In this document: piece after piece, positions 1-40,916 of the stretch
Position numbering within the stretch: the stretch's first letter is position 1
Layout of the letters: every line of letters starts with the position of its first letter
DNA from: an uncultured Acidobacteriota bacterium
GTDB lineage: Bacteria; Acidobacteriota; Thermoanaerobaculia; Gp7-AA8
Length of the DNA: 40,916 nucleotides
Reading direction: 5' to 3'
NCBI GenBank assembly: GCA_937870635.1
Contig: CALMZP010000160.1
Span: 1-40,916, forward strand
Program-made: the position numbers and the translations under genes
Notes under the pieces: model-generated
The model's database searches: none
What the model was told of the DNA's origin: nothing
The model's input: the letters and a program-made list of their open reading frames with translations, nothing else

Positions 1-129
1 GGCCGCTTTCAGGGCCGCTTCCAGCGTGAGGGGCTTGCCATTTTGCGCCTGTGCGCCGGCAACAAAAAGACAAGATAAAGCCGCGACGTAGCATAATCGC
101 GCGAGGTAAAACAGCCCGCGTAAGCTCAT
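1..129 (-). CDS. TolC-like outer membrane protein, N-terminal fragment (runs off the window)
   Basis: Only the first 43 codons are present; the gene continues beyond base 1. The N-terminus has a typical Sec signal peptide (hydrophobic core, cleavage near AGAQAQ) followed by LTLEAALKAA, which resembles the first helix of TolC/OprM-family efflux channels. The start codon overlaps the stop of the thioredoxin gene upstream (ATGA, 126-129), so the two are translationally coupled. Base composition is lower in GC than the rest of the window. The family call rests on a short motif and is tentative; it could be another exported protein with a similar first helix. Confidence 0.55.
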   Translation of the reverse strand, partial: MSLRGLFYLARLCYVAALSCLFVAGAQAQNGKPLTLEAALKAA

Positions 130-653
130 TTCACCGCTTGCTTATAGGCCGCGAATGTTTGCGTCTTGTACGTCCCATCGACGACAAAGCGCCCGAGCAT
201 CAGGAATTCGTTGATATCCTTGCTGGCGCCGGTGTAGCGGTAGTCCAACTTGCCGTCCAGGTCGATAAAAGCGAACACCGGGGTGGCGCGCACGCGGTTC
301 TTTTCGGAAAATTTCTTCTCGGTGGTTTCATTGCCCTGGAAATCGACCAGGCTCGCATCGCCCTTGATGTCGACCGTGAAAATCAAGAAGTGCTTTTTGT
401 AGTAATCCTGCACTTCGGACTGGTTCAGCACGGTGCTTTTCATGCGCGCACACCAAGGGCAGTCTTCTTGTTCGAACATCAGTAGCACGCCGCGTTTGCC
501 GTCTTTCTTGGCATTGGCCAATTCCGCCTTGAAATCGCCCAGATGCTGGTCGAAGAAAAATTTGTGCACATCGCGCGTTTCGGCGCCGGCGATGCCGCTC
601 GCCAAGCAAAACAGACCGATTGCGAGAATTTGAATAGTATGTAAGCGCTTCAT
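126..653 (-). CDS. Periplasmic thioredoxin-fold protein with CPWC motif (SoxW/DsbD-gamma-like)
   Basis: About 175 residues. A signal peptide (hydrophobic run ILAIGLFCLASGIAGAE) is followed by a thioredoxin-like domain with the redox motif CPWC at about C65/C68 and the cis-proline loop RATPVF. Family knowledge places such proteins (SoxW, thioredoxin_2/7 type) in periplasmic disulfide or thiol redox chemistry. An ATG at 656 is directly adjacent and equally possible; upstream codons to 698 overlap the neighbouring gene and are not favoured. The gene lies 8 bp downstream of the TlpA-like fragment and overlaps the TolC-like gene by 4 bp, so the three form one transcription unit. Codon use and GC are unlike genes beyond ~970, suggesting a different genomic origin for this end of the window. 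Confidence 0.8.
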   Translation of the reverse strand: MKRLHTIQILAIGLFCLASGIAGAETRDVHKFFFDQHLGDFKAELANAKKDGKRGVLLMFEQEDCPWCARMKSTVLNQSEVQDYYKKHFLIFTVDIKGDASLVDFQGNETTEKKFSEKNRVRATPVFAFIDLDGKLDYRYTGASKDINEFLMLGRFVVDGTYKTQTFAAYKQAVK

Positions 654-661
654 CATAAGGA

Positions 662-970
662 TTATTTCCGTGCTGCGGGTTTGCTGGTTGCATTCCACTG
701 ATCGATGTAACGCTCGACCGATTGACGCGTCAACGCGCCGACATTTTGCGCCGCCAGCGTGCCTTGCGGGCTATACAGATAAGTCGTCGGCAAACCGGAA
801 ATCCGGCCGATCTGGGAGGCGATCTTCTGGTTGCCCAATACGATGGGGAATGTCACCAGCAGGTCATCGGCGAAAGAAATGACATATTGCGGATCCTTAT
901 AATCCATGGCGATGCCGAGCACCACGATCGCGAGGATGACGCCGGCCGCGATCTTCGTACGCCGTCTCAT
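662..970 (-). pseudogene. Hybrid ORF: short membrane anchor joined to C-terminal half of a TlpA-like redoxin
   Basis: 102 residues. The first ~20 (MRRRTKIAAGVILAIVVLG) are a high-GC membrane helix whose ATG overlaps the stop of the multicopper oxidase gene (ATGA, 967-970). From about LGIAMDYKDP onward the sequence is the second half of a TlpA/ResA-type redoxin: the strand VVLGIAMD, TFPIV, and the cis-Pro loop GLPTTYLYSPQG. The catalytic CxxC that should lie about 40 residues before this is absent. GC drops sharply at the same place (about 895-915). The simplest reading is an artificial or recombinational junction between two unrelated genes that shared a short stretch. A genuine truncated membrane-anchored redoxin is possible but would lack the active site. 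Confidence 0.6.
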
Positions 971-2301
971 TTGCCGTGCCCCTCATGCGATGGCTGCTGC
1001 TGCGCCGGCGGCGGCGACATCGAGTCGACGCGGCGGGCGGAGGTGCCGGGCGGCTGCCGGTACCAGCCCGGATCGCGGTCGTAGTCCATGTCGTCGCGAA
1101 CCTTGACGAGCGTGAACATGCCGCCCATGTCGATGCTGCCGTACGGGCCCTGGCCTCCAAGCATCGGAATGCTGTTGCGCGGCAGGGCCATCATTCCCCG
1201 TTGCTCGGCGTGAGCGCCCATGCCGTCCGAGCCCATGACCATGGTGCCGGGGACGAGCTGATCGAGACGCTGCTGGGGGCTCGAGGGGTCGATACCGAGG
1301 AGGTTCGGGAGACCGTGGCCCATCTGATTCATGACGTGATGGGTCTTGTGGCAGTGGAACGCCCAATCGCCGGGGTTGTCGGCGGTGAACTCGATGTCCC
1401 GCGTCGTTCCGACGGGCACGTTCACCGAGTTCTCCGGCCACCACGCCGTGCCGGGAATCGGACCGGCGTCCGTTCCGGTGACGTAGAACGCGTGTCCGTG
1501 GATGTGGATCGGATGAGAGTCCATGGTGAGGTTCGCAAGACGGATGCGCACCCGGTCGCCGGTGCGCACCAGCATCGGCGCCGTGCCGGGGAAGACGCGG
1601 CCATTCATCGTGAAGGTGTTGAAGTCGAGCATCACCGTCGGATCGGGCGTAGCCGTTCCCGGTTTGATGAACCATTCGTTGAGGAAGATGGCGAAGTCCC
1701 GATCGACACGGCGCACTCCCGGATCGCGCGGATGGATGATGAAGAAGCCGTGCATGCCGAGCGCGATCTGTGTCATCTCGTCGAAATGGGGGTGATACAT
1801 CAGCGTGCCGGTTTGCTGGAGCGTGAACTCGTACGCGTAGGTCTCGCCCGGCGCGATCTTCGGCTGGTTGAGACCAGCCACGCCGTCCATACCGTTCGGA
1901 AGAATGAAGCCGTGCCAGTGCACGGACGTTCCCTCGGGCAGGCGGTTGGTGACGAGCAGACGCACGCGATCGCCTTCGAAAGCCTCGATGGTCGGACCGG
2001 GCGTGACGCCGTTGTAGCCCCAGGCGTTGACTTCGAGGCCTTCGACGAACTCGCGGCGCACCGGCTCGGCGATGAGGTGAAATTCCTTGACGCCGTCGAC
2101 CATGCGCCACGGCAACGATGTGCCGTTCGGCGTGATCACGGGAGCGCGGCCGTTGCTTCTCCGGGCCGCCAGCGGCTTGGGTGGCGGGCCGCTTTCGCCC
2201 GGAGCACGGAGACGCTGTGCGAACGCGCGCGTGCTGCTCAGAAGGCCGGTCGCCGCACCGGCGAGTCCGGAAAACAAGAGGTTACGACGTGTGAACGGCA
2301 T
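967..2301 (-). CDS. Tat-exported multicopper oxidase (copper-resistance type)
   Basis: 444 residues. The N-terminus has a twin-arginine signal (FTRRNLLFSG...). Copper ligand motifs appear in order: SVHWHGF and LMYHPHFDE in the first cupredoxin domain, then HPIHIHGHAF and AFHCHKTHHVMNQMGHGL near the end, giving type 1, 2 and 3 copper sites. The tail is Met/His rich (SHEGHGK). Likely role: periplasmic oxidation of Cu(I) or related copper detoxification, as in CopA/PcoA/CueO relatives; the exact substrate cannot be read from sequence. ATG at 2301 is chosen over the in-frame TTG at 2307 because a GGGGGCC stretch precedes it and it lies 2 bp after the stop of the TolC gene. It is the last intact gene of the metal block before the composition break. 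Confidence 0.9.
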   Translation of the reverse strand: MPFTRRNLLFSGLAGAATGLLSSTRAFAQRLRAPGESGPPPKPLAARRSNGRAPVITPNGTSLPWRMVDGVKEFHLIAEPVRREFVEGLEVNAWGYNGVTPGPTIEAFEGDRVRLLVTNRLPEGTSVHWHGFILPNGMDGVAGLNQPKIAPGETYAYEFTLQQTGTLMYHPHFDEMTQIALGMHGFFIIHPRDPGVRRVDRDFAIFLNEWFIKPGTATPDPTVMLDFNTFTMNGRVFPGTAPMLVRTGDRVRIRLANLTMDSHPIHIHGHAFYVTGTDAGPIPGTAWWPENSVNVPVGTTRDIEFTADNPGDWAFHCHKTHHVMNQMGHGLPNLLGIDPSSPQQRLDQLVPGTMVMGSDGMGAHAEQRGMMALPRNSIPMLGGQGPYGSIDMGGMFTLVKVRDDMDYDRDPGWYRQPPGTSARRVDSMSPPPAQQQPSHEGHGK

Positions 2302-2303
2302 GA

Positions 2304-3713
2304 TCAATGGCCCCCTCGGGCGGCGCCCGCGTTCTTGCCGGTGTTCTGGCCGGTCGCCGGTGTGAATGACGTATCGGATGCGACGCCCTGCAACACACGA
2401 TCGAGATCGGTGCGAGCGCTCCAGTACTCGCGCTGGGCCTCGATGAAGTCACGACGCGCCTGCAGCTCGTTCTGCTTCGCCTGCAGAAGCTGGTAGATGC
2501 CGGCGACCATCGCATTGTGCTCGAGCTTCGTAAGCTCGACGATGCGCGTTCGGCGCGGGACGATCACGTCGCGGTAGTACTCCACACGCGCCCGTGCCTC
2601 GGCCAATGTCGTGCGCGCCGCCCGCAGCTGAGAGGACGACTCCGCTTCGAGGGCGTTGAGCAGGTGACGGGCGCGAAGGAATTGCGCTTCGGCGCGGGTG
2701 CGCGCAGCCCGGCCAGTGTTGAAGATCGGAATGGGAATCTCGATCCCCGGACCCCTGGTGTGCTCGCCGCTCGGCTCGCGCACGTTGTGAACGTCGAGAA
2801 TCGTCTCTTCCAGAGCAGCGAGGCGCGCAAGCGGCACCTGGCTCCGGGCCAATTCGACTTCCCGGCGGGCGATGGCGAGATCGAGCCGCTGCGCTGCCGC
2901 GAGACGTTCGAGACTCTGTTGATCCGGCTCGGATTCCGGCGGCTCCGGGAACGCGGCCGGCACGCGCCACTCGGCGTTCGCGTTGCGTAATCCCATCGCC
3001 CGCAGGAGGGACTCGCGTGAGAGAAGGAGCCGCTGCTCGGCCCGGGCCAGATCGAGTTTCGCCTGCTCGTAGAGCGCCTGTTCGTTCTCCAGATCGAGGT
3101 CGGTGATGTTCTCGGCGCGATGCTGACGCATCGCCACTTCCGCCGCGACCTGTGCGGATTCGGCGATCGTGCGGCCGAGCGCGACATGTTGCGTCGCCGC
3201 GATCAAGTCGAAGTACGCGGCCCGAACGTCCGCGGCGAACCGGAGGACCTCGGAGCTGACGCGCATTTGCGCGGCATCGAATGCCGCGCGGCCGATGGCG
3301 CGGCGCCGCGGCAGCTGGATCAATTCGATCAGCGACTGCGCGAGCCGTATCTCGTAGGGACGAAACGGTTCGCCCGGAAAGCGGATCTCGAACTCGAAGA
3401 CGGGATTCGTGATCGTGCTCGCCTGAATGAGGTCTGCCCGCGCGATGCCGAGCTCCGCGAGCGTCACTTGCAGGCGGGGGTTGTTGACCAGGGCGATGGC
3501 GACCGCCTCGTCCGCCGTCAGATCGTCCCGCAACATGGCGGCGGTGCGCTCGTCGTCCGCCGTCGCCGGTTGCGTTCTCCATTCGACGGAAGAACTGCCG
3601 CGTTGCGTCAACGCCTGCTGCACGTCGCTCGTGCCCGCGTCGCGGGGAACGCTCACGCAGGCTGTCAGCACGAGGGCGCATGCGCCGAGAGAAATCGTGG
3701 TGATGGACTTCAT
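2304..3713 (-). CDS. TolC-family outer membrane efflux lipoprotein
   Basis: 469 residues. A lipoprotein signal (ALVLTACVSV, lipobox Cys at about residue 19) precedes two outer-membrane-efflux repeats rich in Ala, Arg, Glu and Gln predicted to form long helices. DEAVAIALVNNPRLQVTLAELGIA is the classic first-repeat signature of this family (positions roughly 69-92). It would form an outer-membrane/periplasmic channel. It sits 13 bp downstream of the repeat lipoprotein and 2 bp before the multicopper oxidase, so it belongs to the copper half of the metal block, distinct from CzcC encoded at 11312-12598. No cognate RND pump or adaptor lies beside it; it may share CzcBA or act with an unseen partner. 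Confidence 0.9.
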   Translation of the reverse strand: MKSITTISLGACALVLTACVSVPRDAGTSDVQQALTQRGSSSVEWRTQPATADDERTAAMLRDDLTADEAVAIALVNNPRLQVTLAELGIARADLIQASTITNPVFEFEIRFPGEPFRPYEIRLAQSLIELIQLPRRRAIGRAAFDAAQMRVSSEVLRFAADVRAAYFDLIAATQHVALGRTIAESAQVAAEVAMRQHRAENITDLDLENEQALYEQAKLDLARAEQRLLLSRESLLRAMGLRNANAEWRVPAAFPEPPESEPDQQSLERLAAAQRLDLAIARREVELARSQVPLARLAALEETILDVHNVREPSGEHTRGPGIEIPIPIFNTGRAARTRAEAQFLRARHLLNALEAESSSQLRAARTTLAEARARVEYYRDVIVPRRTRIVELTKLEHNAMVAGIYQLLQAKQNELQARRDFIEAQREYWSARTDLDRVLQGVASDTSFTPATGQNTGKNAGAARGGH

Positions 3714-3726
3714 CGCTTCGTCCTCT

Positions 3727-4788
3727 TCATTGCTTCTTCACGAGCGTCATCCCGCACTTCGGGCAGGTGCCGGGTTTGTCGCTCGTCACTTCGGGGTGCA
3801 TCGGGCAGGTGTAGACCGTCGCGACGGGCCGGGCCTGCGACGGTGGAGTCGTGCGCGATTGCGTTCGCTGTGGTACTGCCGGAGCTGTCTGGCCGTGCTG
3901 GCTATGGTCCATTGCGGGTGGCGCGGCGGTTCCCGCGGCCGGGGTGTCGCGAATCGCGGGTGCGGGCGTGGGAGGGTTCTCGCGATCTTCGCCGGGCGTG
4001 ATCCCGCGCATCTCCATGCCCTCGTGACCGCCACCCTGCGATGCCTTCGCGGCTTCCGAGACGGCCGCGGGCGCGGGTGCGTCGAACGGGTCCCCCTTCA
4101 GCGTGGCAGCAGGCCGCACGGCCAGCATCTCTGCATTGCTGGTCGGCGGTTTCACCGGAGATACATCGGCCGCCGCACCTTGTTGCATTCCGGGCATGCT
4201 TCCGTGGTCCATGCCTTCCGCCGGCTGCTGGCCGGACTGCGTCCGGGAGTGGTCCATTCCCGCCATCGGCTGCTGGCCGTGTTGCATCTGCGAGTGGTCC
4301 ATCCCCGTCATCTTCGAGCGGCCGGGGCTCGCCATCGTTGTGTGATCCATGCCGCTCGTTGTGGAGCGGTCCTTCCCCGGCATCCTGGAGTGATCCATCC
4401 CAGCCATCGTCGACTGATCCATGCCGCTCATTGTGGAGCGGTCCCTCCCCGGCATCCTGGAGTGATCCATCCCAGCCATCGTCGACTGATCCATGCCGCT
4501 CATTGTGGAGCGGTCCTTCGCCGGCATCCTGGAGTGATCCATCCCAGCCATCGTCGACTGATCCATTCCGGTCATCGTTGAATGGTCCATCCCGGTCATG
4601 GTCGCCTGGTCTTCGCCGGCGGTGTGCCCGCCGTGAGCCCCGCCTCCAGCCGCGATGCCTTTCTTCTGTGCTTCGCGGAACGCTTCCGCGCTCTTGCTTG
4701 CAACCGTCTGTTTGCCGCCGCACGAGGCGACGAGCGCCAGGCCGGCGGCGAACGTCACTGCCAGGACGTTGTGCATTCGGTGCTTCAT
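3727..4788 (-). CDS. Metal-binding lipoprotein with Met/Asp/His octapeptide repeats and C-terminal heavy-metal-binding domain
   Basis: 353 residues. ATG at 4788 follows a good ribosome site (AGGAG, 7-8 bp upstream). Lipobox LALVASC puts the lipidated Cys at residue 23. Residues ~50-190 are a run of octapeptides of the form MDHSxMxG, with [16 protein letters not shown] and KDRSTMSG variants. Three DNA units of exactly 72 bp start at 4361, 4433 and 4505. The C-terminal ~28 residues (YTCPMHPEV...CPKCGM) form a heavy-metal-binding finger of the type seen in CusB/CopA-associated proteins. Expected role: periplasmic or outer-membrane copper (or silver) sequestration and delivery. Between repeats and finger lies a Pro/Ala-rich low-complexity linker. 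The repeat part is not a family I can name. Confidence 0.8.
4361..4576. repeat. Three tandem 72-bp coding repeats (octapeptide x3 units)
   Basis: The block GTGGAGCGGTCC recurs at 4361, 4433 and 4505, an exact 72-bp period. Each unit encodes three metal-binding octapeptides in the lipoprotein gene. Differences between units are one or two bases, so the expansion is recent and the copy number may vary between strains or be collapsed in assembly. Confidence 0.9.
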
Positions 4789-4942
4789 TGGGATCTCCTG
4801 TGAATCTCCGTGACCGGGCGACGACGGATCGCGCACGGTGAACATCCGCTGATGGAAAAGCCGGAAAAAGAGCGGGACATCAAACAGGCGTCGTCCGGAC
4901 ACACCAGTGCCCACGACGCAAGCGCGCCCGGCGAAGGCAGGA

Positions 4943-5353
4943 TCAGATCAGGAAGGTTTCGACGAGAACATGCAGGCCGACGTCGCGGTCACAGCGGACC
5001 GCGCCGAGGGAGATGAAGCTCCGATAGGCGGTGGCGGCGGTCGGAGTGACGCAGCGTTCGGCAGGGGCTAGGCCTGCCAGACGGTAGGCTACCGGGACCT
5101 CAGTCGCGATGCGCTTCACCGGTTCCTGCTTCTCGCGAGCCGGCGCAGGCGGCACGGCGTCCTCATGGTCGTGTGCGGCCTCCCCGTGATCGCCACGCAC
5201 CACACTCGCCGCCATCTCGCAGAGCGGCATCAGCTTGTGCATGACCTGATGGAACGGCAGGACGCAGCAACCGACGAGAAACACCGTCGCCAGCAGGAAT
5301 GGGAGTGTGGTTCCCGCGATCCAGGCTGCGGCGATGAGACGGCGGCGGTTCAT
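4943..5353 (-). CDS. Small membrane-anchored His-containing protein, paralogue of the protein at 12650-12994
   Basis: 136 residues from ATG 5353. An N-terminal hydrophobic segment ([27 protein letters not shown]) is followed by a charged stretch with [12 protein letters not shown] and a Pro/Ala linker. The last ~27 residues match the end of the protein at 12650-12994: R-x-x-I-x-x-G-A-V/L-R-x-D-x-D-V-G-x-x-V-L-x-x-T-F-x-I. No known family is recognised. It lies between the DMT permease and the repeat lipoprotein, at the head of the copper half of the block, as its relative heads czcCBA. Longer in-frame upstream codons to 5509 exist but run through non-conserved sequence. A periplasmic metal-sensing or metal-binding role is inference from context and His content. 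Confidence 0.65.
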
Positions 5354-5541
5354 TGGGGATGAATCGTACCGCAAGTTGTGATCCCGAACACTGACGCGGC
5401 CGAATACGTTCCCCGGCAGGACACAAGCGGACTCGAGCGGCACGAACGTTCGTCGCGGCACTTTCCGGTCCTCAACGTTCGAGCTTCTCCATCCGCTGAG
5501 CCCGCGCACTGTTGGTGCCTGATCGCCGCCCTCCCTGGCTT

Positions 5542-6635
5542 TTAGTGGTGATGCCGATGATGAGCGTCCGAAACGTGCGGGTGATCGTGGATGAACGGCG
5601 CGTGGGTGTGGATATGCGAATGCCGTTCGCCAACTCCGGCATCCGCCTCATGCGGATGATCGTGGTGGTCATCGTGGACGTGTACGTGCTCGTGCTCCAT
5701 GGCCTCGTGCGTGTGAAAGTGGGTGTGCCGGACTCGAAGCAGGGCCGCCACGCCGGCAGCCATGGCCAGCATGCCTGTGACTTCGAGTGACGTGGGGCGC
5801 TCGTGCAGGAGGGGGATCGCCACCACGGCACCGATGAAGGGGGCGGTCGCGAAGAATGCGGCCTCGCGAGCGGCGCCGACGTGCCGCAGCGCATAGGCGT
5901 CGAGAAGAATGCTGATGCCGTAACTGAAGACGCCGACGACGAGCGCGGCCGCGGTCGCACGTATTGAAGTGATCCATTGCCCGAGAGCGAGCGCCAGCAC
6001 CAGACTGCAGATTCCGGCGCCGAGCGTTTTGATCCGAACCACCGCGAAGGGGTCCTTCAGCGCCAGCCGCTGCGTCCAATTGTTATCGAGAGCCCAGCTC
6101 AGGCAGGCGCCAGCGATCGACAACGCCCCGACCCAATGGGCGTTGAACTCCCCGGGCATCCATGCGAGTGTCAGACCTCCGCCGACGATCAACGCTCCCG
6201 CGAGCGCCTCCCGGCGGGCCAGATGCTCACCGAAGAACAGCAGGGCAACGATCATCGTGAACGGCGCTTCCAGGTTCAGGAGAAGGGAACCGGCAAGACC
6301 CGAGACTCGTTGGAGGCCGACCAGCATCAAGTAGGGACCGAGGATCCCTCCGGTGAGAACGATGCCGGCCAGCAGCGGCAGGTCCGAGCGACGAAGCGGC
6401 GCTTCATTCCGCTTCTCCCGCGGTGCGAATGGCGTCACCACGAGAAGCGCAACTCCGGCGCCGAGATAGAGCAGGGCGGCCAGAAGCAGAGGCGGGAGAT
6501 CGGAAAGCAGCATCTTCGACACCGGCGCGCTGATGCCGAACAGCATCGCCGCCGCCAGGCCGTACACCGCACCGCGGACGGCTCCGCGGTGGGGTTGGAA
6601 GAGCGCGTCCGACCCATGGGCTCCGGAACTCGTCA

Positions 6636-6636
<1 letters not shown>
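5542..6636 (-). CDS. DMT/EamA-type permease with long His-rich C-terminal tail, probable metal exporter
   Basis: 364 residues with about ten membrane helices in two EamA halves (AAAMLFGISAPVSKMLL... and the second half around GACLSWALDNNWTQRLAL). After the last helix comes a hydrophilic tail of ~63 residues carrying 24 histidines (HTHFHTH, EHEHVHVHDDHHDHPHE, HHRHHH at the very end). EamA proteins usually export amino acids or small metabolites. The tail plus TGATG overlap with the stop of czcA (6634-6638) argue that this one handles a divalent metal or senses it from the cytoplasmic or periplasmic side. Substrate is not determinable here. Confidence 0.85.
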
Positions 6637-9866
<3,230 letters not shown>

Positions 9867-11315
9867 TCAGTGGTCATGGCTGGCGCCCGACTTCATGACG
9901 TCGGCTTTCACGACGAAGCTGTTCTTCGTGGCGTACTCCATCCCCGCGGTGAGCCCGGAGATCACTTCCACCCACTCCCCCTCGCGCCGCCCCAACTCGA
10001 GCGGCCGCGCTTCGAAGAGGTCACCGACCTTGATGAAGACCACGTCCCAGTCGCGGAACGTCTGCAGCGCCTCCGCTTTCACGGCCAGCGGGACCATCGA
10101 CTCGTTCTGCGTCACATCGACCTTGACGAAAAGGCCCGGCCGCCATACGCCACTCGGATTCGGGATGACCACCCGCGCGCGGGCGGACCGCGTTTCCTCC
10201 CCCACGAGAGGCTCGACGTACGTCACGGTTCCGATCTGCCTGACGCTCTCGTCTTCCCAATGAACGATGACCTGTTGGCCGGTGCGGATGGCAGCAAGCT
10301 GATTCTGCGGGACGCTGATGTCGGTCCAGACCGTGGAAAGATCGGCGACCGTGAACAGCGTCGCCGTCGCCTCGGCCGCTTCTCCGACGGTGACGTGCTT
10401 GCCGATGACGACTCCCGTGACCGGCGAGCGCAGAACGTAGCGCGCCAGGTCGGTCTGACCTCGTACCTCGCCGGCCGCCACACCGAGGGCCGCCAGACGT
10501 TGCGCGGATGCCTGCCTGGCTAGCTGAGCTTCCGCCAGAGCGTTCCTGCTGATCAGGTAGTCCTCCTCCGGCGAGATTTTCTTCTTCCACAGCTGCTCTT
10601 CGCGCGCCGCGGTGACCCGCGCCAGCTCCAGGCGCTGCACCGACTCCAGATAGGCCTGCCTCGCCGTGGCCAGGTCGCCGCTGCTCAGGACCGCGATGAT
10701 CTCGCCGCGGTTGACGCGGTCGCCGAGGTTCTTTCTCACCTCTGTCACCACACCGCGGACGCGCGGCACCACGTGCGCCGTCCTGTCGGCGTTGAGGGCG
10801 ATCTGCGCCGGCAACTCGATGACGTTCTTCATCCGCGCGGGACCGACCCGCTCGATGACCACCCCCGCGCTCTTCAGCTCTTCGGGCTTGATCTCGGTTC
10901 GTCCCTCATACGATTCATAGGTCCATTCGTAGGAACGGCCGTCGCGTGTCGCTTTCACGGTGACGTCGAACGAGTGCGGCTCGACGATCTCCTTGTCGCC
11001 CAGCAGGTAGTCCCCGCGCGGAGAGAAGTGGATCGTGTCCGTCCTCTCGAGCCGTTTGAGAGTGATCGTCGCGTCGAAGGTTGTCGGAGGGAGCGGTTTG
11101 CCGTCATCGAATCCGTAGAGGCGATACTCGGGGGGAACGCCCTCCTCGAAAATCTTCACCTCCAGACCGAAATCGTCCTTCGTCAGAAGCTTGCCGCCGT
11201 GCGGACCCTTGCCGGCGCCATCCTTCACTTCGGGTTCCGGGCCTTTGCAGGCCGAAGCGCTGACAAGCACCGCCGCCAGCGCGAGTACCGCCAGAATCTC
11301 GGTTCGGACTTTCAT
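9867..11315 (-). CDS. czcB: Periplasmic adaptor (membrane fusion) protein, CzcB type
   Basis: 482 residues. A lipoprotein-like signal (VSASACKG, Cys about residue 23) is followed by the CzcB-specific N-terminal domain (HGGKLLTKDDFGLEVKIFE) then barrel-sandwich, alpha-hairpin and beta-barrel domains (PRVRGVVTEVRKNLGDRV, RSPVTGVVIGKHVTVGEA, SARARVVIPNP). The tail SGASHDH is His-rich. It bridges CzcA to the outer-membrane channel CzcC. The ATG overlaps the czcC stop by 4 bp (ATGA, 11312-11315), with GGAGAG upstream, so translation is coupled. Confidence 0.95.
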   Translation of the reverse strand: MKVRTEILAVLALAAVLVSASACKGPEPEVKDGAGKGPHGGKLLTKDDFGLEVKIFEEGVPPEYRLYGFDDGKPLPPTTFDATITLKRLERTDTIHFSPRGDYLLGDKEIVEPHSFDVTVKATRDGRSYEWTYESYEGRTEIKPEELKSAGVVIERVGPARMKNVIELPAQIALNADRTAHVVPRVRGVVTEVRKNLGDRVNRGEIIAVLSSGDLATARQAYLESVQRLELARVTAAREEQLWKKKISPEEDYLISRNALAEAQLARQASAQRLAALGVAAGEVRGQTDLARYVLRSPVTGVVIGKHVTVGEAAEATATLFTVADLSTVWTDISVPQNQLAAIRTGQQVIVHWEDESVRQIGTVTYVEPLVGEETRSARARVVIPNPSGVWRPGLFVKVDVTQNESMVPLAVKAEALQTFRDWDVVFIKVGDLFEARPLELGRREGEWVEVISGLTAGMEYATKNSFVVKADVMKSGASHDH

Positions 11316-12598
11316 TTCTGCTGCTCTCCATTCGTGAGGTCGTTCATCGGTGCCGCCGTGATCCGCTGCAGGTCGGCGAAGGCGTGCTGCAGTTCCGTCT
11401 GCGCGCGGACGAGCTGGAGGCGGACCGCGGCCAGCGTGCGTCGCGCGTCGAGAACCTCCATGTAACCGAACTTGCCGAGACGGTAGCCTTCGCTCACCGC
11501 TTCATAGACACTTTCGGCAGCCGGGATGACCTGCTCGCGAAGACTTCTCACCTCGGCCCGCGAGCGTGCGAGGAAGGAGCGGGCTTCATCGGCGGACTGC
11601 CGAAGGCGGACGATTGCCGCCCGGCGCTCTTCCCGCGCTCGGGCGATGCGCTCACCGGCCTCGATCTTCCCGCCGCGGTTGCGATCGAAAAGCGGGAGCG
11701 GCAACGTCACCGTCGCAACGAACGCGCCCTCGCCCACCTCGAAATGCCGGTATCCGCCTCCGACGGTCACATCGGGAACGGCACGCGCCTGTTCGATACG
11801 GAGCAGTGCCTCCCGTTCCGCGATCTCCGCCGTCCATCGCCCCACCTCGGGATGGCGCTCGATCATCCCCGCCACCGACTCGAGCGAGGGAAGGATCGGG
11901 ACCATGTCGAGATCGCCGGCCGCGCGCTCGAATCGGGGTGAGGTGCTCCCCCACGTCGCGGCGAGGCGCGATCTGGCAGCGGCAAGATCGGCCGCGGCGC
12001 GCTCGCGTTCGATCCGTTCGCTGGCGAGGGAGACCTCGGCGCGCGTCTCTTCAATCGGCGAGACCTTACCGGCCTCCACTCGTGCCGCCACCGTGATCTT
12101 CAGCTCTTCGGCGAGGCGGACAGCACCTGTGCTCAATTCGAGGCGCCGTTGCGCCGAAAGGACATCGATGAATGCGCGGGTCGTTCTGGCAACGATCTCG
12201 AGGCGCCGCGACTCCAGATCCGATCGCCCCAGGTCCAGCGCAGCCCTCGCCGCGCCGGTCCGTGCCGCGCGATCGCCGCCGAGCTCGAGGCGCTGCCCGA
12301 GCTGGAAGGTGGACTGCACGCCGCCGGTCTTCGCGATGTCGCCGCCGAGGTTCTCGGTCGTGCCCGAGATCTCGGGGTTCGGCAGGGCGCGAGCCTGGAG
12401 CACCCGCCCTTCGCGCGCGCGGACCTCGCTGGCCAATGCCGCAATCTCCGGATTCCGGCCGGCGGAAAGAGAGATTGCCTGCTGCAGCGTCAGCTCACCG
12501 GCGGGTTCGCTCGCGGACAGGTTGTCTGGTTCGGTCTGCGCACCCAGGGCCGTTGCGGCCGCGAGCACGCCTGCTGAGAGAAAGCGTAGAAAAGGCAA
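11312..12598 (-). CDS. czcC: Outer membrane channel of the Czc system (TolC family)
   Basis: 428 residues. TTG is taken as start at 12598 because it is preceded by CAGGAG at a 7-bp spacing and opens directly into a signal peptide (FLRFLSAGVLAAATALGAQ). Two outer-membrane-efflux repeats are visible; the first begins LTLQQAISLSAGRNPEIAAL. As first gene of czcCBA it supplies the outer-membrane exit duct. The gene is preceded by only 51 bp after the small His-rich protein gene, which suggests a four-gene unit beginning there. Confidence 0.92.
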   Translation of the reverse strand: MPFLRFLSAGVLAAATALGAQTEPDNLSASEPAGELTLQQAISLSAGRNPEIAALASEVRAREGRVLQARALPNPEISGTTENLGGDIAKTGGVQSTFQLGQRLELGGDRAARTGAARAALDLGRSDLESRRLEIVARTTRAFIDVLSAQRRLELSTGAVRLAEELKITVAARVEAGKVSPIEETRAEVSLASERIERERAAADLAAARSRLAATWGSTSPRFERAAGDLDMVPILPSLESVAGMIERHPEVGRWTAEIAEREALLRIEQARAVPDVTVGGGYRHFEVGEGAFVATVTLPLPLFDRNRGGKIEAGERIARAREERRAAIVRLRQSADEARSFLARSRAEVRSLREQVIPAAESVYEAVSEGYRLGKFGYMEVLDARRTLAAVRLQLVRAQTELQHAFADLQRITAAPMNDLTNGEQQK

Positions 12599-12649
12599 AG
12601 TCCACTCCTGTCGCAGAAAGCGTTAAAGGAACGCGTGCGGGAGTGGCAA

Positions 12650-12994
12650 TCAGATGCGGAAGGTCGAGAGCAGCACCTGGGCGCCTACGTCATCATCGAT
12701 ACGGAGCGCGCCGAACGCGATCGCGTTTCGGTGATGCCCGTGAGCCGGTCGCTCGGCGGATGTCCACGACACCGGCATCAGGATCGGGACGGTGCTGGCG
12801 GGACGGACGATTCGCGGCGGGCTCGAAGCGATGAGGGGGTGCTCATGGCCGCCATGCGCGGCGCCGATCTCCATCACGGCCGAATGATGAGGCTCGGAAT
12901 GATCGTCGAGATCGTGGATGACGACATGCGTCGCCAGCGGCGCTCCGAGGAGCGCCAGGACGAGAATCGCCGGCCGGACGAGCGAACGTTGCAT
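12650..12994 (-). CDS. Small His-rich exported protein heading the czc operon; paralogue of the protein at 4943-5353
   Basis: 114 residues from ATG 12994 (ATG at 13045 also in frame). The hydrophobic N-terminus (LVRPAILVLALLGAPLATHVV) can be a signal or anchor. A His cluster follows (HDLDDHSEPHHS, HGGHEHP), then a Pro/Ser linker and HGHH. The C-terminal ~27 residues share the pattern ending ALRIDDDVGAQVLLSTFRI with [18 protein letters not shown] of the other copy. I know no named family with this end. Position directly before czcC suggests a periplasmic metal-binding or regulatory accessory of the pump; that role is inferred. Confidence 0.65.
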   Translation of the reverse strand: MQRSLVRPAILVLALLGAPLATHVVIHDLDDHSEPHHSAVMEIGAAHGGHEHPLIASSPPRIVRPASTVPILMPVSWTSAERPAHGHHRNAIAFGALRIDDDVGAQVLLSTFRI

Positions 12995-13125
12995 CCGAGG
13001 GCCGAAAATGCCGAGTTCGACCGGATGTATTCCTGCGCCGTGCATCGGAACCGCAAATCTCGAATGGACTTTTCGCGAAACGAACGCCCTTAAAAGGTAC
13101 CCACCGACCAGAACCGCCTCACCAG

Positions 13126-14109
13126 CTACTTCTTCTTGATGGAAAGTCTGGTATTGGAAGGATCCGCGAAGATCGTGGCCGGCGCGGGGAGCGTGGCCAG
13201 CGAGGCGCGGCGATTCTTCGAGATCGACAGGCGCGTGTAGACCTGCGTGGAGAGGATCGACGCGTGGCCGAGGATCTCCTGGACCTCGCGGATGTCCGTG
13301 CCGCTGCTGACGAGCATCGCCGCCATCGTGTGCCGCAGCGAATGCGGCGTGATGTGGCGCTTGATCTCGGCAATGCGCACGTGCTTCTTGAAGATGTTCT
13401 CGATCGAATAGATCGTCAGGCGCGTTCCGCTGCGGCCGACGAACAGCGCCGGCGTATCGAGGCTGCGGTCGCCGCGAAGCTCGAGGTACTGCGTGAACGC
13501 GGTGATGACGACGTCCGAAGTGAGCGTGACCGCCCGTCCCCGCGTGGCGCGGCCGGTGATCTGGATCTGGCGCTTGTCAACGTCGACGTCGGAAACGTTC
13601 AGGGCGACGAGCTCGCCGATGCGGATGCCCGTCGAGAAAAGAAGCTCGAGGATGATGTTGTCGCGAACCGCACAGAAGTATCGGTTCCGCCCGCCGGGCG
13701 ATTGATCGCGCGACGAAGCGAGGCTTGCGATCAGCTCTTTCGGAGCGGCCAGGAGCGCGCGGATCTCGCGCGTCGAGAGCACCGTGGGAACGCGGTTCTC
13801 GACCGGCTTCTTGATGCGCAGCTTCCGCGCGGGCGATTCCGTGACCACGCCCGATTCCTCGAGATAACGAAAGAAGACTTTGAGAGCGGCGACCTTGCGG
13901 CGAATCGAAGTATCGCGATACGGCCCGGTCCCGAGTTTGTCCAGATAACCCTCGAGATGCTCCGGCGTGATGTCGACCATCGCCGCGTCGCTGACGTGCG
14001 TATGGAACTGGCTCAGATCTGACTGATACGCGCGCAGAGTCCGGTCGGAAAGGTTCCGGACGGTCTGGCCGTGCTCGAGAAAATCGGCTATCGCCTGCTG
14101 CACGTTCAT
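13126..14109 (-). CDS. XerC/XerD-like tyrosine recombinase
   Basis: 327 residues. An N-terminal SAM-like core-binding domain (~1-95) is followed by the catalytic domain. Visible active-site residues are R163 (STGIRIGEL), H256-x-x-R259 (PHSLRH), H282 (LGHASI) and nucleophile Y291 (VYTRLS). The beta-hairpin lysine (XerD K172, motif GKG) is replaced by R187 in GRATRGR. It resolves dimers or integrates elements by strand exchange; whether this is the chromosomal Xer or an element integrase is not decidable, and no att-like repeat was found. A well-formed promoter lies just upstream (14156-14183). The basic tail RLSIKKK is unusual. Confidence 0.88.
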   Translation of the reverse strand: MNVQQAIADFLEHGQTVRNLSDRTLRAYQSDLSQFHTHVSDAAMVDITPEHLEGYLDKLGTGPYRDTSIRRKVAALKVFFRYLEESGVVTESPARKLRIKKPVENRVPTVLSTREIRALLAAPKELIASLASSRDQSPGGRNRYFCAVRDNIILELLFSTGIRIGELVALNVSDVDVDKRQIQITGRATRGRAVTLTSDVVITAFTQYLELRGDRSLDTPALFVGRSGTRLTIYSIENIFKKHVRIAEIKRHITPHSLRHTMAAMLVSSGTDIREVQEILGHASILSTQVYTRLSISKNRRASLATLPAPATIFADPSNTRLSIKKK

Positions 14110-14155
14110 GATCGACTCTTCACTGGAAGTTTACGGGGGGAAGGACCCGACCGAA

Positions 14156-14183
14156 AGTCTAGCTTGGGCCGGGGCGAAGTCAA
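14156..14183 (-). promoter_or_regulatory. Sigma-70-type promoter for the tyrosine recombinase gene
   Basis: On the minus strand, TTGACT (14183-14178) and TAGACT (14161-14156) are separated by 16 bp, giving transcription start near 14149 and a leader of about 40 nt before the ATG at 14109. Match is by eye only. Confidence 0.5.
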
Positions 14184-14247
14184 GTATTATTTGTTCTGTC
14201 GATATGCTGTAAAAGCATCACAATACGAGACGTAGCCGTCCATACCC

Positions 14248-14625
14248 ATGAAAGGACAACGCCTTTTCGTCCGCGCCATCGAAAGCGCCGATTCCGGCGC
14301 GGTGGAGGCCTTCCTGCGCGCCGAGGGGAAGAACGGGACAGTTCCGGCATGTGGTCTGCTCGGGAAGCTCGCCGGCGAACTGGTCGCGATCCTCGCGATG
14401 CGGATCACGGCCGAAGGGGTGGAGATCGACGACATTGTGGTAGCGAGCGATCTTCGCCGGAAGCGCATCGGCCGGGCGATGCTCGCGGAACTGGAGCAGA
14501 TCGCCGTGAAGATGGACCGGCCTCAGCTGCTGGTCCGCGATGCAGACGAGCAGTCAGCCGAATTTCTGAAGCGAGTCGGGTTCGAGCGGGAGGGTCCTCG
14601 GTGGATACGAAAGGTTGCAACCTGA
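14248..14625 (+). CDS. GNAT-family N-acetyltransferase
   Basis: 125 residues covering one GNAT fold. The acetyl-CoA loop is visible as VASDLRRKRIGRAMLAELE (R/Q-x-x-G-x-G/A type), followed by a C-terminal VGFEREGPRWIRK strand typical of the family. Transfers an acetyl group from acetyl-CoA to an unknown amine. No strong ribosome site is visible. The next gene begins inside its last 25 bases at GTG 14601, so the two are translationally linked. Confidence 0.85.
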   Translation: MKGQRLFVRAIESADSGAVEAFLRAEGKNGTVPACGLLGKLAGELVAILAMRITAEGVEIDDIVVASDLRRKRIGRAMLAELEQIAVKMDRPQLLVRDADEQSAEFLKRVGFEREGPRWIRKVAT

Positions 14626-16835
14626 ACGAGCGCGGCGCCCGCGGAGTCATCGCGGCCGCGCTGATCATCGCCGCCGCATGCGGGCGTTCGACGGCGGTCG
14701 CCCCGCCCGACGCGCCGGCAGCAACTCCGGCAGCGGTGGTCGAAGAGGAAGCGCTTCCATCCACCCTGTCCGAAGCGCGTTCGCTGCGCCGCGCCGCGAA
14801 GCTCGATCTGTACGAACGCGGCCTCCGGAAACTCTCCGGTTCTGACGACGCGAGCATCGCGTCGCGCGCCTCGTCTCTTCTGGCCCTTCATCTCTTCGAT
14901 CAGAAGCGATACGACGAAGCCGTCACTGCCCTGCAGGCCGCGGCGGAACGGTCGCCTCTCCTCGCTCCCTTCCTGCGCCTCCGTCTCATCGAAGCGGAGC
15001 TCGGCCGCGGAAATGTCGCCGGAGCAATTCAGGCCGCCGAACAGGTCTTGGCGTCACCCGATACCACCGCCGCGACCGTGGCCGGTCTTCGTCTTCCCGC
15101 CCTCCATGCCGCTGCCGGAAACCGTGAGGCTGCCGATTCCGCATTCGTTGCGGCAATGGCGGTCCCCATCGACGAGAACAGCGAAAAAGAGCTTCTCGAT
15201 CTGGCGGCGCTCCTCGGTCAGCACGGCCGGGGCGATCTCGCGGCGAAAGTCCGCATGCGGCTCCTCACCGATTACACGAGCGGCCGTTTCACCGAAAAGA
15301 TCTACGGCGATCTCGCCGCGTCATCCGACTCGCCGCTCGATCTGCTGCCGCTCGAAGACGCGACGCGGCTTGCGCGGAGTCTCGCTCGCGCGAACCGCTA
15401 CGATCAGGCGCTCGACTATCTGCAGCGGATCCGCACGCGCTTCCCCGAGTCGGGAACCAGTGACTTCTACCGCGGCGTCTACCTGCGGTCGCTCTTCAAC
15501 TCCCGCGGCTACACCCGTCTCGTCGACGAGACAGCGACGGAGACCTTCACCGACCCGTCCCTGCTCCTGCTCCGCGCCCGCGCCGCATGGCGTGACGATC
15601 GGCCGGAGCTCTTTCTGAGCATCCTCGAAGATCTGGAGAAACGCTTCCCTCGGAGTCGCGAAGCGATCGAGGCGAAGGTCCAGCGAGCGAAGTACTACGT
15701 CACAGACAACATCGACTACGAGGAGTCGCTCGAGAACCTGAAAGCGGCACTCGACGCCGGCGCCTCCGGCAACGACGGCGAGAATCTCTGGACTCTCGGC
15801 TGGACTTACGTGCTCGCGGGCCGGGACGACGAGGCGCTGGCCACGTTCGACAAGTATCTCGCCACGTATCCGGACGGCGATTATCGAACGAACTCGCTCT
15901 TCTGGTCCGGCAAGGTCCACGAGCGCAACGGCCGCCTCGCCGAGCGCGACGCCAGCCTGCGTCAGGTGATTGCCGAATACCCCTACAACTACTACGCGTA
16001 CCGGGCGAGAGAGATTCTCGGCATTCCCACGGTCGCCGCCGATGCGGTCGCCAACGGGAACGTCTTCCCGAACGTCGATGCGGACCTCGCGGCGATCCCG
16101 GCCGCGCGTCTGGACACGGTGCGTGAACTTCTCGCGATCGAGCTCGGACGGGATGCTTCCCGAGAAATGAAAGCCATCGCCGCCGCCTGGCCCGACAACC
16201 TCGGGGCCGCGTTCCTGCTGGCAGACGTCTACGTACAGAGCGGCGAGCCGTTCCGAGCCAACGGTATCCTGCAGCGGCGCTTTCGCCAGTTCGTGCGTCA
16301 CGGAGGGGAGAACGTGCCGCGGCGTTTCTGGGAGATCCTCTATCCTCTCAATTACTGGGAGGCGATCGAGCGCGAAGCCGCCCGGCGTGAGCTCGATCCG
16401 TACCTGATCGCGTCAATCATCCGCCAGGAGAGCGGGTTCGAGCCGACGACAGTCTCGAACGCCGGAGCGGTCGGGCTCATGCAGATCATGCCGAACGAAG
16501 GCGCCCGGATCGCGTCGCTCGCCGGGCTGGACAACGTGACGCGGGAGCAGCTCTTCGATCCGTACGAGAACATCGCCGTCGGTGCCGCGGAGTACTCACA
16601 GAAACTTGCGCGCATGGAAGGCAACCCGATCCTGGCGATCGCGGCCTACAACGCGGGCGAAGAGGCCGTTGGCAGATGGCTTGCTCGAATGCCCCTTGGC
16701 GACCCTGATTTATTTGTAGAGTCAATCGCGTACGCTGAGACAAAGTTGTACGTGAAAACGGTAACCAGGAACCGGTTCGAATACCGGCGGATTTATGAAA
16801 GCAGCAGCCAGCAGTCACGGCCCCGGTCGCAGTAA
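14601..16835 (+). CDS. Soluble-lytic-transglycosylase-like lipoprotein with TPR-type repeats
   Basis: 744 residues from GTG 14601, chosen because GGGAGGG lies about 7 bp upstream and the first residues form a lipoprotein signal (VIAAALIIAAACGRS). Residues ~50-560 are helical tetratricopeptide-like repeats (FDKYLATYPDGDYRTNSLFWSGKVHE). The C-terminal SLT domain holds the catalytic glutamate E610 in IIRQESGF, plus NAGAVGLMQIMP and AIAAYNAGEEAVGRW. It cleaves peptidoglycan between MurNAc and GlcNAc to form 1,6-anhydro ends in the periplasm. Its end overlaps the next gene by 41 bp. Confidence 0.92.
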   Translation: MDTKGCNLNERGARGVIAAALIIAAACGRSTAVAPPDAPAATPAAVVEEEALPSTLSEARSLRRAAKLDLYERGLRKLSGSDDASIASRASSLLALHLFDQKRYDEAVTALQAAAERSPLLAPFLRLRLIEAELGRGNVAGAIQAAEQVLASPDTTAATVAGLRLPALHAAAGNREAADSAFVAAMAVPIDENSEKELLDLAALLGQHGRGDLAAKVRMRLLTDYTSGRFTEKIYGDLAASSDSPLDLLPLEDATRLARSLARANRYDQALDYLQRIRTRFPESGTSDFYRGVYLRSLFNSRGYTRLVDETATETFTDPSLLLLRARAAWRDDRPELFLSILEDLEKRFPRSREAIEAKVQRAKYYVTDNIDYEESLENLKAALDAGASGNDGENLWTLGWTYVLAGRDDEALATFDKYLATYPDGDYRTNSLFWSGKVHERNGRLAERDASLRQVIAEYPYNYYAYRAREILGIPTVAADAVANGNVFPNVDADLAAIPAARLDTVRELLAIELGRDASREMKAIAAAWPDNLGAAFLLADVYVQSGEPFRANGILQRRFRQFVRHGGENVPRRFWEILYPLNYWEAIEREAARRELDPYLIASIIRQESGFEPTTVSNAGAVGLMQIMPNEGARIASLAGLDNVTREQLFDPYENIAVGAAEYSQKLARMEGNPILAIAAYNAGEEAVGRWLARMPLGDPDLFVESIAYAETKLYVKTVTRNRFEYRRIYESSSQQSRPRSQ

Positions 16836-18213
16836 CGTCGCCATTTCCCTGATTCTCGTCATTCTGTACGCCCTGCCAGCGACCGCCGCGAATCAGTTGA
16901 CTCTGAAACGCGGCGAGACCGTCAAACGGGGAGAGCTGGTCGGCGTGGTCGACGTCACCGTCGACCCCGGAATCGAAAGCGCGAAGGTGTGGATCACGAT
17001 CGACGGCCAGAAGATTGCCGAGGGGATCATGTGGCCGCATCGGGTGAATGTCGATTTCGGACCGACGGCCGTCGAACACAGGATCGCCATCACCGCCATC
17101 GGCCCCGACAAACGACGCGTGCAATGGCACGAGACGATCAATCGCGGCCACCTTCCGCTCACGGTCAAAGTACAGGCCGTCGACCTCGGATCGCGCCTGT
17201 TCGAAGCAAAAACGACCGCGCCGAAGAATGATCCCGTCGTCGCGGTCGAGCTCTGGGACCACGCGACGAAGGTCGCCACGGTGACCGAACCTCCTTTCCG
17301 GTTCGAAGTGCCGGCGGAGGTGCTCGCCAGCGGATTCGTGCAGGTGACTGCGCGATCGCAGGCGGGCAATGAGGCCGCCGACTTCTGGTCCGCGTCCGGT
17401 GACGTTCACGTCGAATCGATCCAGGTTCGAACGGTTCCGATCTTCGTATCGGTGATCGATCGGAATGGTTCTACGCGCGACGATGTCGATCGCTCGCTCT
17501 TCCGCATCATGGATAACGAGGCGGAGGGGACGATCGTCGAGTTTGGAAATGCGTTCGACCAGCCGATCTCGATCGCGCTGCTGCTCGACGCCTCGGCGAG
17601 CATGACGCACAGCATGGCATCGGCATCGAAGGCCGCCCTCGAATTTGCAACCAACACGCTCAAGGCGGGTGACCGCTGCAGCGTCACCGCGGTGCAGGAC
17701 GTTCCGCGGAGGAAGCAGCCGCTCACCGGCGAGCGTGACCTCGTGGCCAAAGCACTCCAGGGAATCGCCCCGGCCGGCCGCACGGCGCTCTACGACGCCA
17801 TTGCCAGTGCGATCCGGGAGTTGAAGGACGAGAAGAACCGCCGGGCGATCGTCATCCTCACCGATGGCGGAGACACCGAATCCGTTCGCTCATTCAACGA
17901 GATCGAGAAGACCTCGGTCGAGGCGGGGATTCCGCTGTACTTCATCGTGTACGACACGGGGCTTCAGTCGCAGCAGCGCGATGTGGAGCGGCTCAACCAT
18001 CTGGCCGTCGAAACCGGCGGCTTCCTGGCCGTCGCCACCAAACAGGACCTCGGAGCCAAGTATGGGGAGATCGAGAGGGATCTCCGCGCCCAGTTCGCGA
18101 TCCTCTATCAGGTCACCGATTTCGTCCGGCCGAAGGAATGGCGGCGGGTCCGGGTGACGCTGGCATCGCCTAAATTGACCGCCAGGACGATCCGTGGGTA
18201 CTTCACACCATAA
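16795..18213 (+). CDS. Exported VWFA-related domain protein (acidobacterial type)
   Basis: 472 residues. A signal peptide (ISLILVILYALPATAANQ) is followed by ~200 residues of beta-rich repeats and then a von Willebrand A domain starting near VPIFVSVIDRNG. The MIDAS motif D-A-S-A-S begins at D265 (LLLDASASM), with later AGRTALYDAI and ILTDGGDTES. This architecture matches the VWFA-related proteins that are expanded in Acidobacteria. Likely binds a divalent cation and a partner in the periplasm or at the surface; the partner is unknown. Overlaps the transglycosylase gene and lies 12 bp before mfd. Confidence 0.85.
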   Translation: MKAAASSHGPGRSNVAISLILVILYALPATAANQLTLKRGETVKRGELVGVVDVTVDPGIESAKVWITIDGQKIAEGIMWPHRVNVDFGPTAVEHRIAITAIGPDKRRVQWHETINRGHLPLTVKVQAVDLGSRLFEAKTTAPKNDPVVAVELWDHATKVATVTEPPFRFEVPAEVLASGFVQVTARSQAGNEAADFWSASGDVHVESIQVRTVPIFVSVIDRNGSTRDDVDRSLFRIMDNEAEGTIVEFGNAFDQPISIALLLDASASMTHSMASASKAALEFATNTLKAGDRCSVTAVQDVPRRKQPLTGERDLVAKALQGIAPAGRTALYDAIASAIRELKDEKNRRAIVILTDGGDTESVRSFNEIEKTSVEAGIPLYFIVYDTGLQSQQRDVERLNHLAVETGGFLAVATKQDLGAKYGEIERDLRAQFAILYQVTDFVRPKEWRRVRVTLASPKLTARTIRGYFTP

Positions 18214-18225
18214 AATCCCGCGCGC

Positions 18226-21200
18226 ATGACGCGCAATGACCGCCTGATCGCGTCGCTCCGCGCGGAAGTCGCCCGGAGCGATTTTTTTTCGAGCTTGTGG
18301 AGCGCGGGCGACCTCGCCCGCGTCGATGCAACCCACGCCGCTGTGTGGAGCGCGGGCGACCTCGCCCGCGTCCCCGCCCGCAACCGCGTCGAGCTCACGG
18401 GCGCGTCCGTCGAAGCCCGCGCGTTGATCCTAGCGGCATTGCAGGAAAAATCGAAGCGACGCCTGGCCATCGTCGTACCCGGCGAAGCGGCGACCGCGGA
18501 CTTCGAGACCGCGCTCCGCCTCTTCCACCGCGATCCGCGGTGCGTTTCGGTTTACCCGAGTCCGTCGCTCTCCCCGTATCAGGATGTAGCCCCGTCGCTC
18601 GGCGTCGTGCGCGAAGAGATTCGCGCCATCGGGATGATCGCCGACCGCGCCGCGGATGTTCTGATCGTTCCGGCGCGCGCCCTCTTCCAGCGCCTTCCGC
18701 AACCGGATGAGTTCCGCGCCCGAATGGTGCATATCTCCGAAGGTGACGAACTCGACATGCACGCCTTGCTGCAGACTCTGGTCGAGAACGGGTTCGTCCG
18801 GACCGATCTCGTCGGCGAGACGGGCGAGTTCGCGTTCCGCGGCGGCATCCTCGATCTGTTTCCTCCGACCACCCAGCGGCCCGTACGCATCGAGCTTTTC
18901 GGCGATACCGTCGAATCGCTGCGGTGGTTCGATGTCGAGACGCAGCGTTCGGACGATCCTTCCGGCCCGGTCGCGGTGATGCCGATGACTCAGTTCCCTC
19001 TCGACAAGGCCGCGCGGTCGGCTCTGGCGCGCCGGCTCTCTCTCGATTTTCAGGATCCAATCTACAAACGCGACCTCGCTGAGAAGATCGACCGCCTTTC
19101 GGAGAACGGAACGTTCCCGGGCATCGAACACTACCTTCCGATCGCGGCGAACTCGATCACCTTCGCAGACGTAATCGGCAGCGACGAGTGGTCGCTGGTC
19201 CTCATCGAGCCCGACCAGATCATCACGACCATCGCCAAGTTCGAATCGCTTCTCCGGTCGGAGTACGAGGTGGCTTCGGAGAAAGGTCGCGCGGCCTATC
19301 CACCGGAGAAGATCGTGGCTCCCGGCGCGGACGTTCTCCAGTTCACCGGCTCCGCGCGCCTGGCGATGAGCGAAGTCCACGTTCGCGACGCAGGCGGAAC
19401 CACGGAGCTGCGGGTGCACGCGCCTCAGACGGATCGATTCACGAACCGGCTCAGCGAGTTCACCGCGGATCTGAATCGCGGTCACCGCGAAGGACAACGT
19501 CAGCTGTTCTTCTGCGCGACGAAAGGCGGCGCCGAGAAGGTCGAGCGCCTGTTGCGTGAGTTCGGCGTTCCCTTTGTCAACGACTCGCCGGCGTTCGCAC
19601 AGGACGTGGTGGTGACATCAGGCAATCTCGCGCGGGGATTCTCGTTCGGCGAGATCAACCTCACGGCCTACTCGGAATGGGACCTCTTCGAGCCGCCCAC
19701 GTCGACTCGGGTCGGCGGCCGCAAGAAGACCGATGCCTTCGTCACCGATCTTCGCGACCTCAAGGTCGGCGACTACATCGTGCACGTCGATCACGGCGTC
19801 GGCCGGTACGTCGGGTTGCAGCGGATTCCGTTCGGCGCCACCGAGCGTGAAGTGATGGAGATCGAGTACGGCTCCGGCGGCAAGCTCCTCATGCCGATGG
19901 AGAACCTCAACCTCATCCAGAAGTACTCGGGTGGCGGCGACGCGCAGCCGAAGCTGGACAAACTCGGCGGCACGGCCTGGGCACGCACGAAGGCGAACGT
20001 CAAGAAGGCCATGCGCGACATGGCCGACGAGCTGCTCAAGCTCTACGCAACGCGGCAGATGGTCACCGGTCACGCCTTCAGCAAGGACTCACCCTGGCAA
20101 TTCGAGTTCGAGGATGCCTTCGAGTTCGATGAGACCGAGGACCAGCTCGCGGCGATCGACGACGTGAAGTCGGACATGGAGTCGCGCAAGCCGATGGACC
20201 GCCTGCTGTGCGGCGACGTCGGTTACGGCAAGACCGAAGTGGCGATGCGCGCGGCGTTCAAGTCGGTGATGGACGGGAAGCAGGTCGCCGTGCTGGCCCC
20301 GACCACGGTCCTCGCCTTCCAGCACTATCAGACGTTCCTCCGCCGCTTCGCGTCGTTCCCCGTAACGATCGAGCTGATGACGCGGTACTACTCCGCAAAA
20401 GAGCAGAAGGAGATCCTCCGGAAGCTCGAGGCAGGTGAGATCGACATCGTCATCGGGACGCATCGTGTCCTCTCGAAGGACATCGCGTTCAAGGACATCG
20501 GTCTGCTCATCATCGACGAAGAGCAGCGCTTCGGCGTCGCCCAGAAGGAGAAAGTCAAGCAGGTCAAGAAGGCCGTCGACGTCCTGGCCATGTCGGCGAC
20601 TCCGATTCCGCGCACGCTGCACATGTCGCTGGTCGGCATCCGCGACATCTCGGTCATCGAGACTCCGCCGAAAGACCGCCTCGCCATCCAGACCGCCGTC
20701 GTTCCGTTCAACGACGAATTCATCCGGGAGGCGATCGAGTTCGAGACCGGCCGCGGCGGCCAGGTCTTCTTCGTCCACAACCGCGTCGAGTCGATCTACG
20801 GGATGAAGGAGTATCTCGAGAAACTGGTTCCCGGTCTCCGCGTCATCGTCGGCCATGGCCAGATGGAAGAGCGGGAGCTGGAAAGGGCCATGCTCGCGTT
20901 CATCAAACGCGAATACGACGTCCTGCTGGCCACGACCATCATCGAGAACGGGATCGACATCCCCGCCTGCAACACGATCCTCATCAATCACGCGGAACGT
21001 TTTGGCCTTTCGCAGCTCTACCAGCTGCGCGGCCGCGTCGGACGCAGCGACCGCCTCGCCTTCTGCTACCTTCTCGTCCCCAGCGACCGCGTGCTCACGA
21101 GCGACGCCCGCAAACGCCTGGCAGCCATCCAGGAGTTCTCCGACCTCGGCGCCGGATTCCGCATCGCCGCGCGCGACCTCGAGATCCGCGGAGCGGGCAA

Positions 21201-21744
21201 CCTCCTGGGCGGTGAACAGTCGGGCGAGATCGCCGCGGTCGGCTTCGAGATGTACACGAAGCTCCTCGAGGAAACGATCCGTGAGATGAAGGGCGAGCGC
21301 ATCGAGGAGGAAGTCGAGACCTCGATGAACCTCGGCGTCGACATCTACATCCCGAAGGATTACATCCTCGAAGAGAACCTGCGCATGACTTTCTACAAGA
21401 AGATCGCCTCCGCGCAGACGGACCAGCGCCTCGAAGACATTCGCAACGAGATGCGCGACCGCTTCGGAGCTGTCCCGCCGAACATAGACAACCTGCTGCG
21501 CTTCGTAAAGATCAAACGCTACGCGCAGACGATCGGCGTCATCTCGATCGTTCGGGAAGGCGCACGCGTCGTGCTCAAGCTGACGCAGAACGCGAAGGTC
21601 GATCCGAACAAACTCCTCCAGCTGATCCAGGACACCCCGCAGGCGAAGTTCTCGCCAACCGGCGTGCTCTCGTTCCCCATCAAGGAGCAGGGCGCCGAGG
21701 TCATCGATGCAATCGAGAGGCTGCTGAGAGGGATCGCGGCATGA
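18226..21744 (+). CDS. mfd: Transcription-repair coupling factor Mfd with N-terminal repeat insertion
   Basis: 1172 residues. Order: UvrB-homology module (to ~350), RNA-polymerase-interacting domain ([22 protein letters not shown]), RecG-like helicase with Walker A [9 protein letters not shown] (~663-671), DEEQ box (764-767), [14 protein letters not shown], and the C-terminal TRCF domain. It removes stalled RNA polymerase at lesions and recruits UvrA. Residues ~25-52 carry two copies of WSAGDLARV encoded by two direct copies of a palindromic DNA repeat that also occurs at 25313-25379; other Mfd proteins lack this. The frame is intact across it, beside a run of eight T (18282-18289). The stop overlaps an ATG at 21741. 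Confidence 0.97.
   Translation: [1172 protein letters not shown]
18297..18372 (+). repeat. Two direct copies of a dispersed GC-rich palindrome inside mfd
   Basis: Copies at 18297-18324 and 18345-18372 begin GTGGAGCGCGGGCGACC and continue identically for 28 bp, 48 bp apart, thus in the same frame. The core GCGGGCGACCTCGCCCGC is self-complementary. The same unit forms an inverted pair after radC. Confidence 0.9.
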
Positions 21745-21747
21745 AAC

Positions 21748-21816
21748 GATTTTGGATTTTGGATTTTGGATTGATCGATTCCCAATCCAAAATCCAAAAT
21801 CCAAAATCCAAAATCC
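21748..21816. repeat. Period-7 inverted repeat (GATTTTG arrays) between mfd and the isomerase gene
   Basis: Left arm 21748-21772 holds three GATTTTG heptamers plus GATT; right arm 21784-21816 holds AATC plus four CAAAATC and a final C. The arms pair perfectly over 25 bp around an 11-nt loop. A second hairpin of the same heptamer lies at 33483-33555. It could act as a bidirectional terminator or be a mobile repeat relic. Confidence 0.9.
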
Positions 21817-21835
21817 AGTGCTACCCTACCGCGCC

Positions 21836-22723
21836 GTGCGACCGTTCCTCGCAGCTGCGCTGATCCTCAGCCTCGTCACCTGTTCCCGGAAGCCGGCGAC
21901 GCCGCCGGATGTCGTCGCGCGCGTTGGCGAGCGGATGATCACGCTGGCCGACTTCAAGCGTTATCTCGAACGGAACGCCGGGACGGAGCTCGCCCAGCTG
22001 CAGCCGGAGGTCGCGAGCGCAGTGCTCGACCAGTATCTCGAAGAGATCGTCCTCTCCGAATACGCCGCGAAGACGGGAGTCGAAGTTCCGGCCGACGCGA
22101 TCGCCACCGCCGTCCGCACGGACGCCGGGGCGACGGTCGTCGAGAAAAAGGACGAGATGCGCCGCCAGCGTCTCCTCGCGAATCTCTCAGCCGAGACAGG
22201 CGAGCCGACGGATCAGCAGATCCGCGATTACTACGATCAGCACCAAGCAGAGTTCCGTACCGGCGAAGAAGTCAAAGTCCGGCAGATCCTGGTCAACGAA
22301 GAATCACTGGCGAACGAAATCGCCGCCAAGCTCAAGAAGGGCGCCTCCTTCGAGGAACTCTCGGCCGAGCACTCCCGGGCCGCGAACGCGAAACGTGGCG
22401 GCGAGATCGGATTCGTCACCCGCGGCGAGCTGCCGAAGATGTTCGAGGAAGAGATTTTCGCCCTCCGCCCCGGTCAGATCAGCAGCGTGATCCGGACCGA
22501 CAACAGCTATCACCTGTTCAAGGTCGAAGAGCACCGTCCACCCGGGACCATGACCCTGGAAACGGCTTTCCCTGTGATCCGGGCCCGCCTTCAGGAGGAA
22601 GCGACCCGGGCTAGAATGGCCCAGCTCGTCTCGACGGCCCGCAAAGAGCTCCCCACGGCGGTCCTGACCAAGCGCCTCCCCTTCCGCTACTCAGGGGCCT
22701 TCCCGAAATCCGAGAACGAATAA
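21836..22723 (+). CDS. Parvulin-type peptidyl-prolyl isomerase lipoprotein
   Basis: 295 residues from GTG 21836, chosen because it opens straight into a lipoprotein signal (LAAALILSLVTCSRK). GTG 21818 is an alternative; codons further upstream come from the heptamer repeat. A SurA-like N-terminal helical region (~25-135) is followed by a PPIC domain (VKVRQILVNEESLANEIAAK, GGEIGFVTRGELP, NSYHLFKVEEH). It would help fold outer-membrane or periplasmic proteins. Paired with a second isomerase gene 47 bp downstream. Confidence 0.87.
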   Translation: MRPFLAAALILSLVTCSRKPATPPDVVARVGERMITLADFKRYLERNAGTELAQLQPEVASAVLDQYLEEIVLSEYAAKTGVEVPADAIATAVRTDAGATVVEKKDEMRRQRLLANLSAETGEPTDQQIRDYYDQHQAEFRTGEEVKVRQILVNEESLANEIAAKLKKGASFEELSAEHSRAANAKRGGEIGFVTRGELPKMFEEEIFALRPGQISSVIRTDNSYHLFKVEEHRPPGTMTLETAFPVIRARLQEEATRARMAQLVSTARKELPTAVLTKRLPFRYSGAFPKSENE

Positions 22724-22770
22724 ATCCCCCCGTAACTTGTTGTGACCGCTACTCGTCGGATCAATTGCTT

Positions 22771-23751
22771 ATGAAGAAAACCCTACTCGCAGCAGCCCTG
22801 TTCGCCGCCGTCGCCTTCTCGGCCGGCGCCGCGGACATCGTCGAAGCGGTCGTCGTCCGTGTGGGCGATCGAATCATCACCCGCTCCCAATACGCCAAAC
22901 GCCTCGCCGACCTCGATCGCGAGATCGAGCAGACCAGCCCTCCGGAGCAGGTGGCCGAGCGGAAGCAGCAGGTGCGCGCGCGGATCGTCGATGAGCTCAT
23001 CGAAGAGCTCCTCATCAAGGATCGCGCGGACCGCATCGGCGTCACCGTCTCTCCTGACGAGATCAAGGACGCGATCAACCGCTTGAAACAGCAGTACAAC
23101 ATCACCACCGACGAGCAGTTCGAGTCCTCGCTCCGTCAGTCCGGCATGACCCGCGCGGACATGGAAGTCCGCCTCCGCGAAACGCTCATCACAAACAAGG
23201 TCTTCGCCCGCGAGCTGCGGAACCGCGGCGAGCTCGATGACCGCGAGCTGCGCGAGCGCTACAACCGGGAGAAAGAGCAATACCGGCTTCCGGAACGCGC
23301 CCGCCTCCGCGAGATCGTCATCGTGAAGCCGGAGCATCCGGCTCTGGCCGAGGAAGCGCGCAAGCGAGCGGAAACCGCCGCGTCCGACGCTCGTGGCCCC
23401 GGTGCTGATTTCGCGAAGATCGCCGCCGCCGTCTCCGAAGCAGGCACGAAGGACCAGGGCGGAGATCTTGGCGAGGTCGCACGCGGTGAGCTCCTCGCGA
23501 ATCTCGATACCGCTGTCTTCAATGCGGCGGCCGGCGATGTGCTCGGTCCGATCGAAACGCGCTCCGGCTGGCACGTCCTCAAGGTCGAGCAGCGGCTTCC
23601 GTCCGAAGTTCCCGCGTTCGAATCGGTGAAGGACAAGCTCCGCAAAGACGCCAGCGAAGAAACGTTCCAGCGCGATCTCAAGGCCTACCTCGAGAGCCTG
23701 CGCAAGGACGCCTTCATCCAGATTCACGAACAGAACATCCCGAAGGCATAG
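22771..23751 (+). CDS. SurA/PpiC-like periplasmic peptidyl-prolyl isomerase
   Basis: 326 residues from ATG 22771 (an in-frame TTG at 22765 is less likely). Clear signal peptide (LLAAALFAAVAFSAGAAD), SurA N-terminal domain (VVRVGDRIITRSQYAKRL, DELIEELLIKDRADRIGVTVS) and one rotamase domain (RLREIVIVKPEH, GGDLGEVARGEL, SGWHVLKVEQR). Acts as chaperone/isomerase in the periplasm for outer-membrane proteins; tandem arrangement with the lipoprotein isomerase suggests shared clients. Confidence 0.9.
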   Translation: MKKTLLAAALFAAVAFSAGAADIVEAVVVRVGDRIITRSQYAKRLADLDREIEQTSPPEQVAERKQQVRARIVDELIEELLIKDRADRIGVTVSPDEIKDAINRLKQQYNITTDEQFESSLRQSGMTRADMEVRLRETLITNKVFARELRNRGELDDRELRERYNREKEQYRLPERARLREIVIVKPEHPALAEEARKRAETAASDARGPGADFAKIAAAVSEAGTKDQGGDLGEVARGELLANLDTAVFNAAAGDVLGPIETRSGWHVLKVEQRLPSEVPAFESVKDKLRKDASEETFQRDLKAYLESLRKDAFIQIHEQNIPKA

Positions 23752-23757
23752 GCCTTA

Positions 23758-23850
23758 CGTCATCCTGAGGCGCGGAGACGCCGAACGACCTCAAGATGCC
23801 AAACTCTGCCATCTGGAGGTCCTTCGCCGCTTCGCCGGCTCAGGATGACG
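23758..23850. repeat. Inverted dispersed repeat with CGTCATCCTGAG ends
   Basis: Two related arms of ~41 bp face each other: one begins CGTCATCCTGAG at 23758, the other ends CTCAGGATGACG at 23850, both running into a GACCTC/GAGGTC core. Imperfect hairpin in the gap between the isomerase and sirtuin genes; resembles repeats common in acidobacterial and other large environmental genomes. Confidence 0.75.
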
Positions 23851-23915
23851 TGTTGCCGCACTTCACAGTCCACCCCTCGTAGACGTTTGACCCACCCGAG
23901 GTATCCTCGGCCGCG

Positions 23916-24638
23916 ATGAGTGAAGTCGCTCAGGCGGTCGAAGCGATCCGCAAGTTGCGTCCACGGCGCGTCGTGCTCTTCACCGGCGCCGGCGTCTCGG
24001 CTGACAGCGGCATCCCCACCTTCCGCGGCAACGAAGGACTCTGGCGGAACTTTCGCGCCGAGGATCTCGCCACTCCGCAGGCGTTCGAGCGCGATCCGGT
24101 TCTCGTGTGGCAGTGGTACGAGATGCGACGCGACATCATCCGCAACGCAAAGCCCAACGCCGCCCATCTGGCGATCGCCAGACTGCACGACGCGGTCGTC
24201 ATCACGCAAAACGTCGACGGACTCCACAAGCGCGCAGGATCGGGCGATGTCGTCGAGCTCCACGGCAATATCTTCCGGGCCCGTTGCGTGCGCGAAGGGA
24301 CGACGACGTTGCGCGAGGCTCCGTTCGCGTCCCTCCCTCCTCATTGTGAATGCGGCGCCATGCTCAGGCCCGACGTGGTGTGGTTCGGGGAGATGCTTTC
24401 CGAGCCTGCGATCGCGCGCGCATCGGCGGCGATGATGGGGGCGGATCTCCTCGTCGTCGTCGGAACGTCGGGAGTGGTTTATCCGGCGGCTGGACTGGTC
24501 TCACTCCACCGCGGGCTATCGGTCGAGATCAACCCGCAGGCATCATCGCTGCCGTCAGCATGCACCTTCGCAATTCCAGCGCGCGCGGCCGAAGCGACCC
24601 CGCCGATCGTCGACGCGATCCTGGAGGGAAGCGAATGA
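23916..24638 (+). CDS. cobB: Class III sirtuin NAD-dependent protein deacylase
   Basis: 240 residues. NAD-binding GAGVSADSGIPTFRG (24-38), TQNVDGLH (98-104) and catalytic H116 (LHGN) are present, as is VVGTSGVVYPA near the C-terminus. Y68 and R71 in WYEMRR mark the class III (desuccinylase/demalonylase-capable) group. The zinc-ribbon is odd: C144 and C146 (HCECG) are present, but the first pair has only C124 (CVRE). Removes acyl groups from lysines using NAD. Stop overlaps the radC start (ATGA). Confidence 0.93.
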   Translation: MSEVAQAVEAIRKLRPRRVVLFTGAGVSADSGIPTFRGNEGLWRNFRAEDLATPQAFERDPVLVWQWYEMRRDIIRNAKPNAAHLAIARLHDAVVITQNVDGLHKRAGSGDVVELHGNIFRARCVREGTTTLREAPFASLPPHCECGAMLRPDVVWFGEMLSEPAIARASAAMMGADLLVVVGTSGVVYPAAGLVSLHRGLSVEINPQASSLPSACTFAIPARAAEATPPIVDAILEGSE

Positions 24639-25306
24639 GAGAAGTCATCGCCGATCTGCCCCTCGACGACCGCCCGCGGGAACGCCTGCTCAATCACGGC
24701 GCGGACACGCTCTCGGACGCGGAACTGATCGCAATCCTTCTTGGATCGGGCATGCGTGGAAAGAACGCGATCCAGCTCGCGCGGGAAATGCTGCAGGACG
24801 GGATGTCTTCCCTCCGGCGGCGCGAGCCTTCCACGCTCGCGAGACTGGCAGGCGTAGGGCCTGCGAAAGCGAGCCGCATCGTCGCCGCCTTCGAAGTGGC
24901 GAGGCGCCTCGCCGGCGCGGAGCCGGACACGCTTCCCACCTTCGATCCCGATCTCTTCGGCCGCGCACTCGTGACCAGCTATGCGCACCACGTCCAGGAA
25001 AAGCTCGGCGCGGCGTTCCTCGATTCACGGCAGAGGATCCTGAAGCAGCGCGAGATCTTCGTCGGCACGATCAATCACGCCGCAGTGTCGACACGCGATG
25101 TGCTCCGTTACGCACTCGAGGAGAACGCCTGCGCGATCGTGCTCTATCACAATCATCCATCAGGCGATCCGTCGCCATCGGCGGAGGACCTGATGTTCAC
25201 GCGCAAGATGATCGAGTCGCTGAGGCTGTGCGACATCGAGCTGGCCGATCACATCGTCGTCGGCGCGCACCGGTTCTATTCGATGCGGCAGAGAGGGCAG
25301 ATTTAG
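24635..25306 (+). CDS. radC: RadC/JAB-domain protein
   Basis: 223 residues, normal length. N-terminal helix-hairpin-helix (LARLAGVGPAKASRIVAAFE) and C-terminal JAB/MPN domain with metal motif LYHNHPSGDPSPSAED. The start ATG 24635 overlaps the sirtuin stop by 4 bp, with GGAGGGAA just upstream. Once linked to DNA repair, the true function of RadC remains unsettled; the metalloprotease-like site is intact. Confidence 0.95.
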   Translation: MREVIADLPLDDRPRERLLNHGADTLSDAELIAILLGSGMRGKNAIQLAREMLQDGMSSLRRREPSTLARLAGVGPAKASRIVAAFEVARRLAGAEPDTLPTFDPDLFGRALVTSYAHHVQEKLGAAFLDSRQRILKQREIFVGTINHAAVSTRDVLRYALEENACAIVLYHNHPSGDPSPSAEDLMFTRKMIESLRLCDIELADHIVVGAHRFYSMRQRGQI

Positions 25307-25312
25307 CGGATG

Positions 25313-25379
25313 GTGGAGCGCGGGCGACCCCGCCCGCTTCTTCAACACATGATCGCGGGCGAGGTCGCCCGCGCTCCAC
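25313..25379. repeat. Hairpin of the mfd-type GC palindrome between radC and ilvE
   Basis: Left arm 25313-25337 and right arm 25355-25379 are 25-bp inverted copies with one mismatch and a 17-nt loop; each starts GTGGAGCGCGGGCGACC. Lies between convergent radC and ilvE and could double as a terminator. Same sequence as the two copies inside mfd. Confidence 0.9.
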
Positions 25380-25385
25380 TGTCCC

Positions 25386-26354
25386 CTACCGCGCGGCCAG
25401 CGCGGCCTTCCGCATCTCCGCGCGCTTTCCGGTGTAGACCGGCGTGAGCCAGCTGAACCGGTCGGGAATCTCTCCGCCGATGTACGCGAAGTACTCCTTC
25501 TGAATACGCTCGGTGACTGGTCCACGGCGGCCGGCGCCGACCGGGATCTTGTCCACGCTGCGGACTGGCGTGACTTCGGCGGCGGTGCCGGTGAGGAAGA
25601 GCTCGTCGGCGATGTACAGCGCTTCGCGCGGGATGAGCGTCTCCACGACTTCGAAGCCGAGGTCGCGAGCCAGGCGGATGATGGTGTCGCGGGTGATGCC
25701 GGCGAGCACGGAAGCTCCAAGAGGCGGCGTCAGGATTCTGTTGTCGCGGACGAGGAACACGTTCTCGCCGGAGCCTTCGCTGACATACCCGGAAACATCC
25801 AGCGCGATCCCTTCCGCATACCCTTCCGCCGCTGCCTCGGCACGAATGAGGATGGAGTTCATGTAGTTCGCGGTGGCCTTGGCCAGTGCGGGGAATGTAT
25901 TGGGGGCCATTCGATTCCAGGAGGAAACGCGGACATCGACACCCTTTTCGAAACCCTCGGCGCCGAGATACTTGCCCCACACCCAGGCGGCGATCATGAC
26001 GTCGATCGGGCAGTTCGCGGGATTCACACCGAGGGAGTGGAAGCCCCGATAGACCAGCGGGCGGAGGTAGCAGTCATCGAACTCGTTCGCCGCGATCACA
26101 TCGAGCATCGCGTTCTTGAAGTCCGCGAACGAGTACGGGACCTCCATCCGGTAGATCCTGCAACTGTCGTAGAGACGGCGGAGATGCTCGTCGAGGCGGA
26201 ACACGGCCGGGCCGTTTTTCGTCTGGTAGCAGCGGATGCCCTCGAAGAGGCCTGAGCCGTAATGGAGGGCATGCGTCAGCACGTGAATCTTCGCGTCGGC
26301 AAAGTCCACGAGCCGTCCGTTCATCCAGATTTTCTTCACTTCCTCGAACGGCAT
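25386..26354 (-). CDS. ilvE: Branched-chain amino acid aminotransferase
   Basis: 322 residues. Fold-type IV PLP enzyme: HALHYGSGLFEGIRCY, the catalytic lysine in FPALAKATANYMNS, and SEGSGENVFLVRD plus the phosphate loop TGTAAEVTPV. Interconverts Leu/Ile/Val and their 2-oxo acids in the cytoplasm. GGAGG lies 6 bp before the ATG. A strong promoter sits 60-90 bp upstream. Confidence 0.95.
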   Translation of the reverse strand: MPFEEVKKIWMNGRLVDFADAKIHVLTHALHYGSGLFEGIRCYQTKNGPAVFRLDEHLRRLYDSCRIYRMEVPYSFADFKNAMLDVIAANEFDDCYLRPLVYRGFHSLGVNPANCPIDVMIAAWVWGKYLGAEGFEKGVDVRVSSWNRMAPNTFPALAKATANYMNSILIRAEAAAEGYAEGIALDVSGYVSEGSGENVFLVRDNRILTPPLGASVLAGITRDTIIRLARDLGFEVVETLIPREALYIADELFLTGTAAEVTPVRSVDKIPVGAGRRGPVTERIQKEYFAYIGGEIPDRFSWLTPVYTGKRAEMRKAALAAR

Positions 26355-26413
26355 TCCAGCCTCCTCGATTGAGCGTTGTTCGACTCGGATGAGTCAAAGG
26401 TCGGGGTACAGCG

Positions 26414-26443
26414 AGTATAGGTGGCGCTCTTTTTAGGTGTCAA
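26414..26443 (-). promoter_or_regulatory. Strong sigma-70-type promoter for ilvE
   Basis: Minus strand TTGACA (26443-26438) and TATACT (26419-26414) with 18-bp spacing, predicting a start near 26407 and a ~53-nt leader. A small dyad (GACTC-GGAT-GAGTC) lies in the leader and may be an operator. Confidence 0.65.
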
Positions 26444-26492
26444 TGCTATAAACCTGCCCGTTTCCGAACGTGCACGCCGCCGGGACCAAACA

Positions 26493-27275
26493 ATGGACTT
26501 CCACGAAAAGATTGCAGTGATTACGGGCGCCTCGAGCGGGATCGGCCGCGCGACCGCCCTCGAGCTCGCCCGCCGCGGAGCGCACGTCGTCCTCGCCGCC
26601 CGGCGCGCCGAGATGCTCGAAAACGTAGCTGGAGAATGCCGGAAACTCGGCGTGCGCGCTCAGATCGTCGTCACCGACGTCCGTGACCGCGATGCCTGCC
26701 GCAACCTCATCGCCGCCGCGGGCGACGTCGACATCCTGGTGAACAATGCCGGCTTCGCGATCTACGATTCCTCCGAGGAAGCGCGGATCGGCGAGATGCG
26801 CGACATGATGGATACGAACTTCTTCGGCACGGTGCACTGCACGCAGGCCGTTCTCCCCGCGATGCTCGCCCGCCGGCGCGGCAGCATCGTCAACGTGGGG
26901 TCGATTACCGGAATCATGGGGTTCGCTCGCATGGGCGCTTACTGCGCGAGCAAATTCGCGATCGCCGGCTGGACCGAGGCGCTGCGAGACGAGGTGATCG
27001 GGAAAGGCGTGAGCGTTGCACTGGTGTGCCCTGCCACAACGGATACCGAATTCTTCATGAAAGCAGAACGTGGAAAGCAGCCCGCCGCCTCGCGTCTGAT
27101 CCTCGCTGTACCGCCGGAGCGCGTGGCGCGCGCCATCTGTGCTTCCGTGGCCGACGGCCGCTATCGCCGCATCCTCCCCCTCACCGCGACGATGTTCATG
27201 CGCTTCAAGGAGCTCTCGCCCGGCTTCGCGCATGCGGTTTTCCGCGGATTGACGCGACTCATGGAGCGTCGATGA
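26493..27275 (+). CDS. Short-chain dehydrogenase/reductase
   Basis: 260 residues from ATG 26493. Classical SDR: TGASSGIG cofactor loop, VNNAG, Ser in VGSITG, and YCASK catalytic pair. NAD(P)-dependent oxidoreductase of unknown substrate. The C-terminal ~40 residues (LPLTATMFMRFKELSPGF) are hydrophobic, common in membrane-associated SDRs. Stop overlaps the rhomboid start, so the two are coupled. Confidence 0.88.
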   Translation: MDFHEKIAVITGASSGIGRATALELARRGAHVVLAARRAEMLENVAGECRKLGVRAQIVVTDVRDRDACRNLIAAAGDVDILVNNAGFAIYDSSEEARIGEMRDMMDTNFFGTVHCTQAVLPAMLARRRGSIVNVGSITGIMGFARMGAYCASKFAIAGWTEALRDEVIGKGVSVALVCPATTDTEFFMKAERGKQPAASRLILAVPPERVARAICASVADGRYRRILPLTATMFMRFKELSPGFAHAVFRGLTRLMERR

Positions 27276-27898
27276 AGATCGCCCTCTCACGGGCGCCGGT
27301 GACTGCGGCGCTCCTCCTCGCCATTGCCATCGTCTGGATCGCCGAGCTTGCGGACCCCGAGATCCTCGGCCGCGGCGCGATCATTCCCCGGATGCTCGCC
27401 CAGGGTGAGTACTGGCGCGTCTTCACGGCGATGTTCCTCCACGCCGGCTGGCTGCACTGGGCCGCCAACTCGTGGACGCTCTATCAGCTCGGCATGCTGT
27501 ACGAGGCGATGTTCGGCTCGAAACGGTTCGCTCTCGTCTATTTCGTCAGCGGTGCCGTCGCCTCGATCGCGAGTTCCCTCCGCGTCGAAACCGCGTCCGT
27601 CGGCGCCAGCGGCGCCATCCTCGGCATCCTCGGCGCGTTCTTCTTCTCCATCCGAAGGTCGCCGCAGTTCCGGCACGAGCCGTGGACGAAAGGCCTCATC
27701 AGCCAGCTGATGTTCTGGGCGTTCCTCAACATCGCCATCGGCCTGTCGATGTCGGAGCTGATCGACAACACCGCCCACATCGCCGGTCTCGTGACCGGTC
27801 TCGTCCTCGGCTTGATGCCGCATCGCGTTCCGCCGCCTCCACCGGGGCAGATCGTGGTCGACGTGCAGCCGTACGACGACACCGTCGGGTCTCGATGA
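27272..27898 (+). CDS. Rhomboid-family intramembrane serine protease
   Basis: 208 residues with about six membrane helices. Key motifs: HAGWLHWAANSW (loop/helix 2), catalytic Ser in GASGAILGILGA, and catalytic His in NTAHIAGLVTG. It would cleave membrane helices of unknown substrates. Ends with a Pro-rich cytoplasmic tail. Start ATG 27272 overlaps the SDR stop (ATGA). Convergent with cysH, 19 bp apart, no clear terminator. Confidence 0.92.
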   Translation: MKIALSRAPVTAALLLAIAIVWIAELADPEILGRGAIIPRMLAQGEYWRVFTAMFLHAGWLHWAANSWTLYQLGMLYEAMFGSKRFALVYFVSGAVASIASSLRVETASVGASGAILGILGAFFFSIRRSPQFRHEPWTKGLISQLMFWAFLNIAIGLSMSELIDNTAHIAGLVTGLVLGLMPHRVPPPPPGQIVVDVQPYDDTVGSR

Positions 27899-27917
27899 AT
27901 CCTCACAAGCGCACATT

Positions 27918-28598
27918 TCATTCCTTGTGCAGACCGCACTCGGTCTTGTTGAACCCGGCCCACCGGCCGGCGCGCGGATCTTCTCCGGGAGCCACCGGGC
28001 GTGTGCACCAGGTGCAGCCGATGCTCGGGTAGTTGCGGTCATGAAGCACGTTGTAGGGAACCGCGTGCGCGCGTACGTAATCCCACACACGTTCGGAGGT
28101 CCAGTCGGCGATGGGATTGAACTTCCACAGATTGAACTTCTCGTCCCATTCGATCTTCTTCGCACTCGCGCGCGATGGAGCCTGGTCCCGGCGGATCCCC
28201 GTGATCCAGGCACGCAGGGTCCGCAGCTTCTGCTGCAACGGCTCGACCTTTCGGATCGCGCAGCAACGGTCGGGGTCACTCGACCATAACGCCTCGCCGT
28301 GGACCAGAGCCTGCTCATTGGGAGCGAGGCTGGCCCGGCAGCGTTCGACGGAGATTCCGTATCGCGATTCGATCGTGTCGATGAGCGCGTAGGTCTCCGG
28401 GAACAGAAAATCGGTGTCGAGCGTGAAGACGCGGAAAGGGATGTCCGTCGCCGCGGCGAGGTCGATCAGCACGACGTCTTCGGCGCCAAAGCTGGAGGCG
28501 ATGGCGACGTCGCCATCGAAGGACTCCAATCCGATTCGCACGAGCTCGCGTGCTTCGAGAGTTTCCGCGTTGTTCCAGGCGGCAGGATCCAGAGACAT
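27918..28598 (-). CDS. cysH: Adenylyl-sulfate (APS) reductase
   Basis: 226 residues. PP-loop fold (SSFGAEDVVLIDL), [4Fe-4S] cysteines in DRCCAIRKVEPL and SIGCTWCTRPV, and the catalytic C-terminal Cys in ECGLHKE. Presence of the Fe-S cysteines places it with APS reductases, consistent with sat and absence of cysC. Reduces APS to sulfite with thioredoxin. ATG 28598 is chosen as the N-terminus of the conserved fold. Last gene of the sulfur operon. Confidence 0.94.
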   Translation of the reverse strand: MSLDPAAWNNAETLEARELVRIGLESFDGDVAIASSFGAEDVVLIDLAAATDIPFRVFTLDTDFLFPETYALIDTIESRYGISVERCRASLAPNEQALVHGEALWSSDPDRCCAIRKVEPLQQKLRTLRAWITGIRRDQAPSRASAKKIEWDEKFNLWKFNPIADWTSERVWDYVRAHAVPYNVLHDRNYPSIGCTWCTRPVAPGEDPRAGRWAGFNKTECGLHKE

Positions 28599-28612
28599 AG
28601 TCAAATCCTTCC

Positions 28613-29341
28613 TCAGATGAGTTGAACGGCGAGATAAAGCGTGAACAGGGACAGCGCGGGCGCGAACGACTTCCGATCGATCCACGGCGAGACGAAAACT
28701 CCGGCGAGAACGCCGGGAACGAGACCGGCGAGAACCATCAGAAACAGATGAGGATCGAAGCTCCGCTGTCCCACATGCACTGCAAAGCTGAGCAGAGCGA
28801 CGATCCACCCGAACATGCTGCTCGTGGCGGCAAGCTGCGGAATGCCCCACGCCGTCAGGATGAGCAGGACCGGCACGAGAAGACTTCCCGAGCCGGCAGC
28901 CGTGAGTGTCACGAATCCCCCCACGATTGCTCCGGAAATGAAGAGCGCGCGTGGATCGGAGGCCGCATCGACGGGATCGGGCTTGGGCCTGGAGCGGATC
29001 CATACGGCGATGGAGGTCGTGAAGAGGCTCACCGCCACCGCGCGCCGGATGAAGAGGTCGCTCGGCGACAGGCCGTTGTTCACCAGCAGCGAAACCGCCG
29101 CGATACCGACCACACCGCCGGCGACGACGATCCAACCCTGGCGCCCCGGCCAGTTCCCGGCGGAGCGATGAGCGATTGACGCCGTGAGCTTCGACACCAC
29201 GAGCGTGGCCAGGCCCGTCGACACAGCTACCGACGGGCGATACCCGGCCATGATGAGCAGCGGCGTGAGAAGAGAGCCCGTTCCGATCCCGGTCGCCCCG
29301 ATCAGAGTTCCTCCGAGCAGTCCAAAGAGAGCCTCACGCAC
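28613..29341 (-). CDS. TauE/SafE-family sulfite/sulfate permease
   Basis: 242 residues from GTG 29341, chosen because AGGAGG lies about 7 bp upstream; it overlaps the sat stop by 8 bp. About eight helices, two TauE/SafE halves (ALFGLLGGTLIGATGIGTGSLLTP and AIVGGFVTLTAAGSGSLLVP). Members move sulfite, sulfoacetate or related anions. Position between sat and cysH suggests sulfate uptake or sulfite release in this pathway. Confidence 0.88.
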   Translation of the reverse strand: MREALFGLLGGTLIGATGIGTGSLLTPLLIMAGYRPSVAVSTGLATLVVSKLTASIAHRSAGNWPGRQGWIVVAGGVVGIAAVSLLVNNGLSPSDLFIRRAVAVSLFTTSIAVWIRSRPKPDPVDAASDPRALFISGAIVGGFVTLTAAGSGSLLVPVLLILTAWGIPQLAATSSMFGWIVALLSFAVHVGQRSFDPHLFLMVLAGLVPGVLAGVFVSPWIDRKSFAPALSLFTLYLAVQLI

Positions 29342-30395
29342 TGCCGGCCTCCTGACGGAAGGCGGCGGCCAGGACGGCGGCGACCTCCGGACGGGTGAAC
29401 TCCTCCGGCAGAGCGATCCCCTCACGAAGCCGCCGCCGCACCTCGGACCCGCTCAGCAGGAGCCGCTCGGCCAGGGCATGGCCGCACGTCTTTCTGCTGG
29501 CCACCCCCTGGCAGCGCAGGCAGTAGAAGACTTCGTCGAAGAAGAGCGGCTTGATGCCGATGCGATCGCCGAACGACGCGACGAGCTTCTGTGCGTCGTA
29601 CGGTCCGTAATAGCGGCCGACGCCGGCGTGATCGCGTCCGACGATGAAGTGCGTGCAGCCATAGTTGCGACGGATGATCGCGTGGAGGACGGCTTCGCGC
29701 GGCCCCGCATACCGCATCCACGCCGGAAGCGGTGTGAAGAGCACCCGGTCGGGCGCGAAGTAATGATCGAGCAGAGCGCCGTAGCAGCGCAGACGAACAT
29801 CGGCCGGAATGTCGTCGGCCTTCGTCTCGCCGACGAGCGGATGAACGAGCAGCCCGTCGGTGACCTCGAGCGCGACGCGGAGAACGTATTCGTGCGCGCG
29901 GTGGATCGGATTGCGAGTCTGGAATCCCGCGACACGCTTCCAGCCCCGCTCCGCGATTTCCGCCCGCACTGCGGCGGCCGTGAGCCAGTCCGCTCCACCG
30001 GCAACGCTGCCCGGCGTGCCGCGCCATTCCACTTCCCCGGCGATGGCAAACTCGCCGGCCGCATGGAAAGCCGCGACACCGGGATGATTCTGGTCATCGG
30101 TGCCATAGATCTTCTTCGCCCAGTCACGGAGCGGGATGCGGAACCCTTCCTGAAGACGCAGGGTTCCGACGATGGCATCGCCGTGAACGAGCGACAGGTT
30201 CGGTTCCGCTGGCAGATCATCCGCCTGCAAAAGCAGAGGGATCGGCCATACCTCGCCGCCGGGAAGCTCCAGACCCTCGACTACCGAGCGGGCTTCGTCG
30301 AACGTCATGAAACGACTCACCGGAGCGAACGCGCCGGTGCTCAGCAGGGCCAGATCGTTGAGGGCACGCGCAGAAATTCGGATTGATCGGGACAT
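29334..30395 (-). CDS. sat: Sulfate adenylyltransferase (ATP sulfurylase)
   Basis: 353 residues. Active-site motifs QTRNPIHRAHE and GRDHAG plus the C-terminal zinc-type cysteines (YCLRCQGVASRKTC). Makes APS from ATP and sulfate. ATG 30395 (or 30398) follows AAGGAG; an upstream ATG at 30413 overlaps the sir stop and is less likely. The single-protein Sat, rather than CysDN, fits direct APS use by cysH. Confidence 0.95.
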   Translation of the reverse strand: MSRSIRISARALNDLALLSTGAFAPVSRFMTFDEARSVVEGLELPGGEVWPIPLLLQADDLPAEPNLSLVHGDAIVGTLRLQEGFRIPLRDWAKKIYGTDDQNHPGVAAFHAAGEFAIAGEVEWRGTPGSVAGGADWLTAAAVRAEIAERGWKRVAGFQTRNPIHRAHEYVLRVALEVTDGLLVHPLVGETKADDIPADVRLRCYGALLDHYFAPDRVLFTPLPAWMRYAGPREAVLHAIIRRNYGCTHFIVGRDHAGVGRYYGPYDAQKLVASFGDRIGIKPLFFDEVFYCLRCQGVASRKTCGHALAERLLLSGSEVRRRLREGIALPEEFTRPEVAAVLAAAFRQEAGSA

Positions 30396-30409
30396 CATTT
30401 TCTCCTTGT

Positions 30410-32095
30410 TCATCCTTCGACTCCGTGGGGAACGCGGCCCGGCGACTCATCACGCACCGCGACGACAATGGGCGCACCAGCGAGCAGCGCGCGAATCTCT
30501 TCTTCGGAATGGCGGCCGAGGAACTGCCGCAGCGTTTCTCCCCCGCTCCGGCCGGCTTCGAACGACCGCAGCAACCTCTCGATCGACGCCGGGACGTCAC
30601 TCGCCGGGCAGCGGTAGCCGACCGGGCGCGCCAGCGACGCCTCGCTGCCAAGCCCGCCGCCCACGCAGAAGTAATAGGCGTCGACCAGCTGATCGCCGAC
30701 GCGAATCTTCTTTCCCTCGATCCCGATGTCGGCGATCCAGTGCTGGCCGCAGCTGTTCGGGCATCCCGTCACATGGATCTTGAGCTGTTCGCTGTATTCC
30801 GGCAGCCGCTGGTCGAGCTCGCCGACCAGCCACCGTGAAAAGGTCTTCGTCTCGGTGATGGCGATCTTGCAGAACTGCGTGCCGGTGCAGGCGATCGTCC
30901 CGCGGACGAACGGCGACGCCGCCGTCTGGAGGCCGGCCGCGCTCAAGTCTCGCGCAACCGTTTCCGCCCGCTCCATCGGGACATTCGCCACGAGGAGGTT
31001 CTGCATGATCGTCGTCCGCAGTTCCCCTGACCCATGGCGCTCCGCCGCATCGGCCGCCGCGCGCATTTGCGGAACGAGCATCCGCCCCCGCAGAACGGCC
31101 GCTCCCACGTACGCATAGCCCGGCTGCCGCTGCGCATGGATCCCGACGTGATCGCGATACACGTCTTCGGGAGGATGCTCCGTCACACCCCTTCTCAACT
31201 GGAATGGAAGCCGTGCCTGAATGGCCTCCAACGCCTCGGCCGCGGTCCACCCATGCTGCAGAAAGAGATACTTGAGGCGCGCGCGCTCGCGATGCTCGCG
31301 GAGCACGCCGGCGTCACGAAACACTTCCGCCACGGCACGAACGGCAGGGATCACTTCGTTCCAGCCGAGAAACACATCGAGCTTTCTGGCCAGATGCGGC
31401 TCGGAGGAGAGCCCGCCGCCCACACGGAGGGAAAATCCGATCTCTCCGTTCCAGTCCCGAACCGCCGTCAGGCCGACATCGTTGATCTCCGGATAGGAGC
31501 ACCAGAGGCGGCAGCCGGTGATCGTCACCTTGAACTTCCGCGGCAGGTTGTAGAACTCACGGTCGCCGACCAGGCTTCGAGTGGCCTCGATGGCGAGCGG
31601 CGACGCATCGCAGATCTCGTCGGCGTCGAGGCCCGCCAGCGGGCAGCCCGTGATGTTGCGCGCGTCGTCGCCGCACGAGCCCATCGTCGTCAACCCATGC
31701 GTCCACAACGTGTCCAGCAGATCTGGCAGCGCCTCGGCAGGAATCCAGTGGAGCTGCACGTTCTGCCGCACCGTGATGTCCGCCACGCCTCCGGCATACG
31801 CTTCGGCGGCATCGGCGATGGCGCGCAGCTGGTGCGAGCGCAGCAGTCCATTGGTCACGCGGATGCGCACCATGAACCAGGGAGCGGACTTCCCCTCGCC
31901 TCCCTTGCCGCCCAGAACTCCGGCACCATCCCCCTGCGTGTAGACGCCCCACCAGCGGAGGTACGTGGAGATCCACTCCTGCGGGATCGCGTCGAATCCG
32001 CGCCGCGCGTACAGCCGCAGCTCGTCCAGCGCTTCCCACGGGTTCAACTCCCGCTTCAGCCGTTCCACCCTCTGTGCTTTTGTCTCGACTGTCAT
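30410..32095 (-). CDS. Siroheme [4Fe-4S] sulfite (or nitrite) reductase
   Basis: 561 residues, two ferredoxin-like and two siroheme-binding halves. The cluster/siroheme cysteines are C-T-G-T-Q-F-C (IACTGTQFCKIAITETK) and C-P-N-S-C (VTGCPNSCGQHWIAD). Family includes assimilatory sulfite and nitrite reductases; the sat-cysH neighbourhood makes sulfite the likely substrate, reduced to sulfide. First gene of the operon, preceded by a Cys-Cys leader peptide and paired hairpins. Confidence 0.93.
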   Translation of the reverse strand: MTVETKAQRVERLKRELNPWEALDELRLYARRGFDAIPQEWISTYLRWWGVYTQGDGAGVLGGKGGEGKSAPWFMVRIRVTNGLLRSHQLRAIADAAEAYAGGVADITVRQNVQLHWIPAEALPDLLDTLWTHGLTTMGSCGDDARNITGCPLAGLDADEICDASPLAIEATRSLVGDREFYNLPRKFKVTITGCRLWCSYPEINDVGLTAVRDWNGEIGFSLRVGGGLSSEPHLARKLDVFLGWNEVIPAVRAVAEVFRDAGVLREHRERARLKYLFLQHGWTAAEALEAIQARLPFQLRRGVTEHPPEDVYRDHVGIHAQRQPGYAYVGAAVLRGRMLVPQMRAAADAAERHGSGELRTTIMQNLLVANVPMERAETVARDLSAAGLQTAASPFVRGTIACTGTQFCKIAITETKTFSRWLVGELDQRLPEYSEQLKIHVTGCPNSCGQHWIADIGIEGKKIRVGDQLVDAYYFCVGGGLGSEASLARPVGYRCPASDVPASIERLLRSFEAGRSGGETLRQFLGRHSEEEIRALLAGAPIVVAVRDESPGRVPHGVEG

Positions 32096-32103
32096 GAAAT
32101 GCG

Positions 32104-32127
32104 AAGGCCCGCCTTGCGGCGGGCCTT
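32104..32127 (-). promoter_or_regulatory. Hairpin near the sir start (second stem of the leader)
   Basis: Arms AAGGCCCGCC (32104-32113) and GGCGGGCCTT (32118-32127) with a four-base loop, ending only ~9 nt before the sir ATG. Could mask translation start. Its 5' arm (minus strand AAAGGCCC) can pair instead with the end of the upstream hairpin. Confidence 0.6.
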
Positions 32128-32140
32128 TCCCTGGAAACAG

Positions 32141-32177
32141 AAAGGCCCATCGCCGTGCTCGCCGGCGATGGGCCTTT
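32141..32177 (-). terminator. Terminator-like hairpin between leader peptide and sir
   Basis: 14-bp perfect stem: AAAGGCCCATCGCC (32141-32154) and GGCGATGGGCCTTT (32164-32177), 9-nt loop, followed on the minus strand by CTTTCTGTTT. It may terminate the upstream methyltransferase transcript or act as the terminator of a cysteine attenuator; the second is favoured by the leader peptide just before it. Confidence 0.65.
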
Positions 32178-32202
32178 GTCGTCGTTTACCCGTTCTCTGT
32201 GA

Positions 32203-32271
32203 CTAGACGAATGCCTCCGCGCCGTTCGAGCCGTGAGCGTTACAACACATCGGTCGGTACGCGGAAATCAT
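32203..32271 (-). CDS. Candidate cysteine leader peptide of the sulfate-assimilation operon
   Basis: Reading frame of 22 codons from ATG 32271; an inner ATG at 32250 gives MCCNAHGSNGAEAFV. Two consecutive TGT cysteine codons follow that inner Met. It ends at TAG 32203-32205, 25 nt before the terminator-like hairpin and 107 nt before sir. No ribosome site is seen, and a weak promoter-like TTGCGT-AAGATG pair would place the transcript start close to ATG 32271, as in leaderless cysteine leader peptides described in mycobacteria. Translation is inferred, not shown. Confidence 0.5.
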   Translation of the reverse strand: MISAYRPMCCNAHGSNGAEAFV

Positions 32272-32310
32272 CGTGTGCGCATCTTGCGGGTGCGCGGATG
32301 GAAACGCAAA

Positions 32311-33426
32311 TCAGAAGTGTTGATTGCGCAGGACGACGCGCAGATCCTGCGGGCCGAAGATCCGGGCATTGATCGCTTCGACGACGCGCCGGAGCGCCGG
32401 CGGATCATCGGGACGGCTCTCGAGCGCGGTGCCTTCCGGCAGCGGATGCACCGCGCGCACTTCCTCGACATCGAACCCGTGCTCGCGGCCAAGGAGGACG
32501 AGCGCGGCCGGGTGGCGCGGTGCCAGGTGCGTCGGATCGCGCCAGAATTCGGATCCGCTGACGATGATCGACTCGGCGTTGGGCGTCTCGATCATGAGCA
32601 CTCCGCCCTTCTTCAGAACACGGGCGGACTCGCGGAACAGGGCAAAAAGCGCATCGACGGGAAGATGTTCGACGACATGGGCGGCGAGGATCGAACCGGC
32701 ACTGCCATCCGGCATACCCTGGAAGCATTCGGGAATGCCGCTGAGCGTGACCTCGAAGCCGCGCTGCCTGAGATCGGCGACCGAGCGCTCGTTCGTATCG
32801 AAGCCGCGCGCCTCGACGCCCCGCTCGCGGCAGATCTCGAGAAATTCGCCACGTCCGCATCCGAGATCGAGAGCCGGCGGTGATTGCGCCGCGCGGGCGG
32901 CGTACGGCTCCATCGCGGCGCGCACTTCCGCCGCTGAGCCGCGCAGACCGTCCTCGAGACGGCGATAGAGAAAGTCGCTCGCGATCTGCGGCGCGCTGGC
33001 GCCGGCGGCGATGATGGGATTGGTGACGTCGCGCAGGCGGACGGCGAGGGTCTCGATCTTCTGATCGAGCGCCGCGATGAGCGCGTCATTCCGCCGCGAC
33101 GCGATGGGGATCAGCTCGCGGATCTCTCGAATGTCCTTCGCGAGTGCGGTCTCCGAGTGACGGAGGTCGCGCTGCACGGACTCGACATCGCCACGCAGAT
33201 CGGCGCGAACGGCTTCGCCGAGCGCGCGGACCTCGTTGACGAGATCGAGGAGGACGAGGTTGAAGTCGCGCTGCCGGTCGCGGTCGGCGGCGCCGGCGCG
33301 ACGCAGGAACTTGTGAAGGACCTTCTGAAGGAAACCACCCTCGCGATAGCGCCGGTCGTCCCGCCAGACCTCGCGCCAGCCGTCGGCGCCCGCGGGCGGC
33401 CCCTCGACATACCGCTCGTCACTCAT
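32311..33426 (-). CDS. SAM-dependent methyltransferase with N-terminal helical region
   Basis: 371 residues from ATG 33426. Residues ~60-165 are charged and probably coiled coil (VNEVRALGEAVRADLRGDVE). The class I methyltransferase core follows: ALDLGCGRGEFLEICRERG (motif I), AAHVVEHLP, and LKKGGVLMIETPNAES. Substrate unknown; similar architectures occur in polysaccharide or lipopolysaccharide gene sets, but no such genes are nearby. Codons upstream to 33543 derive from the heptamer hairpin and are excluded. Confidence 0.8.
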   Translation of the reverse strand: MSDERYVEGPPAGADGWREVWRDDRRYREGGFLQKVLHKFLRRAGAADRDRQRDFNLVLLDLVNEVRALGEAVRADLRGDVESVQRDLRHSETALAKDIREIRELIPIASRRNDALIAALDQKIETLAVRLRDVTNPIIAAGASAPQIASDFLYRRLEDGLRGSAAEVRAAMEPYAARAAQSPPALDLGCGRGEFLEICRERGVEARGFDTNERSVADLRQRGFEVTLSGIPECFQGMPDGSAGSILAAHVVEHLPVDALFALFRESARVLKKGGVLMIETPNAESIIVSGSEFWRDPTHLAPRHPAALVLLGREHGFDVEEVRAVHPLPEGTALESRPDDPPALRRVVEAINARIFGPQDLRVVLRNQHF

Positions 33427-33451
33427 GGGAGGGAGGATAGCCGAAGTGGGA

Positions 33452-33584
33452 GTGCGGCAGCTGGAGCCAGCCTTCGGCCGGTCGATTTTGGATTTTGGAT
33501 TTTGGATTTTGGATTGTGGGCCAATCCAAAATCCAAAATCCAAAATCCAAAATCGAAGGCCGAAGGGCGACTCCAGCTGCCACC
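33452..33584. repeat. Extended inverted repeat containing a 33-bp perfect period-7 hairpin
   Basis: Core arms 33483-33515 and 33523-33555 are perfect complements built from GATTTTG heptamers, loop GTGGGCC. Outside them GCAGCTGGAG/CTCCAGCTGC and CCTTCGGCC/GGCCGAAGG also pair imperfectly, extending the structure to ~130 bp. Located between rplI (3' end) and the methyltransferase gene (5' end). Confidence 0.9.
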
Positions 33585-33594
33585 CTCCAACACC

Positions 33595-34116
33595 TTACGC
33601 TTCGGCTTCGGTTTCGGCGTGCGCCGAGGCGGGAGCCACGGCCGCGGCTTCCGCTTCATCGATCCGCTCGACGCCCTGCGCCACGACTTCGACCTTGATG
33701 TGCGCGGTCACTTCGCGGTGCAGGCGAACGTCGACTTCGTGCACGCCGATCGACTTGATCGGATGCGCGAGCTCGATGCGGCGCTTGTCGACTTCGACAC
33801 CCTTCGCCTCGAGCGCGTCGGCGATCTCGTTCGCCGTCACGGAGCCGAAGAGCTGGCCGTTCTCGCCGGTGCGCTTCTCGATCGTGATCTTCACGCCCTT
33901 GACGGCAGCAGCAGCCTTCTCGGCCTGCTCCTTCTCCTTCTGGGAGAGGAGTGCCCACTTCTTCTTCTCCTGCTCGACGGACTTGAGGTTTCCCGCCGTC
34001 GCTTCGCGAGCAAGATTCTTCGGGAAGAGATAGTTTCGCGCGTAACCGTCTTTCACGGAGACGACATCGCCCCGGGTACCGAGGCCGCGGATCTCTTCAA
34101 TCAGTATGACTTTCAT
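33595..34116 (-). CDS. rplI: 50S ribosomal protein bL9
   Basis: 173 residues. N-terminal MKVILIEEIRGLGTRGDVVSVKDGYARNYLFPK is the bL9 signature (shown here only in part: the G-x-x-G-D-x-V-x-V core). Longer than the usual ~150 because of an Ala/Glu-rich tail (AETEAEA). Binds 23S rRNA near the L1 stalk. AAAGGA lies 8 bp before ATG 34116. Overlaps the DUF2232 gene by 20 bp. Confidence 0.97.
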   Translation of the reverse strand: MKVILIEEIRGLGTRGDVVSVKDGYARNYLFPKNLAREATAGNLKSVEQEKKKWALLSQKEKEQAEKAAAAVKGVKITIEKRTGENGQLFGSVTANEIADALEAKGVEVDKRRIELAHPIKSIGVHEVDVRLHREVTAHIKVEVVAQGVERIDEAEAAAVAPASAHAETEAEA

Positions 34117-35161
34117 GAGAGTCATCCTTTCGCTTGAGTTTTCTGAAATCAAAAAATGGATCGAACAGGCCCGCGATCGCGAGCAGAAACAGTCCCAGAC
34201 CGGTGATGCACAGCAGGGCCAGGAGAATGAATCCGAAGATCGTCCCCACGGCGCCCGCTCCCGCTTTGACGAGCATGAAGCGGAACACGGCCAGCCCCTG
34301 CATCAGGTAGAGAAACACCACCACGGCAAGGACGTTGGCCGCCACCAGCCGCGGCGATCCGGTCGCGAGCGGCGTGATTCCGCCGAACACGAATCCGAAC
34401 AGCAGCCACTCGGGCAGGGACAGATGACGGAACAGATACGAGCGCTCGGCCTGATCGACGACCGTCCGGTTCGCGGCGAATGTACGCCATGACTTGAGGC
34501 GGCCGACCATCATCAGGCTGAGAACGAAGATGAGGGAAAAGTCGATGAGGATCCACGCCGGCAGGACCTGCATCGCGGACTCCATCCACCCCTCGACCCC
34601 GCGTACGAGGTCGGGTCGGGCGTTGTTGTCGCGATAGAAGGCCACGATGCGCGCGGACATCTCCCGCGCCTGCGCGACCTGAATCGCGAAGGGCGAGAAG
34701 CCGGCCACTGTGCGCATCAGAACCTCCGTCAGCCCGAGGCCGACGGCGCTGCCGGTCAGGGCGAACATCAGCACGGTGCCGAACGGCTGACCGCGCTCGA
34801 CGAGCGGCAGTGCGGCCATCGACGGTACGGCGATGGAGAGCACCAGTGCGGCGAGCGAAGCGTAGGCCATGCGCGACGAGGCGAGTGCGGTCGAGACGTT
34901 CGCGACCTGGATGAAGTAACCGGCCGTCAGGATCACGGCGACGGTAAACGCCCCCCAGGCCACACGCCGCCCATTGCGCAACGCGCACTGGAACAGGGCG
35001 GCGGGAGCAAAGACGAGCAGCGGCGAGATCAGCATCAACGCCGTGGCCACGCCGTAGCCGAGCGCCGTGCGCGTGCCGCGCATCGACGCCCCGCCATCGG
35101 GGCGGCCCGATGCGGCCGGAGCCGGCCGCATCTCGCTCTGCTCCAGAGAAGTCACGATCAT
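34097..35161 (-). CDS. DUF2232 multi-pass membrane protein
   Basis: 354 residues with about eight to nine hydrophobic helices (TALMLISPLLVFAPAALF, LLFGFVFGGITPLATGS). Its position between rpsR and rplI is the hallmark of DUF2232/YybS-like proteins in several phyla. Function unknown; tight linkage with ribosomal genes hints at a growth- or envelope-linked role. Overlaps rplI by 20 bp. Confidence 0.8.
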   Translation of the reverse strand: MIVTSLEQSEMRPAPAASGRPDGGASMRGTRTALGYGVATALMLISPLLVFAPAALFQCALRNGRRVAWGAFTVAVILTAGYFIQVANVSTALASSRMAYASLAALVLSIAVPSMAALPLVERGQPFGTVLMFALTGSAVGLGLTEVLMRTVAGFSPFAIQVAQAREMSARIVAFYRDNNARPDLVRGVEGWMESAMQVLPAWILIDFSLIFVLSLMMVGRLKSWRTFAANRTVVDQAERSYLFRHLSLPEWLLFGFVFGGITPLATGSPRLVAANVLAVVVFLYLMQGLAVFRFMLVKAGAGAVGTIFGFILLALLCITGLGLFLLAIAGLFDPFFDFRKLKRKDDSHESHTD

Positions 35162-35172
35162 GCGCTCCGCGC

Positions 35173-35481
35173 TCAGTCGGTGGCGAAGGGAATGAGCGCC
35201 ACGGTGCGGGCGCGCTTGATCGCGTTCTGCAGCTTGCGCTGGTGCAGCGCGCAGGTACCGGAGATGCGGCGCGGCAGGATCTTGCCCCGCTCCGGAATGA
35301 ACTGCTGCAGCATCTTCACGTCCTTGAAGTCGATGTACTCGAGCTTCTCGACGCAGAACTTGCAGACGCGTTTGCGGCGGTAAAAGAACTTCTTCTTGCC
35401 GCCCTGCTGTCCGCCGGGACCGCCTTCACGACGATCACCACCGCCGGTGCGAGGGCCGCGGGATGGGGTGCTGGTAGCCAT
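35173..35481 (-). CDS. rpsR: 30S ribosomal protein bS18
   Basis: 102 residues. Core [21 protein letters not shown] is typical, and the C-terminus [18 protein letters not shown] fits S18. Retains possible zinc ligands CKFC and CALH (the cysteine-containing form). A Gly/Arg-rich N-terminal extension of ~30 residues is unusual. Partner of S6 in the 30S platform; both are encoded here in one operon. Confidence 0.96.
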
Positions 35482-35498
35482 ATGTCATCTCCTCCTGT

Positions 35499-35909
35499 TC
35501 ACACCGTCTCGTCGACGGCAACCGGAGCCTCGGCCTGTACCGGTTCGGCGGCAGCGAATGCCGGAGCCGGACGGACGCGCTCCTTCTTCGGATTCTTCTT
35601 GGCAAGCTTGTCGGCGCGCTTCAGATCGAGATCCGTGCGCACGATGAGGTGGCGCAGGATGCGATCCGAGTTCTTCATCCGCCGGTCGAGCTCCGCGAGC
35701 GAGCCTTCGCTCTCGAACACGAAGAGGTGGTAGTTGCCCTCGTTGAACTTGTGGATGGGATAGGCGAGACGACGACGGCCCCACGCTTCTTCGGTCTTCA
35801 GCGTGGCTCCGGTGCCCTCACCGACCGTGCGGAACTCGGTGATGAGCGCGTTGGCTTCTTCCTCCGGTACTTGCGGAGAAAGAATAAACAGGACTTCATA
35901 AGTCCTCAT
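35499..35909 (-). CDS. rpsF: 30S ribosomal protein bS6
   Basis: 136 residues from ATG 35909, preceded by AAGGAGGAAT, an almost full anti-16S match. Starts MRTYEVLFILSP and contains GRRRLAYPIHKFNEGNYHLF and the LRHLIVR strand. The tail past residue ~105 is a low-complexity Ala/Val/Glu extension similar in style to that of bL9. First gene of rpsF-rpsR-DUF2232-rplI; ssb, often present between S6 and S18, is absent. Confidence 0.96.
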   Translation of the reverse strand: MRTYEVLFILSPQVPEEEANALITEFRTVGEGTGATLKTEEAWGRRRLAYPIHKFNEGNYHLFVFESEGSLAELDRRMKNSDRILRHLIVRTDLDLKRADKLAKKNPKKERVRPAPAFAAAEPVQAEAPVAVDETV

Positions 35910-35931
35910 GATTCCTCCTTCTGGCCTGGCG

Positions 35932-35952
35932 GGATCCCGCTCTGCGGGATCC
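35932..35952 (-). promoter_or_regulatory. Leader hairpin of rpsF
   Basis: Perfect 9-bp stem GGATCCCGC/GCGGGATCC with a 3-nt loop, ~23 nt upstream of the rpsF start. S6:S18 autoregulatory leaders exist in many bacteria; whether this hairpin is one needs structure comparison. Confidence 0.4.
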
Positions 35953-36007
35953 AAGGAGCAAGGCAGGTTGTAAAAGAATGTCCAGCCCCGTGGGACCGGG
36001 ACCGGCG

Positions 36008-36036
36008 ATTCTAAGCAAAGGTGGCGGAGGGAGCAA
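36008..36036 (-). promoter_or_regulatory. Probable rpsF operon promoter
   Basis: Minus strand TTGCTC (36036-36031), 17-bp spacer, TAGAAT (36013-36008). Predicted start ~36001, leader ~90 nt containing the hairpin. The -10 match is good, the -35 weak. Confidence 0.5.
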
Positions 36037-36046
36037 TTATTTCTCC

Positions 36047-36206
36047 CCCACCCTTGCCGCCGTGACGCCCGCCGCCCTCACCCCCGTGACGCCGCCCGCC
36101 CAACCCACCGTACGGGAGGTGGATGGGCGGCGTCACGGGTGGGCGGATGGCGGGCGTCACGGGGGGGCGGGTGGGTGGCGTCACGGTGGCGCGGGTGGGC
36201 GGCAAG
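36047..36206. repeat. GC-skewed inverted repeat in the rpsF-tRNA gap
   Basis: The 297-bp gap between rpsF and tRNA-Thr holds no gene. Its main content is two CCGTGACGCC-type words on the left facing three GGCGTCACGG words on the right, with G-runs (GGGTGGGCGG, GGGGGGGCGGGTGGG) on the + strand. It can fold into an imperfect long hairpin or G-quadruplexes. Nature unknown. Confidence 0.6.
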
Positions 36207-36282
36207 TGGAGCCGTTGACCGGACTTGAACCGGTGACCTGCTGATTACGAATCAGCTGCTCTACCAACTGAGCTACAACGGC
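36207..36282 (-). tRNA. tRNA-Thr (anticodon CGT)
   Basis: 76 nt including encoded CCA. Acceptor GCCGTTG pairs with CAACGGC; D-arm GCTCAGTTGGTAGAGC; anticodon stem CTGAT/ATCAG with loop TCGTA-type giving CGT, reading ACG; T-arm GGTTCAAGTCC. All four arms fold. Confidence 0.97.
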
Positions 36283-36320
36283 TTACTGCGGCAGGACCCC
36301 GAAGAACAGCAAGGCGCGCG

Positions 36321-36349
36321 ATTCTATTCACGCGGCCGCAGACTGTCCA
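36321..36349 (-). promoter_or_regulatory. Promoter of tRNA-Thr
   Basis: Minus strand TGGACA (36349-36344), 17-bp spacer, TAGAAT (36326-36321); start near 36314, about 32 nt before the tRNA 5' end. Confidence 0.6.
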
Positions 36350-36391
36350 GCACGGCGGCGCCACCGCCGCTGTGGTAGCTTTTCTTCTGCT

Positions 36392-36468
36392 GCGCCCTTA
36401 GCTCAACTGGACAGAGCATCAGACTTCGGATCTGAGGGTTGGGGGTTCGAATCCCTCAGGGCGCACCA
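36392..36468 (+). tRNA. tRNA-Arg (anticodon TCG)
   Basis: 77 nt with encoded CCA. Acceptor GCGCCCT/AGGGCGC, D-arm AGCTCAACTGGACAGAGC, anticodon loop CTTCGGA (TCG, reads CGA), T-arm GGGGGTTCGAATCCC. Its last 13 bases overlap the 3' end of the response-regulator gene on the other strand. Confidence 0.97.
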
Positions 36469-36842
36469 TCCCCCTGCCGCCCCTTTGCTGCGATCAGCTT
36501 CGCAACCACCTCGAGCAGAGTCTCCGTCGCATACGGTTTGCGCAGGATCGCCGTCAGGCTGTCTTTGACGGCGGCGACGAGGCGAGGCTGATCGCCATCG
36601 TGTCCGCTCGCGAAAACGATCGGAAGATCCGCGTGATCGCGGCGGATGAACTCCGCGACCTGCACACCGTCGATGTCGGGAAGAGAGATGTCGAGGATGA
36701 CTGCATCGGGCGACTGATGCTGAATCATCCCGATCGCCTGACGGCCCATCGGGGCCACTGACACCTCATGGCCAAGATCACGCAACGCCCACGACAAACC
36801 CGCTGCAAGCACGGCGTTGTCTTCCACCAGAAGAAACCGCAT
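36456..36842 (-). CDS. Single-domain response regulator (receiver only)
   Basis: 128 residues from ATG 36842 (AAGAGAGAG just upstream). CheY-like receiver: acidic pair in LLVEDN, phospho-acceptor Asp in VILDISLPDIDG, Thr/Ser switch region FASGHD and Lys in LRKPYA. No output domain, so it likely acts in a phosphorelay or by protein contact. The final codons (GDGAP) lie within the tRNA-Arg gene. No histidine kinase is nearby. Confidence 0.9.
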   Translation of the reverse strand: MRFLLVEDNAVLAAGLSWALRDLGHEVSVAPMGRQAIGMIQHQSPDAVILDISLPDIDGVQVAEFIRRDHADLPIVFASGHDGDQPRLVAAVKDSLTAILRKPYATETLLEVVAKLIAAKGRQGDGAP

Positions 36843-37019
36843 CTCTCTCTTACGGAGTGACGCCAGAGGCAGTTTCCACACCCCGCTTTTCGCAATTGAC
36901 GATTGCTTGACGCATCGGTCACGGTAAAGGGGGCCACGCCTGCCTCCGGCGAGCGATTTCACGGCTCGAAGCCACCCGTCCAACGGAAGGTTGCGGCTGT
37001 CGTCTTATTGTGTCCATGG

Positions 37020-37235
37020 ATGCTCCTGTCACATGACGACCTCGCGATCCTCAGCGCTGCCTGCAGTGATCCCACGAATTACAAGGCGGGCGAACTGGTG
37101 AATCTCATGGGTACGAAATCGGGACCGGAGATCGCGCGGCAGGTCATGTCCATGCCAAAAGAAGTCAAAACGGAGATCGAGAAGCATGTTCGCGAAGCCA
37201 TCGACGAGCAGAAGCGACGCAATCGGTCGCGCTGA
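37020..37235 (+). CDS. Small protein of unknown family, first of a tandem paralogous pair
   Basis: 71 residues from ATG 37020, chosen to match the length of the following paralogue. Helical, charged: LSHDDLAILSAACSD, then LVNLMGTKSGPEIARQVM and a Lys/Glu/Arg-rich C-terminus. Shares the spaced pattern LS-(D/E)-(D/E)-L ... G-(T/S)-(K/R)-S-G ... I ... V-M with the next gene. No family recognised. Divergent from the response regulator. Confidence 0.65.
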   Translation: MLLSHDDLAILSAACSDPTNYKAGELVNLMGTKSGPEIARQVMSMPKEVKTEIEKHVREAIDEQKRRNRSR

Positions 37236-37242
37236 GAAATCA

Positions 37243-37464
37243 ATGCCTCAGGAACCGCACCCGCTCTCGAACGAAGAGCTTCAGGAGCTCGTCCTTCTCG
37301 TGGGCGACCGCTCGAGCCGCGCGGGACGCGACCTCCTCGCGTTCACCGGGAGCAGAAGTGGCGCGGGAATCCTTGCGAAGGTCATGATGGCCGACGCTGC
37401 GGAACGGCGCGTCCTTCTCGCCGTCATCCGCCGTGCTCTCGAGCAAGCGCGCGGTCAGGTGTAG
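37243..37464 (+). CDS. Small protein of unknown family, second of the tandem pair
   Basis: 73 residues from ATG 37243, 7 bp after the stop of the previous gene. LSNEELQELVLLVGD and FTGSRSGAGILAKVMM align with the first copy; the C-terminus ALEQARGQV replaces EAIDEQKRR. Likely duplicated gene pair. Its last 10 bases overlap the 3' end of fabG on the opposite strand. Confidence 0.65.
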   Translation: MPQEPHPLSNEELQELVLLVGDRSSRAGRDLLAFTGSRSGAGILAKVMMADAAERRVLLAVIRRALEQARGQV

Positions 37465-38183
37465 AGGCCGCCGCTCACGTTGAGCACCGTTCCCGTGATG
37501 TAGGAAGCCTGCTCCGACGACAGAAACACCACCGCGTTCGCGATGTCTTCGGGAGTGCCGAGCCGCTTCAGCGCGATCCGCTCTTCGAGCTTCTGCCGCG
37601 CTTCTTCACCCAGGGCGTCGGTCATCGCGGTCTGAATGAAACCGGGAGCCACGGCATTGACGGTGACGTTCCGCGATCCGATCTCCAGCGCCAGCGACTT
37701 CGTGAAACCGATCAGCGCCGCCTTCGACGCCGCATAGTTCGCCTGCCCCGGATTGCCCATCAGGCCGACCACCGACGAGATGTTGACGACCCGGCCCCAC
37801 CGGGCCCGGATCATCTTCTTCACCACTTCCTGCGTGATGTGAAACGCCGAATCGAGGTTCGTGCGGATCACGTTCGTCCACGCCTCCGGCTTCATCCGGA
37901 TGAAGAGATCGTCTTCGGTGATCCCCGCGTTGTTGACGAGGATGTCGATCGGCTTCTGCTCGAGGAGCGCCTTCACTTTCTCGCGCACGTCGGACGAGGA
38001 GATATCGAGCTCGACGCCGGTCGCATTGCCGATCTCCTCGGCGATCTCGCGGACGCGATCGGCGCTCCTCGCGGCGCAGAACACATGCGCGCCGGCGGCG
38101 CCGAGGGCGCGGGCGATCGATTCGCCGATGCCGCGTGAGGCGCCGGTCACCAGGGCCGTTTTCCCGCTCAGGTCGATCTTCAT
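37455..38183 (-). CDS. fabG: 3-oxoacyl-ACP reductase
   Basis: 242 residues. SDR motifs TGASRGIGE, VNNAGIT, Ser in NISSVVGLMGNPGQ and Y-x-x-x-K (ANYAASKAAL), with the FabG-typical C-terminus YITGTVLNVSGGLYT. Reduces 3-oxoacyl-ACP with NADPH in fatty acid synthesis. Start ATG 38183 overlaps the fabD stop by 4 bp. Confidence 0.96.
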   Translation of the reverse strand: MKIDLSGKTALVTGASRGIGESIARALGAAGAHVFCAARSADRVREIAEEIGNATGVELDISSSDVREKVKALLEQKPIDILVNNAGITEDDLFIRMKPEAWTNVIRTNLDSAFHITQEVVKKMIRARWGRVVNISSVVGLMGNPGQANYAASKAALIGFTKSLALEIGSRNVTVNAVAPGFIQTAMTDALGEEARQKLEERIALKRLGTPEDIANAVVFLSSEQASYITGTVLNVSGGLYT

Positions 38184-39121
38184 GCCTTGTTCTTCTCCAG
38201 ATAAGCCTCGATGCTCGCCGCGTCCGACACGTTGATCAGCTCGACCGACGAGTCGATCCGCTTGATCAGCCCCGTCAGGACGTTGCCAGGCCCGACTTCC
38301 ACGAAACGGCGGACGCCCATCGAGATCATCTTCTGGATCGACTCCACCCAGCGGACGGGCGAGGCCACCTGCCGGAGCAACGCGTTCCGTACTGCGTGAG
38401 CCGTGCCGATCGGAGAGGCATCGACGTTCGACACGAGCGACATCGAGAGATCCCGGATGTTCGCTTCCTCGAGCACCGGTTGAAGCCGCTGCTCGGCCGG
38501 CTTCATGAGCTCGCAATGAAACGGCGCGGACACCGGCAGCGGGAGCGCGCGCCTGACACCGCGCTTCTTCGCAACTTCGATCGCGCGGTCGATCCCCGCC
38601 TTCGTGCCGGCAATCACGATCTGCCCCGGCGCGTTGATGTTCGCCACCGAAACGACTTCGCCCTGCGCCGCTTCCGCGCAGATGGCCTGCGCTTCTTCCA
38701 CGGTCGGCCCGATGAGGGCAGCCATGCCGCCGGTCCCCACGGGAACCGCTTCCTGCATGAACTTCCCGCGCAGACGCACGATCTTCGCTGCCTCCGCCGG
38801 GGTCAGTCCGGCGGCACTGACGATCGCGCTGTACTCGCCCAGCGAATGTCCGGCGACGATGTCGCGCCGCGCCGCACCGGCCTCTTCGAGCACGGCATGG
38901 ATGGCCGCGGAGACGGTGAGAATCGCCGGCTGCGTGTTCTCGGTGAGCTTCAGAGCGTCGTCGGGCCCTTCGAAGCAGAGCTTCGAAAGGGGAAAGCCGA
39001 GCGCCGCGTCGACGTCGTCAAACACCTTCTTCGCGGCGGGATGGCGCTCGGCGACATCCTTCCCCATCCCCGCGAACTGGCTGCCTTGTCCTGGAAAAAC
39101 GAATGCTGTGTTGTGCTCCAC
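38180..39121 (-). CDS. fabD: Malonyl-CoA:ACP transacylase
   Basis: 313 residues from GTG 39121, which gives the usual FabD start (TAFVFPGQGSQFAGMG); an upstream GTG at 39151 lies inside the heptamer array. Catalytic Ser in VAGHSLGEYSA and the later acyl-binding histidine in SAPFHCELM. Supplies malonyl-ACP. Its promoter region has been cut by the IS element 71 bp upstream, so expression may now depend on the array or the element. Confidence 0.93.
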   Translation of the reverse strand: MEHNTAFVFPGQGSQFAGMGKDVAERHPAAKKVFDDVDAALGFPLSKLCFEGPDDALKLTENTQPAILTVSAAIHAVLEEAGAARRDIVAGHSLGEYSAIVSAAGLTPAEAAKIVRLRGKFMQEAVPVGTGGMAALIGPTVEEAQAICAEAAQGEVVSVANINAPGQIVIAGTKAGIDRAIEVAKKRGVRRALPLPVSAPFHCELMKPAEQRLQPVLEEANIRDLSMSLVSNVDASPIGTAHAVRNALLRQVASPVRWVESIQKMISMGVRRFVEVGPGNVLTGLIKRIDSSVELINVSDAASIEAYLEKNKA

Positions 39122-39136
39122 GGCGGGGATGATAAA

Positions 39137-39192
39137 CCGTTCACCGTTCACCGTTCACCGTTCACCGTTAACCGTTAACCGTTAACCGTTAA
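39137..39192. repeat. Period-7 array, left half: four CCGTTCA then four CCGTTAA
   Basis: Eight exact heptamers between fabD and the IS left end. The complementary array (TTAACGG) lies right of the element. Confidence 0.95.
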
Positions 39193-40853
39193 CCCGGATT
39201 ATTCACGGTGGCGGCTTCTGACGAAGTTTAGACGACAGGACGGCGACTGGACCCCGCGCAGCTGACGAGAGAGGCTGCTGAGAGCCTTGGGGAAGCCAGC
39301 AATCAGAGCCGATATGCACACATTGAAGTGCACAACTGCGGTACGGAAGACACCTCCGGCTGAGAAGCGGCGAAGAAGTCGGTCCTCGAAGCGTTTCGCT
39401 TAACTCGGCGCAGCAGCGAGCCGGCGACTGAGATGCTCGAACAGGTGTCGTGAGGGATCGAACTCGCTGAGCTGTACCCAGATCCTGCGTGCTGTGACCA
39501 CGATGCATGCGCCGATCTTGAGAAGCTTGAGCCGAAGAGTATCCATTTGCGCCTTTTCCAAGGCGGTGCCTGCCATCTCGCGCCGCAGCTCGAGCATCAC
39601 GATGTATGCAACCGTGTGGATCAGCAACCGAAACTGGTTCGGCATGAAGTCCGAACACGACAGCCGGTCAGCGAACATCGCATTTTTAAGATCCTTGATG
39701 AAGTTCTCGGACTGGCCACGCTCGCTGTAGTAGTCATAGCAGGCTTCCGGATCGAGGTCGTCGATATTCGTGACGATGAACCGCAGGTTCTCTCCTTCGG
39801 CTCCCCGCTCGGCTTTCCCGATCACTCGTCGCCGACGATCCCAGGTCTGCGCCTGATACGCAAACTCGCGGAACACTCGTTTCTTGGTGCCGGTCGTTTC
39901 GAAGTGCCGGTTCGCTTCCTCGAGGGCGTCGGTGGTCATGGCCTTGTATCCGGCATGTGTCACCTGCCCAATGACATAGCGGATCCCAAGTGCCTCGCAA
40001 AGCTCGTACATGTCGGGACTGCCGAAGCCGGCGTCGCCACGGAAGGTGATCCTGGCCTGTTTCGGCAGCCGATCAACGATGCGCCTGAAGATCCGTAACA
40101 AAATGCTTGCCGCTCCCTCGCTCGAGGAGGCCCGCCCAGGCCTGAGCACCACCGCCACCGGCCACCCTTCTCCGTCGAACACCAGCAGAGGGTGATACAT
40201 GGTCTGGTCGTAGTACCCATGGAACATCGTTAACTGCTGATGACCATGCGTGGGATCGTCCGTCGAGTCGAACTCCAGGACGATGTTTTTCCACGCTTGC
40301 GGCCCCCGCCTCAGGAGTTGATCGATCCAAAGATCGACCAACACTTCCGACATTCGCAATACCTCGCGACCGCCTCGTTGCTCAAATCGAGACAGCGTCG
40401 GCTGCGAAGCCAGCGTCGACTCTTCTCGCCCAGCCACCCGTCCCATTGCCGTTTGCAGGGCAGGCTCGTGGCGTAGCTCCGTGGCGTCGTTGCAATCCTC
40501 GTAGCCACACACGATCTGCAGCAACCTCTGCCGCATCTGATTCTCGTACGTGTGCTTCACCAAGGCTGCGTCACGCTCATCGCTCAGCACCTGACTGAAT
40601 CTTCTCGACAGCTCTAGGCGCTTCTCAATCCGGCTCGCCAGCAAAACACCGGCGTTGGAGGTGATGAACGTTCCATTCGACTCGATCGTTACTTTCCGCC
40701 GACCAATGGAAAATAGATCGATTTGTCCGGTACACTTTGTCACGCGGGCTTCCTCCCCCTTCGCACGCCTCTCGCGGCTTCGAACACCTTGAGATTAGCG
40801 GCTTGGAGAGGGGCCCGCAATTTCTTTTGTGCTATCTCCGTGAATAATCCGGG
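39193..40853 (-). mobile_element. IS1380-family insertion sequence
   Basis: 1661 bp. Perfect 16-bp terminal inverted repeats CCCGGATTATTCACGG (39193-39208 and 40838-40853). Flanked by TTAA on both sides (39189-39192, 40854-40857), a likely target duplication; the boundary is fuzzy by a base because the flanks are palindromic. Contains one transposase gene and 206 bp of non-coding 3' sequence with no further gene. Confidence 0.9.
39400..40743 (-). CDS. IS1380-family DDE transposase
   Basis: 447 residues, complete. Starts at GTG 40743 after GGAGGAAG. DDE_Tnp_1 features: LEFDSTDDPTHGHQQLTMF (first Asp), ITFRGDAGFGSPDMYE (second Asp), and YYSERGQSENFIKDLK (Glu). The TDDPTHG block is the family hallmark. 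No frameshift, so the element may be active. Confidence 0.95.
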   Translation of the reverse strand: MTKCTGQIDLFSIGRRKVTIESNGTFITSNAGVLLASRIEKRLELSRRFSQVLSDERDAALVKHTYENQMRQRLLQIVCGYEDCNDATELRHEPALQTAMGRVAGREESTLASQPTLSRFEQRGGREVLRMSEVLVDLWIDQLLRRGPQAWKNIVLEFDSTDDPTHGHQQLTMFHGYYDQTMYHPLLVFDGEGWPVAVVLRPGRASSSEGAASILLRIFRRIVDRLPKQARITFRGDAGFGSPDMYELCEALGIRYVIGQVTHAGYKAMTTDALEEANRHFETTGTKKRVFREFAYQAQTWDRRRRVIGKAERGAEGENLRFIVTNIDDLDPEACYDYYSERGQSENFIKDLKNAMFADRLSCSDFMPNQFRLLIHTVAYIVMLELRREMAGTALEKAQMDTLRLKLLKIGACIVVTARRIWVQLSEFDPSRHLFEHLSRRLAAAPS

Positions 40854-40916
40854 TTAACGGTTAACGGTTAACGGTTAACGGTTAACGGTTAACGGTTAAC
40901 GGTTAACGGTTAACGG
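40854..40916. repeat. Period-7 array, right half: nine TTAACGG
   Basis: Nine exact TTAACGG heptamers (40854-40916) reach the window edge; reverse complement of the CCGTTAA array left of the IS. Confidence 0.95.

What the first reader, a model, noticed from the sequence alone, without database searches (positions are those of the whole stretch)
32104..32271. Candidate cysteine-sensing attenuator (Cys-Cys leader peptide plus competing hairpins) before the sulfate-reduction operon
A short frame with two consecutive TGT codons (MCCNAHGS...) ends 25 nt before a terminator-like stem, itself followed by a second stem abutting the sir start. The 3' arm of the first stem (GGGCCTTT) is complementary to the 5' arm of the second (AAAGGCCC), so the two are mutually exclusive: the classic attenuator design. 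Polycysteine leader peptides controlling sulfur genes are known in mycobacteria; one in this phylum would be new to me.
Basis: partly seen in the sequence, partly recalled or inferred. Interest (0 to 1): 0.8.

Follow-up and report, generated by a model that had tools for sequence, protein, structure and literature searches.

The report
Cysteine-sensing attenuator before sulfite-reductase operon
In soil Acidobacteriota, a tiny gene rich in cysteine codons sits just before the sulfur-assimilation genes, next to an RNA stop signal and an alternative fold that would cancel it, so the cell probably makes these enzymes only when cysteine runs short; the switch recurs before the same operon across the phylum and appears not to have been described there.

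Summary
In detail: on the minus strand, leader ORF MISAYRPMCCNAHGSNGAEAFV (32271-32203), a 15-bp hairpin 25 nt after its stop, and a second hairpin abutting sir (30410-32095), first gene of a sir-sat-tauE-cysH operon. In the window alone the Cys-Cys frame could be chance (about 13% in shuffles). Comparison settles it: 61 of 61 Acidobacteriota sir loci in one set (window included) and 28 of 29 in a second carry a Cys-Cys leader ORF (antisense 2/61; shuffles about 8/61; Rokubacteria/Methylomirabilota-type 0/19). Most have an intrinsic terminator about 27 nt after the leader stop. The best-supported antiterminator is not the stem1/stem2 pairing proposed, but the 3' end of the leader ORF pairing with the 5' arm and loop of the first hairpin; this pairing co-varies across 24 divergent units (0 of 20,000 permutations as good). 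Leaders favour TGT, the rare Cys codon, and start about 10 nt after a -10 box (near-leaderless). The nearest relative has two such units in tandem. Similar units precede cysM and encapsulin/rhodanese operons elsewhere in the phylum. Best explanation: ribosome-mediated, cysteine-responsive transcription attenuation. No expression data exist; the window's own promoter and U-tract are weak.

The parts
32281..32309 (-). candidate promoter: TTGCGT (32309-32304), 17-nt spacer, CAAGAT (32286-32281); 9 nt before the leader ATG
   Evidence: Weak match (3+3 of 12), but the nearest relative L007 has TTGACA-N17-CAAGAT-N11-ATG at the same place; 51 of 58 units have the start codon 6-11 nt after the -10. 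Not called by the consensus scan.
32203..32271 (-). leader ORF MISAYRPMCCNAHGSNGAEAFV*
   Evidence: RPMCC shared with L007 MICNPRPMCCLCDATSVAASGEFVHM; Cys-Cys leader ORF in 61 of 61 acidobacterial sir loci of set 1
32242..32247 (-). control codons TGT TGT (Cys-Cys), the rare Cys codon in this genome
   Evidence: TGT 1 of 46 Cys codons in main window ORFs; leaders overall TGT 253/TGC 142 against sir 69/612, p 7e-78
32220..32231 (-). antiterminator 5' arm, outer helix GCTCG-AA-CGGCG, inside the leader ORF
   Evidence: pairs with 32167-32157; swap test over 24 units
32206..32211 (-). antiterminator 5' arm, inner helix TTCGTC, ending at the leader stop codon
   Evidence: pairs with 32183-32178 GACGAC; same two-helix layout in Terriglobia TGCTGA/TCAGCA
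32178..32183 (-). antiterminator 3' arm, inner helix GACGAC
32157..32167 (-). antiterminator 3' arm, outer helix CGCCG-G-CGAGC = upper 5' arm and loop of the terminator hairpin
   Evidence: mutually exclusive with the terminator stem
32141..32177 (-). attenuator terminator hairpin (stem 1), 15 bp, followed by imperfect U-tract TTTCTGTTT
   Evidence: -30.3 kcal/mol, z -7.2; position 25 nt after leader stop matches the median of 27 nt in 58 units
32104..32127 (-). second hairpin (stem 2) just before the sir start; its 5' arm can also pair with the 3' arm of stem 1
   Evidence: -21.9 kcal/mol; alternative -24.7; unique in the genome by exact pattern; no U-tract; role unknown
30410..32095 (-). sir: NirA/Sir-type siroheme reductase, first gene of the controlled operon
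   Evidence: Pfam NIR_SIR and NIR_SIR_ferr; NirA family best NCBIfam but below cut-off; sulfite reductase role inferred from operon
29334..30413 (-). sat, ATP sulfurylase
   Evidence: PF01747, NF003166 above cut-off
28613..29425 (-). TauE/SafE family permease (sulfite/sulfate-related)
   Evidence: PF01925
27918..28664 (-). cysH, (phospho)adenylyl-sulfate reductase
   Evidence: PF01507, NF002537 above cut-off

Best explanation
A ribosome-mediated, cysteine-responsive transcription attenuator controls the sir-sat-tauE-cysH operon. RNA polymerase starts a few bases before the leader ATG; a ribosome translates MISAYRPMCC... behind it. When Cys-tRNA is short the ribosome stalls at TGT TGT, leaving the 3' end of the leader ORF (32231-32206) free to pair with the 5' arm and loop of stem 1 (32183-32157); stem 1 cannot form and transcription runs into sir. 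When cysteine is plentiful the ribosome runs on to the stop codon at 32203, covers the 5' arm of the antiterminator, stem 1 folds and transcription ends before sir. Shown: the sequence elements, their recurrence and co-variation across Acidobacteriota, and the rare-codon bias. Inferred: promoter and start site, translation of the leader, the response to cysteine, and termination itself. In the window the freed 3' arm of stem 1 may also open stem 2 (speculative).
For: Cys-Cys leader ORF upstream of sir in 61/61 (set 1) and 28/29 (set 2) acidobacterial loci against 2/61 and 4/29 on the antisense strand, about 8/61 and 2.4/29 in shuffles, and 0/19 Rokubacteria/Methylomirabilota-type loci. In 1.75 Mb (both strands) a composite scan (Cys-Cys ORF ending just before a strong terminator) gave 61 hits, every one at a sir leader or a locus found with the covariance model, none elsewhere. 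Terminator covariation: 7 pairs changed on both sides, 0 of 500 shuffles as high. Leader-ORF-3'-end to terminator-5'-arm pairing is specific to each unit: sum of residual energies -120.7 against 0.1 +/- 17.4, 0 of 20,000 permutations over 24 divergent units. Start codon 6-11 nt after the -10 in 51 of 58, stop-to-terminator spacing median 27 nt. Rare TGT enriched in leaders, p 7e-78. Relative L007 carries two such units in tandem. The function of downstream genes fits: sulfate assimilation here, cysM and family-2A encapsulin/rhodanese operons elsewhere.
Against: No expression, ribosome-profiling or cysteine-shift data. In the window the U-tract is imperfect and the promoter is weak; the consensus scan found neither. 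The window antiterminator fold alone is only modestly better than shuffles (z -1.8; p 0.09) and the duplex p 0.04. Only one relative (L007) is known in the same family, so the window itself has little direct conservation. Within the Terriglobia alignment the antiterminator helix is nearly invariant and shows little covariation; support comes from comparison across clades. In the swap test some units (L008, L112, L154, L158) rank poorly.
Confidence: 0.85

Rival explanations
1. The Cys leader acts on translation of sir (as inferred in mycobacteria): ribosome position decides whether stem 2 or another structure hides the sir start, and stem 1 is not a true terminator.
For: Stem 2 lies 8 nt before the sir ATG; stem 1 U-tract is weak; the stem 1 3' arm can pair with the stem 2 5' arm (-24.7 against -21.9 kcal/mol).
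Against: Relatives have clear intrinsic terminators with long U-tracts at this position, and most lack stem 2; antiterminator pairing competes with the terminator 5' arm.
Confidence: 0.1
2. Stems 1 and 2 are only terminators of the upstream methyltransferase gene; the Cys-Cys frame is chance.
For: The methyltransferase stop (32311) is 40 nt upstream of the leader ATG; the Cys-Cys frame alone arises in about 13% of shuffles.
Against: The Cys leader plus terminator recurs before sir with different upstream neighbours, in about ten of 18 loci on the opposite strand; RPMCC is shared with L007; Cys codons are the rare synonym.
Confidence: 0.03
3. The leader senses something other than cysteinyl-tRNA, such as a thiol-reactive metal or general translation slowing.
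For: Cys-rich leader ORFs could bind metals or respond to oxidants; the peptide is otherwise variable.
Against: Downstream genes are sulfate assimilation, cysteine synthase, or sulfur-linked encapsulin operons; runs of up to five Cys with the rare codon fit codon-level sensing.
Confidence: 0.05

Closest known systems
Classical leader-peptide transcription attenuators (trp, his, leu, thr; enteric bacteria)
   Same: Short ORF with control codons of the regulated amino acid, antiterminator overlapping the ORF end, intrinsic terminator before the first gene
   Different: Cysteine as the amino acid, Acidobacteriota, near-leaderless leader ORF, no detectable sequence relation
uORFC-8-2 motif upstream of cysS, Rhodobacterales (PMC8632094)
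   Same: Tandem Cys codons in a uORF followed by an intrinsic terminator; proposed Cys-tRNA attenuation
   Different: Other gene (cysS), other phylum, UGC dominant there while UGU dominates here; the published motif places Cys codons inside its first stem
Polycysteine leaderless sORFs of mycobacteria (Canestrari 2020, cited in PMC13236596; earlier predicted in PMC1262725)
   Same: Leaderless or near-leaderless Cys-rich sORF upstream of sulfur genes including cys operons; cysteine-responsive
   Different: No conserved terminator hairpins reported there (PMC1262725); here a terminator and antiterminator are conserved. The primary paper was not held and is known to me only by title and citation

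Membership tests
Ribosome-mediated transcription attenuator | leader ORF with control codons for the amino acid made by the operon | tested here: met
   operon identity
Ribosome-mediated transcription attenuator | intrinsic terminator between leader ORF and first gene | tested here: met
   met in relatives; in the window the hairpin is strong but the U-tract imperfect
Ribosome-mediated transcription attenuator | antiterminator mutually exclusive with the terminator, 5' arm within reach of the ribosome at the leader stop | tested here: met
   modest on the window alone
Ribosome-mediated transcription attenuator | termination depends on translation of the control codons | not testable with these tools
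   no expression data
uORFC-8-2 (cysS, Rhodobacterales) | located upstream of cysS in Rhodobacterales | tested here: not met
   located upstream of sir in Acidobacteriota
Mycobacterial polycysteine leaderless sORF | leader ORF starts at the transcript 5' end | tested here: inconclusive
   start codon 6-11 nt after a -10 box in 51 of 58 units; no start-site mapping
Mycobacterial polycysteine leaderless sORF | no conserved terminator hairpin (PMC1262725) | tested here: not met
   terminator conserved and covarying here
T-box, SAM and other known riboswitches | match to an Rfam family | tested here: not met
   only two tRNAs in the window; none in ten relatives

The most novel reading that the evidence does not exclude
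Acidobacteriota possess a phylum-wide cysteine regulon built from independently varying near-leaderless polycysteine transcription attenuators, covering sulfate reduction, cysteine synthase, O-acetylhomoserine sulfhydrylase and sulfur-linked family-2A encapsulin operons, with tandem double attenuators in the window's own family and, in the window, a second switch in which the freed terminator arm opens a hairpin over the sir start.
Probability: 0.35. Interest if true: 0.75.

Novelty: new variant of a known kind. Interest (0 to 1): 0.62.

Why it matters
Almost none of the attenuators predicted in Acidobacteria had an assigned function in the one broad survey found (PMC2965389). This gives one with a clear signal, amino acid and gene set, found across many acidobacterial genomes, shows that cysteine attenuation with an intrinsic terminator is not confined to cysS of Rhodobacterales, and suggests that a sulfur-linked encapsulin operon is cysteine-regulated. 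It is directly testable with simple reporters.

Tried and rejected
The stem1/stem2 competition as the main switch: rejected, since stem 2 has no equivalent in most relatives and the leader-to-stem-1 pairing is the conserved one. Stem 2 as a repeat or mobile element: exact pattern occurs once in the genome. Known riboswitch: no Rfam match. Terminator of the methyltransferase gene: rejected by neighbour comparison. A Cys leader before one cysteine-synthase-like gene of the same genome (G000:C42): none found. cysM in general: only 3 of 30 top cysM loci have a Cys-Cys ORF, at chance level, so the cysM attenuator is restricted to some lineages; likewise the simple ORF count at encapsulin loci (6/11) is not above its antisense control (5/11), the case there resting on individual units. 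PAPS reductase in the window's family: 3 of 18 genomes, the third (L087) belonging to another locus without a Cys leader seen by eye. Canestrari 2020 full text: not held. One literature search was badly worded and returned only medical papers.

Full report
Setting. On the minus strand the operon is sir (30410-32095), sat (29334-30413), tauE (28613-29425) and cysH (27918-28664). The sir protein is of the NirA/Sir type; no NCBIfam model reaches its cut-off, so 'sulfite' reductase rests on the operon. Only 2 of the 18 genomes of this family have this sir at the threshold used.

Observation. On the window alone the Cys-Cys ORF is not significant (about 13% in shuffles); the two hairpins are. TGT TGT is notable because TGT makes up 1 of 46 Cys codons in 13 main ORFs of the window.

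Comparison. Eighty sir relatives were fetched from genome contigs by protein similarity only. All 61 acidobacterial loci with upstream sequence (window and L007 counted) have an ORF with Cys-Cys in the 330 nt upstream, 53 with three or more in a row; antisense 2, shuffles 8 on average. Nineteen loci assigned to the Rokubacteria/Methylomirabilota group (one of them, L049, labelled Acidobacteria but with sat directly upstream) have none. That split was made by me from record titles and gene order after seeing the leaders, so the 0/19 is descriptive. A second set drawn from unnamed phylum genomes gave 28 of 29. These loci are related to each other, so the counts are not independent events. Typical leaders are MSDFSNFRRESNCACCCCAQVCSGAGKLLT and MLRQNLCAMCMCTCCCCAFVCSGAGRLPT.

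Terminator. Nearly all the Terriglobia-type loci have a GC-rich stem followed by a U-run 15-140 nt before sir. On a 54-sequence alignment its 13 pairs form in 91.7% of cells, with 7 pairs changed on both sides; no shuffle reaches these values. A composite scan of 1.75 Mb found 61 cases of a Cys-Cys ORF ending just before a strong terminator, all at sir or at covariance-model loci; the latter (L090 onward) were chosen for the pattern and are not independent.

Antiterminator. In Terriglobia the leader ORF ends in TCTGGCG...TGCTGA, which pairs with TCAGCA...CGCCAGA, the latter being the upper 5' arm of the terminator. It is near-invariant there, as expected of a segment that must fit both partners, so covariation is slight. 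Across clades the letters differ and the pairing persists: window GCTCG-AA-CGGCG with CGCCG-G-CGAGC and TTCGTC with GACGAC (GACGAA-type inner helix); L007 unit 1 GCATCCGG with CCGGATGC; L007 unit 2 CCGGC-A-ATGGG with CCCAT-C-GCCGG; L096 CTCTCCGGC-GGTGG with CCACT-GCCGGAGAG; L131 and L115 at cysM. The swap test asks whether each terminator prefers its own leader: residual sum -120.7 against 0.1 +/- 17.4, 0 of 20,000 permutations. The 24 units were picked by hand as diverse and to have a leader and terminator, not by antiterminator strength, but one Terriglobia representative and several same-lineage sets remain, so the exact probability should not be over-read. Individual units are modest: window z -1.5 to -1.8, p 0.04-0.09.

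Start of the leader. In 51 of 58 units the start codon is 6-11 nt after the -10 hexamer within an allowed range of 4-45 nt. With a usual start site about 7 nt after the -10 (general knowledge) the leader would have a 5' UTR of a few bases at most. The window's promoter is poor (TTGCGT-N17-CAAGAT) but L007 has TTGACA-N17-CAAGAT in the same place.

Codon choice. Leaders use TGT 253 and TGC 142; the sir genes of the same loci 69 and 612 (p 7e-78). The choice among synonymous control codons is known to affect sensitivity of attenuators (PMC1183508); here a single tRNA-Cys would read both, which I did not test, so the reason is open.

Tandem units. L007 has a first unit (leader MICNPRPMCCLCDATSVAASGEFVHM and terminator AGCCCACCCCGGATGCAACCGGCGGTGGGCT) and a second (leader ending NCPCCRDSRWTSSGNGSG and terminator AGGATGCCCATCGCCGGAAACGGGGATGGGCATTTT) before sir. 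It is the only clear tandem case in the set. The window has one leader and two hairpins; stem 2 might be the remnant of a second unit or part of a second-level switch in which the freed 3' arm of stem 1 opens stem 2 (-24.7 against -21.9 kcal/mol). This is speculation.

Other genes. A covariance model from 49 Terriglobia leaders hit 14 of 396 phylum genomes at E 0.001 or better. Downstream lie sir (L090, L091), rhodanese with family-2A encapsulin (L092, L093, L094, L099, L100), cysM with a JAB-domain gene (L096, L097, L101), an O-acetylhomoserine sulfhydrylase-like gene (L102) and a FadL-like porin (L098). The model includes the Cys-codon region as sequence, and weak hits (L098, L102, L103) are less certain; L103 shows no leader and is probably false.

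Literature. Cys-codon attenuation with an intrinsic terminator has been proposed for cysS in Rhodobacterales (uORFC-8-2, PMC8632094). Cys leader peptides without terminators were predicted in Actinobacteria (PMC1262725) and shown to be cysteine-responsive in mycobacteria (Canestrari 2020, by citation only). A 2010 survey notes that almost no attenuators of Acidobacteria have an assigned function (PMC2965389). I found no report of this system, but the library is open-access only.

Verdict. Calling it cysteine-responsive remains an inference from codons and gene context.

Noticed in passing
L092, L093, L094, L099, L100, L108, L112: Cys-leader plus terminator upstream of rhodanese and family-2A encapsulin genes in Acidobacteriota, suggesting cysteine control of a sulfur-linked encapsulin operon.
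   Followed up: partly
L096, L097, L101, L115, L131: Cys leaders with very strong leader-terminator pairing upstream of cysM-like genes (with a JAB-domain gene at L096 and L101).
   Followed up: partly
L102 (minus strand): Leader MKCNGTGTLVYMCCMAMPMRGPSALGGMLM before an O-acetylhomoserine sulfhydrylase-like gene has both Cys and Met codons and might sense both.
   Followed up: no
L007:4650-5000: Two complete Cys-leader/terminator units in tandem before sir in the window's nearest relative.
   Followed up: partly
L037, L067, L068, L077, upstream of sir: Rokubacteria/Methylomirabilota sir loci lack the Cys leader; several carry instead a small ORF with two CxxC motifs and a terminator-like hairpin.
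   Followed up: no
window 33425-33545: Imperfect GATTTTGGATTTTGG-type repeat overlapping the start of the upstream methyltransferase ORF (translated DFGFWI...SKIQNPKSKI).
   Followed up: no
window 36207-36468: tRNA-Thr(CGT) on the minus strand and tRNA-Arg(TCG) on the plus strand, about 110 nt apart.
   Followed up: no
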